Made by a program: the position numbers and the translations under genes. A DNA stretch of 64,000 nucleotides from Streptomyces sp. NBC_01353 (lineage in GTDB: Bacteria; Actinomycetota; Actinomycetes; Streptomycetales; Streptomycetaceae). The stretch is from NCBI RefSeq assembly GCF_036237275.1, contig NZ_CP108352.1:4774001-4838000 (forward strand). The letters run 5' to 3'. Positions 1-64,000 of this stretch are shown here, in pieces. The notes under the pieces are model-generated. The model did no database searches, was not told where the DNA came from, and worked only from the letters and a program-made list of their open reading frames with translations. Every line of letters starts with the position of its first letter. Position 1 is the stretch's first letter.

Positions 1-1
1 C

Positions 2-277
2 GTCTCGCAGATCATGGAGCCGGGCCAGTTCATCATCTTCTGGTCGACGCTGATGCACGCCTCGCACCCGCACGAGGGCCTGACCAACGACATGCGGATG
101 GGCTTCGCCACCCGCTACGTCCCCTCCTCGGTCTCCGTCTACCCGGGCAGCGACCACATCGAGGAGTACGGAGGCCGCATCAGCCTGGAGCGGTACGGCT
201 CCGTCCTGGTCAGCGGCGAGAACAAGAACCCCGGCAACCGCATGGTCACGGAGACCACCCGGGGGATGAAGTTCTGA
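2..277 (+). CDS. Non-haem Fe(II)/2-oxoglutarate halogenase, SyrB2-like (3' end only)
   Basis: Only the last 91 codons lie in the window; the gene starts upstream. The fragment reads like the C-terminus of SyrB2/CytC3-type chlorinating enzymes, which chlorinate an aminoacyl group held on a carrier protein. The distal iron-ligand His (codon 56-58, in FWSTLMHAS) is followed exactly 19 residues later by an Arg (codon 113-115, in GFATRYVP). This matches the SyrB2 His235/Arg254 spacing, where the Arg binds 2-oxoglutarate. The decisive HxA/G motif (halogenase) versus HxD/E (hydroxylase) lies outside the window, so halogenation is inferred from overall C-terminal similarity and from the SyrC-like and dehalogenase-like genes that follow. 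One base separates its stop from the next start, so it is probably in the same operon. Confidence 0.8.
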
Positions 278-278
278 G

Positions 279-1448
279 ATGACCACGAAAACCCTGAGCG
301 TGGTAGAGGTGCTGGAACTCTGCCAGCCACTGCTCGGCGCGGCCGCGGAGACCCTGCGGGTCTTCCCGGCCGGCGAGCGGGCCGCCGAGGAGTACGGGCC
401 GAAGGCCGTCGCACGGTGCAACGAGGTCCTCACCGCCCTCGGCTCCGCGTACGGCCTGACGGTCCCCCGGTTCGTCTCGCCGGCCCCGGAGCGCCCGTCC
501 AGCCTGGAGGTCGCCCTCAGCGCCTACTGCGATCTGGAGCTGGGCAGTTGGCGGCCGGTGGCCGAGAGCTCGGGGGAGTGGGACATTCCGGCGGACGGCC
601 TGGCCGGGCTCGCGGCCCTGCCCGGCCACCGCCGGATCGAGGCCGAGGGCGTGCCCGCCTTCGACTCCTTCGCGGCGGGGCCGGCCGGGGACGAGGCGAT
701 CGTCCTCGTCCTGCCCTCCGGGGTGCCGGCCACGCTGTTCCGGCCCTGGCTGGAAGAGCTGTCCACGGACCGGCTCGTCGTCACGTACGAGAACCCGTAC
801 CTCTTCGGGCAGTGGCGGACCCTGGACACCCCGGAAGCGGACTTCGCGGAGGAGACCGCGCTGGTCGGCGCCCTGCTCACGGCGTACGGACTGCGGCGGG
901 CGCACCTCGTCGGGATCTGCGGAGGAGCGCCGGTCGCCCTCGACGCGGCCGCCGCGTTCGGCGACCGGGTGGAGACGCTGACGGTGCTCCACCCTGATCT
1001 GAACTTCGGGGCGGGGGTCATGCGCACCCCGTTCCAGAAGCAGTTCCAGAGCGTGCTCGCCGGGGCGGCCTCCGGCCCGCGCCGGGCCCGCGAGACGCTG
1101 AACCTGTTCCTCGACCCGAACATGCTCTTCGGGGTGCCGCCGCGCCTGGCCCCGTACGTCCTCTACCCGTACGGAGATGTGGAGCTGTTCCACCGGTACG
1201 CCAAGCAGAACCACGCGCTCATGGCGTACGACGCGAACGACGCCGCCCGCCGGGTCGGGCAGCGGGTGCTGATCGCCACCAGCCGTACGGACCGGATGAC
1301 CCACCCCGAGACGGCGCACCACTTCGGTGAGCTCGTGGCGGGCGAGGTCACGGTCGTGGAGCGCGGCGCCGGGAACCACCACGACATCCTGATCCCGGAC
1401 GCGGAGGTCTACACGATGCTCCGGGAGTTCATCGGCGGTGGGGTGTGA
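279..1448 (+). CDS. SyrC/CmaE-like aminoacyl transferase (alpha/beta-hydrolase fold, Cys nucleophile)
   Basis: This 389-residue alpha/beta-hydrolase has its nucleophile elbow at residues 212-216 (G-I-C-G-G), with Cys214 where hydrolases usually have Ser. A late Asp (in TSRTDRM) and a His (in GNHHDIL) complete a likely triad. In the syringomycin and coronamic acid pathways, SyrC and CmaE use such a Cys to shuttle an aminoacyl group from one carrier protein to another. Immediate linkage to a SyrB2-type halogenase repeats the SyrB2-SyrC partnership. The likely job is to move the halogenated residue onto the stand-alone T-TE protein encoded downstream. The stop overlaps the GTG start of the next gene by four bases. 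A plain hydrolase or thioesterase role cannot be excluded. Confidence 0.78.
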   Translation: MTTKTLSVVEVLELCQPLLGAAAETLRVFPAGERAAEEYGPKAVARCNEVLTALGSAYGLTVPRFVSPAPERPSSLEVALSAYCDLELGSWRPVAESSGEWDIPADGLAGLAALPGHRRIEAEGVPAFDSFAAGPAGDEAIVLVLPSGVPATLFRPWLEELSTDRLVVTYENPYLFGQWRTLDTPEADFAEETALVGALLTAYGLRRAHLVGICGGAPVALDAAAAFGDRVETLTVLHPDLNFGAGVMRTPFQKQFQSVLAGAASGPRRARETLNLFLDPNMLFGVPPRLAPYVLYPYGDVELFHRYAKQNHALMAYDANDAARRVGQRVLIATSRTDRMTHPETAHHFGELVAGEVTVVERGAGNHHDILIPDAEVYTMLREFIGGGV

Positions 1449-2191
1449 GCACGCCCACGCCGTCGGCGGAGCGCGTCGCGGTGGTGACCCACGCGACGCG
1501 CTACGCGGGCCCCGGCTCCGTGGACGGCCTGCGCAAGGCCGGCTACACCGTCCTCTGCCACGACGAGGACTTCCTCGACGAGGCCGCGCGGACCGCCTTC
1601 GAGGAGGGTCGCGACGGGGCGGTGGCCTGCGACGCGAAGACCCCGACCGGGGCGGTCGGGCAGGCCGTCAAGCGGTATGGCCGGCTCGACCTCGTCGTCA
1701 GCAACGACGTCTACCCGGCCCGCTATCTGCCGGTGGACCAGGCCGACCCGGCGGAGCTGCGGCGGGCCGCCGAGGCACTGCTCGTCACCCCTGCGGCAGT
1801 GATCGCGAAGGCCGCCGCCCCGATGAAACGCCGGGGGAGCGGGCACATCGTGCTGATGACCTCCGCCGCGCCGCTGCGGCCGGAGACCGGGTTCTCCGTG
1901 TACAGCTCGCTGCGCGCCGGAGCCTCGGCCTACGCACGGGCGGCGGCGCGCGAACTCGCCCCGCACGGCGTCACCGTGCACGCGATCGCCCCCAACTTCC
2001 TGGAGAGCGAGACCTATTACCCCGAGGAGCTGTGGGGGACGGACGAGGGCCGGGAGAAGCTCCGCGGTCTGCTGCCGGCGGGCCGGCTCGGCACGGCGCA
2101 GGAGATCGGCGACCTGGTGGTCTTCCTGGGCAGCGGCTCGGCCGACTTCCTCACCGGCGACGTCATCCACTTCACGGGCGGCTGGGCCTAG
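1445..2191 (+). CDS. Halohydrin dehalogenase-like protein (HheC family, SDR fold)
   Basis: The 248-residue protein has the SDR fold but not SDR chemistry. The catalytic set is Ser140, Tyr153 and Arg157, with the 13- and 4-residue spacings of HheC Ser132-Tyr145-Arg149; ordinary SDRs have Lys in the last position. The N-terminal cofactor loop lacks TGxxxGxG and reads THATRYAGPGS, as in HheC-type enzymes that have traded the nucleotide site for a halide site. Pro183-Asn184-Phe185 matches the HheC halide-pocket Pro-Asn-Tyr, and CHDEDF, LVVSND and the RLGT/FLTG C-terminal motifs also match. Such enzymes convert a vicinal halohydrin to an epoxide plus halide, or the reverse with another nucleophile. 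Lying in an operon with a halogenase, it probably acts on the chlorinated residue. GTG start overlaps the previous stop. Confidence 0.85.
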   Translation: MSTPTPSAERVAVVTHATRYAGPGSVDGLRKAGYTVLCHDEDFLDEAARTAFEEGRDGAVACDAKTPTGAVGQAVKRYGRLDLVVSNDVYPARYLPVDQADPAELRRAAEALLVTPAAVIAKAAAPMKRRGSGHIVLMTSAAPLRPETGFSVYSSLRAGASAYARAAARELAPHGVTVHAIAPNFLESETYYPEELWGTDEGREKLRGLLPAGRLGTAQEIGDLVVFLGSGSADFLTGDVIHFTGGWA

Positions 2192-2228
2192 GCCCGCGCC
2201 TGGTGAGCGACCAGAAAGAGAGTCCGCT

Positions 2229-3305
2229 GTGAGTACTCGGCCGACAGCGCCCGAGGAGTGCGAGGTCATACCCGGGCACAGCCTGGTGGAACAGACCCTC
2301 GTCGAGATCTGGAAGACGACGCTCGACCGGCCGTCCGTCGGCCTCGACGACGACTTCTTCGCGACCGGGGGCGACTCCCTCCTGGCCCTGGTGACCATCG
2401 AGCAGATCAACCAGCGCCTGGGCTGGGCGCTCAACATGGGCGATCTGCTGCGCCACCGTACGATCGGCTCGCTGAGCACGCACAAGGCGCCGGCGAAGGC
2501 CGCGAACACCGAGCGGGCCATCATCCGGATGAGCAACCAGGGCTCACGGACCCCGCTGCTCTTCATCCACCCCGGCCTCGGTCTCGTCGACGGGTACGCC
2601 CGTCTCGTACGGCTCCTCGGCACCGACCGGGGCTGCTACGGACTCCAGTCCCCGCACATCAGCGCGATGGACGTGCCGGACGACATGCGGGAGCTCGCCG
2701 CGCTCTACGCGGACCTGATCGAGGACGAGTTCGGCGAGGACGAGTTCCATCTCGTCGGAGCCTGCGCGGGCGGGGTGATCGGCTACGAGATCGCCCGCAT
2801 CGCCGAGGAGCGCGGGCTCGGGCTGCGGAAGCTGGTGATCGTCGACGGGTATCTCGACGGCTCGGCGCCCGAGGTGGACGAGGCGGAGCGGCTGGTCGAC
2901 TACCGCGACGACGTGCTGCGGATCGTCGCCCCGCACACCGCGTACCCGCCGCTCGCCCCGGCCGACGCCACCCGCGAGGGCGTCTACCGCGAGATCGCCG
3001 CCGCCCTGTTCGGTGCCGACTGGGAGGCCCGCGGCGACGGCGGGACCCAGTTCGCCGAGCGGCTGCACAAGGCGTTTCGCACCACGGCGCGCGCCCTGGA
3101 GACCTACCGGCCCGAGCCCTTCGACATCGACGCGCTGATGCTCCTCGCGAAGGACAACGAGACCTTCCCGGACTGGCGCAGGGCGATCACCGGGGAGCTG
3201 ACGGCCGAGGTCATGGACTCCGAGGAACACGGCCTGCGGCTCTGTGTGACCGACGCGGCGCACATCGCCGCGCGCATCGACGACTTCGTGGGCGAGGGAC
3301 AGTGA
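2229..3305 (+). CDS. Stand-alone carrier protein-thioesterase didomain (T-TE) with Cys nucleophile
   Basis: Residues about 15-90 are a peptidyl carrier domain with the phosphopantetheine Ser50 in TGGDSLL. Residues about 105-355 are a type I thioesterase. Its nucleophile elbow is G-A-C-A-G with Cys179 instead of Ser, and the probable catalytic His is His345 (DAAHIA). Cys thioesterases occur in some NRPS systems, for example obafluorin synthetase, where they favour cyclising release over hydrolysis. There is no adenylation or condensation domain, so the carrier must be loaded in trans. The NRPS downstream ends in a free C domain, which makes this protein the likely other half of the last module. 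GTG start at 2229 follows an AGAGAG ribosome-binding site; 37 bases separate it from the dehalogenase-like gene. Confidence 0.85.
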
Positions 3306-3307
3306 CG

Positions 3308-3532
3308 ATGGACCAGTCAGGCACCAACCCCTTCGAGAACGAGGCGGGCGTGTACCGCGTCCTGACCAACGCGGCGGGCGAGCACTCGCTCTGGCCGGAC
3401 TTCGTCGCCGTTCCCGACGGCTGGGACACCGCCTTCGGCCCGGACGTCCGGGCCGCCTGCCTCGGCTACGTCGAGGAGCACTGGACGGCCCTCGCCCCGG
3501 CCGGCTCCCAGGAACGGAACCCGCGCTCATGA
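3308..3532 (+). CDS. mbtH: MbtH-like protein
   Basis: A 74-residue MbtH homologue with the family signature NPF, SLWP, GW, and the RAACL..YVEEHW stretch. MbtH proteins bind the adenylation domain and support its folding and activity, so this one presumably serves the NRPS that follows. The stop codon overlaps the NRPS ATG as ATGA, which suggests translational coupling. An in-frame GTG at 3302 overlaps the previous stop and would add two residues; the ATG at 3308 is preferred because family members usually start close to the NPF motif. Confidence 0.95.
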
Positions 3533-6500
3533 CCGCGCGGGTGGAGAACGCGGCGGACGCCGGTGCCTGGACCTCCGGGCTCGTCGCGCGGTTCGAGGAG
3601 CAGGCCGGCCGGGCGCCCGGAGCCGTCGCCGTGCGGTGGGGAGCCACTTCGCTCTCGTACGCGGAGCTGAACGCCCGGGCCAACCGGATCGCGCACCGGC
3701 TGATCGCCCGGGGGATCGGCCCCGAGGACACCGTGGCCGTCGCCCTGCCGTCCTCGCCCGAGCTGGTGGCGGCCCTGCTCGGCACGCTCAAGGCCGGCGC
3801 GATGTACCTGCCGCTCGACCCGGGCTATCCGGCCGAGCGCCTCGCCTACATGACGGCGGACGCCCGCCCGCGCGCGCTGATCACCAGCCCCGAGGCCGCG
3901 GCCGGGCTCGGACCGCTGGAGGCGGCCACCCTGTACGTGGGCGAGGAGGGCACCGAGCCGGCCACGAACCCGGCCGGCCGGTCCGCCGGGCCGGGCACGG
4001 CCGCGTACACCATCTACACCTCCGGCTCGACGGGCCGCCCCAAGGGCGTGGTCGTCACCCACGGCTCCCTGGCGAACTTCCTGGACTTCATGTCCGCGCA
4101 CCACCGGGTGCACGCGGACGACGTCGTGCTGTCCACGACCCCGATCTCCTTCGACATCGCGGGCCTGGAGTTGTACCTCCCGTTGGTCGAGGGGGCCACG
4201 CTCCACCTCGTCCCGCGCGGCACCACCGTCGACGGCGCCGCGCTGCGCCGCCATCTCGCCGAGGCCCGGCCCACCCTGATCCAGGGCACGCCCGCCCTCT
4301 GGCAGCTGCTGCGCGAGGCCGGCTGGACGCCCGCCGAACTCGCCAGGGGCTCGCGGGTGTTGTGCGGCGGCGAGGCGCTGCCGCAGGACCTGGCCGACTT
4401 CCTCGCCGCCGACGGTCACGTCGAGGTGTGGAACCTGTACGGACCCACCGAGACGACCATCTGGTCCCTGGTCGCCCCCGTGCGCTCGGGCGAGCCGGTC
4501 ACCATCGGCACCCCGCTGTGGAACACCGGCGCCCACGTCCTCGACGAGCGCCTCGCACCCGTCGCCGACGGCGAGCCCGGCGAGCTGTACCTCTCCGGCG
4601 ACGGCCTGGCCCGCGGCTACCGCGGGCGGGCCGCGCTGACCGCCGAGCGGTTCGTCGCCTGCCCCTTCGGCGCCCCCGGCGCCCGCATGTACCGCACGGG
4701 TGACGTCGTGCGCCGGCGCGCCGACGGCGCCCTCGACTTCCTCGGCCGCGTCGACGAACAGGTCAAGATCCGCGGCTACCGCATCGAACTCGGCGAGATC
4801 GAGGAGGCGTTGCGCCGACTGCCCGAGGTCGCCCAGGCCCGTGTCGTCGTCCGCGCGGACGCCGTCGACCACCGGCAGCTCGCCGGCTATGTCGTCCCCG
4901 CGCCCGGCCACGCCCCCGAGCCCGTCGCGCTGCGCGCCGCGCTCACCGCCTGGCTCCCCGACCACATGATCCCGGCCGGCATCGCCATCCTCGACCGCTT
5001 CCCGCTGACCCCGGCCGGCAAGGTCGACCGCAAGGCCCTGCCGCCGCTGGAGTTCGCGCACTCCACCCCGTACCGCGCACCCGGCGACGAGCGCGAGCGG
5101 GCCCTGGTGGAGCTCTTCCGCGAGGTCCTGCGGGTCGAGCGGGTCGGTGCCGACGACAGCTTCTTCGACCTCGGCGGCAACTCCCTGCTCGCCACCCGCC
5201 TCCTGGCCCGCGTCCGCGCCACGCTCGCCGTCGAACTCCCCATCCGTACGGTCTTCGAGGACCGCACCCCGGCCGCGCTCGCCCTCCGCCTCGCCGAGGG
5301 TGCCCCCGCCCGGCCCGCGCCCCGGATCATGGAGCGCGGGGAGCGTATCCCCGTCTCGTACGCCCAGCAGCGCCTGTGGTTCCTGCACCGGCTCGAAGGG
5401 CCGAGCACCACCTACAACCTGCCCATCGCCGTCCGGCTCACCGGCGACCTCGACCTCGACGCGCTGCGTGCCGCCGTCGACCATCTGCTCGCGCGCCACG
5501 AGAGCCTGCGGACGTACTTCGCCGAGGGCCCTGGAGACGCCGAGCAGATCGTGGTGCCCGCCGCCGAGGCCCGCGTCGACGTCACCGTCCACGACGTGCC
5601 GGAGCAGGACCTCCAGGCCGCGATCGACACCGCCGCCGGGTACCTCTTCGACCTGGCAGCCGAGATCCCGACCCGCGTCGACCTCTTCCGCACCGGCCCC
5701 CGGGACCATGTCCTGCTGCTCTGCATCCACCACATCGCCAGCGACGGCTGGTCCCTCGCCCCGCTGGTGAAGGACCTCTGCGAGGCGTACGGAGCCCGGC
5801 GCCGCGGCCAGGACCCCGAGGCGCCGGAACTCGGCGTGCAGTACGTGGACTACACGCTGTGGCAGCGCGAGCTCCTCGGCTCCACGGACGACCCGGACTC
5901 CCCGATGTCCCGGCAGCTCGGCTACTGGCGCGAACGGCTCGCGGGCGCCCCCGAACTGCTCGACCTGCCCACCGACCGGCCGCGCCCGGCGCTCGCCACC
6001 TTCCGCGGCGACCTCGTCCGCTTCGAGGTGCCCGCCGCGCTGACCGAGAGGCTCCAGGACCTGGCGCAGCGGGAGCGGGCCAGTCTCTTCATGGTGCTCC
6101 AGGCCGCCGCCGCGACCCTGCTGACCAAGCTCGGCGCGGGCACCGACATCCCGCTCGGCTCCCCGCTCGCCGGCCGCGCGGACAGCGCGCTCGACGAGCT
6201 CGTCGGCTTCTTCGTCAACACGCTCGTGCTGCGCACCGACACCTCGGGCAACCCGGCCTTCGCCGAACTCCTCGCGCGCGTGGGTGAGTCGAACCTCGCC
6301 GCGTACGAGCACCAGGACCTGCCCTTCGAGTATCTGGTCGAGGTGCTCAACCCGGCCCGTACCACCAGCCATCACCCGCTGTTCCAGGTGATGCTGGTGC
6401 TGCAGAACAACATCGAGCCCGAGTGGCGGCTCGACGGCCTCACGGCCGCGCACGAGACCGTGCCCACCCACACCGCCAAGTTCGACCTGACGATCGAGCT

Positions 6501-9500
6501 GACCGAGCGCTTCGACGCGCGGGGCGGGCCGGACGGGCTGCGGGGCGAGATCGAGTACGCCACCGACCTGTTCGACCGGGAGACCGTCGAACGGTTCTCC
6601 CGCTATCTGCTGCGGATCCTCGACGCCGTCGTCGCCGACCCCGCCCGCCCACTGGACTCCATCGACCTCCTCGACGAGGCCGAGCGCACCGCGCTCCTCG
6701 ACACCTGGAACGCGACCGCGCGCGAGCTGCCCGGCGACTCCTTCCCCGCCCTGTTCGAAGCGCGGGTCGCCCGTACGCCCGACGCGCTCGCCCTCGTCCA
6801 CGAGGACACCGAGCTGAGCTATGCCGAGCTCGACCGGCGCGCCAACCGGATCGCCCACTGGCTCATCGAGCGGGGTGTCGGCCGCGACGACGTCGTCGGC
6901 CTGTCGCTGCGCCGCTCGCCCGAGCTGCTCTGCTCCCTCCTCGGCATCCTCAAGGCCGGCGGCGTCTATCTGCCGCTCGACCCCGACTACCCGGCCGAGC
7001 GGCTCGCGTTCATGGTCGAGGACACCCGTCCCAAGGTGCTGATCACGTCGGGCGACGTCCTTGCGAAGCTGCCCGCCGAGGCGCAGGAGGTGCTCCGGCT
7101 CGCCGTCGACGACCCGCGGACCCGGGACGAGCTGGCGGCCCTGCCCGACCGCGCCCCTGGCGACGCCGAGCGGCGCGCCCCGCTGCGGCCCGAGGACCTG
7201 GCGTACGTCATCTACACCTCGGGCTCGACCGGGCGGCCCAAGGGCGTCGCCGTCACCCACCGCGGCATCCCGAACCTGGCACGCAGCTACGTCGAGCGGT
7301 TCGCCCTCGACGAGAACTCCCGCTTCCTGCAGTTCTCCTCGATCAACTTCGACCCGACGTTCTGCGAGATGTGCTGCACCCTGCTCTCGGGCGCGGCCGT
7401 GATCCTCACCTCGCCCGAGGAGCTGCTCTCCCCGGACCGCCAGCGAGCCCTGACCGCCCGCTTCCGGCCCACCCACATCACCTTCTCGCCGACGATCCTC
7501 GGCTCCATGGCCGAGGACGCGCTCGCGGACGTCCCGTACGTGATGGTGGCCGGCGAGGCCTGCCCGCCGGGACTGGCGGCGACCTGGTCGCGCGGTCGCA
7601 CGATGATCAACGCGTACGGGCCGACCGAGGCGACCGTCGACACCCTCTACTGGGAGTGCGGCAGCGCCGGACCCGCCTTCGAGGCCGACTCGGTGCCGGT
7701 GGGCCGCCCGGTCCACAACACCCGGGTCTACGTCCTCGACGCCGCCCTGCGGCCCGTCGCCCCGGGCGTCACCGGCGAGCTGTACATCGCCGGACACGGC
7801 CTGGCCCGCGGCTACCTCAACCGGCCAGGCCTGACCGCCGAGCGCTTCGTCGCCTGCCCGTACGGCCCGCCGGGCTCCCGGATGTACCGGACCGGCGACC
7901 TCGCCACCTGGCGCACCCTGCCGTCCGGCGAGGGCGTCGTCGACTTCGTCGGACGCGCCGACGACCAGGTCAAGATCCGCGGGATGCGGATCGAGCTCGG
8001 CGAGATCGAGGCCGTGCTCGACACCCACGAGGGCGTCGCCCAGGCGGTCGTCGTCGTCCGTGAGGACACCGCGCAGCACAAGCAGCTCGTCGGCTACGTC
8101 GTACCGAAGGCCGCCGACGCGGCCGGTCGAGCCCGTGACCTCGCCGACGACATCGAACATGTCGACCGATGGCAGGAGATCCACGAACAGGGCTACAGCG
8201 AGCAGCAGGACCTGGGCGTCGAGCAGGACTTCACCGGCTGGAACAGCAGCTACGACAACCAGCCCATCCCGCTGGTGGAGATGCGCGAGTGGCAGGCCGC
8301 CACCGTCTCCCGCATCCTCGACCTGAAGCCCCGCCACGTCCTGGAGGTCGGTGTCGGCTCCGGCCTGATCCTCTGGCAGGTCGCTCCGCACGTCGAGACG
8401 TACGCGGGCGTGGACTTCTCGCCCTCGTTGATCCAGACGCTGGGCGCGCGCGTCGAGGAGTCGGAGCTGGGCGACCGGGTGCTGCTGCGCAGCCTCGCCG
8501 CACACGAGATCGGCGACCTGGCCGGCCGCCGCTTCGACACCGTCGTGATCAACTCGGTCGCCCAGTACTTCCCGAGCGTTCCGTACCTGATCGACGTGCT
8601 GAAGCAGGCCATGGACCTCCTGGAGCCGGGCGGCCGGATCTTCCTCGGCGACATCCGCCATCTGGGGCTCCTGCACCCCTTTCTCACCGCGACCGCCCTG
8701 CACGACGGGGCACACGCCGACGAACAGGTCGCGGCCGTGCGTGACCTCGTCGCGCACACGGTGGAGCTGGAGAGCGAACTCCTCCTCGACCCCGCGTTCT
8801 TCAGCCGCGTCGGCGAAGAGATCGCCGACGTCGCGGGCGTCGACATCCAGCTCAAGCGCGGCCACCACTCCAACGAGCTGACGGACTTCCGCTACGAGGT
8901 CGTCCTCCACAAGCGGGGCGCGGAGCTGCGTTCCGTACGGGACGCAGCCGAGCTGCTCTGGCAGGAGGCGGGTGGCCTGGACGCCGTCCGCGAGCTCCTC
9001 GACTCCACCCGCCCGGTGACGCTCCGCGTCACCGGCATCCCGAACCGGCGGGTCGCCGCCGAGGTCGCGGCCGCCCACCGGATCCGCACCGGGTCGGCGG
9101 GCCGTGTGGCCGACCTCGGACTCGACGGGCAGGAGCGGCCCGGCATCGACCCGGAGGCCGTCCACGCCCTGGCCGAACAGCTCGGCTACCGCGCGAAGGC
9201 GACCTGGACCGATGCGTCCGAGGGCGACCTCTTCGATGTCGTCCTGATCGAGGCGGGCGCCGAACAGCCCTTCCTGACCGACCTGTTCCTGCACAAGGCG
9301 ACCGGCGGGCAGTCGCTCCACGAGCAGGGCAACGACCCGCGTGCCGAGGACCACGGTCGCAAGCTCGCGCTCGAAGTGCGCCGGCACGCGGCCCGGCAGC
9401 TCCCCGAGCACATGGTGCCCGCGGCCGTCGTCCTCCTCGACAAGCTGCCGCTCACCCCGAACGGCAAGCTCGACACCCGTCGGCTGCCCGCCCCGGACTT

Positions 9501-11784
9501 CACCTCCCGTGCCGTCCGCCCGCCGCGCACCGAGCGGGAGATCGCCCTCGCCCGGCTCTTCGCCGAGGTCCTCGGTCTGGAGAGCGTCGGCGTGGACGAC
9601 CAGTTCTTCGACCTCGGCGGCGACTCCATCCGCTCGATCCAGCTGGTCAGCCGGGCCCGCGCCGAGGGCTTCGTGATCACCCCGCGGGACGTCTTCCAGC
9701 ACCAGACCGTCGAGGCGCTGATCGTCCGTGCCGCCCAGGCGACCGAGACGCTCGACCCGGCGGCCGTGGCCGAGGGCGAGCTGCCGCACTGGCTGAAGAC
9801 CCTCGAAACGCCCGACCCCTCGTACGGCGAACCCGGCGGCACGTACGCCTGGTCGACCCGAACGCTCCCCGCCGAGCTCACGGACGCGCTGCTCACCGCC
9901 CTGCCCCGGATGTTCCACGCGGGGCCCGAGCACATCGCGCTCGCCGCGCTCGCCCCGGTGCTCATCGAATGGCGCGGGCGGCACATCCCGGAGGCCAGGT
10001 CCGCGCTTCGGGTGGATCTCGCGACCGCGGCCGTCCCGGAGGCGGTACCGGTCCGGCTCACGCCGGGACTCGCGAACCTGGAGAAGAGCCTGTCGGACCC
10101 GCGCGGTCTGGCCCGTGCGCTGAAGCGGGTGAAGGAGCAGCTCCGCGCCCTGCCGGCCGAGGGCCGCAACTACGCGGAGCTGCGGCAGGGCGGCGAGGAC
10201 GTACGGCGGCAGCTGGCGGCCTTCGCGCCGTCGCAGGTCTGCTTCCGGTACGACGTCTCCGGCGACACGCCGCCGTATCCGCTGCTTATTGACGTACGGC
10301 AGGGGGAGGGCGGTTCGGTCGACACCCGCTGGCAATGGGACACCGCGCTCTTCACCGAGGCGGACGTCGCCGCGCTCGCCGACCGGTGGACCCGGACCCT
10401 GACCGCTCTCGCCGGCCTGATCGCCCACCCGGAACTGGGCGGACTCACCCCCTCCGACGTACGGCTCCTCAACCTCAAGCAGTCCACGCTCACCGCCCTG
10501 GAGCAGACCTACCCGGGGCTGCGGGACGTGCTGCCGCTCGCCCCGCTCCAGCAGGGCCTGCTGCTGCACGCCGGCGCCGCCGACCCGGAGACCGACGACG
10601 ACCCGTACCAGGGGCAGACCGTCTTCGACCTGGACGGACCGCTGGACGCCGAGCGGCTCCGGCGGGCCGCGCACGGCCTCCTGATGCGCCACGACAACCT
10701 GCGGGCGAGCTTCGCGGTCCGTGGTCTGGAGACACCCGTCCAGGTCGTACGGGACACGGTCGACGTGCCCTGGGCGAGCCACGACCTGTCCGGGCTCGCC
10801 CCCGCCGAACAGGCCGCGGAGCGGGAGCGGATCGTCGCCGAGGACGCGGCGCTCCGCTTCGACCTGGCGACCGGTCCGATGCTCCGCTTCTCGCTGCTGC
10901 GGTTCTCCGACACCCGGCACGAGCTGCTCGTCGCGGACCACCACATCCTCCTCGACGGCTGGTCCATGCCGGTCGTCCGGGGCGACCTGTTCGCGCTGTA
11001 CGAGGGCCGGGACCTGGGACCCGTCACTCCGTTCCGGGACTATCTGGCCTGGCTGGCGGAGCAGGACCGGGACGCGGCGGCCGAGGCCTGGCGGGCGTAC
11101 CTGAAGGGTGTCGACGCGCCGAGCAGGGTCGGGCACGCGGGCCTCTCCCCGCACGTCCTGCCGCGCACCACCTCCGCCGTCCTCCCCGCCGGTCTCACCC
11201 GCGATCTGACACGGGCCGCGGCCCGGCTCGGCGTCACCCTGAACACGGCGCTGCAGACCGCCTGGGGCCTCCAGCTGGGGCGCCTCACGGGCAGCGGAGA
11301 CGTCCTCTTCGGCACCACCGTCTCGGAGCGGCCGGCCGAGATCGACGGCATCGAGTCCGTCGTCGGCCTGCTCATCAACACCGTGCCGCTGAGGGTCCGT
11401 ACGGAGCCCGGCGAGCCGCTCGCCGCGACCCTCCGCCGGGTGCACTCCGCCCAACTGGAGGTCTTCCCGCACCGCCATCTCTCGCTGACCGAGATCCAGC
11501 GTCTGATGGGCGCGGGCGAGCTGTTCGACGCGTACTACGTCTTCCAGAACTACCCCGACCAGGAGGATCCGACCGGCGGGACCGACGGACTGGGGGTGAG
11601 TGAGCGGACCGACGGCGCCAAGGGCGTCTCGCACTATCCGCTCGGCATCACGGTCCTCCCCGGGGACCGTCTGGAGATCCTCTTCGGCTACCACCCCGAT
11701 CTGTTCGACCAGCGGCGGATCGACACCATCAAGGAATCCCTCATCGAGATCATCGAGGCCATCGCGGCGGAGGGCTCGGCATGA
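3529..11784 (+). CDS. Nonribosomal peptide synthetase, A-T-C-A(MT)-T-E*-C
   Basis: A 2,751-residue, two-and-a-half-module NRPS. Module 1 is A1-T1 (Ser552) without a C domain, so it probably starts the chain. Its substrate code reads D-I-L-Q-L-G-L-I-W, the classical glycine code. Module 2 is C2 (H734-H735-x3-D739), A2, and T2 (Ser2033). A2 is interrupted between motifs A8 and A9 by an N-methyltransferase domain (about residues 1545-1790, SAM motif VLEVGVGSG). My hand-read A2 code is D-P-C-T-M-A-A-V-D, which I cannot assign; Asp at the last position hints at a basic side chain. After T2 comes only the C-terminal half of an epimerisation domain (about 2080-2300), lacking HHxxxD. The protein ends with a complete C domain (H2471-H2472-x3-D2476) that has no A or T after it. 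Product prediction: Gly, then an N-methyl residue, then a trans-loaded residue. Confidence 0.93.
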
Positions 11785-13061
11785 AGAGCTTCTTCCGACT
11801 GATCCGCGAACTGCCCATCCCCGTACGGATCCTGCTGCTGTGCGCGATGGCGCGCGCGGTCAGCTTCTTCGCGATCCTCGCCTACCTCCCGATCTACCTG
11901 CACGACGCGCTCGACATGAACGGCGCCACCATCGGCTATGTGCTCGGGGTGTGCCTGATCGTCGGCACGGTGGTCAGCGTCTACGGCGGCTATCTCGCCG
12001 ACCGGTTCGTGAAGGTCCACTTCATGATCGCCCTCGACGTGGTGCTCACCGTCCTGTACGGCGGGCTGCCGCTGATCGGCTCGCCGGTGCTGGTGATCGG
12101 CATCCTGCTCGCCGCCAACATCGCCTCGTCGTCCATGAGCGTCACCGCCAACGCGCTCCTCGCCGATCTGCTGCCCTCGGAGAACCGGGCGAAGGTCTTC
12201 TCGCTGCGGTACTCGCTGCAGAACATCGGCGCCGCCGTCGGCCCCTTCCTGGGCGTCTGGACGGTGCAGGCCGGCCAGGGCGGTCCGTTCGTACTCTCCG
12301 CGGGCGTCATCTTCGCCGCCCTGCTGCCGCTGCTCGTCTTCCGCAAGCTCTTCACCGGCGCGGCGGCCGAGGACGCCGCCGCCCGGCAGGAGAAGACCGA
12401 AGAGGCGGCGGACGACGCCGAGTCGATGAACTTCCGCGAGGTGCTGCGGGTGATGCGGGCCGACCGGCGGCTCGGGCTCTTCACCCTCGGCGGCATCCTC
12501 AGCATCGTCGTCTACGGCCCGCTGCTGACGTACATGTCGCAGTACCTGGTCACCGTCGAGTCCCGCGACACCGCCTACCAGCTGGTCGCCTACATCTCGG
12601 CCGCCAACGCGATCGTCGTGATCTCCACCCAGTACGTCATCGGCAGCAGGCTCAAGGAGAAGACGCTGCTGCGCTGGCTGACCTGGGGCACCGGGGCGTT
12701 CGTCCTCGGGCTCGTCGGCATGGCCCTGTCCACCGAGGCATGGATCATCGTCGCCGCGATCGTCGTCTTCACGATCGGCGAGGTGATCGTCGTACCCGCC
12801 GAGTACATGTTCATCGACGCCATCGCGCCCGACAACCTGCGCGGCAGCTACTTCGGGGCCCAGAACCTCGTCCACATCGGTGTGGCCATCGGCCCGATCA
12901 TCTGCGGCTTCCTGCTCGTGCACGCCTCGCCCGCGGCGATGTTCGCCGCGCTCGTCGCGCTCGTGATCGCCGGCTGGTGGTTCTACGTCCTCGGCTGCCG
13001 CGCCAGCGCACCCAGCACCGCCACCGCCGTCGGTGCCGACGCACAGAAAGTGAATCCGTGA
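11781..13061 (+). CDS. MFS transporter, probable peptide exporter
   Basis: This 426-residue protein has the hydrophobic pattern of a major facilitator, with the conserved loop [10 protein letters not shown] after the second helix and a charged central loop (about residues 195-220) dividing two six-helix halves. Its ATG overlaps the NRPS stop as ATGA, so it is translated with the cluster and is the obvious candidate to export the peptide and give self-protection. The substrate cannot be read from the sequence. Confidence 0.88.
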
Positions 13062-13069
13062 GGTAGATC

Positions 13070-13735
13070 ATGAGCTTCGTCGAGATCGTCCAGAAGACCC
13101 TCTGTCCCTTCGCCAAGCCGTCGAAGATGGGGCCGGCCCTCACCGTCACCACGGCCGACGTCGAGCGGGAGCTGAGAGAACACCATGCCGCCATCGCCGA
13201 CTTCTTCCGTACGGCGAGAGACGCGGAGCTCGACGGCATGGTGATCACCTTCGAGGACGAGACCCTCGGGGCGACCCTGGACTCCCTGACCCGGCTGACG
13301 AAGCGGTTCTTCGAGACGCTCTGCGCGCTCTGGCCGAGCGTCTACATCCAGGACGCACCGGAGCCGGACGAGACCTGGTACGCCATGATCGAGGGCGAGC
13401 GGTTCTTCGTCGTCTCGTTCGCCCCCTGCTATCCCGAGCACTCGCCGCGCTACAACCACGGCAGCCGGCACACGTACTTCCTGCTCCAGCCGGCCTCCAC
13501 CTTCGAACGGAACGCGGAGGCGATCGACAAGCGCAGGCAGCGCATTCACCGGGCGTTCACGGCCGTGGGCAAGCCGTACGACGCCCGGCTCGCCAATGTC
13601 GAGAACGACATGTTCAAGTCCGTCATGCCGATCTCGCCGATCGACCGGCACATTCCGTGGTGGGAGGCCGGGGTCCCAACGGAGGCCGAGGCCGGGCTCG
13701 GCGCCGAGCCCGGCGAGACGAAGCGGGCGGGTTAG
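13070..13735 (+). CDS. Cluster protein of unknown function, possible YqcI/YcgG-like haem oxygenase
   Basis: A 221-residue soluble protein that I do not recognise with confidence. It opens with a Cys-Pro-Phe-Ala motif (about residues 12-15) and carries APCYP, SPRYNHGSRHTYFLLQP and WW motifs. These recall the YqcI/YcgG family, some of whose members (GntA of guanitoxin biosynthesis) are haem-dependent N-hydroxylases. If that holds, it could oxidise a guanidine or amine in the peptide. It lies 8 bases after the exporter, and its stop directly abuts the ATG of the phosphopantetheinyl transferase, so it is part of the biosynthetic operon. Confidence 0.55.
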   Translation: MSFVEIVQKTLCPFAKPSKMGPALTVTTADVERELREHHAAIADFFRTARDAELDGMVITFEDETLGATLDSLTRLTKRFFETLCALWPSVYIQDAPEPDETWYAMIEGERFFVVSFAPCYPEHSPRYNHGSRHTYFLLQPASTFERNAEAIDKRRQRIHRAFTAVGKPYDARLANVENDMFKSVMPISPIDRHIPWWEAGVPTEAEAGLGAEPGETKRAG

Positions 13736-14461
13736 ATGATCGAGGGACTCCTGCCCCGGCCGGTCGCGACCGCGGAGGCGTTCGGCGACCCGGCCGGGGA
13801 ACCCGTCCCCTTCCCCGGGGAGGAGCATCTCCTTCCCGGCGCCGTGCCCGTGCGGCGCCGGGAGTTCACCACCGCGCGGGCCTGCGCGCGACGGGCGCTC
13901 GGGCGGCTCGGCGTCCCGCCGGCGCCCCTCCCGTACGACTCCAACCGCGCCCCCGTCTGGCCGGACGGGTTCATCGGCAGCATCACGCACTGCACCGGCT
14001 ACCGGGGCGCCGCCGTCGCGCGGGCCACGGACCTGGCGGCCCTCGGCATCGACGCCGAGCCGCACGGTCCGCTCGACGGCACCGGCGTGCTGTCCATGGT
14101 GAGCAGTGCCGAAGAGCGGGCGCATCTCGCCGATCTGGCGGCGGTGCGGCCGGACGTCCACTGGGACCGGGCCCTGTTCAGCGCCAAGGAGAGCGTGTTC
14201 AAGGCGTGGTTCCCGTTGACCGGGCGGTGGCTGGACTTCAAGGAGGCCACGGTCGCCTTCCAGCCGCGCACGGAAAGCTTCACCGCTCGCCTGCATGTCG
14301 AAGGACCGCTGGTCGACGGCGTGCGGACGACCGGCTTCGACGGGGGATTTCTGGTCAGCGGCGGGCTGATGCTCACCGCGACGACGGTGCGCCGGGCGAC
14401 CCTCGCGGGGCGGGGTGCCGAGAATGACCCCGATCTGTCACGACCGAGAGGGCCCCGATGA
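13736..14461 (+). CDS. 4'-phosphopantetheinyl transferase (EntD/Npt-type)
   Basis: A 241-residue Sfp/EntD-superfamily enzyme that installs phosphopantetheine on the carrier domains of the synthetase. The magnesium-binding pair Asp106 and Glu108 (GIDAEP) and the K151-E152-S153 motif (SAKESVFKAW) are present, as is the substrate-binding GFIGSITHC stretch. The start codon abuts the preceding stop and the stop overlaps the ATG of rsgA, so it is embedded in the operon. It most likely activates T1, T2 and the T-TE protein. Confidence 0.93.
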   Translation: MIEGLLPRPVATAEAFGDPAGEPVPFPGEEHLLPGAVPVRRREFTTARACARRALGRLGVPPAPLPYDSNRAPVWPDGFIGSITHCTGYRGAAVARATDLAALGIDAEPHGPLDGTGVLSMVSSAEERAHLADLAAVRPDVHWDRALFSAKESVFKAWFPLTGRWLDFKEATVAFQPRTESFTARLHVEGPLVDGVRTTGFDGGFLVSGGLMLTATTVRRATLAGRGAENDPDLSRPRGPR

Positions 14462-15633
14462 CGCGTGTGACGCTTCCGGGCTATGGGTGGGACTCCGACT
14501 GGGCGGACGCGTTCGCGCCGTACGAGGGGACGGGTCTCGTACCCGGCCGGGTCGTACGGGTGGACCGCGGGCGCTGCGAACTCGTGGTGGAGGGAGGCGA
14601 GGTGGGGGATTCCGCGGCCGGTGGGACGGGCGGCGGCGCGGACGGCGAGACGGGCGCCGCCCGGACGGGCGCCGGCGTGGCCGTCCGTACGGTACGGGCC
14701 GACACCGAGCCGGCCCTCGGCTCCGACCCGCGCGACACCCCCTGCACGGGCGACTGGGCCGCCGTCGACACCACTCCCGCGAGCGGCCCCGTCGTCCGGG
14801 CGCTGCTGCCCCGCCGCACACGCTTCACCCGTTCGACCTCGTCCGCCCGCTCCGAGGGCCAGGTCCTGGCGGCCAACATCGACCTGGCCGTGATCGCGGT
14901 CTCGCTGGCCGTCGAGCTCGATCTGGGCCGACTGGAGCGCTTCCTCTCGCTGGCCTGGTCCAGCGGCGCCCAGCCCGTCGTCGTCCTCACCAAGACGGAC
15001 CTGGTCCCCGACATCACCCATCTCGTGAGCGACGTGGAGCAGGCGGGCCCGGGGGCCGCGGTGTTCCCCGTCAGCGCGGTCAGCGGCGCAGGCCTCGACG
15101 CCCTCGCCGCCGAACTCGCGGACCGTACCTCGGCGTTGCTCGGCCAGTCGGGGGTGGGCAAGTCCACGCTCGTCAACGCCTTGCTCGGCGTGGAGGAGCA
15201 GGAGTCGGGTCCGGTCCGGGGCAGCGACGGCAAGGGCCGGCACACCACCACGACCCGCGATCTGCTGCTCCTGCCGCGCGGCGGACTGCTGATCGACACC
15301 CCCGGGCTGCGCGGGGTGGGCCTGTGGGAGGCCAACGAGGGGCTCTCCCAGGTGTTCGCCGAGATCGAGGAGCTGGCCGCGCACTGCCGCTTCCACGACT
15401 GCGAGCACCATGCCGAGCCGGACTGCGCGGTGCTCGCGGCGGTCGAGGACGGCACGCTCTCGCACCGCCGATTCGAGAGCTATCGCAAACTCCTGCGCGA
15501 GAGCGCGTGGATCGCCTCACGCACCGACGCACGGCTGCGCGCCGAACTGAGCCGGGAGTGGAAACGCCGGGAGGCGGCCGGTCGGGAGATGTACGAACGC
15601 AAGCGTGGCGGGAAACACCGCAAGGCGTTCTGA
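14458..15633 (+). CDS. rsgA: Ribosome small subunit-dependent GTPase RsgA
   Basis: A 391-residue circularly permuted GTPase. The G4 motif TKTD (178-181) precedes the P-loop GQSGVGKS (229-236) and G3 (DTPG), and a zinc site follows in HCRFHDCEHHAEPDC. RsgA checks maturation of the 30S decoding site. An Ala/Gly-rich insert (about residues 50-75) lies in the N-terminal OB-fold region. Its ATG overlaps the phosphopantetheinyl transferase stop as ATGA, which ties its translation to the peptide cluster. That placement could be chance, or could mark a second, protective copy if the product targets the 30S subunit. Confidence 0.92.
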   Translation: MTRVTLPGYGWDSDWADAFAPYEGTGLVPGRVVRVDRGRCELVVEGGEVGDSAAGGTGGGADGETGAARTGAGVAVRTVRADTEPALGSDPRDTPCTGDWAAVDTTPASGPVVRALLPRRTRFTRSTSSARSEGQVLAANIDLAVIAVSLAVELDLGRLERFLSLAWSSGAQPVVVLTKTDLVPDITHLVSDVEQAGPGAAVFPVSAVSGAGLDALAAELADRTSALLGQSGVGKSTLVNALLGVEEQESGPVRGSDGKGRHTTTTRDLLLLPRGGLLIDTPGLRGVGLWEANEGLSQVFAEIEELAAHCRFHDCEHHAEPDCAVLAAVEDGTLSHRRFESYRKLLRESAWIASRTDARLRAELSREWKRREAAGREMYERKRGGKHRKAF

Positions 15634-15844
15634 CGGTGGTCCGCGCACCGTCCCCGAGCGTCGATCTGGCCACTTGCAGCCACTGCACCATGGTGCCATC
15701 CGAACTTCTTGTAGCGCCCGTTCGGCCCCTGGCAGATTACTCACCGGCGGCCGCCGACCGACAGCCACACAATGGCCGGCTCACCGGCTCGCCTGCGGAA
15801 TTGAGCAATTCACTCGGGTCACTTCGATGGAATCGGACGGGAAA

Positions 15845-16027
15845 ATGCGAAGCAAGGCATTCGTCTACCTGATCTCGTGCGCCGCGGCCGTGACGACGAC
15901 GGTCCTGGGGGCCACCACCGCGCAGGCGGCGCAGACCCACGAGGTCGCGTCCGCCCCGGCGGCCGGCGCGACCGCCGCCACCCCCGGCCCGAACGGCGAC
16001 GGCGGCGACAGCTGGGGCTGGGACTGA
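15845..16027 (+). CDS. Small secreted peptide (60 residues), unknown function
   Basis: A short ORF with a clear Sec-type signal: MRSK, a hydrophobic core (about residues 5-23) and an AQA-AQ cleavage region near residue 29. The remaining ~30 residues are Ala/Pro/Gly-rich and end in the acidic, Trp-rich tail DSWGWD. The start could also be the ATG at 15827. It sits 51 bases upstream of the VioC-like oxygenase, on the same strand. I do not recognise the family; it could be a small exported protein or, speculatively, a precursor peptide. Confidence 0.55.
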   Translation: MRSKAFVYLISCAAAVTTTVLGATTAQAAQTHEVASAPAAGATAATPGPNGDGGDSWGWD

Positions 16028-16077
16028 AGGCCGGATCCCCAGGCCCCGACACCCACACGCCAGAGAGGGCGAATTCC

Positions 16078-17100
16078 GTGACCACTGACCAGGGTGTACT
16101 CCACTACGACTTGTCCGCCGACGAAGTCGCCCAGTTGGACGCGTTGATCGCCGAACTGGGCGAGGCGGGCTGCGACCCGGGCGACCCGCACTTCCACGAC
16201 GAGGCCTGGGAGCTCGCCGCGCGACTCCCCGTGGGTGTGCGGAAGTTCCTCGCGGAGTTCCGGCGCGACGACCCGGCCGCGGCGTTCAAGATCAGGGGAT
16301 TCGCGGTCGACGACAGCGCCGTGGGGCCCACTCCGCGGAACTGGGCGGAAGCCGCGGCGTCGCTGCGCACCCGGCGCGAGGAACTCTTCCTTTCCTTGAT
16401 CGGCAAGTGTCTCGGGGAAGTCTTCAGCTGGCCGACTTTGCAGTCCGGAAGAATGATCCAGAATGTGCTGCCGATCGCCGGCGAGGAGAACGAGCAGAGC
16501 GGTCACGGCAGCGACGTCCTGCTCGAATGGCACACCGAGGACGGGTTCCACCCCTATCGCTGCGACTATCTGGCCCTGTTCGGAATCCGAAACCATGACC
16601 GAGTTCCGACGACCGTCGCCTCCATACGGGATGTGACGCTGAGCGCGGAAACGCGCAGGGTCCTCGGGGAACCGCGGTTCTACATTCTTCCCGACGACGA
16701 GCACCTGCGGCAGCTCGCCGCCCAGCAGCCGAACCACCCGGGCCTGTTGCGGATGCGGGCGATGCGCGAGACCCCGGAGCCGGTGGCGGTGCTGTTCGGC
16801 GCGCCCGACTCGCCGTACCTGCGGATCGACCCCTTCTTCATGCGCTGTGTGGAGGGCGACGCGTCGGCCGAGCAGGCGCTCAAGGAGCTCGTACGGGAGC
16901 TGGAGGCGGCGACCCGCGACGTGGTCGTCGAGGCGGGCACGCTGCTCGTCGTCGACAACTACCTCGCCGTGCACGGCCGCAAGGCGTTCACCGCCCGCTA
17001 CGACGGCACCGACCGGTGGCTGCAGAAGGCGATCATCACCCGCGACCTGCGCAAGTCCCGCGACACCCGGGAGACGGCCGCCGGCCGGGTCCTGGTCTAG
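16078..17100 (+). CDS. VioC/AsnO-type Fe(II)/2-oxoglutarate amino acid hydroxylase
   Basis: A 340-residue clavaminate synthase-like oxygenase. Iron ligands are His152 and Glu154 (WHTEDGFHPYRCDY) and His299 (AVHGRKAF); Arg313 (GTDRWLQK) is the likely 2-oxoglutarate anchor. The HTED-FHPYR signature is typical of beta-hydroxylases acting on free Arg, Asn, or enduracididine (VioC, AsnO, MppO, GntD). The GTG at 16078 follows a GAGAGGG ribosome-binding site and is preferred over upstream in-frame positions. It probably supplies or tailors the residue used by the second NRPS module; membership in the cluster is inferred from closeness. Confidence 0.88.
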   Translation: MTTDQGVLHYDLSADEVAQLDALIAELGEAGCDPGDPHFHDEAWELAARLPVGVRKFLAEFRRDDPAAAFKIRGFAVDDSAVGPTPRNWAEAAASLRTRREELFLSLIGKCLGEVFSWPTLQSGRMIQNVLPIAGEENEQSGHGSDVLLEWHTEDGFHPYRCDYLALFGIRNHDRVPTTVASIRDVTLSAETRRVLGEPRFYILPDDEHLRQLAAQQPNHPGLLRMRAMRETPEPVAVLFGAPDSPYLRIDPFFMRCVEGDASAEQALKELVRELEAATRDVVVEAGTLLVVDNYLAVHGRKAFTARYDGTDRWLQKAIITRDLRKSRDTRETAAGRVLV

Positions 17101-17131
17101 TGCCCGTCGAGACGAGAGGAAGAGAGGTGTG

Positions 17132-18463
17132 ATGGCAGGGTCCGAAGGTATGCCGGTGGACGCGATCGTCCTGGCCGACGTCGCGATCGTCCTGGTCGTG
17201 GGCGCCGTCATGGTCCGGCTCGGCCGGAGGCTCCACCAGCCGCCGGTGGTCGCGGAGATCGCGGCCGGTCTGATGCTCGGCCCCAGCCTGCTGGGGCTGC
17301 TGCCCGGCGACCTGCCCGCGCTGCTGTTCCCGCCCGAGGCCCGGCCGGGCCTCTCGGCCCTCGCGCAGCTGGGCCTCGCGCTCTTCATGTTCCTGGCGGG
17401 CTGGGAGCTGGACCTGGGTGTGCTGCGCGGCCGGATCAGGTCGGTGGGCTCGACGGCCGTCCTCGCCATGGCCGTTCCGTTCGTGGTGGGCGCCGGGGCG
17501 GCGGCACTGCTGTACCGCTCGACGGCGCCCGACGGGGTCGGCTCGGACATGTTCGTGCTCTACATGGCGACCGCGTTCTCCATCACCGCGTTCCCGGTCC
17601 TCGCCCGCATCATCCGGGACCGGCGGCTCGGCCACACCCGCGTCGGCACGACGGCGATGGCCTGTGCGGCAGCGGGCGACGTGGTCGCCTGGTGCGTGCT
17701 GGTTCTGGTGGTGGCGCTCGCGGGCGCCAGTGGTGCCGGTGGTGCGAGTGGTGCGGCCGACGGCATGGGCGGGCTGTTCACCGTCATCGCCCTGACCATC
17801 GCCTACGCGGCGGCCATGGCCCTCGTCGTACGGCCCCTGCTGCACCGGGCGCTGCGCCTCGCGGCCGGAGGCCGGCAGGAGACCGGAGTACGGCTCGTCC
17901 TGATCGTGGCCGGTGTGCTGCTCTCCTCGTACGCCACCACCTGGATCGGCATCCACGCCATCTTCGGGGCCTTCGCCTTCGGTCTGGTCATGCCCCGCAA
18001 GGACGCCCTGCGGCTGCACCAGCAGATCGGTGCGCCGCTGGAGAAGGCGGCCGGTCTGCTGCTCCCGGTCTTCTTCGTCATCACCGGCCTCTCCGTCGAC
18101 ATCGGCGGACTCGGCTGGTCCGGGCTGGTCGCCCTGCTGCTGATCCTGGTGACCGCGGTGGTCGGGAAGTTCGCCGGCGCCGCGATCCCGGCGCGGCTCT
18201 CGGGGATGAGCTGGCGGGACGCGGGCGCGTTCGGGACGCTGATGAACACCCGGGGCCTCACGGAGATCGTGATCCTCGGGATCGGCCGGGACCTGGGCCT
18301 GATCGGGCCGGAGTTGTTCACCAGCATGGTGCTCATGGCCCTGGTGACCACGGCGATGGCGGGCCCGCTGCTGCGCCTCCTCGGGGTCGGGGACACCTCG
18401 CCGGTGTCGATGCCGGAGCAGCCGGTGGGGGACCGCAAGCAGCCGATCGGGGCCAAGGGGTGA
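17132..18463 (+). CDS. Kef-type cation/proton antiporter (CPA2 family)
   Basis: A 443-residue membrane protein with about twelve hydrophobic segments. Family features include the early PPVVAEIAAGLMLGPSLLG motif, LFMFLAGWELDL, the SITAFPVLARI region, and GTLMNTRGLTEIVIL near the end. Such proteins exchange Na+ or K+ for protons. Similar antiporters are often found at the edges of antibiotic clusters. ATG at 17132 follows a strong AGAGGAAGAGAGG site; a GTG directly before it is an alternative. The stop overlaps the next small gene. Confidence 0.87.
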   Translation: MAGSEGMPVDAIVLADVAIVLVVGAVMVRLGRRLHQPPVVAEIAAGLMLGPSLLGLLPGDLPALLFPPEARPGLSALAQLGLALFMFLAGWELDLGVLRGRIRSVGSTAVLAMAVPFVVGAGAAALLYRSTAPDGVGSDMFVLYMATAFSITAFPVLARIIRDRRLGHTRVGTTAMACAAAGDVVAWCVLVLVVALAGASGAGGASGAADGMGGLFTVIALTIAYAAAMALVVRPLLHRALRLAAGGRQETGVRLVLIVAGVLLSSYATTWIGIHAIFGAFAFGLVMPRKDALRLHQQIGAPLEKAAGLLLPVFFVITGLSVDIGGLGWSGLVALLLILVTAVVGKFAGAAIPARLSGMSWRDAGAFGTLMNTRGLTEIVILGIGRDLGLIGPELFTSMVLMALVTTAMAGPLLRLLGVGDTSPVSMPEQPVGDRKQPIGAKG

Positions 18464-18660
18464 GCCCCGCGCGGTACTTCGGGTACGAGCTCCGCGCCGA
18501 CGGCACGGTCGTCCTCACCCGCGGCTGCCGGACCGTCGGGGTCGTGCGCGGCGACGCGGAGGTCGCGCGGTTCCTCGAGGAGCTGACGGCGGCGGCCGGC
18601 GGTCGGCAGGAGGCGCTGGCCCGTTGGGCGGCCCGGGCAGCCACCCGAACGTCGGTGTAG
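18460..18660 (+). CDS. Small hypothetical protein coupled to the antiporter
   Basis: A 66-residue ORF starting with GTG inside the antiporter stop (GTGA overlap), so it is probably translated by reinitiation. The sequence is soluble: a short beta-rich start (YFGYELRADGTVVLTRG) and a predicted helix (EVARFLEELTAAAGG). No family is recognised. Overlap and codon bias argue that it is real. Confidence 0.55.
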   Translation: MSPARYFGYELRADGTVVLTRGCRTVGVVRGDAEVARFLEELTAAAGGRQEALARWAARAATRTSV

Positions 18661-18729
18661 CCCCGCTAAAGCATCGCTGTAGAACTACTCGCTTGTGCTG
18701 ACGCGTCGGGGTGGGGGAGGTTCGCTGAC

Positions 18730-20070
18730 ATGCGATCCGACTCACCCTGGCGCGTGCCCGACTTCCGTACGTTGTTCTCGGCGGCCGTCCTCAGCCACCT
18801 CGGTACGAACGTCGGTTACGTCGCCGTCCCGCTGATCGCCGTCGAGGCCCTGGACGCGAGCCCCGGCGAGGTCGGGGCGCTCGCCACGCTCGCCACCCTG
18901 GCCTTCCTGCTCATCGGCCTCCCCGCCGGAGCCTGGGTGGACCGGCTGCCCCAGCGACGCGTCCTGATCGCGGCGGACACGGCCCGGGGACTGCTCTTCG
19001 CCTCGGTGCCCCTCGCCTGGTGGTACGACACCCTGACCCTCGCCCAGCTCTACGCCGTCGTCCTGCTCAGCGGCTGCGCGATGGTCTTCTACGACATCGC
19101 GGGGCAGAGCATCCTGCCCCGCTTCGTCGACCGGGACGGTCTCGTCCAGGCCAACGCGGCCATGGTCAGCCTGATGGCCGTCACCAACGTCACCGGGCGC
19201 GGGGCGGGCGGCGGCCTGGTCCAACTGCTCACGGCACCGGTGGCGGTGGCCGGGGCGGCGGTGAGCCACCTGGGCTCGGCGGCACGGCTGCTGTGGCTGA
19301 AGGAGGAGGCGGGGGACCGGCTGCGCGCGCCGCTGAAGGAGGGGCCGGCGGTCTCCGCCGCACCGGCGGCCGCCCGGGCGCGGGAGCCGCTGCGCGCCCA
19401 GATCGCCGCGGGCGTACGGCACGTCCTCGGGAACAGGGAGCTGCGGGCGCTCGCCCTGAGCGCGGCGCTCACCAACCTCGGCTCGCAGATCCTCAACACG
19501 ATGATGCCGGTGCTCTTCGTCCGCGAACTCGGGCTCTCCGCCGGTGTCCTCGGCGTCTACTGGGCGGCCGGTGGCCTCGGCCTCCTGCTCGGCTCCCGCT
19601 GCGCGCGGGCGGTGGCGGCCCGCCTGGGCTTCGGCCGCACCCTGGGGCTTGCGGGTCTCGTACTGGCCCCGGCCGGACTCCTCGTCCCGCTCATCGGTCA
19701 CGGCCCCTGGCTGTGGCTCGCGGGCGCGGGGTGGCTGCTGGCGATGTTCAAGACGGGCATCGACAACGTCCTGGGCGTGAGCCTGCGCCAGCGGATGACC
19801 CCGGACGCGATGCTCGGCCGCATGAACGCGACCTTCCGCTTCCTGCTCACGGGAGCGCTCGCGATCGGCGCCGCGACGGCGGGCCTCCTCGGCGAACTGG
19901 TGGGCATCCACCCCACGATGTGGGTGGGCGGCGCACTGCTGGCGACCGCCTTCCTGCCGGTGTTCCTGTCCCCGGTGAGAACCCGCCGCGACCTCCCGGG
20001 GCAGGTGGGGCACGTGTCCGGGCCGCCGCAGCCGGCGGGGGTGAAGGGCGCCGGGTCGACGTCGTCGTGA
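18730..20070 (+). CDS. MFS transporter
   Basis: A 446-residue major facilitator of the enterobactin exporter (EntS)/DHA3-like type, with LIGLPAGAWVDRLPQRRVLIAAD as the loop 2-3 signature, about twelve hydrophobic segments and a soluble Pro/Gly-rich tail. It is a monocistronic unit facing the sigma-factor gene. Substrate unknown; likely drug or siderophore efflux. Confidence 0.85.
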   Translation: MRSDSPWRVPDFRTLFSAAVLSHLGTNVGYVAVPLIAVEALDASPGEVGALATLATLAFLLIGLPAGAWVDRLPQRRVLIAADTARGLLFASVPLAWWYDTLTLAQLYAVVLLSGCAMVFYDIAGQSILPRFVDRDGLVQANAAMVSLMAVTNVTGRGAGGGLVQLLTAPVAVAGAAVSHLGSAARLLWLKEEAGDRLRAPLKEGPAVSAAPAAARAREPLRAQIAAGVRHVLGNRELRALALSAALTNLGSQILNTMMPVLFVRELGLSAGVLGVYWAAGGLGLLLGSRCARAVAARLGFGRTLGLAGLVLAPAGLLVPLIGHGPWLWLAGAGWLLAMFKTGIDNVLGVSLRQRMTPDAMLGRMNATFRFLLTGALAIGAATAGLLGELVGIHPTMWVGGALLATAFLPVFLSPVRTRRDLPGQVGHVSGPPQPAGVKGAGSTSS

Positions 20071-20096
20071 GGCGGCACTCAGACACGGCCCAGGGC

Positions 20097-20966
20097 TCAC
20101 TCCGGCAGGAACTCCACGTTCAGGCGGTCGAGGTGGCCCGGGTCCATCAGGATGTCGACGGCCGTGATGTGGGCGTCGAGGACCGTGAAGGTGAGCACCG
20201 ACCTCGGGGTGCCGGCCGGGGCCCACACCAGGCCCGCCGCGCCGTCCACCAGCGCGACCCTCGCCGACCGGGCCCGGTCGGCGAGGCCCTCCGCCACCGC
20301 CTGGGCCCCGTGCGCGGTGGTCGCCCCGCTCCGTATCGCCTCCGAGTCCGCCCGCAGCATCGCATCGGGGTCGAGGAGCGCGAGCAGCGCGTCGACCTCG
20401 CCGCTGCGTGACGCGGCGAGGACGGCGGCGACGACCTCGCGCTGGTGTGCCAGGTCCGGTTCCGGCATCTCCTCCGTGCCCTGCACCCGCCGCCTCGCCC
20501 GGGCGGCCAGCTGCCGCGCGGCGGCCGGGGTGCGCTCCACGATCGGCGCGATCTCCTCGAAGGACACCTCGAACATGTCGTGGAGCACGAACGCCACCCG
20601 CTCGGCGGGTGTGAGCGCGTCCAGGACCCCGAGCAGCGCCCGCTCCTCGGGGTCGGTGCCCTGCCCGGGCTCGCCCGCGCCCCACGGGTCCCAGGGGTCC
20701 TCGCGCCGCGACTCGCGCGAGCGCAGCATGTCCAGGCAGACCTGGGCGACCGCCGCGGTCGGCCGGCCGGCCGGATCGACGATGTCCTCGTCGCTGTGCT
20801 CGGGACCGCTGCGGCTCAGCCGCAGCTCGGCCTCCTGCACGGCGTCGTCCGCCTTGCCGAACGAACCGAGGAGCCGGTACGCGACCGCCCGCAGCCGGGG
20901 CCTGTGCTCCTCGAAGCGGTCCGCCAGGGACGCGTGACCGTCATGATTCAGCGCGTGATCGACCAC
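20097..20966 (-). CDS. ECF RNA polymerase sigma factor with SnoaL-like C-terminal domain (ECF41-like)
   Basis: The 289-residue protein has a sigma region 2 (FEEHRPRLRAVAYRLLGSFGKADDAVQEA), a region 4 helix-turn-helix (LTPAERVAFVLHDMFEVSFEEIAPIVERTPAAARQ) and a ~110-residue C-terminal extension resembling a SnoaL/NTF2 fold. This architecture is that of ECF41/SigJ-like sigma factors, in which the extension controls activity in place of an anti-sigma factor. The GTG at 20966 is chosen because GGAGG lies 8 bases upstream. The usual carboxymuconolactone decarboxylase-type partner gene is not adjacent. Confidence 0.87.
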   Translation of the reverse strand: MVDHALNHDGHASLADRFEEHRPRLRAVAYRLLGSFGKADDAVQEAELRLSRSGPEHSDEDIVDPAGRPTAAVAQVCLDMLRSRESRREDPWDPWGAGEPGQGTDPEERALLGVLDALTPAERVAFVLHDMFEVSFEEIAPIVERTPAAARQLAARARRRVQGTEEMPEPDLAHQREVVAAVLAASRSGEVDALLALLDPDAMLRADSEAIRSGATTAHGAQAVAEGLADRARSARVALVDGAAGLVWAPAGTPRSVLTFTVLDAHITAVDILMDPGHLDRLNVEFLPE

Positions 20967-21126
20967 CTGTCGCAACCTCCGTGAGGCATGGCGTCACTGT
21001 TCGGGCCGGACGATCTGAGCGCCCCAGCCGTCGGCGGCGAGCCGGCCGCCCGGAGCGCCCCCGAGCCGGGCCCGGTCGCGCCGGGCGCCCCGAGCGCCCC
21101 GCGCGACCTCCCGCCCGTGACGAAGC

Positions 21127-21513
21127 TCAGTCGCCGTGCCCCGTCCCGCCGCTGCCGAAGCCGCCGCTGGAGATTCCGCCCCACTTGCGCTTCTCCTCGC
21201 TGGGCGGGTCGGGCGAGGCCTCGGAGCCGTCCTCCAGCTGGTACGGCATGAGTCGGTGCTCGCCGTCCGTCTGGGGCATCTCGTGGGGCCTGCGGTACTC
21301 GGACGTCTCACCGGGAAGGCCGCCTTCCGGCCGGTGCGGATGCTCCTCGGGCTTGGGCGTCGGGGATTCCTTGTCCCTGACCCTCATCCCCAGCCAGAAC
21401 GCACCCATCAGTACGGCGACCAGGACCAGGCCACCGAGAACCTGGGCCATCCCCGACTGCCAGACTCCGGCCGCCGTGGTGACCTCCGCGGAATCCAAGA
21501 GAAAAGCGTTCAT
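21127..21513 (-). CDS. DUF6479-like small membrane protein
   Basis: A 128-residue protein with one transmembrane helix (about residues 20-43, MAQVLGGLVLVAVLMGAFWLG) followed by a charged tail rich in Pro, Glu and Gly (HPHRPEGGLPGETSEYRRP; GGISSGGFGSGG). This layout and the ExxRxPHEMPQ-type motif are those of streptomycete DUF6479 proteins, whose function is unknown. Confidence 0.7.
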   Translation of the reverse strand: MNAFLLDSAEVTTAAGVWQSGMAQVLGGLVLVAVLMGAFWLGMRVRDKESPTPKPEEHPHRPEGGLPGETSEYRRPHEMPQTDGEHRLMPYQLEDGSEASPDPPSEEKRKWGGISSGGFGSGGTGHGD

Positions 21514-21653
21514 GCTTCAGGGATACCCCCTTTCGGCCGCTATGGGACATTTCGGGCTGCTCGAACTCGTGTGAAACATTTCCGCGCGCCCCGCACACAC
21601 CGGTCGGTACACCGGCTGACCAGCGGCGACCCACCTCGGTGGGCGTCCGGCCG

Positions 21654-23348
21654 CTACTTCGCGTCCGCGTACCGCTCCACCGTCGCCGCCGTGAACGGAA
21701 AGCGCACCGCAGTCCGGCCGAACGCGATCCGCCCCGCCTCGTCCCCCGCCGCGCGGATCGCCTCCGTGACCGCCTCGGCCTCCTCCGCCGGACAGTGCAC
21801 GATCACCTCGTCGTGCTGGAAGAAGACCAGCTCGGCCCGCATCCCCGCGGTGGCGCGCCGCAGTGCGGCCAGCATCAGCAGCGCCCAGTCCGCGGCGCTG
21901 CCCTGCACCACGAAGTTACGTGTGAACCGCCCGCGCGCCCGCGCGTTGCTGGAGGCGTACCCGGGCGTGAACCCGTCCTCCGCCGCGACGGCCTCGCCGC
22001 CCTCCTGCGGAATCCCCGCCTCCTCGTCCTCGCCCGCGCCGACCGCGCGCGGACTGGTCCGGCCGAGCCAGGTCCGCACGAGCCGGCCCTCCTCGCCGGC
22101 CTTCGCCGCGTCGTCCACATAGGCCACCGCCCGCGGGAAGCGACGGCGCAACGCGGCCAGGTTCTTCAGGCCGTCACCGCTGGTCTGCCCGTAGATCGCG
22201 CCGAGCAGGGCGATCTTCGCGTGGTCGCGGTCGCCGGAGAACGCGCGGTCCGACAGCCGGGTGTACAGGTCGTCGGGGTGCCCGGCGACCTCCATCAGAC
22301 CGGGGTCGCGGGAGATCGCGGCCAGGACCCGGGGCTCCATCTGGTCGGCGTCGGCCACGACGAGCCGCCAGCCCTCGTCGGCGACGACGGCCCGCCGGAT
22401 GACCTTGGGGATCTGCAGCGCGCCGCCGCCGTTGGTCGTCCAGCGGCCGCTGACCGTGCCCCCGGGCAGGTACTCGGGGCGGAAGCGGCCGTCGCGCACC
22501 CAGTCCTGGAGCCAGGACCAGCCGTGGGCCGTCCAGATCCGGTACAGCTTCTTGTAGGCGACGAGCGGCGCCACCGCCGGATGGTCGAGCTCCTCCAACT
22601 CCCAGCGGCGGGTGGACCGCACCCGGATACCGGCCTGGGCGAAGGCCTTGACGACGTCGGCGGGCAGGTCGGGGCGGACGCGTCGGCCGAAGGCGGCCGA
22701 GACCTCGTCGGCGAGCTCGGCGAGCCGGCGCGGCTCGCCTCCTCCCGCGTACCGCTCGCCCAGCAGCTCGTGCAGCACCTCCCGGTGCACATCCGCCCGC
22801 CACGGGAGCCCGGACCTGTGCATCTCCGCGGCGACGAGCATTCCCGCCGACTCGGCGGCCGTGAGCAGCCGCATCCGCCCGGGGTGCTCGGCCAGGTCGT
22901 GGCGGCGGTTCTGCTCCGCGTAGACCGCGAGGAGGTCCTCGAATGGGACGGCCGTGGCGCTGGGTCTGGCCTCGAAGAGGGAGTCCTGCGAACCGGGCTC
23001 GGCGGCCCGCTGCGGCGGATCGGGCGGCACGGGCGCGTTCCGCAGCCGGGCGAGGGCGGCCGCAGCGGACCGGGGCTCCCCGAGGCGCCCCTCGTGGCCG
23101 AGGAGGAGCTGCTCGGCGACCTCGATGTCGTAACACCGCTCGACGCGGACCCCGGCGGCGAGGAGCCGTGGATACACCTCGGTCGTCGACCGCCAGACCC
23201 AGCGGGCGACGCCGGGCCGGGAGCGGACGGCTTCGACGAGGTCCGGCTCGCGGACGACGGGCCCGGCGGGCAGCCCGTCGGGACCGAGCGGGACGAGCAG
23301 CGCTCCGTCCCCCTCCGCCTCACCGGCCAGCGCCCACCTCTCGCTCAT
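21654..23348 (-). CDS. Family A DNA polymerase-like protein with 3'-5' exonuclease-like N-terminus
   Basis: A 564-residue bifunctional DNA polymerase I-like enzyme found in actinomycetes. The C-terminal part has palm motif A in the form ADADQMEPRVLA, the template-binding motif B region (DHAKIALLGAIYGQTSG), and motif C QHDEVIVH. The first ~190 residues resemble a degenerate 3'-5' exonuclease domain with no clear metal-binding DEDD set. Unlike PolA it lacks the 5'-3' nuclease. The ATG at 23348 (MSERW) is preferred over one eight codons upstream. Probable role in repair. Confidence 0.85.
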   Translation of the reverse strand: MSERWALAGEAEGDGALLVPLGPDGLPAGPVVREPDLVEAVRSRPGVARWVWRSTTEVYPRLLAAGVRVERCYDIEVAEQLLLGHEGRLGEPRSAAAALARLRNAPVPPDPPQRAAEPGSQDSLFEARPSATAVPFEDLLAVYAEQNRRHDLAEHPGRMRLLTAAESAGMLVAAEMHRSGLPWRADVHREVLHELLGERYAGGGEPRRLAELADEVSAAFGRRVRPDLPADVVKAFAQAGIRVRSTRRWELEELDHPAVAPLVAYKKLYRIWTAHGWSWLQDWVRDGRFRPEYLPGGTVSGRWTTNGGGALQIPKVIRRAVVADEGWRLVVADADQMEPRVLAAISRDPGLMEVAGHPDDLYTRLSDRAFSGDRDHAKIALLGAIYGQTSGDGLKNLAALRRRFPRAVAYVDDAAKAGEEGRLVRTWLGRTSPRAVGAGEDEEAGIPQEGGEAVAAEDGFTPGYASSNARARGRFTRNFVVQGSAADWALLMLAALRRATAGMRAELVFFQHDEVIVHCPAEEAEAVTEAIRAAGDEAGRIAFGRTAVRFPFTAATVERYADAK

Positions 23349-23547
23349 GGGTGCGAGTCTGGCACCCACCACTGACAGGGGCGGCCCACGCCGCCCCCGG
23401 CCACGCCGGGGCCTTTCGCTCCCGCCGTGTCCGGCTACGCCGTGTCCGGCTACGCCGCCCTCACCCGACCGCCCGGGGGTACCCCGCCCCCGGCCCGGCG
23501 GCCTCGCCCCACTCCGGCCCGCCGCCGTCGCCCCCGACCGTCGTCCG

Positions 23548-24792
23548 TCACGCCGCCCTGTGGAACAGCGCCGCCGCCTCCCCGCGCGACCCCACCCCCA
23601 GCTTCGTGAGGATCTTGGCGACGTGGAACTTCACCGTCGACTCGCTGATGTGGAGCTCCTGGGCGATCTGCCGGTTGCGGTGGCCGAGCGCGAGGTGGGT
23701 GAGGACCTCCAGTTCGCGGCCGCCGAGGTCGGTGAGCGGGTCCACGGACGTGACCGGCGCGTCGGGGGTGGCCAGGGGGAGGGTCGCCGTGATCGTGGTG
23801 CCCCAGCCGGGGACGGCGTCCATCTCCAGCCGGCCGCCGAGCACCTCCAGCCGGTCGGTGATGCTGCCCGCGCCCAGGGGGCACCCGTCCAGGGCGCCCG
23901 CGCCGTCGTCCCGCAGCGTGGCCCGCAGCTCGTGCTCCGTGAGCTGCCAGCCCACGTGGACCCGGCTCACCGAGTCCTGCTCCAGGACCACGAGCAGCAG
24001 CGCCTGGACGACGGCCCGCGCCCCGTGCGCCACGTCCGCCGCCAGTGAGCGGGGGCTGTCCGGCGGGCCGAGCTCCAGCCGTACGGGGCTGTGCCGCAAC
24101 ATCGTCTTCAGCCCGTCCGCGAGCCGGTCGAAGGCCTCGTGGGCCGGCTCCGCGGCGATCGAGCGGTCCCGCGTGGACTCCGAGCGCATCTCGATCAGCG
24201 CGGTGACGGCGAGGTCGGTGGCCGTCACCCGGGCCGCCCCGTCGTCCAGGGCCCGACTGCGGAGCACCCCGAGGATCCCGGAGAGCGCCGCCGCGTGCGC
24301 CGTCGTCAGCTCCGCGATCACCCGCGCCCGGGTGTCGGCCGCCGCCCGCGAACGGGCCAGGGCGCCCGGCAGCGCCTCCACCGCGAACCGGTCGAAGTGG
24401 CTGGTCACCAGGTCCCAGAGCGCCTGCGCGACCGCCAGAGTCTCGTCCGGCACTGGCCCGGCGGCGTCCTCCCGTACGAACACGAGGACCGAACGGCGGG
24501 CGGTCGCGTCGCTGGTGACGGCCACGACCTCGCGCTCCGCGCCGCCGACCGTCGCCCTGCCCTGCCAGGGGCTCCCGGGCGTGCCGGAGGCCAGCAGCGG
24601 GGTGAGTTCGGCGGCGGTGAGAAGACCGGACTCGTCGACCGCCTTGAACGGCGAGTGCGCGCAGTGCGTGGAGAGTTCGGCGGCCGCCCGGTGCGGGATC
24701 AGCGGCGCGAGGACGGCCGAGAGCCGGGGCAGGATCTCGCCGAGCGGCTGCCGGATGATCTCGTACGCCGTGGTCAGCGTGGTCGCGTCCAT
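23548..24792 (-). CDS. LuxR-family regulator with a histidine-kinase-like ATPase region
   Basis: A 414-residue protein. Its C-terminal ~60 residues are a LuxR/NarL helix-turn-helix (GGRELEVLTHLALGHRNRQIAQELHIS). The middle (about 195-330) resembles a DHp/HATPase module with a GAGSITDRLEVLGG G-box-like stretch and GWGTTITATLPL. The N-terminal part resembles a GAF-like sensor. It therefore joins kinase-like and output domains in one chain, a layout seen in streptomycetes. It is divergent from the quinone oxidoreductase gene, a possible target. Confidence 0.78.
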   Translation of the reverse strand: MDATTLTTAYEIIRQPLGEILPRLSAVLAPLIPHRAAAELSTHCAHSPFKAVDESGLLTAAELTPLLASGTPGSPWQGRATVGGAEREVVAVTSDATARRSVLVFVREDAAGPVPDETLAVAQALWDLVTSHFDRFAVEALPGALARSRAAADTRARVIAELTTAHAAALSGILGVLRSRALDDGAARVTATDLAVTALIEMRSESTRDRSIAAEPAHEAFDRLADGLKTMLRHSPVRLELGPPDSPRSLAADVAHGARAVVQALLLVVLEQDSVSRVHVGWQLTEHELRATLRDDGAGALDGCPLGAGSITDRLEVLGGRLEMDAVPGWGTTITATLPLATPDAPVTSVDPLTDLGGRELEVLTHLALGHRNRQIAQELHISESTVKFHVAKILTKLGVGSRGEAAALFHRAA

Positions 24793-24918
24793 GGGGATCA
24801 GCGTAGTGAGGCCGGCCCCGTCCGCGGCTGGTCTTTCGGACAGGTGGGACTGGCCGTTGGGAGGGCGGGGAGGCGGGGTCCGTTGATCGAAGCTGGAGGC
24901 CGACCTGAGGAGGATGCG

Positions 24919-25836
24919 ATGGAAGCGATCGTGTACGAGGAGTTCGGCGGCCCCGAGGTGCTGCGCCACGAGACGGGGGTGGCCGTCCCCGAGCCGGGCC
25001 GCGGCGAGGTCCGGGTGAAGGTGGCCGCGGTGGGTGTCAACCCCGTGGACCACAAGCGCCGTTACGGCTGGGTGGAGGCGTTCTACCCGACGACGTTCCC
25101 CGCCGTGCCCGGCCTGGAGTTCGCCGGAACGGTGGACGCGCTGGGCCCGGACGTCACGGGTGTCGGGGTCGGCGACGAGGTGTTCGGCTGGACGACGACC
25201 GGCGCCTACGCCGAGTACGCCCTGGCCGAGGTCTTCGCCCCCAAGCCGGCCGGACTGACCTGGGAGCAGGCCGCGAGCATCCCGGTGGCCGGCGAGACCG
25301 CGCAGCGGGTCCTGGAGCTGCTCGGGGTGCGGCGGGCAGAGACCCTGCTCCTGCACGGCGCGGCGGGCGTGGTCGGCTCGGTGGCCGTCCAGCTCGCGGT
25401 GGCGGCCGGCGTGACGGTGATCGGCACCGCCTCGGAGCCCAACCACGCCTACCTGCGCTCGCTGGGCGCGATCCCGGTGACGTACGGCGACGGCCTCGCC
25501 GACCGGGTCCGCGCGGCCGCGCCCCAGGGCGTCGACGCGGTCTTCGACGCGGCGGGACATGACACGCTGCCGGTCTCGATCGAGCTGACGGGCGGCGCCA
25601 AGGACCGCATCGTCACGATCGCGGCCGTGGACGCGGAGGAGCACGGCATCGTCTTCAGCGGCGTCACGGTCGCCCCGGAGACCGCCCGCACCTGGCTGAC
25701 CACCCACGCCCGCCTGGCGGTTGACGGCGCCCTGGCGGTCCGCGTCGCGGACACCCTGCCGTTGAAGGAAGCGGCCCGGGCGCAGGAACTCAGCGAATCG
25801 GGCCACACGCGCGGCAAGTTGATCCTGCTGCCCTAG
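24919..25836 (+). CDS. Quinone oxidoreductase-like NADP-dependent dehydrogenase (zeta-crystallin type)
   Basis: A 305-residue medium-chain reductase with the GroES-like N-terminus (GEVRVKVAAVGVNPVDHKRRYG), PGLEFAGTVDALG, and the NADP-binding loop LLHGAAGVVGSVAVQLA. The structural and catalytic zinc ligands of true alcohol dehydrogenases are absent, so it is a zinc-free quinone or enone reductase. AGGAGG lies a few bases before the ATG. It is divergent from the LuxR-family gene. Confidence 0.87.
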   Translation: MEAIVYEEFGGPEVLRHETGVAVPEPGRGEVRVKVAAVGVNPVDHKRRYGWVEAFYPTTFPAVPGLEFAGTVDALGPDVTGVGVGDEVFGWTTTGAYAEYALAEVFAPKPAGLTWEQAASIPVAGETAQRVLELLGVRRAETLLLHGAAGVVGSVAVQLAVAAGVTVIGTASEPNHAYLRSLGAIPVTYGDGLADRVRAAAPQGVDAVFDAAGHDTLPVSIELTGGAKDRIVTIAAVDAEEHGIVFSGVTVAPETARTWLTTHARLAVDGALAVRVADTLPLKEAARAQELSESGHTRGKLILLP

Positions 25837-25848
25837 GGGGTGCCGTGA

Positions 25849-26145
25849 GGCTTTCGTGGTGATCGACACCGGCGTGCGGGTGGTGGGCCGGGCGATGGAG
25901 ACGGGAAGGCGGCCCCGGTCGCGCTGTCCGCGGAGCAGATACGGGCGGCCCTTCCGACCGAGACCAGCCTGGGCGACGTCTTCTCCGGGGACGAGGCGGT
26001 GGTGATCCAAGGCGACGAGGCACGCCGGTTCTGCGCCGAGGAGAGCGGTATGCCGTGCGACGGCGTGGTGGCCGGCGGCAAGCAGGAGCTCGCGGTACGG
26101 GGGTCCGCGGACGACAGCAAGGTCGAGATCAAGAACGGCGTGTGA
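25849..26145 (+). pseudogene. 5'-truncated coding remnant
   Basis: The frame ending at the TGA 26143-26145 looks coding from about 25912 (AAPVALSAEQIRAALPTETS, then a Cys-containing FCAEESGMPC pair and KVEIKNGV) but has no usable start: the codons from the stop at 25846 contain no ATG, GTG or TTG before that segment. Two Cys and an Ala/Ser-rich beginning suggest the tail of an exported or lipoprotein domain. Its 5' part seems lost or frameshifted. The rest of this 370-base gap between genes shows nothing else I can identify. Confidence 0.4.
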
Positions 26146-26206
26146 CAGGGCGGGGCGGTGACCCGGCTCCGACCCCGGCCACCGCCCCGTCCACCACCTT
26201 CGCCGG

Positions 26207-28294
26207 TCAGCGCGTGCCGCGCCACGCGGGGAGCGCCGAGGCGGTCACGGCGACCGCCGCGCACACCCCCGCCGCCGCGCCCACCGCCGTCCACGGCACC
26301 GACAGGGAGACCGGCGCGGACAGGGCCGCGAGGCCCGCGCCCAGGGCGCCCAGGTTGACCGCCGTCACCGCCAGTCCGAGGGCCGCCCCGATCGCCACCG
26401 CAAGGGCAGCCTCGCCCGTCACGACCCGGAGGATCTGCGTCCGTGTGGCGCCGGCCAGCCGGAGCGCGGCCAGCTCCGCGCCGCGTACCGACGTCGCCAT
26501 CAGGAGGGTGTTGGCGAGGGCGATCACGGTGTAGACGAGCGCGATGCCGAGCACGAGGAGCAACCCGAGCCGGGTCTGCGGGCTGGTCGTGGGGTGCGTG
26601 GCGGCGGCCCACTCCTCGACCGTCCGCACCGTCCCACCCGCCGCCCCGAGCGCTTCGGGACCCACGCCGGACGCCTCGATCCGGTCCACGGCCGCGCCCG
26701 GTGCGTTCGCCCGTGTCACGTACGGGCCGTTGTCGCCCGTCCCGAGTGCCAGGACCGCCACGACCCGCAGCCTCACCGGGCCGCTGCCGTCCGCGAGCCA
26801 CACGTCGACGACCTCGCCGACGGACCGTCGCTCCCACTCCTCGTTGACGACGATCGACCGGTCGTCGAGATCGGCCACGTCCCCCGCCACCACCGGCAGT
26901 CGCGCCAGGTCCGCGAAGGCAGCCGGGTCGGAGACCGCCCGGGACCCGTACTTCACGAGCGCCGCGTCCCCGTCCCGTACGAAGACAGATGTCGTCGCGG
27001 TCGCCGAGGCACCGGGGACCGGTCGCAGGTCCTCGCCGGTGACCACGTACCGAGCGGCGGTCTGCTCCCGTGCCTCCGCGGCCTTCGTGCTCGTCACCGT
27101 CGCCGCCGAGCCCAGGAGCGAGCCGGCCAGCGCCACCGTGACGAGGACCGGCGCGGCCACGGCCGCGGTACGGCGCACCGCGGCCGCGCTGTTCTCCCGT
27201 ACGAGCATCCCCGTCGCCCCCGCCAGCGGCAGGGCGCGCGCCACCGGACGGACGAGCAGCGGGGCGAGCAGGGCGACGCCGGTGATCAGGAGCATCGGCA
27301 GGGTCGTGTACGTCTTGCGCTTGAGCAGCGACGACGGGTCGGTGAACCCGGTCCACACCAGCAGCCCGGCGCCCGTCAGCAGCAGCCCCGTGCCGAGCAG
27401 CGCCCGGCCGAGGGGCAGGACGTCGGTGTCGACGTCGGCCTCGCGCAGCGCGGCCGTCGGGCCGACCTTCCCGGCCCGGCGGGAGGCGGCGACCGCCCCG
27501 GCGAGGGCGACGGTCACCCCCGTCCAGAAGGCGGCGTGCAGCGGCCAGGTGGCGCTGCCGATCGCGAACCAGTCGGGGGCGAGTGCGCCGTCGACGAGCA
27601 CCCGGGCCAGCCAGGGCGCGCCCCATGCGCCGAGCGCGCAGCCGGCGGCCGAGGCGACGATGCCGACGCCGGCGGCCTCGGCGAGCAGCATCCGCCGGAC
27701 CTGGCCGGGGGTGGCCCCGGCGGTGCGCAGAAGGCCGAACTCCCGCCGCCGCAGGGCGACCGCGAAGGCGAAGGTGGAGGCGACGACGAAGACGGAGACG
27801 AAGGTGGTGACGCCACCGGCCGTGCCGAGAAGGGAGTTGAGGGCGACGAGCGCCTCGGCGTCCCGTTCGGGCTCGGGGTCGGCGAGCCGCCGCTCGTTCC
27901 CGGTGAGGACCTGGCCGCGGTCGCCGACGAGGGTACGGATCTCGGCGGCGGGGCCGTGGACGCCGACGGCGTCGGGACCGCCGGCGGTCGTGACGGTCCA
28001 GCGGGCCTTCAGCTCGGCAAGGAGTTCGATATCCACAGGCTGTGGACGGTCGAGCCTGCGCGAGACGGAAGCCGTGTCGGGCCCCCGCCGGACGTCGACG
28101 GTGACCGCGTCCTTCCCCTTCACCACCACGGGCGCGGACGCGAACCGCCGCGGTTCCCGCTCCGGGGCGTCGAAGGTCGAGGCGAGGCCGAGGCCCATCG
28201 TGGTGAGGAGCCCGACGCCGAGGGCGAGGGCGACGAAGCTGCCGAGGAAGGCGGCCCAGCGGGCGCGAAGACCGGAGAGGACGAGGGTCAGCAC
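26207..28294 (-). CDS. FtsX-like ABC transporter permease
   Basis: A 695-residue membrane protein with two FtsX/MacB-type permease blocks. A first helix (about residues 12-35) precedes an extracytoplasmic region, then three helices with the typical RRREFGLLRTAGATPGQVRRM cytoplasmic loop; a second set near the C-terminus has the equivalent AELAALRLAGATRTQILRV loop. Such permeases pair with an ATPase to export peptides, lipids or drugs, or transmit signals. Its start overlaps the ATPase stop by seven bases. Confidence 0.88.
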   Translation of the reverse strand: MLTLVLSGLRARWAAFLGSFVALALGVGLLTTMGLGLASTFDAPEREPRRFASAPVVVKGKDAVTVDVRRGPDTASVSRRLDRPQPVDIELLAELKARWTVTTAGGPDAVGVHGPAAEIRTLVGDRGQVLTGNERRLADPEPERDAEALVALNSLLGTAGGVTTFVSVFVVASTFAFAVALRRREFGLLRTAGATPGQVRRMLLAEAAGVGIVASAAGCALGAWGAPWLARVLVDGALAPDWFAIGSATWPLHAAFWTGVTVALAGAVAASRRAGKVGPTAALREADVDTDVLPLGRALLGTGLLLTGAGLLVWTGFTDPSSLLKRKTYTTLPMLLITGVALLAPLLVRPVARALPLAGATGMLVRENSAAAVRRTAAVAAPVLVTVALAGSLLGSAATVTSTKAAEAREQTAARYVVTGEDLRPVPGASATATTSVFVRDGDAALVKYGSRAVSDPAAFADLARLPVVAGDVADLDDRSIVVNEEWERRSVGEVVDVWLADGSGPVRLRVVAVLALGTGDNGPYVTRANAPGAAVDRIEASGVGPEALGAAGGTVRTVEEWAAATHPTTSPQTRLGLLLVLGIALVYTVIALANTLLMATSVRGAELAALRLAGATRTQILRVVTGEAALAVAIGAALGLAVTAVNLGALGAGLAALSAPVSLSVPWTAVGAAAGVCAAVAVTASALPAWRGTR

Positions 28295-29073
28295 GGGACG
28301 GCCTCCGTCCCGGACGCGCTCGCCGTCTCCTTCGCGGTCTCCAGGCCGGCCATGCGGGCCGCGACCCGCTCGACCGTGGGCTCGTGGAGTTCCCCCTCGA
28401 CCCGCCCGTCGACCAGGAACACCACCCGGTCCGCGCGAGCCGCCGCCACCGGGTCGTGCGTCACCATGACGATCGTCTGGCCGTCCCGGTCCACCAGCTC
28501 CCGCAGCATCGTCAGCACCTCACGACTGGTGGTGGAGTCGAGGGCGCCGGTCGGCTCGTCCCCGAAGAGCACCGCCGGCCGGGTGATCAACGCCCGGGCG
28601 ATCGCGACCCGTTGTTGCTGCCCGCCGGACAGCTCCCCGGGACGGTGCGACTCCCGCCCGCCGAGCCCGACCCGTTCCAGCGCCGCGCGCACCTCGCCCC
28701 GGGACACCCGTCGCCCCGCGAGTCGCAGCGGCAGTGCCACGTTCTGCGCGGCGGTGAGCGAGGGCAGCAGGTTGAACGACTGGAAGACGAAGCCGATCCT
28801 GTCCCGCCGCAGCAGCGTGAGCCGGCGCTCGCTCAGCCCTTCGAGGGAGATCCCGCCCACCTGGACGCTCCCGCTCGTGGGCCGGTCCAGGCCTGCCGCG
28901 CACTGGAGCAGCGTGGACTTGCCGGAGCCCGAGGGGCCCATGACGGCGGTGAAGGTCCCGGTACGGAAGTCGAGGTCGACGCCGTCCAGGGCGCGGACGT
29001 CGCGGTGGTGACGGTGGAGCGCGGTGAGCCGAACGGCGGTGTCGGAGTGCGTCGTCGAGGGCGTTGAGGTCAT
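28288..29073 (-). CDS. ABC transporter ATP-binding protein (LolD/MacB type)
   Basis: A 261-residue ATPase with Walker A GPSGSGKS, Q-loop FVFQSFNLLPSL, signature LSGGQQQR, Walker B AVLFGDEPTGALD and switch His in VTHD. It is first in a two-gene operon with the FtsX-like permease. The start at 29073 (MTSTPSTT) is selected because the reading frame upstream of it is not protein-like. Confidence 0.92.
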   Translation of the reverse strand: MTSTPSTTHSDTAVRLTALHRHHRDVRALDGVDLDFRTGTFTAVMGPSGSGKSTLLQCAAGLDRPTSGSVQVGGISLEGLSERRLTLLRRDRIGFVFQSFNLLPSLTAAQNVALPLRLAGRRVSRGEVRAALERVGLGGRESHRPGELSGGQQQRVAIARALITRPAVLFGDEPTGALDSTTSREVLTMLRELVDRDGQTIVMVTHDPVAAARADRVVFLVDGRVEGELHEPTVERVAARMAGLETAKETASASGTEAVPC

Positions 29074-29180
29074 GGCTCCAGCGAACCGTTTCCCCGGTCG
29101 GGGATCACGACCACTGGAGGGCGTCCACGGGGTAGGCCTGGCCCTACCCCCGGCGGTACGCCCCACCCCCGCCGTACGCC

Positions 29181-29993
29181 CTACCCCTTGCGTACGGCCG
29201 CCACGAACACCTCGAGCGCGTCCAGCGGCTCGCGCCCCAGCAGCTCCCGCAGGCTGCTCTCCACCCCCGTGCCGTCCATGAAGCCGTGTGCGATGGCCGA
29301 GTACGTGCCCGTCACCATCGGGACCTGGAACGATTCGGCGCCGGAGGCGGCGATGGCCGCCCGCGCCTCGGCGAGCGTGCCCGGGGCGTACTCGGCGCCC
29401 AGCGCCCGTGCCAGATCGGCCCCGCCCAACGGGCGCTCGCCGACGAGCTCGTACGTGCGGCCGGCGTGCGCGGCCGGGGCGGTGGCGACGGTGACCGCGA
29501 TCTCGGCGAGGTCCTCGCGGGCCACGGCGGCGAGCCGGCCCTCGCCGAGGGGGCCGGTGATGCGGTTGTCGGCGTCCGGGGTGGCGATCCAGGTGAGGAA
29601 CTCGGCGTAGAGCCCGTTGCGCAGGACCGTCCAGTTCACGCCGGACCGCCGGAGCCGCCGCTCGGTCCAGCGGTGGGCGAGGGAGTACGTGAGGTGGTCG
29701 CCGTCGCCGGAGAGGCTGGTGTAGACGATGTGGCCGACCCCGGCCCGCTCGGCGGCGGATATGACGGCCTCGTGGCGGGCGACGACCGTGTCGTCCTCGC
29801 CGTAACCGGCCGAGATCAGCAGCAGGGTCTCGACGCCGGCGAAGGCCTCCGGCAGGGTGCCCGGCTCGTCGAAGTCGACGAGGCGGGTGCCGGGCAGACC
29901 GGCGCGCGTGCCGAGGACGGCGTCGTCGCGGCCGGCGAGACGCTCCGCGACGAGCGAGCCGAGACCGCCGGAGACACCGGTGACGAGCAGCAT
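29181..29993 (-). CDS. NmrA-like NAD(P)-binding protein
   Basis: A 270-residue Rossmann-fold protein starting MLLVTGVSGGLGSLVAERL (TGxxGxxG), with YTSLSG and RNGLYAEFL motifs of the atypical-SDR NmrA/QOR2 group, which act as redox sensors or quinone reductases. The ATG at 29993 is preferred to the one at 30032 because GGGGGAA precedes it. It is divergent from an HxlR regulator, a frequent pairing in which the regulator controls the reductase. Confidence 0.83.
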   Translation of the reverse strand: MLLVTGVSGGLGSLVAERLAGRDDAVLGTRAGLPGTRLVDFDEPGTLPEAFAGVETLLLISAGYGEDDTVVARHEAVISAAERAGVGHIVYTSLSGDGDHLTYSLAHRWTERRLRRSGVNWTVLRNGLYAEFLTWIATPDADNRITGPLGEGRLAAVAREDLAEIAVTVATAPAAHAGRTYELVGERPLGGADLARALGAEYAPGTLAEARAAIAASGAESFQVPMVTGTYSAIAHGFMDGTGVESSLRELLGREPLDALEVFVAAVRKG

Positions 29994-30071
29994 GATTCCC
30001 CCGATTTCGTGATCGTGTTCGGTGGCACTCATTCTTGGACGAGCGCGCGGATCTCGTAAGGAGGCACATTG

Positions 30072-30461
30072 ATGTCAGCGGGGCACACGGAGGTAACCAC
30101 CGACCCGGTCGTGAGCTGCGCGGAGGAGTGCGGAGTACGGGATGTGCAGGACAGGCTCGGCGACAAGTGGACCGTGCACGTGGTCGTCGAACTGGCGGCG
30201 GGGCCGAGGCGGTTCAAGGAACTGCAGCGGCTGGTCACCGGCATCTCGCAGCGGATGCTCACGCTGACGCTGCGCCGTCTGGAGCGGGACGGGCTGGTGA
30301 CGCGGACGGTGTATCCGACGACGCCGCCGCAGGTGGAGTACGCCCTGACGGAGACGGGCCACAGCATGACGCACCTGATCAAGCAGCTGATCGACTGGTC
30401 GCTCGACCACCGTGCGGTGATCGGCCGGGCGCGCGAGGAATGGGACGCGAAGCAGTCGTGA
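30072..30461 (+). CDS. HxlR-family transcriptional regulator
   Basis: A 129-residue winged-helix regulator: Cys (in ECGVRDVQDRLGDKWTVHVV), then GPRRFKELQRLVTGISQRMLTLTLRRLERDGLVTRTVY, the HxlR DNA-binding core. The conserved N-terminal Cys is often redox- or electrophile-sensing in this family. The ATG at 30072 follows AAGGAGG with seven-base spacing. Likely target: the divergent NmrA-like gene across a ~78-base promoter region. Confidence 0.9.
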   Translation: MSAGHTEVTTDPVVSCAEECGVRDVQDRLGDKWTVHVVVELAAGPRRFKELQRLVTGISQRMLTLTLRRLERDGLVTRTVYPTTPPQVEYALTETGHSMTHLIKQLIDWSLDHRAVIGRAREEWDAKQS

Positions 30462-31588
30462 GCACGACGAGGAGCACGGTCGAGCAGGCCTTCGAGGCCC
30501 TGTACACGGACGACGAGACGGCCCTGGACACGGCGGCGTCCCTGCTCGCGGCGGACCGGACGGCGGACGCGGAACTGGCGCGCCGCGGTGAGGAGTTCGT
30601 ACGGCGGGCGTGGGAGCGGGGCTGGCAGCCGGCGGATCTCGTACGGCTGGTGCGGCGGGACCTGGCCGAGGAGCACGTGCGGCTGGCGGGCGCCCTGATC
30701 ACCTCCGAGACGGGCCGCTACGAGCGGCTGCCGCGCCGCTGGGCCGCGCAACTGGCCGACCTCGACACCACCCCCGTCCGTGCGGACCGCTTCTCCTCCG
30801 CGACGACGACCCTGGAGCTGTACCGACTCCTTGTCAGGCTGCCGTCCCTGGAGCCGGTGGGCCCGGTGCCCGGCGACGCGCTGCCGGCCGCCGTGGCGGG
30901 GGAGCCGCGGATGCTGACGCGCGTCCGGGCCCTGCTCGCGAAGGCGGAGGCGACGGGTTACCCGGAGGAGGCGGAGGCGCTGACGGCCAAGGCGCAGGAG
31001 CTGATGGCCCGCCACAGCCTGGACGAGGCGGCGCTGGAGTCCCGTACGCCCTCGGGCGATGTGCCGGGCGCCATCCGGATCGGGGTGGAGCCGCCGTACG
31101 AGCAGGCCAAGGCGATCCTGCTGGACGCGGTGGCGGAGGCCAACCACTGCCGGGCCGTGTGGAACGAGGCGTACGGCTTCTCGACGGTCGTCGGCTTCGA
31201 GGCGGACCTGGATCCGGTGGAGCTGCTGTACACCTCGCTCCTGGTGCAGGGCACGGCGGCGATGACGCGGGCGGAGGCGGAGCAGCGGGCGGGCGGCCGG
31301 AAGCGTACGAAGTCCTTCCGGCAGTCGTTCCTGCTCGCGTACGCGAACCGCCTGGGCACGCGCCTGGCGTCCACCTCCCGCCGCGTGGCCTCCGAGACCC
31401 CGACGCTCCTCCCGGTACTGGCCTCCCGTGAGGTCGCGGTCACGTCCCGCGCGGACGAGATGTTCCCCGAGACACGGACGACCCGCGTCCGCGCGATGTG
31501 GGACGAGGCGGGCTGGACCCACGGCACGAGCGCCGCGAACGCGGCGGGGCTGGGGCGAGGGCACCGGGAGATCCGCGACTCGCGCTGA
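30458..31588 (+). CDS. DUF2786-domain protein
   Basis: A 376-residue protein beginning with GTG inside the HxlR stop (GTGA). Residues about 150-190 form the DUF2786 motif (RVRALLAKAEATGYPEEAEALTAKAQELMARHSL). A second conserved region follows (AEANHCRAVW... FEADLDPVELLYTSLL). Function is unknown; related proteins are found in actinomycetes and phages. Overlap suggests translation coupled to the regulator. Confidence 0.83.
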   Translation: MSTTRSTVEQAFEALYTDDETALDTAASLLAADRTADAELARRGEEFVRRAWERGWQPADLVRLVRRDLAEEHVRLAGALITSETGRYERLPRRWAAQLADLDTTPVRADRFSSATTTLELYRLLVRLPSLEPVGPVPGDALPAAVAGEPRMLTRVRALLAKAEATGYPEEAEALTAKAQELMARHSLDEAALESRTPSGDVPGAIRIGVEPPYEQAKAILLDAVAEANHCRAVWNEAYGFSTVVGFEADLDPVELLYTSLLVQGTAAMTRAEAEQRAGGRKRTKSFRQSFLLAYANRLGTRLASTSRRVASETPTLLPVLASREVAVTSRADEMFPETRTTRVRAMWDEAGWTHGTSAANAAGLGRGHREIRDSR

Positions 31589-31612
31589 CGAGGGCCGGCC
31601 CGCACGGTCGGC

Positions 31613-31775
31613 CTCGGGCCGGTCGGACGCGGGCCCGGTCGATCTCGGGCGGGCCGGACGCGGGCCCGGTCGATCTCGGGCGAGTCGGACGCGGGCCCGG
31701 TCGATCTCGGGCGGGCCGGACGTGGCCCGGTCGACTTCGGGCGAGTCGGGCGTGGCCTGGTCGACTTCGGGCCGG
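31613..31775. repeat. Tandem ~31-bp repeat, about five copies
   Basis: Units built on GGACGCGGGCCCGGTCGATC followed by TCGGGC and then GGGCC or GAGTC start at about 31625, 31656, 31687, 31718 and 31748. The first four intervals are 31, 31, 31 and 30 bases. Later copies diverge (GTGGCCTGG, GACTTC), and a degenerate GC-rich tail runs to about 31890. It fills the gap between two convergent genes and contains no gene I can support. Confidence 0.8.
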
Positions 31776-31898
31776 TGGGCCTGGGGCCGATCGCTTCGGC
31801 CCGGTCAGCCGCCTGCCGACCGGACGCGGGCCGGTTCGCTGCGGGCGGCCTCGGCCCGGTCAGCCCCTGGCCGGTCCGGCCCAGCACCGACCGGCCCC

Positions 31899-32813
31899 TC
31901 ACCACTCGGTCAGCGCGGCGAGACCCGCCGCGCAGTCCCGGTACCGCGGTGTCCAGCCGAGCTCGGCCTCCGCCTTGGCGTTGGAGACCCGCAGGTTCGT
32001 GGTCGAGATCGTGTGCGCGTACGACATGGGCCGGGTCAGCCAGGCCGGCACCGTCATCGGCCTCGGGGTACCGAACACCTCGGCGACCGCGCGCACATGC
32101 GCGCCGAAGCCCATCGGGGCGTGGTCCACGATGTTGTACGCCTGCCCCGGTCGCCCGCCCTCGACCGCCAGCGCCACCGCTCGCGCCGCGTCCTGCAGGT
32201 GGATCCAGGGCAGCACCCTGCCCCGGTCGGCGACCGCCGGCAGCTTCCGCTTCCGCAGCAGATCCACGATGGTCTCGGTGCCCCCGGGCCCGTAGAACAC
32301 GCCGAACCGCAGCGCGACGCCCTCGATCCCCTCGGTCCCGAGCATCAGCTCCTCCTTGGTCCGCATGGCGTCCACATGCCGCTGGGACGGCGCGTCCAGG
32401 CCGGTCGGCCCGAAGACGTCGTCCTCCGTGATCACCCGGTCGCCGAAGTCCCGGTACCCGTACCCGAAGACCATCGACTCGGCGATCATCCGCCGCGCCC
32501 CCACCGCGCGCGCCGCCTCGACCAGATGGGCGGTCCCGGCGACCCGCAGCGCGTCGGTTGCGGCCATGTCCCGGTGCCTCAGCGGAGGCTCGCGCAGCGC
32601 GGTCGCCGCGTGCACGACGGTGTCCACCTCCAGCCCGTCCACCGCCCGGAGCAGCCCGTCCCGGTCCATGAGGTCGGCGACGACGTCGTTCTCCGTTCCG
32701 CGCCCCAGCCCCAGCACGGTGTGTCCGGCCGCGGCGAGTTCCTCGGCGATGTGGCGGCCGAAGACCCCGCTCGCCCCTGCCAGCAGCACATTCCTGGTGT
32801 CAGTCATGCTCAT
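31899..32813 (-). CDS. NAD-dependent epimerase/dehydratase (extended SDR)
   Basis: A 304-residue extended SDR with LLAGASGVFGRHIAEELAAAGH (GxxGxxG), HAATAL, and the region of GYGYRDFGD. The canonical YxxxK is not obvious (the Tyr region reads MVFGYGYRDFG), so it is an atypical, NmrA-like or sugar-nucleotide-like member. Start at 32813 (MSMTDTRN) is favoured; the ATG six bases downstream is possible. Substrate unknown. Confidence 0.8.
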   Translation of the reverse strand: MSMTDTRNVLLAGASGVFGRHIAEELAAAGHTVLGLGRGTENDVVADLMDRDGLLRAVDGLEVDTVVHAATALREPPLRHRDMAATDALRVAGTAHLVEAARAVGARRMIAESMVFGYGYRDFGDRVITEDDVFGPTGLDAPSQRHVDAMRTKEELMLGTEGIEGVALRFGVFYGPGGTETIVDLLRKRKLPAVADRGRVLPWIHLQDAARAVALAVEGGRPGQAYNIVDHAPMGFGAHVRAVAEVFGTPRPMTVPAWLTRPMSYAHTISTTNLRVSNAKAEAELGWTPRYRDCAAGLAALTEW

Positions 32814-32961
32814 GGGACGAGCATGGTCTCCCGGACGTGACATCCCCGGAAGCGACCCGGGGGCAAAGGGCGGGTGGAAGGCCCTGACGGAGCAGGGCCG
32901 GGGACCGGCCATGACTGATACTCGTCGGTAGCACGCTGAGTCGCGTAGTCGATACGCCACC

Positions 32962-32989
32962 GCTCGTGCACGTGCATCTGCTCATGCAT
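32962..32989 (-). promoter_or_regulatory. Operator-like site 1 (WhiJ-type locus)
   Basis: On the minus strand the sequence reads ATGCA-tga-GCAGATGCACGTGCACG-AGC. A near-identical copy (site 2) lies at 33975-34002 in the other intergenic region of the locus. It overlaps the expected -35 region of a promoter with TATGAT at 33008-33013, upstream of the DUF397 gene. The core TGCACGTGCA is itself palindromic. Confidence 0.6.
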
Positions 32990-33057
32990 TGGCAATATGA
33001 ACACAGCTATGATCCGAGGAAGTTGACACCTGCACCAAGCATCTCGGGGAGCTACCA

Positions 33058-33300
33058 GTGCATCATGCGCATCACGCGTACAACGGCATGGCGGCCACGG
33101 AACTTGATGGTGTCGTGTGGCAGAAGAGCCGGCACAGCAACTCCCAGGGGTCCTGTGTGGAGTTCGCCAAGTTGCCCGGTGGCAACGTTGCCGTTCGCAA
33201 CTCGCGCCACCCCGACGGGCCCGCTCTCGTCTACACGCCCGCCGAGATAGAGGCGCTGCTGCTCGGCGTCAAGGACGGGGAGTTCGACCACCTGGTGTGA
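33058..33300 (+). CDS. DUF397-domain protein
   Basis: An 80-residue protein with the DUF397 core: WQKSRHSNSQGSCVEFAKLPGGNVAVRNSRHPDGPALVYTPAEIEALL. DUF397 proteins are small partners of XRE/DUF5753 regulators in streptomycete WhiJ-like systems that affect development and antibiotic production. The matching regulator is encoded 0.9 kb downstream. GTG start at 33058; an internal ATG (33088) is possible. Confidence 0.88.
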   Translation: MHHAHHAYNGMAATELDGVVWQKSRHSNSQGSCVEFAKLPGGNVAVRNSRHPDGPALVYTPAEIEALLLGVKDGEFDHLV

Positions 33301-33322
33301 GCGGCCGCGGCGAGCGGTCGCG

Positions 33323-33360
33323 ACGAGAAGGGCCCCGGCAGCTGCCGGGGCCCTTCTCGT
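33323..33360. terminator. Perfect 38-bp inverted repeat, bidirectional terminator
   Basis: The sequence from 33323 to 33360 is a perfect palindrome with two 19-base arms (ACGAGAAGGGCCCCGGCAG and its complement) and no spacer. It lies between the convergent DUF397 gene (stop 33300) and the HATPase gene (stop at 33380), the expected place for a terminator serving both strands. Confidence 0.85.
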
Positions 33361-33379
33361 ATGCGTCATGTGCGGCCCG

Positions 33380-33883
33380 TCACTCCGGTCCGAGCCGGAA
33401 CAGCGCCCAGACGACCTTGCCCTGGAGCGTCCCGGCCAGCGGGTGCCATCCCCAGCCGTCGCTGAAGGAGTCCACCAGGAACAGACCCCGGCCGGACTCC
33501 GCCGCGAAGTCCTCGTCGCCCTCGCGCGTCTCCGGGCTCCGGTGGCTCGGATCGCGTACGGCGCACACCAGACGGCTCGTCCAGCGCATCAGGTGCAGGC
33601 GGACCGGGGGAGTGCGCCGGCCGTCCTCGGCCTGGGGCGTGTCCGACGGCAGCGCGTGCCGCAGGGCGTTGGTGACGAGCTCGGAGACGACCAGCGAGAC
33701 ATCGTCGAAACGCTCGGTCAACTCCCACTGCGCGAGCGTCGCCTGTGTGAACTTTCGTGCACCGCGCACCGCTTCGTAGCGGGGTGGCAGCGCGCAGGAG
33801 GCGGAGGTGGAGACGGCCGCGGGATCGATCGGCGGAAGCCCCTGCCGTAACGGCTCGAGCATGGTCGATCCATTCGTCCCCAT
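33380..33883 (-). CDS. Serine/threonine kinase-like ATP-binding protein (anti-sigma factor fold)
   Basis: A 167-residue HATPase_c protein of the RsbW/SpoIIAB type: an N-box (VSLVVSELVTNALRHA) and a G1/G2-like C-terminal part (ESGRGLFLVDSFSDGWGW). Such proteins accompany XRE/DUF5753 and DUF397 genes in WhiJ-like loci. The start at 33883 (MGTNGS) is one choice; ATG at 33862 is an alternative. It converges on the DUF397 gene and diverges from the XRE regulator. Confidence 0.85.
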   Translation of the reverse strand: MGTNGSTMLEPLRQGLPPIDPAAVSTSASCALPPRYEAVRGARKFTQATLAQWELTERFDDVSLVVSELVTNALRHALPSDTPQAEDGRRTPPVRLHLMRWTSRLVCAVRDPSHRSPETREGDEDFAAESGRGLFLVDSFSDGWGWHPLAGTLQGKVVWALFRLGPE

Positions 33884-33974
33884 GCGAGGCACTCCCGGGA
33901 ATCGCGACTGTGGTGCGACAACACGAACGAGTACGCAGCTGCGCGGGGTCCATGGTTCCGAATGCGACCAAGGG

Positions 33975-34002
33975 ATGCAAGGGCAGATGCACGTGCACGC
34001 GC
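33975..34002 (+). promoter_or_regulatory. Operator-like site 2 (WhiJ-type locus)
   Basis: ATGCA-agg-GCAGATGCACGTGCACG-CGC lies in the 290-base divergent region between the HATPase gene and the XRE regulator. It matches site 1 (32962-32989, opposite strand) at 24 of 28 positions or better. Two copies, one in each promoter region of the locus, suggest binding by the locus regulator. I see nothing else definite in this intergenic stretch. Confidence 0.6.
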
Positions 34003-34173
34003 CGGACCTGTCCATCCCCGTGCCGATTTTGTGCATATCTTCTGCCGACTGATTTCCTCCTGATCGGTAAGTCGCCCTGAACTTGCCGCCTTTCCGTAAT
34101 CGGATGTGTACGGGCTGAAGCGTTTAGTGGCAGAATCCGGGGGCCCGAGACCCGCGTAGGAGAGGCTGGAGCC

Positions 34174-35046
34174 GTGACCGCAGTCGAATCGAGCGGAGCG
34201 AGCGGGAGCGTGGTGCGACGCATTCTGCTGGGTTCGCAACTGAGGCGGTTGCGCGAGTCGCGCGGCATCACCCGCGAGGCGGCCGGCTACTCGATCCGCG
34301 CGTCCGAATCCAAGATCAGCCGTATGGAGTTGGGCAGGGTGAGCTTCAAGGCCAGGGATGTCGAGGACCTGCTCACGCTCTACGGCGTCAGCGACGAGTC
34401 CGAGCGCGGCTCACTCCTCGGGCTGGCCCGCGAGGCCAACGTCGCCGGCTGGTGGCACAGCTTCGGCGACGTCCTGCCCGGCTGGTTCCAGACGTACATC
34501 GGCCTGGAAGGCGCCGCCTCCCTCATCCGCATCTACGAAGTCCAGTTCGTGCACGGCCTGTTGCAGACCGAGGCATACGCACACGCCGTCGTCACCCGCG
34601 GCATCCCCGACGCCCCGCGCGCCGAGATCGAACGCCGCGTCGCGCTCCGCCTGGAGCGCCAGAAGGTCCTCGTCTCCGAGCGCGCCCCGCAGTTCCACGC
34701 CGTCCTCGACGAAGCGGCGCTGCGCCGCCCCTACGGCGACCGGGCCGTGATGCAGGGCCAGTTGAGGCATCTCATCGAGATCTCCGAGCACCCCAACGTC
34801 ACCCTCCAGGTCATGCCCTTCAGCTACGGCGGGCACGCCGGCGAGAGCGGCGCGTTCACCATGCTGAGCTTCCCGGAGTCCGACCTCTCCGACGTCGTCT
34901 ACCTGGAGCAGCTGACCAGCGCCCTCTACCTCGACAAGCGCGAGGAAGTCGCCCAGTACGCACGCGTCATGGAGCGGCTGCGCGAGGACAGTCCCGATCC
35001 GGCCGAAAGTCGCGACCTCCTCAGGGGACTCCTCCAACTCACGTAG
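34174..35046 (+). CDS. XRE/DUF5753 transcriptional regulator (WhiJ-like)
   Basis: A 290-residue protein. Residues about 18-75 form an XRE helix-turn-helix (LGSQLRRLRESRGITREAAGYSIRASESKISRMELG). The remainder is DUF5753 (QFVHGLLQTEAYAHAV, VLDEAALRRPYG, VTLQVMPFSYGGHAGESGAFTML, VYLEQLTSALYLD). This is the WhiJ family, whose members act with DUF397 and HATPase partners, both encoded next door. GTG start with an AGGAGAGG site upstream. Confidence 0.93.
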   Translation: MTAVESSGASGSVVRRILLGSQLRRLRESRGITREAAGYSIRASESKISRMELGRVSFKARDVEDLLTLYGVSDESERGSLLGLAREANVAGWWHSFGDVLPGWFQTYIGLEGAASLIRIYEVQFVHGLLQTEAYAHAVVTRGIPDAPRAEIERRVALRLERQKVLVSERAPQFHAVLDEAALRRPYGDRAVMQGQLRHLIEISEHPNVTLQVMPFSYGGHAGESGAFTMLSFPESDLSDVVYLEQLTSALYLDKREEVAQYARVMERLREDSPDPAESRDLLRGLLQLT

Positions 35047-35117
35047 CACGTAAGTACGATGACGTGACATCAGTGTTGCCACAGTGTCCGCCACCGCGGG
35101 TTAAGGGGTCTCCATAC

Positions 35118-36575
35118 ATGTCCTACTTCACCGACCTGGCCCACCAGTACATAGACGGCGAGTGGAAGCCCGGCAGCGGCTCGTGGGACATCATCGACTT
35201 CAACCCGTACACCGGTGAGAAGCTCGCCTCGATCACCGTCGCCACCGCCGACGAGGTCGACCACGCCTACCGCGCCGCCGAGCGGGCCCAGCGCGAGTGG
35301 GCCGAGACCAACCCGTACACCCGCCGGCTCGTCTTCGAGCGCGCCCTGCGGATCGTCGAGGACCGCGAGCAGGAGCTCTCCGACACGATCATGGCCGAGC
35401 TCGGCGGCACGCGCCTGAAGGCGGCCTTCGAGCTGCACCTCGCCAAGGAGTTCCTGCGCGAGGCGATCCAGCTGGCGCTGCGCCCCGAGGGCCGGATCCT
35501 GCCCTCCCCGGTCGACGGCAAGGAAAACCGCGTCTACCGCCTCCCGGTCGGTGTCGTCGGCGTCATCTCCCCCTTCAACTTCCCCTTCCTCCTGTCGATC
35601 AAGTCGGTCGCCCCGGCGCTCGCCCTCGGCAACGCGGTCGTCCTCAAGCCGCACCAGAACACTCCGATCTGCGGCGGCACGCTCGTCGCGAAGGTCCTGG
35701 AGGACGCCGGTCTGCCGGCCGGGCTGCTGAACGTGGTCGTGACCGACATCGCCGAGATCGGCGACGCGCTGCTGACCCACCCGGTCCCGAAGGTCATCTC
35801 CTTCACCGGCTCCGACAAGGTCGGCCGCCACGTCGCCACCGTCTGCGCGCAGAACTTCAAGCACGCCGTCCTCGAACTCGGTGGCAACAGCGCTCTGATC
35901 GTCCTCGAGGACGCCGACGTCGACTACGCGGTGGACGCGGCCGTCTTCAGCCGCTTCGTGCACCAGGGGCAGGTCTGCATGGCCGCCAACCGGATCCTGG
36001 TGGACCGCACCCTGGAGGCGGAGTTCACCGAGAAGTTCGTCGCCAAGGTGAAGACGCTGCGCGTCGGCGACCCCGCCGACCCCGCCACCCACATCGGTCC
36101 GCTCATCAATTCCCAGCAGGCGGAGTCGGTTTCGGCCGTCGTCGAGCAGGCGGTGGCGGGCGGCGCGACGGCCCTGCTGCACGGCTCGGCGGACGGCAAC
36201 GTCGTCTCCCCGTCGGTCCTGACCGACCTCCCGGCCGACGCGCCCGTGCTGAGCCAGGAGATCTTCGGCCCGGTGGCGCTCATCCTGCCCTTCGACGGCG
36301 AGGAGGAGGCGATCCGCATCGCCAACGACACGCCGTACGGCCTGAGTGGCGCCGTCCACACCGGTGACATCGAGCGGGGTGTACGGGTCGCCCAGCGCAT
36401 CCACACCGGCATGATCCACATCAACGACGGCACCGTGGCCGACGAGCCGATCGTGCCGTTCGGCGGCGAGAAGCACTCGGGCATCGGCCGGCTGAACGGC
36501 GACGCGATGATCGACGCCTTCACGACCCAGAAGTGGATCTCGATCCAGCACGGGCGGAGCCAGTTCCCCTTCTAG
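35118..36575 (+). CDS. Aldehyde dehydrogenase (NAD(P)+-dependent)
   Basis: A 485-residue enzyme of the aldehyde dehydrogenase superfamily, similar to benzaldehyde/vanillin dehydrogenases. Catalytic Cys287 (GQVCMAANR) and general base Glu253 (LELGGNS) are present. The cofactor region has SPFNFPFLLSIKSVAPALALGNAVVLKP and FTGSDKVGRHV. It oxidises an aldehyde to its acid; the specific substrate is not evident. Probably monocistronic, followed by terminator-like stems. Confidence 0.92.
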   Translation: MSYFTDLAHQYIDGEWKPGSGSWDIIDFNPYTGEKLASITVATADEVDHAYRAAERAQREWAETNPYTRRLVFERALRIVEDREQELSDTIMAELGGTRLKAAFELHLAKEFLREAIQLALRPEGRILPSPVDGKENRVYRLPVGVVGVISPFNFPFLLSIKSVAPALALGNAVVLKPHQNTPICGGTLVAKVLEDAGLPAGLLNVVVTDIAEIGDALLTHPVPKVISFTGSDKVGRHVATVCAQNFKHAVLELGGNSALIVLEDADVDYAVDAAVFSRFVHQGQVCMAANRILVDRTLEAEFTEKFVAKVKTLRVGDPADPATHIGPLINSQQAESVSAVVEQAVAGGATALLHGSADGNVVSPSVLTDLPADAPVLSQEIFGPVALILPFDGEEEAIRIANDTPYGLSGAVHTGDIERGVRVAQRIHTGMIHINDGTVADEPIVPFGGEKHSGIGRLNGDAMIDAFTTQKWISIQHGRSQFPF

Positions 36576-36644
36576 GACAGCAGCTGTCCTCAAGGGTTCG
36601 TAACGTGGTGGGTGTCGGGAGAGGAGAACTCCCCGGCGCCCACC
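36574..36644 (+). terminator. Two consecutive stem-loops after the aldehyde dehydrogenase gene
   Basis: AGGACAG (36574-36580) pairs with CTGTCCT (36584-36590) around a three-base loop, and overlaps the stop codon. A second, longer stem pairs GGTGGGTGTCGGG (from 36607) with the region ending CCCGGCGCCCACC at 36644. No T-run follows, as is common in streptomycetes. The second stem could also act as a leader structure for the DinB-like gene that starts at 36673. Confidence 0.55.
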
Positions 36645-36672
36645 ATCTCTGTCGTGTCAGGAAGGACATCTC

Positions 36673-37227
36673 ATGGTTGCTCTTGTTCCCGCGGAGGCCC
36701 AGGGTGACGAGCGCGGGGCGTTCCTCAACTTCGTCGAGGCCCAGCGGGCGGCGATCCGCAGGGCCGCCCTCGGCCTCACGGACGAGCAGGCGGCGAGCTG
36801 CCCGAGCGCCAGCACGCTCAGCGTGTCCGGGCTGATCAAGCATGTCGCGGAGGTGGAGCTGACCTGGCTCCGCCTGGCGCAGCAGCGCCGGAACGAGAAG
36901 CAGCGCTCCAAGGACACCTGGGGCGACGGCTTCCGGCTGGTCGAGAGCGAGACCGTGCCGGAGATCCTGGACTTCTGGGAGGGCGTGGCGAAGGAGACCG
37001 AGGAGTTCGTCCGCGCCGTGCCGAGCCTGGACGACACCTTCCCCCTGCCGCCGGCCCCCTGGTTCCCGAAGGACGGGCGGGTCTCGATGCGCTGGATGCT
37101 GCTCCACCTGGTCCAGGAGATGGGCCGGCACGCCGGGCACGCGGACATCGTCCGGGAGTCGCTGGACGGCAAGGACTCGTTCACGCTGATCGCGGAGGAG
37201 CAGGGCGCGGTCCCGGCGGCGGGCTGA
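36673..37227 (+). CDS. DinB-superfamily protein (DUF664)
   Basis: A 184-residue helical-bundle protein with the three spaced His of the DinB/DUF664 metal site: LIKHVAEVE, then LLHLVQEMGRHAGHADIVRE. Family members include mycothiol- and bacillithiol-dependent enzymes, so a thiol-linked detoxification role is possible but not shown. AGGAAGG precedes the ATG. Confidence 0.87.
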   Translation: MVALVPAEAQGDERGAFLNFVEAQRAAIRRAALGLTDEQAASCPSASTLSVSGLIKHVAEVELTWLRLAQQRRNEKQRSKDTWGDGFRLVESETVPEILDFWEGVAKETEEFVRAVPSLDDTFPLPPAPWFPKDGRVSMRWMLLHLVQEMGRHAGHADIVRESLDGKDSFTLIAEEQGAVPAAG

Positions 37228-37266
37228 TGGCGTGGGGCTGACGGCGCCGGGGTGATCACGCGTACC

Positions 37267-37284
37267 CTAGTCAAAATTGACTAG
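37267..37284. promoter_or_regulatory. PadR operator 1 (autoregulatory)
   Basis: CTAGTCAA-AA-TTGACTAG: two perfect 8-base arms around AA. It overlaps the ribosome-binding site (AGGAGG, 37283-37288) of the PadR gene that starts at 37296, so bound repressor would block its own transcript. Two related sites follow at 37935 and 37980. Confidence 0.8.
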
Positions 37285-37295
37285 GAGGTGCGAGG

Positions 37296-37937
37296 GTGTC
37301 AGCGATCCGGCTGCTTGTTCTCGGCGCGGTCCGCCAGCACGGGCGCGCCCACGGCTACCAGGTCCGCAACGACCTGGAGTTCTGGGGCGCGCACGAGTGG
37401 TCCAACGCCAAGCCCGGCTCGATCTACCACGCGCTCAAGCAGATGGCCAAGCAAGGTCTGCTGCATGCGTACGAGATCGCGCCGAGCACGGCCGGCGGCC
37501 CGCCGCGGACCGAGTACGAGGTGACGGAGAAGGGTACGGAGGAGTACTTCGCACTGCTGCGCGAGGCGCTGACCACGTACGACCAGAAGATGGACGTCCT
37601 GTCGGCGGGAATCGGGTTCATCGTCGACCTCCCCCGGGCGGAGGTCGTGGAACTGCTGCGCGCGCGGGTGCGGGCGCTCGACGAGTGGCGCGCCGCCGTC
37701 ACCGAGTACTACACGCCGGAGGGCGGCCCGCAGCAGCTCGGGCACATCGGCGAGATCATGCACCTCTGGGTCCACTCGGCGGACGCCGGCAAGGAGTGGA
37801 CGCTCGGCCTGATCGAGCGGATCGAGGCGGGTGCGTACTCCTTCGCGGGCGAGGGTGGGGAGCCCTTCATGGGGGTGCTCGCCGAGGGTGAGGAGAACCC
37901 GTACGCGACGGGCGACCCGGACGAATACCGGGACTAA
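37296..37937 (+). CDS. PadR-family transcriptional regulator
   Basis: A 213-residue PadR-family protein: N-terminal winged helix (LLVLGAVRQHGRAHGYQVRNDLEFWG ... GSIYHALKQMAKQGLLHAYEI ... RTEYEVTEKGTEEYFALL) and a C-terminal helical dimerisation region. It precedes a DrrAB-type exporter; three copies of a TAGTCAA-TTGACTA palindrome lie in the two promoter regions, so it is the likely repressor of itself and the exporter. GTG start with AGGAGG upstream. Confidence 0.92.
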   Translation: MSAIRLLVLGAVRQHGRAHGYQVRNDLEFWGAHEWSNAKPGSIYHALKQMAKQGLLHAYEIAPSTAGGPPRTEYEVTEKGTEEYFALLREALTTYDQKMDVLSAGIGFIVDLPRAEVVELLRARVRALDEWRAAVTEYYTPEGGPQQLGHIGEIMHLWVHSADAGKEWTLGLIERIEAGAYSFAGEGGEPFMGVLAEGEENPYATGDPDEYRD

Positions 37938-37950
37938 TCAAGTTTGACTA
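37935..37950. promoter_or_regulatory. PadR operator 2
   Basis: TAATCAAG-TTTGACTA is an imperfect copy of the TAGTCAA/TTGACTA palindrome. It overlaps the PadR stop codon and contains TTGACT (37945-37950), a plausible -35 element for the exporter promoter, with a weak -10 (TACCTT) about 16 bases on. Confidence 0.7.
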
Positions 37951-37979
37951 ATCGATCGAACGGGCATACCTTCTCGCGG

Positions 37980-37995
37980 TGGTCAAATTTGACTA
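37980..37995. promoter_or_regulatory. PadR operator 3
   Basis: TGGTCAAATTTGACTA contains a perfect 12-base palindrome GTCAAATTTGAC (37982-37993). It lies just downstream of the putative -10 and 32 bases before the exporter ATG. Sites 2 and 3, centred about 45 bases apart, flank the promoter. Confidence 0.75.
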
Positions 37996-38026
37996 CTGGG
38001 CCGATCGGCTCGACTGGAGGAGACGG

Positions 38027-38986
38027 ATGACTGACGCGATCGTCGTCGAAGGCGCGCGGAAGCGGTACGGGGACAAGCCGGCGCTCGACGGCCTCGACCT
38101 GGTCGTAGGCGCCGGCACGGTGCACGGCCTGCTCGGCCCCAACGGCGCGGGCAAGACCACGACGGTACGGATCCTGGCCACGCTGCTGCGGCACGAGGAG
38201 GGCCTGGTGCGGGTCGCGGGCTTCGACGTCCGGACCCGGGCGGCCGAGGTACGGCGCAGGATCGGGCTCCTCGGGCAGCATGCTGCCGTCGACGAGGAGC
38301 TGGGGGGCCGGCAGAACCTGGAGATGTTCGGGCGGCTGTACCACCTGGGTGCCCGACGGGCCGGCGCGCGGGCCGACGAGCTCCTGGAGCGGTTCGGGCT
38401 CGCTGACACCGGACGCAAGCCCGTCAAGCAGTTCAGCGGCGGTATGCGTCGCCGTCTGGACCTCGCGGCCTCGCTGATCACGGAGCCGGAGGTGCTCTTC
38501 CTGGACGAGCCCACGACCGGACTCGACCCGCGCGGCCGCGGCGAGGTGTGGGAGTCGGTGCGCTCCCTGGTGGGCGGAGGGACGACCGTTCTGCTCACCA
38601 CGCAGTACCTGGAGGAGGCCGACCAGCTCGCCGACCGGATCTCGGTCGTTGACCACGGCCGGGTCGTCGCCGACGGCACGGCCGACGAGCTGAAGGCCAA
38701 GGTCGGCGGCGACCGCATCGACGTCGTCCTGCGGGACGGGCGGCGGCTAGCCGAGGCGGCGCGGCTGCTGCCCGCCCTCGGATCCGAGGTGACGGTGGAC
38801 GCCGACCGGCGCCGGATCAGCGCGCCCGTCACGGACCGGATGGCGGCGTTGGCCGAGACCGTACGGGCTCTGGAGGCGGCCGGGATCGAGGCGGAGGACA
38901 TCGCCCTGCGGCGGCCGACCCTCGACGAGGTCTTCCTCCATCTGACCGGCGACGCACAGGACGAGGAAGCGGAGGTGGCGGCATGA
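38027..38986 (+). CDS. DrrA-type ABC transporter ATP-binding protein
   Basis: A 319-residue ATPase of the daunorubicin-resistance (DrrA) group: Walker [10 protein letters not shown]-loop [14 protein letters not shown], signature [12 protein letters not shown], Walker [13 protein letters not shown], and the C-terminal DrrA-like domain ([14 protein letters not shown]). ATG at 38027 follows GGAGGAGAC. It forms an operon with the permease and is probably repressed by the upstream PadR protein. Confidence 0.94.
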
Positions 38987-39747
38987 GCGTGGCGTACGTG
39001 ATGAGCGACTGCTGGACGATGACCCGGCGGGAACTGGCCCACTGGGCGCGGCAGCCGGTCGTGATGGTGGTCGGCCTCGCCTTCCCGGTCATGATGCTGC
39101 TGATGTTCGGCTATCTCGTCGGCGGTGGCCGGGAGATCGAGGGCGCGTACGTCGACTACCTCGTGCCCGGCATGCTCACGTTGACGATGGTCTTCGGCCT
39201 CGAAGGCACGATGACGGCCGTCACCCAGGACCTGAACAAGGGCGTGATCGACCGTTTCCGCTCGATGCCGATGGCCGACGGCGCGGTGCTCGTGGGGCGT
39301 TCGGTCGCCGACATGCTCCAGTCCGCGGCCGGGCTGGTGGTGATGGTCGGCGTCGGGTACGCCATCGGCTGGCGGGCGCACGGCGGCTTCGGCGCCTTCC
39401 TCGGGGCCATGGGGCTGCTGCTCCTGCTGCGCTTCGCGATGCTGTGGATCGGGATCTACCTGGCCATGGTGGCGGGGCGGCCGGAGCTGGTGATGGCCGT
39501 GCAGATCCTGGTCTGGCCGATCGGCTTCCTCTCCAACGCGTTCGCCTCGCCGGGGTCCATGCCGGGGTGGCTGGGCACGGTCGTCGAGTGGAACCCGATG
39601 TCGGCGACCGCGACGGCGGTACGGGACCTCTTCGGCAACCCGGGCGGGGAGCCGGGGCACGTGATGGCGGCGGTGGTGTGGCCGCTGCTGCTGCTCGCGG
39701 TCTTCTTCCCGCTGGCGGTACGGAAGTTCAGGCGGCTGAGCGTGTAG
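38983..39747 (+). CDS. DrrB-type ABC-2 permease
   Basis: A 254-residue six-helix ABC-2 membrane protein; ATGA overlap with the ATPase gene. Family features include [35 protein letters not shown] and [23 protein letters not shown]. With the ATPase it should form a drug or lipid efflux pump. Confidence 0.92.
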
Positions 39748-39826
39748 TGGGAACCCGAACCGGTCGAGCGGTGTAACTAGGGCAGACGGTTCACCGCGGA
39801 CCGGGCGAAGGGACGGGGGACGTGCG

Positions 39827-41086
39827 ATGCGCAGGCTCTACGGAGTGGCCGGCGCCGTCGTGGCGCTGGTGTTGACGGCTTGTACGGGCGCGGGGCCTTC
39901 GGATTCGGGGGCTCCGGGCTCTCCGGGTCCGGGTTCCGCGGGGTCGGACTCTCCCGGCTCTTCGCGCCCGGGCGGGACGGCGGGCACCGGTCCGGGCGTC
40001 TCGGCCGTCCCGCCGCCGCGGATACCGTCCGGGCGGCAGCTCCCCGGGTGGTCGCACTCCCTGGGATTCGCCTCCGACGGCAGTGGGTTCACCCTGCTGG
40101 CCGACTGCGTGGCGGACGAGCGGGCGCCGGAGAACGGCTTCTGCCGGCAGCACGTGGCCGTGCTCGACCGGGGCGCGAAGACCTGGGTGCTGCGGAGCTC
40201 CCCGCTGCCCGAGACACGGGGGACGGACGGCATCTCGTCCAACCTGCTGGCGCTCGGGCCGGGGCGCGCCCTGATCGAGGAGGGTGGTGCCGAGCCCGGG
40301 AAGCGGCGGACCTGGTTCACCCGGGACGGCGGGCGCAGCTGGCGCGTCGGCGACCTGAGGACGGTCGGGACGACCGCGGTGATACCGGCCGGGGCCGTGC
40401 TCACCACCGACTGCGCGCAGCCCGTCGGGGCGTGGGTGGACGACTGCGTCCGGCAGCGGCTGGTGGTGATCTCCCCGGAGGACGGGCGGCGGCGCGCCCT
40501 CGCCAAGGGGCCGCTGCTCGGGGCGCGTCCGAGGCCGGCCGAGGTGGCGGAGCCCGACGGCTCGTGGTGGGCCTCGGGGACCGACCCGCTGTCGGGGCGG
40601 GCCGCCGTCGCCGTGTCGCGGGACCAGGGGCGCAGCTGGTCGGTGAGCCGGCTGCCGAGCCCGACCACCGAGCCTGGGTGGTTCACGGCGGTCGCGGTCG
40701 GTCCGGGCGTCGTCTACGCGGCGGAGATGGGGGAGTTGAAGGGCGGTGACCCGGTCAAGAACCCCATGCGGGCGCTGCACCGCTCCTGGGACGGCGGCCG
40801 GACGTGGGAGCGCATGTGGACGACGGGGCCGATGATCGAGCCCCGTACGCTCCTGGGGATCCCGGTGCCGGGCCCCGGTGGCCGGGTGCTGATCGGAGCC
40901 GAGGACCGGGAGTACGTGAGCGTCGACGGAGGCCGCAGCTTCCGGCCGTCCGGCGAGGGCACGAGCTTCACCCGCCGCACGCCCCTCGGGCTGCTCCGCC
41001 ACAACACCAGCTGTCTCTACGACATATCCGTGGACGGCGAGCGCTGGGCGGAGTTCGCTCTGGGGTGCGAGGGCGAGTCGTTCTGA
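39827..41086 (+). CDS. Lipoprotein with beta-propeller (sialidase/BNR-like) repeats
   Basis: A 419-residue lipoprotein: hydrophobic signal and lipobox LTAC (Cys about residue 19), a Gly/Pro/Ser linker to about residue 65, then a beta-propeller with BNR-type Asp-box motifs (TRDGGRSWRVG, SRDQGRSWSVS, SWDGGRTWERM, SVDGGRSFRPS). No catalytic residues of sialidases are evident. It probably folds at the cell surface as a binding or structural protein. Confidence 0.8.
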   Translation: MRRLYGVAGAVVALVLTACTGAGPSDSGAPGSPGPGSAGSDSPGSSRPGGTAGTGPGVSAVPPPRIPSGRQLPGWSHSLGFASDGSGFTLLADCVADERAPENGFCRQHVAVLDRGAKTWVLRSSPLPETRGTDGISSNLLALGPGRALIEEGGAEPGKRRTWFTRDGGRSWRVGDLRTVGTTAVIPAGAVLTTDCAQPVGAWVDDCVRQRLVVISPEDGRRRALAKGPLLGARPRPAEVAEPDGSWWASGTDPLSGRAAVAVSRDQGRSWSVSRLPSPTTEPGWFTAVAVGPGVVYAAEMGELKGGDPVKNPMRALHRSWDGGRTWERMWTTGPMIEPRTLLGIPVPGPGGRVLIGAEDREYVSVDGGRSFRPSGEGTSFTRRTPLGLLRHNTSCLYDISVDGERWAEFALGCEGESF

Positions 41087-41099
41087 GGGTTCCTCCCGC

Positions 41100-42512
41100 T
41101 CAGTGGTGGAAGGAGGTGGCGGCCGCCTTGTTGTCGGTCGAGGGGCCGGACTGACGCCGCAGGTCGGGCAGGACCCGGTTCAGGTCCTCGATGAACAGCC
41201 CCGCGAGGTCGGCCGAGAAGCCGTTGCGGCAGACCACGCGCAGCACCGACAGGTCCTCCCGGTTGGCGGGGAAGGTGTACGCCGGGACGAGCCAGCCCCG
41301 CTCCCGCAGCCGGCGCGAGACGTCGAAGACGTCGAAGCTGCTCACGTCGGGGGCGGTGGTGAACGCGAAGACCGGCAGCTGGTCGCCGCGGGTGAGGAGG
41401 CGGAATTCGCCGATCGCCTCGATCCGTTCGGAGACCGTGCGGGCGACGTCCCGGGTGGTCTGCTGGACCGCCCGGTAGCCCTCCCGGCCGAGCCGCAGGA
41501 ACGTGTAGTACTGCGCGACGACCTGGGCGCCCGGCCGGGAGAAGTTGAGGGCGAAGGTCGGCATGTCGCCGCCGAGGTAGTTGACCCGGAAGACGAGTTC
41601 CTCGGGGAGCTCGTCCGGCGAGCGCCACAGGGCCCAACCGACGCCCGGGTAGACCAGGCCGTACTTGTGACCGGAGGTGTTGATCGAGGAGACCCGGGGC
41701 AGCTGGAAGTCCCAGACCAGGTCCTCGTCCACGAAAGGGGCGATCATCGCGCCGGACGCGCCGTCGACGTGGACGGGGATGTCGAGGCCGGTCCGTTCCT
41801 GGAGGGCGTCGAGCGCGGAGCAGATCTCCGCGACCGGTTCGTAGGAGCCGTCGAAGGTCGAGCCGAGCACGGCGACCACACCGATGGTGTTCTCGTCGCA
41901 GAGCGCGGCGGCCGACTCCGCGTCCATGTGGAAGCGGTCGCCCTCCATGGGTACGAGCCGTGCCTCGACCTCCCAGAAGTTGCAGAACTTCTCCCAGCAG
42001 ACCTGCACGTTGATGCCCATCACCAGATTGGGCCGGGCACTGCCGGGATAGCGGTCGGCGTTCTTCTTGGCCCAGCGGCGCTTGAGGGCCATGCCGGCGA
42101 GCATGCACGCCTCGCTGGAGCCGGTGGTGGAGCAGCCGACGGCGGCCGAGGGGTCCGGGGCGTTCCAGAGGTCGGCGAGCATGGCCACGCAGCGCCGCTC
42201 CAGTTCGGCCGTCCGCGGGTACTCGTCCTTGTCGATCATGTTCTTGTCGCGGCACTCGGCCATCAGGACACCGGCCTGGGGCTCCATCCAGGTGGTGACG
42301 AAGGTGGCGAGGTTGAGCCGGGAGTTCCCGTCGAGCATGAGCTCGTCGTGAACCACCTGATAGGCGCTCATGGGCGGCAGCGGACCGTCGGGGAGCCGGT
42401 GGATCGGCGGCGCCTCGGTCATGCCGCCCACCGGGTTGGCCATGCCGTAGAAGGGGTTGAGGGAGAGGTGCCGATCCGGCTCGGGCTCGGCGTGGCCCTT
42501 GTGCAGTGCCAT
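41100..42512 (-). CDS. gadB: Glutamate decarboxylase
   Basis: A 470-residue PLP enzyme of the GadA/B family. Lys283 (INTSGHKYGL) is the PLP-binding Lys; HVDGASG provides the Asp; NLATFVTTWMEP and STTGSSEACML are typical. It converts glutamate to GABA and consumes a cytosolic proton. The upstream gene on the same strand encodes a ClC transporter, 22 bases away. An AGAAGGAG site precedes the ATG. Confidence 0.94.
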   Translation of the reverse strand: MALHKGHAEPEPDRHLSLNPFYGMANPVGGMTEAPPIHRLPDGPLPPMSAYQVVHDELMLDGNSRLNLATFVTTWMEPQAGVLMAECRDKNMIDKDEYPRTAELERRCVAMLADLWNAPDPSAAVGCSTTGSSEACMLAGMALKRRWAKKNADRYPGSARPNLVMGINVQVCWEKFCNFWEVEARLVPMEGDRFHMDAESAAALCDENTIGVVAVLGSTFDGSYEPVAEICSALDALQERTGLDIPVHVDGASGAMIAPFVDEDLVWDFQLPRVSSINTSGHKYGLVYPGVGWALWRSPDELPEELVFRVNYLGGDMPTFALNFSRPGAQVVAQYYTFLRLGREGYRAVQQTTRDVARTVSERIEAIGEFRLLTRGDQLPVFAFTTAPDVSSFDVFDVSRRLRERGWLVPAYTFPANREDLSVLRVVCRNGFSADLAGLFIEDLNRVLPDLRRQSGPSTDNKAAATSFHH

Positions 42513-42534
42513 GGGGACTCCTTCTGGGGGTGTT

Positions 42535-43857
42535 TCAGTGCAGGGGGGCGCCCGACTCGTCCAGTTCGAGCTGGGGGCGTCCGGTGACGACCAGCCAGGC
42601 GGGCAGGGAAGCCAGGCAGAGCACGGCGAACATCGAGGGCTGGGGGGCGAGGACGGCGGCGGTGAAGAGGCTCACCCAGCCCTGCCGGGTGGTCGCGAGC
42701 AGCACGCCGAGCACACCTGCGGAGACGGCGACGGCGGGAGGGATCTCCGGCACCAGCGCCTGGGCGAACAGACCGAAGGCGACGCCGACGAACACGGCGG
42801 GGAAGATCCGGCCGCCCCGGAATCCGCAGGAGGCGGCGACCAGCAGGGCGACGAGTTTGACCGCCGCCATCTTCGCCAGCTCGCCCGAGGACCAGCCGCC
42901 GAGGTTCGACGTGAGTTCCTTGATCTGCTCCAGGCCCTTGAAGAGCGTCAGCGGCCCGCCGAGTGCGCCGAGGAGGCCGAGGAGCAGGCCACCGAGGGGC
43001 AGCATCAGCATCGGGTGGCGCAGCCGCTTGAAGGCGGTGTGGAGATAAGGGAAGCCGTAGCAGGACAGGAGGCCGAACAGGGCCGCGGCGGTGGCCACGA
43101 CCATCGCCGCGAGCAGGTCGCCCCACCCGGGGTCGGTCACCTGGGGCAGCGACAGGTTGAAGGTGAAGTCCGTGAGTAGCGACGAGGTCATCGCCCCGGC
43201 CCCGGCAGCGACCAGCGGGGCGAAGAGCCGGTCCCACAACGAGCCTCGGCTGCTCGGCTGGTGGGCGAGGGCCTCGGAGATGACCAGAGCCGCGGCCACC
43301 GGGGTGCCGAAGAGGGCGCCGATGGTGGCGGAGGAGGCGAGCACGACCCAGAGCGCCCCCGGCGCGGCAGGCGCCACCCTCCTGCCGAGCCAGTAGGCGA
43401 GCGCGATGTTGGCCGCGATGATCGGGTTCTCCGGGCCGAGGCTCACACCGCCGGCCAGGGCGAGCATGCTCGCCAGCAGCAGCCCGGGGACGACCGACAG
43501 GGCCAGTGGGGGGCCTTCGAGCCCGGTGGAGGCCGGGTCGGGGCCCGCGTGCCCGGGCACCTTCCAGACGACGAGCCCCACCGCGACACCGGTCGCGGTC
43601 AGCATGACGATCATCCACAGCGAGGAGTAGCCGCCGATGCCCAGTGCGTCCGGCAGGGTGTCCCACACCACGTCCTTGAGCTGCTCGGAGGCCTCGCTGA
43701 TCCCGACGTAGAGCAGGCTCGCCCCCACCCCGACCACGAGGGCGGGCAGGATCTGTGGCAGGAGGACATGCAGGGGGGTCGGCGGAGCGCCGGGCGGAGG
43801 CGCGGATGACGGGGTATCAGTGGCCACCGGCCCACCATAGGTGCCCAAATGCCACAT
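42535..43857 (-). CDS. ClC-family chloride channel/antiporter
   Basis: A 440-residue protein with the ClC pattern of helices. The GPENP motif (in GGVSLGPENPIIAANIAL) keeps the gating Glu of the usual GREGP, and GGRIFPAVFVG matches the GxFxP motif. The Ser motif GSGIP is not evident. Encoded directly upstream of glutamate decarboxylase, it may balance charge during acid resistance, as ClC-ec1 does in Escherichia coli. A GTG at 43827 is an alternative start. Confidence 0.88.
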   Translation of the reverse strand: MWHLGTYGGPVATDTPSSAPPPGAPPTPLHVLLPQILPALVVGVGASLLYVGISEASEQLKDVVWDTLPDALGIGGYSSLWMIVMLTATGVAVGLVVWKVPGHAGPDPASTGLEGPPLALSVVPGLLLASMLALAGGVSLGPENPIIAANIALAYWLGRRVAPAAPGALWVVLASSATIGALFGTPVAAALVISEALAHQPSSRGSLWDRLFAPLVAAGAGAMTSSLLTDFTFNLSLPQVTDPGWGDLLAAMVVATAAALFGLLSCYGFPYLHTAFKRLRHPMLMLPLGGLLLGLLGALGGPLTLFKGLEQIKELTSNLGGWSSGELAKMAAVKLVALLVAASCGFRGGRIFPAVFVGVAFGLFAQALVPEIPPAVAVSAGVLGVLLATTRQGWVSLFTAAVLAPQPSMFAVLCLASLPAWLVVTGRPQLELDESGAPLH

Positions 43858-43887
43858 AACACCCCGAGGTCCGGGTGTGTTTCGCGA

Positions 43888-44256
43888 TCACGCCCGAGGA
43901 GCGATCACCGCCGCCGTGCCGTAGGCACAGACCTCCGTCCCCACATCCGCCGCCTCCGTCACGTCGAAGCGGAACATCAGCACGGCGTTGGCGCCGCGCG
44001 CCTTCGCCTGCTCCACCAGCCGCTCCATCGCCTGGTTACGGGTCTCCACCAGGGTCTTCGTCAGACCCTTCAGCTCCCCGCCGATCATCGACTTCAGGCC
44101 CGCGCCGATCTGGCTGCCCAGATGCCGCGAGCGCACGGTCAGACCGAAGACCTCGCCGATCACCTGCCGGACCTCGTAGCCGGGAACGTCGTTGGTCGTG
44201 ACGACCAGCACGTCGGACTGCGGTCCCTGACCGCCTCCGTACTCCTCGATGCCCAT
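43888..44256 (-). CDS. YbjQ-family protein (DUF74)
   Basis: A 122-residue YbjQ/DUF74 protein: VVTTNDVPGYEVRQVIGEVFGLTVRSRHLGSQIGAGLKSMIGGELKGLTKTL, then RNQAMERLVEQAKARGANAVLMFRFD. The family forms pentameric folds with unclear function, sometimes called heavy-metal-binding. The ATG at 44256 has GGAGG nine bases upstream; 44262 is an alternative. Confidence 0.88.
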   Translation of the reverse strand: MGIEEYGGGQGPQSDVLVVTTNDVPGYEVRQVIGEVFGLTVRSRHLGSQIGAGLKSMIGGELKGLTKTLVETRNQAMERLVEQAKARGANAVLMFRFDVTEAADVGTEVCAYGTAAVIAPRA

Positions 44257-44415
44257 CCGCATCCACCTCCTGGCCCCCAGCCTCGGCCCGGCCGTCCGCC
44301 CTCGCATCCCGGAGGGGCCCGGTGGGAGCCGTATGGAACCCGGGGCCGTAAGAAAGCGTTGATACTTTGGGGCGAGCCGTCCCACGCCCCCACCAACCGC
44401 AGGAGCCCGGAACCC

Positions 44416-45126
44416 GTGAATACGCTTGCCCTCGGACCGAGCTGGCTGGACCCGGATTATCTGATCCAGACCTTCGGCCTGATCGGTGTCCTCGTCATCG
44501 TCTTCGCCGAGTCCGGCCTGCTCATCGGGTTCTTCCTGCCCGGCGACTCGCTGCTCTTCACCACCGGCCTGCTGGTCACCACCGGCAAACTGGACTCGCC
44601 GCTCTGGCTCGTCTGCACGCTCGTCGTGGCCGCCGCCATCATCGGCGACCAGGTCGGCTACCTGTTCGGCCGCAAGGTGGGCCCGGCACTCTTCAAGCGC
44701 CCCGACTCCAAGCTCTTCAAGCAGGAGAACGTGGAGAAGGCGCACGAGTTCTTCGAGAAGCACGGCCCGAAGTCGCTGATCCTGGCCCGCTTCGTGCCGA
44801 TCGTGCGCACGTTCACGCCGATCATCGCCGGTGTGAGCCGGATGAACTACCGCTCGTTCATCACCTTCAACGTCATCGGCGGCGTGCTCTGGGGCGCGGG
44901 CGTGACCCTGCTCGGCGCGTCCCTCGGCAAGATCGACTTCGTGCACGAGCACATCGAGGCGATCCTCATCCTGATCGTCGCGATCTCCGTGATCCCGATC
45001 GTGATCGAGTACCTGCGCGCCCGCTCCCAGTCCAAGAAGGCCCGCGCCCAGGGCGCCCAGGGCGCCCACGGCGACCACGGCGACCACGACACCCCCAGCG
45101 AGCGCGGCCGCCACGCCAAGCGCTAA
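44416..45126 (+). CDS. DedA-family membrane protein
   Basis: A 236-residue DedA/SNARE-associated protein with the motifs ESGLLIGFFLPGDSLLFTTG, GDQVGYLFGRKVGP and LARFVPIVRTFTPIIAGVSRMNYRSFITFNVIGGVLWG. Recent work assigns several DedA proteins to phospholipid or undecaprenyl-phosphate flipping. The tail is unusually His-, Asp- and Gln-rich (AQGAQGAHGDHGDHDT). GTG start with AGGAG upstream. Confidence 0.92.
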   Translation: MNTLALGPSWLDPDYLIQTFGLIGVLVIVFAESGLLIGFFLPGDSLLFTTGLLVTTGKLDSPLWLVCTLVVAAAIIGDQVGYLFGRKVGPALFKRPDSKLFKQENVEKAHEFFEKHGPKSLILARFVPIVRTFTPIIAGVSRMNYRSFITFNVIGGVLWGAGVTLLGASLGKIDFVHEHIEAILILIVAISVIPIVIEYLRARSQSKKARAQGAQGAHGDHGDHDTPSERGRHAKR

Positions 45127-45183
45127 GGGCGCCGCCCAGGCCGGACTCCGCCCGGCCCGGACACCCCCGAGGCCGGACTCCGC

Positions 45184-46884
45184 CTAGAAACCACGCGTCC
45201 GCTTCGCGGCGCGGCGGGCCGCCGCCGCGCCCGGGGCCTGCATGAACAGGCGGGCCAGCTCGCCTCCCAGGTTCACCCCGATCGCGATCGCCAGGGCCAG
45301 GGCCGCCGCCTTCGCCAGGTTGGCGAAGCCCTGGTCCAGGTTGTTCTGCGCGATCGAGAGCACCCCGAAGTACGTCGCCGAACCCGGCAGCAGCGGCCCG
45401 ATCGCCGCCGTCACATACGGCAGCGACGACGTGTGCTCGTACCGGGCGATCAGCTGCCCGAACAGACCGACCAGGCCGGCCGCCACCGCCGTCGCCATCA
45501 CCGCCGAGCCGTCCGCCGTGACCGCGATCGACGCGTAGATCACCCACGCCACCCCGCCGTTCAGCGTCGCGAACAGCACCGTCGCCCGCGACTGCTGCAG
45601 CAGGATCGCGAACGTCGCGCACAGCACCATCGCCGCCAGGATCTGCACCACCGGCCGCTCGACCAGGCCGAGCTCCCCCTCCGGGTTCAGCTGCGCGTCG
45701 AACTGCACGGCCACGTACAGCACCGACAGCACGCCCACCACGATCGCCACGAAGAAGTACCCGACCTCCAGGAGCCGGGCCGAGGCCGTGATGTAGAAGC
45801 CGGTCAGACCGTCCTGTACGGCCGCCACCAGGGCCCGCCCGGGGATCAGGGCGAACAGGCCACCCGTGATGACCGCCGAGGGCCGCAGATCGGTGTGCAG
45901 CAGCGTCAGCAGCACCCCCATCGCGGCCGGCGGCATCGCCGCCACCAGGAACTGGTAGAACTCCGGCAGCCCGCGCCCCGCGCACAGCCACGCCAGCCGG
46001 TCCCCGAGCACCGCGCCCAGCGCCGCCACGAAGAAGACCGTGAGGTCACCGCCCAGCAGCACCGAGGCCGCGCCCGCCAGGACACCGGCCGCCGACGTCA
46101 GCACCCATCCCGGGTACGGGTGCCGGTTTCGCCGGATCTCCGCGAGCCGCCGGTACGCCTCCTCCGGCGTGACGTCGTGCTCCTCCGCGTTGATGTCGGC
46201 GAGCAGCTGGTAGACCGCCGCCAGCCGGGTGTAGTCCGTGCCCCGGCGCCGTACCGTCCGGTTCGCCGTGATCGGATCGTCCACCAGCGACGGCTGGTAC
46301 GTGATCGACAGCAGCGTGAACGTGACGGTCGGCTCGCACCGGTCCAGACCGTAACTGCGGCAGATCGCGAACATCGCCGCCTCGACGTCCTCCGCGCCCT
46401 CCCCGCCCGCGAGCAGCAGCTCACCGATACGCAGGGTCAGGTCGAGCACACGGCCCACCGAGGGCCCCGACTCGTCCTCCACCTTGCGCGTCTCCGGCAC
46501 CGGCCGGTCGCCGACCGGAAGCCGCAGCATGGTCCGCATGCGGTCCTGCCACGGAGCGTCCCTCGACAGCCGCACCAGCGGAATGCCATGGGCGGGCGTG
46601 AACGCCGGCGGCGCGTGCCTCGCGGAGTATGTGGACGGCGGAGCGAACGCCGAACCCTCGGGCTCGGCAGGCGGCTCCGGAGCCAGCCCCTCGGGAACGG
46701 CGAACTCGGAGGTCGGATGCTCCTCCTCCGGAACCACCGGCTGCTCGACCCCCGCCGGCGGTGTGAAGGCGCTGCGCGCCTCGTCCGATTGCGGCTTCCG
46801 GTCCTCCGGGCCGTCCGCCTCCGCGACCACTCTCTTCGCCCTCACTCCCATTCGCGCTTGTCTGCCCAGTATGGGCACGGGCAT
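45184..46884 (-). CDS. Threonine/serine exporter family protein (ThrE-like)
   Basis: A 566-residue protein with a disordered Pro/Glu-rich start (to about residue 120), a cytosolic domain (LDLTLRIGELLLAGGEGAEDVEAAMFAICRSYGLDRCEPTVTFTLLSITYQP, the ThrE/DUF1212 signature), and about ten transmembrane helices, the second group being DUF3815-like. ThrE exports threonine and serine in Corynebacterium. The true start may be ATG 46851 (MGVRAKRV); neither has a clear ribosome-binding site. Confidence 0.85.
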   Translation of the reverse strand: MPVPILGRQARMGVRAKRVVAEADGPEDRKPQSDEARSAFTPPAGVEQPVVPEEEHPTSEFAVPEGLAPEPPAEPEGSAFAPPSTYSARHAPPAFTPAHGIPLVRLSRDAPWQDRMRTMLRLPVGDRPVPETRKVEDESGPSVGRVLDLTLRIGELLLAGGEGAEDVEAAMFAICRSYGLDRCEPTVTFTLLSITYQPSLVDDPITANRTVRRRGTDYTRLAAVYQLLADINAEEHDVTPEEAYRRLAEIRRNRHPYPGWVLTSAAGVLAGAASVLLGGDLTVFFVAALGAVLGDRLAWLCAGRGLPEFYQFLVAAMPPAAMGVLLTLLHTDLRPSAVITGGLFALIPGRALVAAVQDGLTGFYITASARLLEVGYFFVAIVVGVLSVLYVAVQFDAQLNPEGELGLVERPVVQILAAMVLCATFAILLQQSRATVLFATLNGGVAWVIYASIAVTADGSAVMATAVAAGLVGLFGQLIARYEHTSSLPYVTAAIGPLLPGSATYFGVLSIAQNNLDQGFANLAKAAALALAIAIGVNLGGELARLFMQAPGAAAARRAAKRTRGF

Positions 46885-46956
46885 ACGACAGCACGCGAGA
46901 CGGGCGGCACACCCACACGAGGTGCACCGCCCGTCACAGCTTCAGCAGAGGCCCAC

Positions 46957-47451
46957 TCAGTGGGCGCCGCCCTGCGCCTCCAGGCGCTTGTAGGAGGCCT
47001 CGATCTCGGCCTCGGCCTCGGCGCGGCCGACCCAGTCGGCGCCCTCGACCGACTTGCCCGGCTCCAGGTCCTTGTAGACCTCGAAGAAGTGCTGGATCTC
47101 CAGGCGGTCGAACTCCGACACGTGGTGGATGTCGCGCAGGTGCTCGACGCGCGGGTCCGACGCGGGGACGCACAGCAGCTTGTCGTCGCCGCCGGCCTCG
47201 TCCGTCATGCGGAACATGCCGATGGCGCGGCACTTGATCAGGCAGCCGGGGAACGTCGGCTCGTCCAGGATGACCAGCGCGTCCAGCGGGTCGCCGTCCT
47301 CGCCGAGGGTGTTCTCGACGAAGCCGTAGTCGGCCGGGTAGCTGGTCGAGGTGAAGAGGCGACGGTCCAGGCGGATGCGACCCGTCTCGTGATCGACCTC
47401 GTACTTGTTCCGCGACCCCTTCGGGATCTCGATGGTGACGTCGAACTCCAC
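46957..47451 (-). CDS. ppa: Inorganic pyrophosphatase
   Basis: A 164-residue family I pyrophosphatase: [46 protein letters not shown] (metal-binding acidic cluster) and [28 protein letters not shown]. The GTG at 47451 is chosen over the upstream ATG because AGGAGGAG lies nine bases before it. Hydrolyses pyrophosphate from biosynthetic reactions. It is divergent from dacB. Confidence 0.95.
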
Positions 47452-47553
47452 GGGTGGCTCCTCCTGAATCAACACATGTGAATGCCTGCGACGACGCGCA
47501 GTGATTAAGTGTCCCTCACGCCTGTGTGTGATCGCGAAAGGGGCTGGTCAGCA

Positions 47554-48975
47554 ATGCCGGAGCCGAGGACCTGGCAGCTCACGGCGTGCTCCGCCGTACT
47601 GGGTCTGGCCCTCGCCGCCGGAGCCGTGACCGCCGCCGGACCGTGGGACAACGGCCAGCGTAAGGCCGAGCGCGCCCGGGCGGCCGCCACGACCCCGACA
47701 GGTGGCGCACATCACGCGGCCCCCCGGCCCCCCGCGGGCCCGCAGCGCCCCGCCCCCGCCCCCAGCGCCGCCGGAGTGCTCCGCGCCCTCGGCGCCCCGG
47801 ACACCAGCCGGCCAAGCGACCTCGCCACCACCCTCGTACCGCTCCTCGCCGACCCCGGCCTCGGCACACTGCGCACCGCCTCGGTCGTCGACGTGGCCAC
47901 CGGGAAGCAGCTCTACGGGGAGGGCGCGACCACCCCCATGACCCCGGCGTCCACGATCAAGATCGCCACCTCGGTCGCCGTCCTCTCCGCCCTCGGCCCC
48001 GACCACCGCATCCCCACCACCGTCGTCGCCTCCCCCGACGGCCGCACCGTCACCCTGGTCGGCGGCGGCGACCCCACCCTCGACCGCACCCGTCTGAAGG
48101 CCCTGGCCGACGGCACCGCCCGCGCCCTCAAGGACCGGGGCGTCACCGGCGTACGCGTCGCCTACGACACGAGCCTCTACCAGGGCCCGGCCCGGCACCC
48201 CATAGGCCCCAACGACAACATCGCCCCCGTCGGCGCCCTGATGCTCGACGAGGGCCGCCTGGACAACTCCGACAGCGGACCCGCCCCGCGCACCGCCGAC
48301 CCGGCCTCAGACACCGCCACCGCCTTCGCCGAGCTCCTCGGCAAGGCCGGTACGAAGGTCCAGGGCACCCCGACCCCCGCCCGCGCCCCCAGGGCCGGTA
48401 CGGACCCCAAGACCACCCCCCTGGCCCGTACCGAATCCGCACCCCTCTCCGCCCTCGTCGAACGCACCCTCACCCACAGCGACAACGACCTCGCCGAAGC
48501 CCTCGCCCGGCAGACCGCCCTCGCCCGCAAGCAGCCCGCGAGCTTCGCCGGCGCCGGCAAAGCCGTCCGGGCCGAACTCGCCGCACTCGGCCTCCCCACC
48601 ACAGGCGCCCGCTTCGCCGACGGCAGTGGCCTATCCCGCGACGACCGGATCTCCGCCGCCCTGCTCACCGGCCTCCTCACCCGAGCGGCCGACCCCACCC
48701 GCCCCGCACTGCGCCCCGTCCTCACCGGCCTGCCCATCGGCGGCTTCAGCGGCACCCTCGAAGGCCGCTTCGACACCGCACCCACCACCAACGGCGCCGG
48801 CCTCGTCCGCGCCAAGACCGGCACCCTGACAGGCGTCAACACACTCGCCGGAACCGTCGTCACCGCCGACGGCCGACTCCTCGCCTTCGCCTTCCTCGCC
48901 GGACAGACCGCCTCGCCCTACACGGCCCAACCCGCCCTCGACCGGCTCTCCGCCGCACTCGCCTCCCAGGGCTGA
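47554..48975 (+). CDS. dacB: D-alanyl-D-alanine carboxypeptidase/endopeptidase (PBP4/DacB, S13)
   Basis: A 473-residue penicillin-binding protein. An N-terminal hydrophobic segment (about 8-28) is followed by a low-complexity Ala/Pro linker, then the S13 domain with S133-T-I-K136 (SxxK), SDN (in THSDNDLAEAL) and KTG (AKTGTLTGVNT). It trims peptidoglycan outside the membrane. The dacB - protease - tilS - hpt - ftsH order is conserved in actinomycetes. Confidence 0.93.
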   Translation: MPEPRTWQLTACSAVLGLALAAGAVTAAGPWDNGQRKAERARAAATTPTGGAHHAAPRPPAGPQRPAPAPSAAGVLRALGAPDTSRPSDLATTLVPLLADPGLGTLRTASVVDVATGKQLYGEGATTPMTPASTIKIATSVAVLSALGPDHRIPTTVVASPDGRTVTLVGGGDPTLDRTRLKALADGTARALKDRGVTGVRVAYDTSLYQGPARHPIGPNDNIAPVGALMLDEGRLDNSDSGPAPRTADPASDTATAFAELLGKAGTKVQGTPTPARAPRAGTDPKTTPLARTESAPLSALVERTLTHSDNDLAEALARQTALARKQPASFAGAGKAVRAELAALGLPTTGARFADGSGLSRDDRISAALLTGLLTRAADPTRPALRPVLTGLPIGGFSGTLEGRFDTAPTTNGAGLVRAKTGTLTGVNTLAGTVVTADGRLLAFAFLAGQTASPYTAQPALDRLSAALASQG

Positions 48976-49024
48976 ACAGGTCCGAAGCCTCACCGAACAG
49001 ACGTCGAGAACGTACGGTTGACGC

Positions 49025-50155
49025 ATGACGAGCATCGGTGGTGCCGAGATGGTCGACTGGAATCTCGCGGTCGCGACCGCGACCCGACTGCTGAGGCCCG
49101 GCCCGGAGGTGAGCCGGGACGAGGCCCGCGAGGTCGTCGCGGAGCTGCGCCGCCACGCCAAGGCGTCCGAGGAACACGTCAGGGCCTTCACCCGGATGAT
49201 CCCCGAAGGCCACGAACCACGGGACACACCCGTCCTCGTCGTGGACCGGGCCGGCTGGGTCAGGGCCAACGTCGCCGGCTTCCGCGAACTGCTCTCCCCA
49301 CTCCTCGACAAGATGCAGGAACGCCGCTCGAACACCCCCGGCGGCACCGTCCTCGGCACGGTCGGAGGCAAGGTCACCGGCGTCGAACTGGGCATGCTCC
49401 TGTCCTTCCTCGCCTCCCGGATCCTCGGCCAGTACGAGACCTTCGCCCCCGCCACCCGCGAACTCCCCGCCGGCGACAACGGCGGCGGCCGACTCCTCCT
49501 CGTCGCCCCCAACATCGTCCACGTCGAACGCGAACTCGCCGTCGACCCCCACGACTTCAGGCTCTGGGTCTGCCTCCACGAAGAGACCCACCGCACCCAG
49601 TTCACCGCCGTGCCCTGGCTCCGCGACCATCTCCAGGGCGAGATCCAGTCCTTCCTCGGCGCGACCGAGGTCGACCCCTCCACCGTCGTCGAACGACTGC
49701 GCGAAGCCGCCCAGGCCCTCGCCGGCAGCCGCCCCGAAGGAGAGGAGGGCGAACCCGGCCCCTCCCTCGTCGAACTCGTACAGACCCCCGAGCAGCGCGA
49801 GATCCTCGGCCGCCTCACCGCGGTCATGTCCCTCCTCGAAGGCCACGCCGACTACGTGATGGACGGCGTCGGCCCCCAGGTCGTGCCCTCCGTCGCCGAG
49901 ATCCGCGAGAAGTTCCAGCAGCGCCGCGCCCGCGGCGCCTCCCGCCTCGACCTCGCCCTGCGCAAGCTCCTCGGCCTCGACGCCAAACTGCGCCAGTACC
50001 GCGACGGAGAGCGCTTCGTCCGCGCCGTCGTCGACCAGGTCGGCATGGACGGCTTCAACCGCGTCTGGACCTCTCCGAACACACTCCCCACCAAGGCCGA
50101 GATCGCCGAACCGGCGGACTGGGTGGCGAGGGTGCACCGTAAGGCAGACTCGTGA
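49025..50155 (+). CDS. Zinc-dependent metalloprotease, DUF2342 family
   Basis: A 376-residue putative zincin with H185-E-E-T-H189 (LHEETHRTQF) and a downstream EGHADYVMDGVG region that could give the third ligand. DUF2342 proteins are found almost always between dacB and tilS in actinobacteria, but their substrate is unknown. Confidence 0.9.
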   Translation: MTSIGGAEMVDWNLAVATATRLLRPGPEVSRDEAREVVAELRRHAKASEEHVRAFTRMIPEGHEPRDTPVLVVDRAGWVRANVAGFRELLSPLLDKMQERRSNTPGGTVLGTVGGKVTGVELGMLLSFLASRILGQYETFAPATRELPAGDNGGGRLLLVAPNIVHVERELAVDPHDFRLWVCLHEETHRTQFTAVPWLRDHLQGEIQSFLGATEVDPSTVVERLREAAQALAGSRPEGEEGEPGPSLVELVQTPEQREILGRLTAVMSLLEGHADYVMDGVGPQVVPSVAEIREKFQQRRARGASRLDLALRKLLGLDAKLRQYRDGERFVRAVVDQVGMDGFNRVWTSPNTLPTKAEIAEPADWVARVHRKADS

Positions 50156-50351
50156 GACGGATGCGGCGTACGACGGAAGAACACACCACCAATCACCCAT
50201 CCGAGGGACCCTAGGCAAAGGGTGGGGCGTGCAATGCTCGGGTAACGGCCAGGTTCTGTCACCATCGACGCACTCTGAGTGACCGAAACCCCTCTTCCGA
50301 CCGTTAAGACTCCGACCGAGGCACCCCACCCCATCACGAAGGGCACCGGAC

Positions 50352-51368
50352 ATGGGTCCCCATCCTGCGGTCGCGGCGATACGCCTGGCGGTCCGCCGCG
50401 TACTCCACGACGTCATCACCGAGCACCGGACAGACCCCGCCGCGACACCCGACAAGCACCCCCTCGTGCTCGTCGCCTGCTCCGGCGGAGCCGACTCCAT
50501 GGCGCTCGCCTCCGCACTCGCCTTCGAAGCCCGCAAACTCGCCGTCCGCGCCGGCGGCATCACCGTCGACCACGGCCTCCAGGACGGCTCCGACCAGCGC
50601 GCCACCGAGGTCGCCGGACGCATGGCCGCACTCGGCCTCGACCCCGTCGAAGCCGTCGCCGTCACCGTCGGCCGCGAAGGAGGGCCCGAGGCCGCCGCCC
50701 GCGACGCCCGCTACGCCGCCCTCGACGAGGCCGCCGAACGCCACGGCGCCACCGCCGTCCTGCTCGGCCACACCCGCGACGACCAGGCCGAAACCGTCCT
50801 GCTCGGCCTCGCCCGCGGCTCAGGCATCCGCTCCCTCTCCGGCATGGCCGCCGTCTCCGGCGCCGCCGGCCGCTACCGCCGCCCTTTCCTGGAGCTCGAC
50901 CGGCAGACCGTCCGCAAGGCCTGCGTCGCCCAGGAACTCGCCGTCTGGGACGACCCCCACAACGCGGACCCCGCCTACACCCGCTCCCGGCTCCGCCACG
51001 AAGGCCTCCCCGCCCTCGAGAAGGCCCTCGGCAAAGGCGTCGTCGAAGCCCTCGCCCGGACGGCCCAGCTCTCCCGCGACGACGCCGACGCCCTCGACTC
51101 CTGGGCCGCCGACGCCGAGACCGCCGTACGCGACGAAGCCGGCCGGCTCGAATGCGCCAAGCTCTACGGACTCCCGCCCGCCGTCCGCCGCCGCATCCTG
51201 CGCCGCGCCATGATCGCCGAAGGCGCACCCGCCGGATCCCTCTTCGCCCGCCACATCGAAGAGGTCGACCGGCTCATCACCGGCTGGCGCGGCCAAGGAG
51301 CCATCAATCTGCCCGGCCGCGTCGAGGCACGACGGCAGGGTGGCAGACTGGTCATTCGGCAAGGCTGA
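50352..51368 (+). CDS. tilS: tRNA(Ile)-lysidine synthetase TilS
   Basis: A 338-residue N-type ATP pyrophosphatase with S44-G-G-A-D-S49 ([13 protein letters not shown]), [10 protein letters not shown], and [29 protein letters not shown]. TilS attaches lysine to the wobble C of the tRNA that reads AUA. Preceded by a 196-base gap in which I see no gene. Runs into hpt. Confidence 0.95.
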
Positions 51369-51394
51369 CGCAAGCTGCAACGAAAGTGACCCGG

Positions 51395-51949
51395 GTGAAC
51401 GAGAAGGACATGGGCACCGACCTCAAGTCGGTGCTCATCACCAAGGAAGAGATCGACGCGAAGCTGGCCGAGCTGGCCGCGAAGATCGACGCGGAGTACG
51501 CGGGCAAGGACCTGCTCATCGTCGGCGTCCTCAAGGGCGCCGTGATGGTGATGGCGGACCTGGCGCGCGCGCTGTCCACCCCCGTCACCATGGACTGGAT
51601 GGCCGTCTCCTCCTACGGCGCCGGCACCCAGTCCTCCGGCGTCGTACGGATCCTCAAGGACCTCGACACCGACATCAAGGGCAAGCACGTCCTGATCGTC
51701 GAGGACATCATCGACTCCGGCCTGACCCTGTCGTGGCTGCTGTCGAACCTCGGCTCGCGCGAACCGGCCTCCCTCGAGGTCTGCACCCTCCTGCGCAAGC
51801 CGGACGCCGCCAAGGTCGCCATCGACGTGAAGTGGATCGGCTTCGACATCCCCAACGAGTTCGTCGTCGGCTACGGCCTCGACTACGCGGAGAAGTACCG
51901 CAACCTCCCCTTCGTCGGCACACTCGCGCCGCACGTCTACGGGGGCTGA
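51395..51949 (+). CDS. hpt: Hypoxanthine phosphoribosyltransferase
   Basis: A 184-residue purine-salvage enzyme. The PRPP loop [17 protein letters not shown] and the [30 protein letters not shown] region are canonical. GTG at 51395 is preferred (GAAAG eight bases upstream); GTG 51386 and ATG 51410 are in frame. Located between tilS and ftsH, the usual order. Confidence 0.95.
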
Positions 51950-52099
51950 AGCCACGGGAACCCGCACCGCCCTCCCGCCGTTGGAGCAAGGGAAGGCGGT
52001 CACGGGTCCCCGTGCTGAGGTACCTTCCGAAGAACAGCTTTTTCTCACAGCAGCATTTACCTACGGGCAGGAGGGACGGAGCGTTCTCGCTCCGTATGG

Positions 52100-54121
52100 A
52101 TGGACGTGAAGCGATACTTCCGTGGGCCGGTCATGTGGATCGTGCTGGCCGTCCTCGCCGTGGTCGTGCTGATGCAGGTCGTCGGCTCGTCCGAGGGCTA
52201 CAAGACGGTGGACACCAGCAGGGTCGTCCAGGCGATCAATGACAAGCAGGCCGACCAGGTCAAGCTGACGACCGGCGACGAGCAGGTCATCAAGGTCGAG
52301 CTCAAGAAGGGCGCCGACAAGGACAAGTACGGCGGCAGCACCAAGATCCAGGCCAGCTACATCGGTGACCAGGGCGCCAACCTGACCACCACGCTCCAGG
52401 ACCAGGCCGCCTCCGGCGCCCTGGACAAGGGCTACACCGTCTCACCGGAGCGGCAGAGCCCGTTCCTGTCGGTGCTGCTCTCGCTGCTCCCCTTCGTCCT
52501 CATCGTGGTCGTCTTCCTGTTCCTGATGAACCAGATGCAGGGCGGCGGCTCCCGAGTCATGAACTTCGGGAAGTCCAAGGCCAAGCTGATCACCAAGGAC
52601 ACCCCGAAGACCACCTTCGCCGACGTGGCGGGAGCCGACGAGGCCGTCGAGGAACTCCACGAGATCAAGGAATTCCTCCAGGAGCCGGCGAAGTTCCAGG
52701 CCGTCGGCGCCAAGATCCCCAAGGGCGTGCTGCTCTACGGCCCGCCCGGAACCGGCAAGACCCTCCTCGCACGCGCCGTCGCGGGCGAGGCAGGCGTGCC
52801 GTTCTACTCGATCTCCGGCTCCGACTTCGTCGAGATGTTCGTCGGTGTCGGTGCCTCCCGTGTCCGCGACCTCTTCGAGCAGGCCAAGGCGAACGCCCCG
52901 GCGATCGTCTTCGTCGACGAGATCGACGCCGTCGGCCGTCACCGCGGTGCCGGTCTCGGCGGTGGCCACGACGAGCGCGAGCAGACCCTCAACCAGCTCC
53001 TCGTCGAGATGGACGGCTTCGACGTGAAGGGCGGCGTCATCCTGATCGCCGCCACGAACCGACCCGACATCCTCGACCCGGCGCTGCTGCGCCCCGGCCG
53101 TTTCGACCGGCAGATCGCCGTCGACCGTCCGGACATGCAGGGTCGTCTCGAGATCCTCAAGGTCCACCAGAAGGGCAAGCCGGTCGCCCCGGACGTCGAC
53201 CTCGGCGCCGTCGCCCGCCGGACCCCCGGCTTCACCGGTGCCGATCTCTCCAACGTCCTGAACGAGGCGGCGCTCCTCACCGCCCGCTCGGACAAGAAGC
53301 TGGTCGACAACCACTCGCTGGACGAGGCGATCGACCGTGTGGTCGCGGGCCCGCAGAAGCGGACCCGGATCATGTCGGACAAGGAGAAGAAGATCACCGC
53401 GTACCACGAGGGCGGCCACGCCCTCGTCGCGGCGGCCTCGCCGAACTCCGACCCCGTCCACAAGATCACGATCCTGTCCCGCGGCCGTGCCCTGGGCTAC
53501 ACGATGGTGCTCCCGGACGAGGACAAGTACTCGACCACGCGCAACGAGATGCTCGACCAGCTGGCGTACATGCTGGGCGGGCGCGCGGCCGAGGAGCTCG
53601 TCTTCCACGACCCGACCACGGGCGCGGCGAACGACATCGAGAAGGCCACGGCCACCGCACGCGCGATGGTCACGCAGTACGGCATGACCGAGCGGCTCGG
53701 CGCGATCAAGTTCGGCGGCGACAACACCGAACCGTTCCTCGGCCGTGAGATGGCGCACCAGCGCGACTACTCGGAAGAGGTCGCCGCGCTGGTCGACGAA
53801 GAGGTCAAGAAGCTCATCGAGACCGCGCACAACGAGGCGTGGGAGATTCTCGTCGAGAACCGTGACGTCCTCGACAACCTCGTCATCGAGCTCCTCGAGA
53901 AGGAGACGCTCAACAAGGAGCAGATCGCGGAGATCTTCGCCCCGATCGTCAAGCGCCCGGCCCGCCCGGCCTGGACCGGCTCCTCCCGCCGCACGCCCTC
54001 GACCCGCCCGCCGGTGCTCTCCCCCAGGGAGCTGGCACTGACGAACGGCGCGAACGGCAGCGCGGCGGTGGACACCACGAAGGCGATCGAGATCGCCCCC
54101 GAGGAGGCCCCGGAGGCCTGA
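52100..54121 (+). CDS. ftsH: ATP-dependent zinc metalloprotease FtsH
   Basis: A 673-residue membrane AAA protease: two transmembrane helices (about 11-28 and 121-141), Walker A GPPGTGKT (214-221), [14 protein letters not shown], and zinc site H436-E-G-G-H440. It degrades misfolded membrane proteins and regulators. The C-terminal tail (from about 620) is Pro/Ser/Ala-rich. A strong terminator follows. Confidence 0.97.
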
Positions 54122-54141
54122 CCTCCGCCACCCCGGAATGG

Positions 54142-54187
54142 ATGCCGCGCCCCGACAGGTTCTAGCCTGTGGGGGCGCGGCATTTTT
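54142..54187 (+). terminator. Rho-independent terminator after ftsH
   Basis: ATGCCGCGCCCC (54142-54153) and CAGG pair with CCTG and GGGGCGCGGCAT (ending 54183) around TTCTAG, and the stem runs into TTTTT. It lies in the 97 bases between ftsH and folE, so folE probably has its own promoter or depends on read-through. Confidence 0.85.
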
Positions 54188-54218
54188 CGCGCCATGGCTC
54201 AGATGGAACGAGGCACAG

Positions 54219-54824
54219 ATGACCGACCCGGTGACGCTGGACGGCGAGGGCACGATCGGCGAGTTCGACGAGAAGCGCGCCGAGAACGCCGTACGAGAGC
54301 TTCTCATCGCGGTCGGCGAGGACCCGGACCGTGAGGGGCTGCGGGAGACGCCGGCGCGTGTGGCGCGGGCGTACAAGGAGCTGTTCGCCGGGCTGTGGCA
54401 GAAGCCTGAAGAGGTCCTGACGACGACGTTCGACCTCGGACACGACGAGATGGTCCTCGTGAAGGGCATCGAGTTGATGGCTACCTGTGAACATCATTTG
54501 CTGCCATTTCATGGCGTAGCTCACATCGGTTATATTCCGGCTGAATCGGGCAAGATTACGGGGCTGTCCAAGCTGGCGCGTCTCGTCGATGTCTTCGCCC
54601 GGCGGCCGCAGGTCCAGGAGCGGCTGACGACGCAGATCGCGGACTCGCTCATGGAGATCCTGGAGGCTCGTGGCGCGATCGTCGTCATCGAGGCCGAGCA
54701 CATGTGCATGTCCCTGCGTGGAGTCCGCAAGCCGGGCGCGAAGACGACGACCTCGGCAGTGCGTGGTCAACTGCGCGACGCTACTACACGTGCCGAGGCC
54801 ATGTCCCTGATATTGGCACGTTAA
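54219..54824 (+). CDS. folE: GTP cyclohydrolase I
   Basis: A 201-residue FolE, first enzyme of folate/pterin synthesis. Zinc ligands Cys90, His93 ([10 protein letters not shown]) and Cys163 (HMCMSLRG) are present. Codons 88-109, around the active site, are strikingly unlike the rest: 15 of 22 end in A or T (GAA, CAT, TTG, CCA, TTT, GTA, TAT, ATT), and 28 of the 60 bases 54481-54540 are G or C. The protein sequence is normal, so the change is at synonymous positions. An intein-derived endonuclease gene follows. Confidence 0.97.
54481..54540 (+). other. AT-rich recoded patch inside folE
   Basis: This 60-base stretch is 47% G+C in a gene that is otherwise about as GC-rich as its neighbours. It encodes the conserved [19 protein letters not shown] active-site segment using codons that are rare in streptomycetes. 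Conserved active sites are typical intein and homing-endonuclease targets. Confidence 0.8.
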
Positions 54825-54843
54825 GGGCGCTCTTTCCGTACTG

Positions 54844-54901
54844 CCCCATACCGTCCCCGATCAGTGGAGTTGATCACTGATCGGGGAGGATCGGTATGGG
54901 G
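54844..54901 (+). promoter_or_regulatory. Long hairpin over the ribosome-binding site and start of the endonuclease-like gene
   Basis: CCCCATACCG (54844-54853) can pair with CGGTATGGGG (54892-54901), and CCCCGATCAGTG (54855-54866) with CACTGATCGGGG (54875-54886), leaving an 8-base loop and a small bulge. The right arms contain the GGGGAGG ribosome-binding site and the ATG at 54896. The structure could end the folE transcript, limit translation of the endonuclease gene, or both. Confidence 0.75.
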
Positions 54902-55885
54902 TACGGGCTTTCCAGCAAGCAGCTGGTGAACCTGGTTGACGGCTGTGTTCAGGCGAAGAACGTGGCTCCCGGCAGCGTGGCGTGGACGCTGGACGGCGGC
55001 CGGACGGTGCAGACCACGGTCGTAGGGGTGACGGCGGTGAAGGCGCGCACGGCCGTCGAGGTGGTCACGGACCACATGGCGTTCATCAGCAGCCCGGATC
55101 TACTGCTGGCCACGCCGGACGGGTGGACGCCCGCCGGGGATGCGGCGGGGACGCCGATCGCCTGGACGCCGGCACGGAAGCTGTGCCGGGAGCGGCTGAC
55201 GATCCGGCCGGGGTACGAGTTCGGCTACTTCGTAGGTGCGACCTGTGCCGATGGGACGGTCGGCAAGAACTACGTGTCGCTGGTCGTGAACGAGGAGGAC
55301 TTCGCGGCCCGGTACGCGACCACGCTCACAGCTTGGACGGGGCTCCCCGCTCGCCTTGAGGCGGTGAGCCGACCGTCCGGCTATCTGAAGCGGGACCTGC
55401 CGGGCTTCCGTGTGCGGGTGGTCTCCTCGTACCTCTCCGACGCGATGCGGCACTACGTGGGCGGGGATGCCCACCACATGCGGCAGCGCTTTCCGCGGGT
55501 GGTGCTGCGAGACATCGACACGTTCAACGGGTTCCTCGACGGATACGTCGATGGTGACGGCTGCCGCGTCAGGCAATGGTCTGGGCGCGTGATCGCGAGC
55601 GCCAATGTCCCGTTCCTGGCTGAGATCGCCCCCATCATTGGGGCGCGGTTCACCCCGAGCGCCGAGGCGGCCTCCAAACTCTGTGTGTCGGACCGCTGGG
55701 AGAGCCGAGGCACCTTCGTCCCCGAGCACCACCCCATTGCCCCTCCGGAATCCTCCTGGATCCAGGTCCGCGAGGTCCGCCCCCGTCCCGCCCTCGGCGC
55801 GAAGCCCTTCACCTTCTACAGCTACCGGCTCGAACCCCACCCCACCTTCCTGGTGAACGGGCACCTCGTGCGCGAGCCCTGGTAG
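54896..55885 (+). CDS. Free-standing intein-derived LAGLIDADG endonuclease-like protein
   Basis: A 329-residue protein with the layout of an intein but encoded alone. Residues about 25-85 resemble the N-terminal Hint region (GSVAWTLDGGRTVQTTVVGV, TPDGWTPA). Two LAGLIDADG-type motifs follow, GYFVGATCADG (110-120, acidic Asp119) and GFLDGYVDGDG (212-222, acidic Asp221). The end, HPTFLVNGHLVREPW, recalls the intein C-terminus TFLVNGxLVHN but lacks the terminal His-Asn. It starts with Met rather than Cys or Ser, so it should not splice. It begins 72 bases after folE, which carries an anomalous patch at its active site. Confidence 0.8.
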   Translation: MGYGLSSKQLVNLVDGCVQAKNVAPGSVAWTLDGGRTVQTTVVGVTAVKARTAVEVVTDHMAFISSPDLLLATPDGWTPAGDAAGTPIAWTPARKLCRERLTIRPGYEFGYFVGATCADGTVGKNYVSLVVNEEDFAARYATTLTAWTGLPARLEAVSRPSGYLKRDLPGFRVRVVSSYLSDAMRHYVGGDAHHMRQRFPRVVLRDIDTFNGFLDGYVDGDGCRVRQWSGRVIASANVPFLAEIAPIIGARFTPSAEAASKLCVSDRWESRGTFVPEHHPIAPPESSWIQVREVRPRPALGAKPFTFYSYRLEPHPTFLVNGHLVREPW

Positions 55886-55920
55886 GTCGCGATGTCAGTG
55901 GCGGTCGTTAGCCTGCGCGC

Positions 55921-56448
55921 ATGATCGAGACGACCGGCGCCGACCGCCGCTTTCCGCCCGTGCTGGCCGATGTGGCCCGAGTCGAGTTCGACTACGACGA
56001 CGGCGAGGGCGTCGACTTCGAGCCGTACGACGCCTTCGACTCCGCCGAGGAGACCACCGACTGGCTGCGGCACTGGACCGGCAACCACGAGCTCGACGGC
56101 GGTGCCTACCGGGTCTTCGGGCAGGACGGGACCGGCGGGCTCGCGGCGATCTGGCGTGTGCGACCGGGGCGACCCCTTGTCGAGCAGCCCGTTGTGTTCA
56201 TGGGCTCGGAGGGCGAGCGCGGCCTGGTGGCCGGGAACCTGTCCGACTTCCTGTGGGTCCTGGCCGATGGCTTCGGGCCGATGGAGGCCGCGCTGTACCT
56301 GGAGCGCGAGGCTCGCCCGGACGCGGCCCTGGCCGAGCTCGCCGAGCGGTACGCGACCACCCCGCGCCGGGCCGCCCGGGAGATCGTCGTCGAGGCTCAG
56401 GCCGAGTTCGCGACCTTCTCCGACGACATCGACGAGCTCTGCCGCTAG
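55921..56448 (+). CDS. SMI1/KNR4 (SUKH)-like protein
   Basis: A 175-residue acidic protein; the stretch YRVFGQDGTGGLAAIWRVRPGRPLVEQPVVFMGSEGERGLVAGNLSDFLWVLADGFGP resembles SUKH-superfamily proteins, many of which are immunity proteins. No toxin gene is adjacent. An IS element is inserted exactly at its stop codon; the CTAG target duplication keeps TAG intact. Confidence 0.7.
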   Translation: MIETTGADRRFPPVLADVARVEFDYDDGEGVDFEPYDAFDSAEETTDWLRHWTGNHELDGGAYRVFGQDGTGGLAAIWRVRPGRPLVEQPVVFMGSEGERGLVAGNLSDFLWVLADGFGPMEAALYLEREARPDAALAELAERYATTPRRAAREIVVEAQAEFATFSDDIDELCR

Positions 56449-57340
56449 GGTCTGTCGTCAAAGTGATCTTGCGTTGTGGATCATGGTGTCGTGATACGTC
56501 GCCATGAACTGTCCGATGCCGAGTGGGAACTCGTGCAACCGCTGCTGCCCCGGCCTGTGTTCGGGCGGCCCCGGCTGGACGACCGGACGGTCCTGAATGG
56601 AATCGTGTGGAAGTTCCGCACTGGGGTCGCCTGGCGGGATGTCCCTGAGCGGTACGGGGCGTGGGCCAGCCTCCACACACGTTTCCGCAGGTGGGCAGCG
56701 GACGGGACCTTCGAGCGGATGCTCCAGGCAGCGCAGGCAAACGCAGACGCCGCAGGCGATATCGAGTGGCTGGTGTCCGTCGACTCCACCGTCGTCCGCG
56801 CCCACCAGCACGCTGCCGGAGCCCGAAAAGGGGGCTCCGCAGCCCGGCCCTCGGCCGGTCCCGAGGCGGGCTGACCAGCAAGATTCACCTGGCATGCGAC
56901 GGCTCGGGCCGCCCGCTGGCCTTCGTCCTGACCGGCGGGAACACCAACGACTGCACCCAGTTCACCGCCGTCATGGACGCGATACGGGTGCCCCGCCTCG
57001 GACCGGGCCGGCCACGGACGCGGCCCGGCCACGTCATCGGCGACAAGGGCTACAGCTCGAAAGCCATCCGGACCTGGCTGCGACGCCGAGGCATCCCCCA
57101 CACCATCCCGGAGCGGTCCGACCAGGTCCGCAACCGGGCACGACGCGGCAGCCGGGGCGGCCGTCCGCCCGCCTTCGACAAGCAGGTCTACAAACAGCGC
57201 AACGTCGTGGAACGCTGCTTCAACCGCCTCAAGCAATGGCGCGGCATCGCCACCCGGTACGACAAGACAGCCCAGTCCTACCAAGCAGCCGTGACCCTCG
57301 CATCGCTCCTGATGTGGGCGTGACACTTTCACGACAACTC
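56449..57340. mobile_element. IS5-family insertion sequence (892 bp)
   Basis: Imperfect 17-base terminal inverted repeats, GGTCTGTCGTCAAAGTG (56449-56465) and the complement of CACTTTCACGACAACTC (57324-57340), match at 13 positions. The element is flanked by CTAG direct repeats (56445-56448 and 57341-57344). It carries a two-frame transposase. Left target CTAG overlaps the stop of the SUKH-like gene. Confidence 0.88.
56476..57323 (+). CDS. IS5-family transposase, expressed by -1 frameshift
   Basis: The first frame (56476-56874) gives the N-terminal domain (RHELSDAEWELVQPLLP, VSVDSTVVRAHQHAAGA); the second, -1, frame continues with GGLTSKIHLACDGSGRPLAFVLTGGN, HVIGDKGYSS and RNVVERCFNRLKQWRGIATRYDK, ending at 57323. 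The DDE residues are split across the frames. The slip probably occurs at AAAAGGGGG (56826-56834), where both frames are open. GTG at 56491 is a possible start. Confidence 0.85.
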
Positions 57341-57380
57341 CTAGGCCGGCGGGGCCGGGGCGTCTCAGGGAGGAGCCGTC

Positions 57381-58763
57381 CTAGTCTCGCAGGACGCTCA
57401 CGGCCCGGTCGAAGGCGGAGTCCTTGTTCTGGTCGAACTCCTCGGTGGTGAAGACCGGCTCGATGAGGTGCGGCGGGATGCCCGCGCCGTCGAAGGTCCT
57501 GCCCGACCGGGTCAGCAGCTCCTCGTTCGGCAGCCAGACCGACATGCCGTTGGGGAGCTTGCGCACCATGACGTCCGAGAAGACGCCCTGCGTGGGCTGC
57601 CCGATCCGCACGGTCCGGCCGGGCCGGTCCATGAGGGCCTGGGTGAAGGTCTCTCCCGCGCTGACGGTCGAGCCGCCGGTCAGCACGGCGACCGGTCCGG
57701 TGTAGCGGGGGCCCTGGGCGGGCGTGACGTACAGGGGCTGGGGGCGCGTGTGCCGGGTGGGGTCCGCGGGATCGTTGCGGGCCCGCTTGGAGTAGGCGAG
57801 GTAGGGGGTGTCGGTCAGCCGCCCGGCGATGTGGAGCCCCATGGCGTCGGAGCCGCCGCCGTTGATCCGCAGGTCGATGACCAGGCCCTTCAGGTGCCGG
57901 GTGCGCTCCTGGCCGAGGACCGTGTCCAGCGCCTTGTCGAGCTCGGCCAGCTCGGCGGCGTAGGAGGCCCCGCGGCCCGCGTAGCCGCCGAAGCCGGAGA
58001 TCCGCAGGTAGCCCTGCCCGCCGGGGAGGTCGGCGTAGGTGATCCGCCCGGCGGCGAAGTCCTGGAGGTTCCGGGCGTCCTTGAGATCGCGCTCCACGAC
58101 GAACTTCTTGACCTTGGCGTCGAGCTTCCCGCCGGGCATGACGGTGCCTGGGCGGACCTCCGCGAAGCCCCGGTCGGGGTCGCCGTCGCCGTCGCCGTCG
58201 ACGTCCCAGACGGCGACGTGGGCGTCGTGGAGCGGCTCGACCATCTTGCTGAAGACGGCGAAGAGTTCGTCCGGGGTCGTCCCTTCGTGGACCGTGGGCC
58301 GGTACCGGTCGCGTACGGCGTGCCAGTCGATGCCCTTGGCGGCGAAGAAGGGGTAGTTCTCCTCGAAGGACTGCCAGAAGACGTCGAAGGAGGCGAGCGG
58401 CCCCCCGGGGGCGGAACGCGTGCAGGCTTCGGGCAGTTCCGTCATCCGGCGCAGGTTCCGTTCGCCGACGTCGCCGTCCAGCCGTACGGAAGCGCGGGCG
58501 CGGTCCCCGCGGGTGCGCACGGTGAGGACGGTGCCTCCGGGCGTGGTGTACGCGCCGGGGCCGGTCCGCTGCGCGGTGTCGCCCGCGATGCAGCTGACGG
58601 CGGTGGTCTGGTACTCCTGGAGGGTTCCGTTCCGGATGGACAGCACGGTGCCGTAGCCGTCGGTGCGCCAGATTCCGTCGGTGGCCGGTTGGTGGGCGGA
58701 GGCGGCCGGCGCGGCTGCGCCGACGAGGGCCAGGGCGACGACGGTGGCCGTGACAATGCGCAC
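57381..58763 (-). CDS. S41-family (C-terminal processing/tricorn-like) peptidase, secreted
   Basis: A 460-residue exported serine peptidase. The signal peptide (VRIVTATVVALALVGAAAPAASA) is followed by an N-terminal helper domain, a central region with an Asp-rich acidic loop (VDGDGDGDPDRG), and the S41 catalytic domain (VIDLRINGGGSDAMG, GGSTVSAGETFTQAL with the probable nucleophile Ser, IGQPTQGVFSD). The GTG at 58763 is chosen because GAGAAGG lies seven bases upstream. Probably not an original part of the folate block. Confidence 0.88.
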   Translation of the reverse strand: MRIVTATVVALALVGAAAPAASAHQPATDGIWRTDGYGTVLSIRNGTLQEYQTTAVSCIAGDTAQRTGPGAYTTPGGTVLTVRTRGDRARASVRLDGDVGERNLRRMTELPEACTRSAPGGPLASFDVFWQSFEENYPFFAAKGIDWHAVRDRYRPTVHEGTTPDELFAVFSKMVEPLHDAHVAVWDVDGDGDGDPDRGFAEVRPGTVMPGGKLDAKVKKFVVERDLKDARNLQDFAAGRITYADLPGGQGYLRISGFGGYAGRGASYAAELAELDKALDTVLGQERTRHLKGLVIDLRINGGGSDAMGLHIAGRLTDTPYLAYSKRARNDPADPTRHTRPQPLYVTPAQGPRYTGPVAVLTGGSTVSAGETFTQALMDRPGRTVRIGQPTQGVFSDVMVRKLPNGMSVWLPNEELLTRSGRTFDGAGIPPHLIEPVFTTEEFDQNKDSAFDRAVSVLRD

Positions 58764-58906
58764 GATCTTGCCTTCTCTGTAGGCGACTTGCTGGGTACCG
58801 CCCCAGCGTCGCCGACACGGGATCCACCGGGCCATCCGGCTGTCCGGCCGATTGGGGGTGGGGCCAGCCCCCGCTACCCTCGGTACCCGGGACCCCAGAC
58901 CTACGG

Positions 58907-58951
58907 AGTGTCGTCAAAGTGGCGCCAGCCAGACGGGACTTTGACGACACT
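58907..58951. mobile_element. MITE-like miniature inverted-repeat element (45 bp)
   Basis: Perfect 14-base inverted repeats AGTGTCGTCAAAGT (58907-58920) and its complement (58938-58951) flank 17 bases. The arms share TGTCGTCAAAG with the ends of the IS at 56449. It lies between the promoter of the S41 gene and the stop codon of DUF3180, beside a CTAG at 58954-58957. Probably mobilised by an IS5-type transposase. Confidence 0.7.
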
Positions 58952-58953
58952 GC

Positions 58954-59442
58954 CTAGGCCACCGGCGCCGTGCCCTTGCCGTTGTGGTCCTCGTCCTCCG
59001 GGAGTTTGCAGACGCGCTCCAGGAAGAGGGCCGCCGCGATCACGGCGATGCCGGCCAGGACCGAGAAGCCGGCGTAGATCGCCTGGTCGCGGCGGGCCGG
59101 GATGTCCAGGGAGCCGAGGAGGAAGACGCCCGTGCCGCCGTACATGCCGGCGACCAGGGCGGCGACCAGGGCGCTCGCCTGGCCGAAGACGACCGCGCGG
59201 GCCGCCATCAGCGGCTCGACGCCCTTCGCGCCGGGGCGGCGCTCGCGCTGGGCCTTCAGGCGGGAGCGGATGGAGAGGGCCGTCGCGGTCAGGACGACCG
59301 CGATGGCCGCGAGGACGATCGGTGCGGCGAGCGGCACGCTCGGCAGGGTGCCGACCGCGTCCCAGAGGCGTGCCGCGCCCCAGGACAGGATTCCGGCCGC
59401 GATGAACAGTCCGGCGAGAACCTTGAGCCGCAGTTGTTTCAC
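58954..59442 (-). CDS. DUF3180-domain membrane protein
   Basis: A 162-residue protein with four hydrophobic segments (two near the start, two in the second half) and the DUF3180 pattern, including ARRDQAIYAGFSVLAG. It is the last gene of the minus-strand folate operon in actinobacteria, function unknown. GTG at 59442 has AAGGA upstream. Confidence 0.88.
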   Translation of the reverse strand: MKQLRLKVLAGLFIAAGILSWGAARLWDAVGTLPSVPLAAPIVLAAIAVVLTATALSIRSRLKAQRERRPGAKGVEPLMAARAVVFGQASALVAALVAGMYGGTGVFLLGSLDIPARRDQAIYAGFSVLAGIAVIAAALFLERVCKLPEDEDHNGKGTAPVA

Positions 59443-59491
59443 CGGGTGTCCTTCGTGTCGTCGTGGGGGCGATGTCCCACGAGCGTAACGA

Positions 59492-60091
59492 CTACTCGGG
59501 CAGACGGAGTTCCAGGTCGACACGCGGCATGACGCCCTCGTTGCCGACGGCCGCGAGCAGGTCGGCGACGGGGCCGTGTCCGGGGAGCTTGGCCTCGGGG
59601 TCCACGTCGTGCCAGGGGGCGAGGACGAAGGCACGCTGGTGGGCGCGGGGGTGGGGGAGTGTGAGGACGGGGTCGTCGGAGACCACGTCGGCGTACGCCA
59701 CGATGTCGACGTCGATGGTGCGTGCGCCCCAGCGCTCCTCGCGGACGCGGTGGAAGGCCTCTTCGACGGCGTGGGCCCGCTCCAGGAGGGAGCTGGGCGG
59801 CAGCGTCGTCTTCACGAGGGCGACCGCGTTGAGGTACGAGGGCTGGGAGCCGGGCTCGACGCCCCAGGGCTCCGTCTCGTAGACGGGGGAGACGGCCTTG
59901 ACCCGGAGGCCCGGGGTGTCCTCGAGGGCGTCGACGGCGCCCTGGAGGGTCTCCAGGCGGTTGCCGAGGTTCGCGCCCAGGGCGATGACGGCCCACTTGG
60001 GGTTGGAGAGCGTCACGTCGGCGGCGTCGACCGCTTCCACGACGGAGGCGGGTACGGGCTGCACGGTCGGGTCGCTGTGCGTGCTTTTCAT
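59492..60091 (-). CDS. folK: 2-amino-4-hydroxy-6-hydroxymethyldihydropteridine pyrophosphokinase
   Basis: A 199-residue HPPK: ALGANLGNRLETLQ, VYETEPWG, LNAVALVKT, and the catalytic RWGARTIDVDIVAYADV plus LPHPRAHQRAFVLAP. An N-terminal extension of about 30 residues precedes the core. Its ATG overlaps the folB stop by four bases. Confidence 0.96.
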   Translation of the reverse strand: MKSTHSDPTVQPVPASVVEAVDAADVTLSNPKWAVIALGANLGNRLETLQGAVDALEDTPGLRVKAVSPVYETEPWGVEPGSQPSYLNAVALVKTTLPPSSLLERAHAVEEAFHRVREERWGARTIDVDIVAYADVVSDDPVLTLPHPRAHQRAFVLAPWHDVDPEAKLPGHGPVADLLAAVGNEGVMPRVDLELRLPE

Positions 60092-60447
60092 ACTCGGCTC
60101 CGGGTGATGGTGATGGTCACGTCGTCGAAGGGGACCGTGATCGGCGCGTCCGGCTTGTGGACGACGACCTCGACCTCCTGGACGCCCGCGTGCTTGAGGC
60201 ACTGCTGGGCGATGCGCTCGGCGAGCGTCTCGATCAGGTCCACGGGCTCGCCCTGGACGACATCGACGACTTCCTCAGCGACGACGCCGTAGTGCACGGT
60301 CTTCGTCAGGTCGTCGTCGGCTGCCGCGGGTCGGGTGTCCAGGCCCAGGACGAGGTCCACGATGAAGGTCTGGCCTTCTTCGCGTTCCTTGGGGAAGACG
60401 CCATGGTGTCCTCGGGCCTTGAGGCCGCGCAGCGCGACACGATCCAC
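60088..60447 (-). CDS. folB: Dihydroneopterin aldolase
   Basis: A 119-residue FolB: MDRVALRGLKARGHHGVFPKEREEGQTFIVDLVLGLDT, HYGVVAEEV, and the catalytic region LIETLAERIA. GTG at 60447 has AGGAGT seven bases upstream. A 203-base stretch without a gene separates it from the NTF2-like gene. Confidence 0.96.
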   Translation of the reverse strand: MDRVALRGLKARGHHGVFPKEREEGQTFIVDLVLGLDTRPAAADDDLTKTVHYGVVAEEVVDVVQGEPVDLIETLAERIAQQCLKHAGVQEVEVVVHKPDAPITVPFDDVTITITRSRV

Positions 60448-60650
60448 GCGAATCACTCCTGCTGTCGTAGTTCTTGTGGCCACGCAGCCGGGTGCGGACG
60501 GCCGGGTGTCCAGCATCGAATCTACCTGCGAGCACCGACAGCGCTTGCCCACGGGGGGCTGCGGCGAGGGCCACAGGGGCTGGGTGCGGCCCCTACCCAG
60601 GGCGCTGGATTCCAATCCCCGGGGTCACCCGAAAGGACCGGGGAACCCTG

Positions 60651-61109
60651 TCAGGAGCCGGGTTCCTCGTCCTCTTCGTCGTCCGTTTCGGTGAGGACGG
60701 GGGAGCCGTGGTGGGACCAGATCCGCCAGCCGTCGAATGTGCGGCGGAACACATTGGTGGCGACGACGAGCTGGCCCACGAGGGGTCCGAGTTCGGCGCC
60801 GTCCTCGGCGGGTCCGCCGCTGAGGATGTTCTCGGTGCAGGTGACGACGGCCACATCGCCGGCGAGGGAGACCTTCACGTCGGTCAGGAAGAACTGGATG
60901 TACTCGGTGTTCGCCATGATCAGGGCGTACGAGCGGAGTACCTCGCCGCGGCCGGAGAGCACGGGCCAGCCGGGGTGGACGCAGCTGATGGGGGTGGCGC
61001 CGTCGTCGAGCCAGAGCTCGGAGATCTCCTCGAAGTCGCCGCGTTCCATGGCCTCGTAGAAGGCGGTGTTGGCGGCCTCGACCGCTGCGGTGTCGGTCTG
61101 GTGGGTCAC
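60651..61109 (-). CDS. NTF2/SnoaL-like protein
   Basis: A 152-residue protein of the NTF2 fold (ANTAFYEAMERGDFEEISELWLDDGATPISCVHPGWPVLSGRGEVLRSY), followed by an acidic tail. Its GTG overlaps the folP stop as GTGA. It is regularly found between folP and folB in streptomycetes; function unknown. Confidence 0.88.
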   Translation of the reverse strand: MTHQTDTAAVEAANTAFYEAMERGDFEEISELWLDDGATPISCVHPGWPVLSGRGEVLRSYALIMANTEYIQFFLTDVKVSLAGDVAVVTCTENILSGGPAEDGAELGPLVGQLVVATNVFRRTFDGWRIWSHHGSPVLTETDDEEDEEPGS

Positions 61110-61966
61110 GCGGCTCCCTCGACGGCTCTGGCGACCCGGACGGCGTCGGCGGTGGCTCTGACCTCGTGGACGCGGACGGCCCAGGCGCCTTCGTGGGCGG
61201 CGATGGCGGAGACGGCGGCGGTGGCGGCGTCGCGTTCGCGGGCGGGCGGCGGGCCGGCGCCTTCGCGGGTGAGGACGTGGCCCAGGAAGCGCTTGCGGGA
61301 GGCGGCGACGAGCAGGGGCCTGCCGAGGGCGCGGAGTTCGGGGAGGTGGGCGACGAGGGCGAGGTCGTGGGGGGCGAGTTTGGCGAAGCCGAGGCCGGGG
61401 TCGATGACGATCCGTTCGGGGGCGACGCCGCCTTCGACGACGGCCTCCATGCGCTGCCGGAGTTCGGTGACGACCTCGCGGACGACGTCGTCGTAGACGG
61501 CGAGGCTGTTCATGTCCTGGCTGAAGCCGCGCCAGTGCATGACGACGAAGGGGACTTCGGCGGCGGCGACGGCGGGGACCATGTCGGGGTCGGCGAGGCC
61601 GCCGCTGACGTCGTTGACGAGGGTGGCGCCCGCCGCGACGGCCGCGTGGGCGACGGAGGCGCGCATGGTGTCGACGGAGACGGTGACGCCTTCGGCGGCG
61701 AGGCCGCGGACGACGGGGACGACCCGGCGCAGTTCCTCTTCCTCGTCGACGCGGCTGGCGCCGGGGCGGGTGGACTCGCCGCCGACGTCGACGAGGTCGG
61801 CGCCTTCGGCGACGAGGTGGAGCCCGTGTTTGACGGCGGCCGTGGTGTCGAACCAGCGGCCGCCGTCGGAGAAGGAGTCCGGGGTCACGTTCACGACGCC
61901 CATGACCGCGCAGCGGTCCCACTCCGGCAGGCCCCGGGCCGTGCCCCGACCGATCAACGTACTCAT
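61106..61966 (-). CDS. folP: Dihydropteroate synthase
   Basis: A 286-residue enzyme: MGVVNVTPDSFSDGG, DVGGESTRPGA, NDVSGG, DPGLGFAK and the ASRKRFLG motifs, which bind the pterin pyrophosphate and p-aminobenzoate; this is the sulfonamide target. It is the first gene of the minus-strand folate operon. Confidence 0.97.
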   Translation of the reverse strand: MSTLIGRGTARGLPEWDRCAVMGVVNVTPDSFSDGGRWFDTTAAVKHGLHLVAEGADLVDVGGESTRPGASRVDEEEELRRVVPVVRGLAAEGVTVSVDTMRASVAHAAVAAGATLVNDVSGGLADPDMVPAVAAAEVPFVVMHWRGFSQDMNSLAVYDDVVREVVTELRQRMEAVVEGGVAPERIVIDPGLGFAKLAPHDLALVAHLPELRALGRPLLVAASRKRFLGHVLTREGAGPPPARERDAATAAVSAIAAHEGAWAVRVHEVRATADAVRVARAVEGAA

Positions 61967-62042
61967 ATGTCCAGACTAGGGGCTGCCCGCGTCGCCGGTG
62001 CCGGGTCGGGGGTCGCGTCCCGGCCAGGCTGTGCGGGCCCGG

Positions 62043-63875
62043 TCAGGCCGCGCGGATCTCGCGGTCGGGCTGTGGGGTGACGATGTGGGCGCAGGGGCGG
62101 GGTTCGGCGGTGGGTCGGCGGCGGGCGAAGGGGCGGGGCAGCGCGAGGTTCACGAAGCCTTCGGCCTGCATGGCGGCGAAGCCGATGCGGGGCAGGTCGC
62201 GGCTCTTGCGGTAGACGACGAAGCGGGGTTCCCAGCGGGGCTGGAACTTCGCGTTGAATTTGTACAGGGACTCGATCTGGAACCAGCGGGAGAGGAAGAC
62301 GAGGAGCCCGCGCCAGAGCCTGAGGACGGGTCCGGCGCCGATCTTCTCGCCGCGGGCGAGTGCGGAGCGGAACATGGCGAAGTTGAGCGAGACGCGTTCG
62401 ATGCCCAGGCGGGGGGAGTCCTGGAGGGCGGCGACGATGAGCAGTTCGTTCATGCCGGGGTCGGCGGAGCGGTCGCGGCGCATGAGTTCGAGGGACATGC
62501 CGTCGGTGCCCCAGGGTACGAAGTGGATGATCGCCTTGAGGTCGCCGTAGGCGGAGTCGGGATCGTCCTTGTGGGCGGTGGCTATGACGGCGTCTCCGTC
62601 GCCGGGGTCGCCGATCCGGCCGAGTGCCATGGAGAAGCCGCGCTCGGTGTCGGTGCCGCGCCAGTCGGCGGCGGCGCGGCGGACGCGGGCGAGTTCGCCG
62701 TCGGACAGGTCACGGACTCGGCGGACCTTGGTGGTGTAGCCGTTGCGCTCGATCCGTTTCACCATCTGGCGCACATTGCGCATGGCGCGCCCGGAGAGGG
62801 AGAAATCCGCGACGTCCACCACCGCCTCGTCGCCGAGTTCGAGGGCGTCGAGGCCGGTCTCGCGGGTCCAGACCTCGCCGCCGGTCTCGGAGCAGCCCAT
62901 GACGGCGGGGGTCCAGGAGTGGGCCTTGGCCTCGTCCATGAAGCGGTCGATGGCGCCGGGCCAGGCCTCGACGTCGCCGATGGGGTCGCCGCTGGCGAGC
63001 ATGACGCCGGAGACGACGCGGTAGCAGACGGCGGCCTTGCCGCTGGGGGAGAAGACGACGCCCTTGTCGCGGCGGAGGGCGAAGTGGCCGAGGGAGTCGC
63101 GGCGGCCGTGCTTGTCGAGGAGGGCGCGCAGCCTGGTCTCGTCGTCCTCGGTGAGCCGGGCGGCGGGGTGTTCGGGGCGGAAGGCCAGGTAGATGGTGGT
63201 GAGGGCGGTCAGCATGCCGAGGGCGCCGAGGGAGTAGCCGACGGTCCAGTCGACGTCGTTGGTGTAGCCGACGGGGCCTTCGAAGCCGAAGAGTCCGTAC
63301 AGGACGTGTTCGAGGCGGTCGGTGAGGCTGGGGCTGCCGATGACGCGGCGGGGGTGGGCGCTGACGATGACCAGGCCGAGGGCGATGGAGCCGGCGCCCA
63401 TGAGGACGAAGTTGGCGAGGGCCTTCCAGCGGCTGCGGGGGTCGGGCAGGGCGGCGAACTGGCTCCGGTGGCGCAGCAGCAGGGCGAGCAGTGCGAGGGA
63501 GAGCAGGGCGCCGAGGATCGAGTGGCGCCAGACGAACTGGGCGGCGGCGCCGAGCGGCAGCAGGACGACGGCGGCTCGCCAGGCGCGGCGTTTGTGGCGC
63601 TTGAGGCCGTGGGCGAGCAGCAGGAGCAGGACGCCGGCGCTGAGGGAGAGGGCCGCGGAGAGCGGTCCGAGCGTGCCGGGCAGGACCTCGGCGACGGCGT
63701 GCATCCGGCTGGCCCGGAAGCGCGGGAAGACGCCCGCGGCGATGTCGATCAGGCCGATGAGGGTGCAGGCCGTACCGACGAGGGCGGGGACGTTCTCGGG
63801 GCGAGGTCCGCGCAGAATCCGGCGCACCCGATCCGGAACCGATCCTGATTTGTCCCCATCTACTGTGACAGACAT
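62043..63875 (-). CDS. Phosphatidylglycerol lysyltransferase-like protein (DUF2156, MprF-type)
   Basis: A 610-residue protein: about six hydrophobic segments to residue 230, then a GNAT-like MprF C-terminal domain (PSGKAAVCYRVVSGVMLASGDPIGD, MRNVRQMVKRIERNGY, GMSLELMRRDRSADPGMNELLIVAAL, SLNFAMFRSALARGEK, FNAKFQPRWEPRFVVY). Aminoacylates membrane lipid or an unknown acceptor. The helix number is lower than that of full MprF flippases. Confidence 0.87.
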   Translation of the reverse strand: MSVTVDGDKSGSVPDRVRRILRGPRPENVPALVGTACTLIGLIDIAAGVFPRFRASRMHAVAEVLPGTLGPLSAALSLSAGVLLLLLAHGLKRHKRRAWRAAVVLLPLGAAAQFVWRHSILGALLSLALLALLLRHRSQFAALPDPRSRWKALANFVLMGAGSIALGLVIVSAHPRRVIGSPSLTDRLEHVLYGLFGFEGPVGYTNDVDWTVGYSLGALGMLTALTTIYLAFRPEHPAARLTEDDETRLRALLDKHGRRDSLGHFALRRDKGVVFSPSGKAAVCYRVVSGVMLASGDPIGDVEAWPGAIDRFMDEAKAHSWTPAVMGCSETGGEVWTRETGLDALELGDEAVVDVADFSLSGRAMRNVRQMVKRIERNGYTTKVRRVRDLSDGELARVRRAAADWRGTDTERGFSMALGRIGDPGDGDAVIATAHKDDPDSAYGDLKAIIHFVPWGTDGMSLELMRRDRSADPGMNELLIVAALQDSPRLGIERVSLNFAMFRSALARGEKIGAGPVLRLWRGLLVFLSRWFQIESLYKFNAKFQPRWEPRFVVYRKSRDLPRIGFAAMQAEGFVNLALPRPFARRRPTAEPRPCAHIVTPQPDREIRAA

Positions 63876-64000
63876 CGCTTCCCGTGCTTCCCGTGGCTCC
63901 GCGAAAGATTGAATCCGGCGGCCGCGCGGTGGTCAGGGGCGGGCCGGGCCGGAGGGTTTTGCGCCTTCTAGGACGGCATCGCGGGGGAGCGGGTTCATTC

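Follow-up and report, generated by a model that had tools for sequence, protein, structure and literature searches.

A halohydrin dehalogenase-like gene beside a SyrB2-type halogenase in a Streptomyces NRPS operon: a candidate for cryptic chlorination leading to an epoxide

Organization of the locus

The window analyzed here is a stretch of 64,000 nucleotides from the 8.57-Mb genome of Streptomyces sp. NBC_01353 (genome C1:4774001-4838000), and the analysis was carried 18 kb to the left of it. Its left edge falls within an NRPS gene cluster whose core genes, all on the + strand, run in the order LuxR-type regulator, small ORF, A-T protein, halogenase, transferase-like protein, halohydrin dehalogenase (HHDH), T-TE protein, MbtH, NRPS, MFS transporter, YqcI/YcgG protein, phosphopantetheinyl transferase, RsgA-like GTPase, and VioC/GntD-type hydroxylase (Table 1). 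The halogenase gene starts 665 bases upstream of the window, and the three coding sequences marked out in a first-pass annotation of this DNA (the 3' end of the halogenase, the transferase-like gene, and an SDR-like gene) lie where it had placed them. The last of these, the HHDH gene, sits inside the assembly operon between the genes for the transferase and the T-TE acceptor, and its GTG start shares four bases (GTGA) with the stop codon of the transferase gene. A block extending from PNPOx and LuxR through the hydroxylase recurs in unchanged order, at 61-95% identity, in two other genomes of the genus, G388 and G769. Two upstream genes were considered as core members and ruled out: the lysine/ornithine N-monooxygenase has no match at E 1e-60 in the whole G388 genome, and the class-III aminotransferase has none in the G388 or G769 stretches.

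Table 1. Genes of the cluster; positions are those of the window unless given as genome coordinates
Feature	Position	Strand	Remarks
A-T didomain protein, 627 aa	genome C1:4771441-4773324	+	directly precedes halogenase; Thr code
SyrB2-type non-haem Fe/2OG halogenase, 3' end	1..277	+	whole gene genome C1:4773336-4774277, 313 aa
SyrC-like alpha/beta-hydrolase, 389 aa, predicted aminoacyl transferase between carrier proteins	279..1448	+	Cys214 nucleophile in GICGG
Halohydrin dehalogenase (HHDH), HheC-like, 248 aa	1445..2191	+	GTG start; triad and nucleophile pocket T15-x4-Y20-x-G22
T-TE didomain	2229..3305	+	TE nucleophile Cys179 (GACAG)
MbtH-like protein	3308..3532	+	PF03621, 80.8 bits
NRPS A-T-C-A-MT-T-(about 270 aa without Pfam match)-C	3529..11784	+	domain scan
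MFS transporter	11781..13061	+	
YqcI/YcgG family protein	13070..13735	+	27.8 bits against a cut-off of 27
4'-Phosphopantetheinyl transferase	13736..14461	+	
Second copy of RsgA-like ribosome-assembly GTPase	14458..15633	+	
Fe/2OG hydroxylase, VioC/GntD (arginine/enduracididine beta-hydroxylase) type	about 16078..17100	+	GTG start picked via orthologue alignment

The halogenase and the loading of threonine

The assignment of the halogenase to the SyrB2 type in the first-pass annotation is borne out by a phmmer search of the PDB, in which three sequences matched: SyrB2 ranked first (2fct, E 5.7e-152) and CytC3 second (3gja, E 2.1e-121), followed at a distance by a monooxygenase (E 4.9e-11); likewise, the NCBIfam model TIGR01762 "chlorinating enzyme" recognizes it with 474.5 bits against a cut-off of 226.3. 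Extension to the left recovered the HxA/G motif expected of such an enzyme, with the iron site predicted to be formed by H122-Q-A124 and H241 and no HxD/E triad in its place. Together with the occurrence of the same H/A/H iron site in 35/35 homologous halogenases from other genomes of the genus, this indicates that the HxA prediction holds.

The adjacent upstream gene encodes the anticipated SyrB1-like A-T protein with a Thr code. Its pocket code, with positions placed by the core motifs rather than by alignment to GrsA, is DFWNVGMVH, and DFWNVGMVHK is listed as a Thr code in the available part of PMC9113097. The code is identical in both orthologues (G388 and G769); among 11 other A-T proteins adjoining halogenases, five share it and six show a one-letter variant (the comparison comprised 13 rows besides the query, two of which, L072 and L074, contain stop codons when translated naively). 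Given a Thr code in the A-T partner, C4 of Thr is the expected site of chlorination, and the predicted product is a vicinal halohydrin.

The 248-aa protein belongs with the halohydrin dehalogenases

In a phmmer search with the 248-aa protein, the ten best PDB chains are eight halohydrin dehalogenases, one halohydrin epoxidase A, and one dehalogenase, with E values ranging from 1.7e-50 (3zn2) to 4.4e-43, and the first plain SDR chain appears at 2.2e-28. Comparison with known Hhe proteins, a check proposed at the outset, thus places HHDH-type chains above all other SDRs, with identities of 41% to the 3zn2 chain and 40% to the HheC copy of locus L054. HHDHs are told apart from other SDRs by the motifs T-X4-F/Y-X-G and S-X12-Y-X3-R, according to the available text of PMC4989007. 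The first is seen as T15-HATR-Y20-A-G22, which sits where the SDR glycine-rich motif would be and is also found in G388 and G769; the second is formed by S140, Y153, and R157 and is complete in 3/3 orthologues. The nucleotide-binding motif TGx3(A/G)xG is absent from the protein. Hence, the first-pass description of a protein lacking an NAD(P) site, with Ser140-Tyr153-Arg157 and Pro183-Asn184-Phe185 exactly as claimed, stands.

Both HHDH motifs were found in 6 of the 23 loci read, these being the window protein, its G388 and G769 counterparts, two copies of HheC, and a less closely related protein of G735, and neither motif was found in any of 16 other SDR hits. The remaining relative, from G220 (44-45% identical), has the first motif only and lacks the catalytic Tyr; it was accordingly dropped as a second functional example and indicates that altered members exist in the HHDH lineage. 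The SDR phylogeny suggested as a check is in agreement with the motifs: in a tree of 22 rows, the six HHDH-like rows, including the 248-aa protein and HheC, are separated from the 16 SDRs by a single branch with 100/99 support, within which the proteins of the three clusters form a 99/100 branch of their own, with the program issuing a long-branch warning at the HHDH group.

P183, N184, L186, and Y192 align with pocket residues of HheC. With HheC of Agrobacterium radiobacter (PDB 1pwx; HheC-type 3zn2), the cluster protein shares the family (40-41% identity), the triad, the nucleophile-pocket motif, and the lack of an NAD(P) motif. However, HheC has a C-terminal extension bearing Trp249, to which the cluster HHDH shows no match, and Phe12, which is replaced by Tyr20. 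In the available text of PMC11976700, the HheC F12Y variant has higher activity on most substrates tested, HheB and HheG have Tyr at this position, and hheC shares an operon with an epoxide hydrolase, whereas the neighbors of the cluster HHDH are a halogenase and an NRPS. We classify the 248-aa protein as an HheC-like halohydrin dehalogenase, with the corresponding activity predicted.

Transfer, release, and the rest of the product

The transferase-like protein had been called SyrC-like, and an alpha/beta-hydrolase with a Cys nucleophile beside the A-T and halogenase genes is indeed what is encoded, with the Pfam fold score falling under the cut-off (Abhydrolase_1, 22.0 bits against 25.8). The GICGG motif with Cys214 is present in 3/3 orthologues, and the position of the gene is kept in the orthologous blocks; no PDB relative was found at E 0.001. 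The nucleophile of the T-TE protein is also a Cys in 3/3 orthologues, and this protein is predicted to provide both the acceptor of the chlorinated or epoxidized residue and the release domain. Cys nucleophiles are known from TEs that form beta-lactones and beta-lactams, and the T-TE protein might thus carry out a different last step or other ring chemistry at the same residue.

The NRPS has the codes DILQLGLIW in A1, which we take to be Gly-like, and DPCTMAAVD in A2. The cluster hydroxylase is closest to arginine/enduracididine beta-hydroxylases. The YqcI/YcgG protein has no PDB match at E 0.1, and characterized members of its family are haem-dependent guanidine N-hydroxylases (PMC12866846, available part). 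As the product, we would guess at a tripeptide in which Gly is combined with a modified, N-methylated arginine and with an epoxy-aminobutyrate. The cluster also carries a second copy of the RsgA GTPase, which is possibly a resistance gene.

Distribution and conservation

At E 1e-30, the HHDH has matches in 3 of 392 genus genomes (its own, G388 at 84%, and G220 at 45%), 3 of 394 class genomes (its own, G769 at 91%, and G735 at 39%), 2 of 394 family genomes (its own and G769), and 1 of 61 genomes around G769 (G769 itself), the genus, class, family, and relative samples overlapping to an uncertain degree. Relaxing the threshold to E 1e-20 gave matches in 12 of 199 relatives, where the other eleven are 32-37% identical and none has either HHDH motif. 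Halogenase homologues gave 45 hits in 40 of the 392 genus genomes. The set of other loci comprised 35 of the 43 hits besides the own and G388 ones, the eight weakest (40-45% identical) being left out and some of the 35 stretches ending at contig ends; no HHDH was found in any of the 35 by homology search and motif check. A 128-aa match at 30% identity about 8 kb from the L083 halogenase was ruled out, for it shows Tyr-x3-Lys but no HHDH motif. A motif scan of these loci covered 1640 open frames of at least 180 aa and found both motifs in a single one, a 627-aa frame of L062; it has no match to the HHDH query, and we regard it as a chance motif match. Thus, the SyrB2-type cassette as such needs no HHDH; the gene has been added specifically to the cassette described here and passed on within one family of clusters.

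The HHDH has dN/dS values of about 0.21 (own/G388) and 0.19 (own/G769), which are below those of the A-T protein, halogenase, transferase, and T-TE and above those calculated alongside for LuxR and RsgA. These values indicate that it is under purifying selection and is being kept. The three genomes represent one inherited cluster, that is, conservation rather than independent pairings of a halogenase with an HHDH. Scanning GTDB contigs with a profile of three HHDHs gave seven loci, two of HheC type and none with this cluster, which is no measure of rarity since near relatives may be omitted. A search of plasmids gave one HHDH record (Microbacterium), catabolic-looking and with an epoxide hydrolase annotated alongside.

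A probable chlorination-epoxidation route and its alternatives

Gene content, order, motifs, and conservation are observed directly in the sequence, and from them we consider it quite probable that the cluster employs cryptic chlorination, in which Thr would be converted to 4-Cl-Thr and then to a 3,4-epoxide. The A-T protein would load L-Thr, and the SyrB2-type halogenase would place Cl on C4 of the carrier-bound residue, which the SyrC-like Cys transferase would then shift to the free-standing T-TE protein, onto its T domain. The HHDH would expel the chloride with the C3 hydroxyl as the nucleophile, leaving the 3,4-epoxide; here Tyr153 would serve as the base, Ser140 would bind the hydroxyl, and Arg157 would tune Tyr, with the leaving chloride accommodated in a pocket of Y20, P183, N184, F185, L186, and Y192. 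The NRPS would contribute the residues upstream, among them probably a derivative of arginine, before release of the product by the TE. We infer every one of these reactions, as well as the order of transfer and dehalogenation (on a carrier-bound, peptide-bound, or released substrate) and that the product keeps its epoxide. One point against this route is that HHDH reactions are reversible. In its favor, the HHDH HheA5 acts on ethyl (S)-4-chloro-3-hydroxybutyrate, which differs from the predicted substrate in having no amino group and an ester instead of a thioester; however, known HHDHs are reported in the mineralization of halogenated compounds, which counts against a biosynthetic reading (both in the available text of PMC4989007).

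In a rather unlikely alternative, the epoxide would form and then be opened, either by the HHDH using a different anion or by some moiety of the peptide itself, so that Cl is in effect swapped for N, C, or O and the product has no epoxide left. An internal opener might be an N-hydroxyguanidine, which the YqcI and VioC-type enzymes encoded in the cluster would be expected to generate. Such an exchange would be in line with the opening of epoxides by HHDHs with azide, cyanide, and nitrite (PMC4989007, and for nitrite also PMC13411527, in the parts available) and with the occurrence of largimycin-type compounds with OH replacing Cl (PMC13200230, available part), but none of the scanned cluster proteins was recognized as a supplier of cyanide, azide, or nitrite. 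We regard it as improbable that the HHDH serves for clean-up or self-protection, clearing stray free 4-chlorothreonine or a mis-released chlorinated product while the true product keeps its Cl. Catabolic HHDHs are known (PMC4989007, available text), and SyrC-like homologues (E 1e-5) occur in 12 of the 35 other SyrB2-type loci and an HHDH in none, so that such clusters work without one. Yet the gene lies within the assembly operon between the transferase and T-TE genes and overlaps the former, and an epoxide would be no safer than the chlorohydrin without an epoxide hydrolase. Of the cluster proteins that were compared with Pfam, none gave an epoxide-hydrolase-type match; at L055, HheC is preceded by an alpha/beta-hydrolase whose N-terminus scores just short of the epoxide-hydrolase model (EHN, 21.9 bits against a cut-off of 22.8).

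We give hardly any credence to the view that the 248-aa protein is an ordinary NAD(P)H-dependent SDR reductase or a relative that has lost its catalytic activity, even though Pfam and NCBIfam identify it only as an SDR, under every NCBIfam cut-off shown, and the 44% identical G220 protein lacking the Tyr attests to altered members. Against this view stand the missing glycine-rich motif, the sequence SND in place of the NAG motif of SDRs, the intact Ser-Tyr-Arg triad in all three orthologues, and purifying selection; the ordinary reductase is ruled out on motifs.

Relation to known systems

The closest precedent for the predicted conversion of Thr to an epoxide is largimycin from Streptomyces argillaceus. 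As far as the available text of PMC9396626 goes, LrgH chlorinates Thr and the epoxide depends on chlorination, the halogenase mutant giving a product in which the Thr hydroxyl is retained and the epoxide is missing. As in our cluster, lrg has a separate Thr-loading protein, a halogenase, and a transferase (PMC9396626 and PMC13200230, available parts), and the Cl is lost to give an epoxide (PMC9396626), the same net chemistry that is predicted here. In contrast, lrg is an NRPS/AT-less PKS system; its authors state in the accessible text that the S. argillaceus genome has no HHDH homologue and that candidates for the dehalogenating enzyme are not clear (PMC9396626), and a 2026 follow-up proposes a dehalogenation step and, in the part available, names no enzyme (PMC13200230). 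Our cluster is built on a small NRPS, and an HHDH gene adjoins the transferase gene. Cryptic chlorination to an epoxide is thus not new, whereas an HHDH-family gene placed to carry it out is.

The loading and halogenation cassette itself resembles SyrB1/SyrB2/SyrC of syringomycin in combining a Thr-coded A-T protein, a halogenase, and a Cys transferase serving a T-TE. Syringomycin retains 4-Cl-Thr, while in our cluster a predicted dehalogenase follows. In the coronamic acid route, CmaB installs chlorine that is displaced when the ring closes, and CmaC yields a cyclopropane by attack of carbon. Chlorine would be a leaving group in both cases, but here the attack would come from oxygen and be catalyzed by an unrelated enzyme family. 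No Pfam match to a CmaC-like cyclase of the vicinal-oxygen-chelate family was seen among the scanned cluster proteins, the small ORF included.

Implications for halohydrin dehalogenases

The cassette, the enzyme family, and the net chemistry are known; what is new is the pairing of the halogenase with an HHDH and, with it, a concrete candidate for a missing enzyme. By its sequence and placement, the cluster HHDH is an obvious candidate for the kind of epoxide-forming step left open in largimycin. Searches of the open-access literature (subscription papers and preprints aside) turned up no paper that places an HHDH gene in a biosynthetic cluster or ties one to a biosynthetic halogenase. In the papers examined that name both HHDHs and Streptomyces, the mentions outside the largimycin paper are general remarks, entries in reference lists, or, in PMC6941271, the absence of an HHDH. 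Workers on HHDHs do not exclude further physiological functions (PMC4989007) and consider the substrates they tested to be probably not the natural ones of HheC (PMC11976700). The cluster supplies a specific enzyme and a specific predicted substrate.

A more far-reaching version, which we think unlikely, makes the HHDH a dehalogenative epoxidase that depends on a carrier protein, or even an exchange enzyme that expels chloride and also inserts another nucleophile; the electrophilic epoxy(-derived) guanidino tripeptide built in this way would hit the ribosome, and the duplicated RsgA would confer self-resistance. In that case, HHDHs would serve natural-product assembly besides xenobiotic breakdown. 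More generally, if cryptic chlorination followed by epoxidation is correct for this cluster, a family that is a workhorse of biocatalysis would gain a biosynthetic role, along with a member adapted by evolution to 4-chloro-3-hydroxy acyl substrates, and the combination of SyrB2 with an HHDH would become a genome-mining marker for epoxy-peptides.

Predicted tailoring and release functions and a possible resistance function

The YqcI/YcgG haem-enzyme candidate and the VioC/GntD-type hydroxylase belong to the same conserved cluster, which suggests that the peptide contains an arginine unit that is both hydroxylated and N-hydroxylated. A lysine/ornithine N-monooxygenase gene adjoins the cluster in this genome and in its genus relative G769; a search of G388, the other relative with the syntenic cluster, gave no match at E 1e-60. 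In the T-TE protein, the cysteine nucleophile of the thioesterase, a residue uncommon in this position among NRPS release domains, is kept in all three clusters. Within the NRPS (3529-11784), no Pfam match was found for residues ~2061-2330, a stretch of ~270 aa that follows the second T domain and precedes the last C domain; by eye, it resembles half of an epimerisation or condensation domain.

The relative of the halohydrin dehalogenase (HHDH) in G220 retains the nucleophile-pocket motif, Ser and Arg, but Pro stands where the catalytic Tyr would be, and its genome is absent from the 40 with a SyrB2-type halogenase match.

The RsgA-like GTPase has a further copy (64-66% identical) in this genome, in G388 and in G769 alike, and at least two RsgA matches per genome (E 1e-60) were seen in 8 of 121 genus genomes, this one included. 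The cluster copy is possibly a self-resistance gene, hinting at the small ribosomal subunit as the target.

Features of the cluster and its relatives
Feature	Position	Remark
T-TE protein	2229-3305	thioesterase nucleophile Cys179 in GACAG
YqcI/YcgG haem-enzyme candidate	13070-13735	
RsgA-like ribosome-assembly GTPase	14458-15633	inside cluster; second copy in genome
VioC/GntD-type hydroxylase	16078-17100	
Lysine/ornithine N-monooxygenase, MbtG/KtzI-like	10120-11436 of L005 (upstream of window)	
HHDH relative	7343-8062 of L053 (G220 locus)	44%
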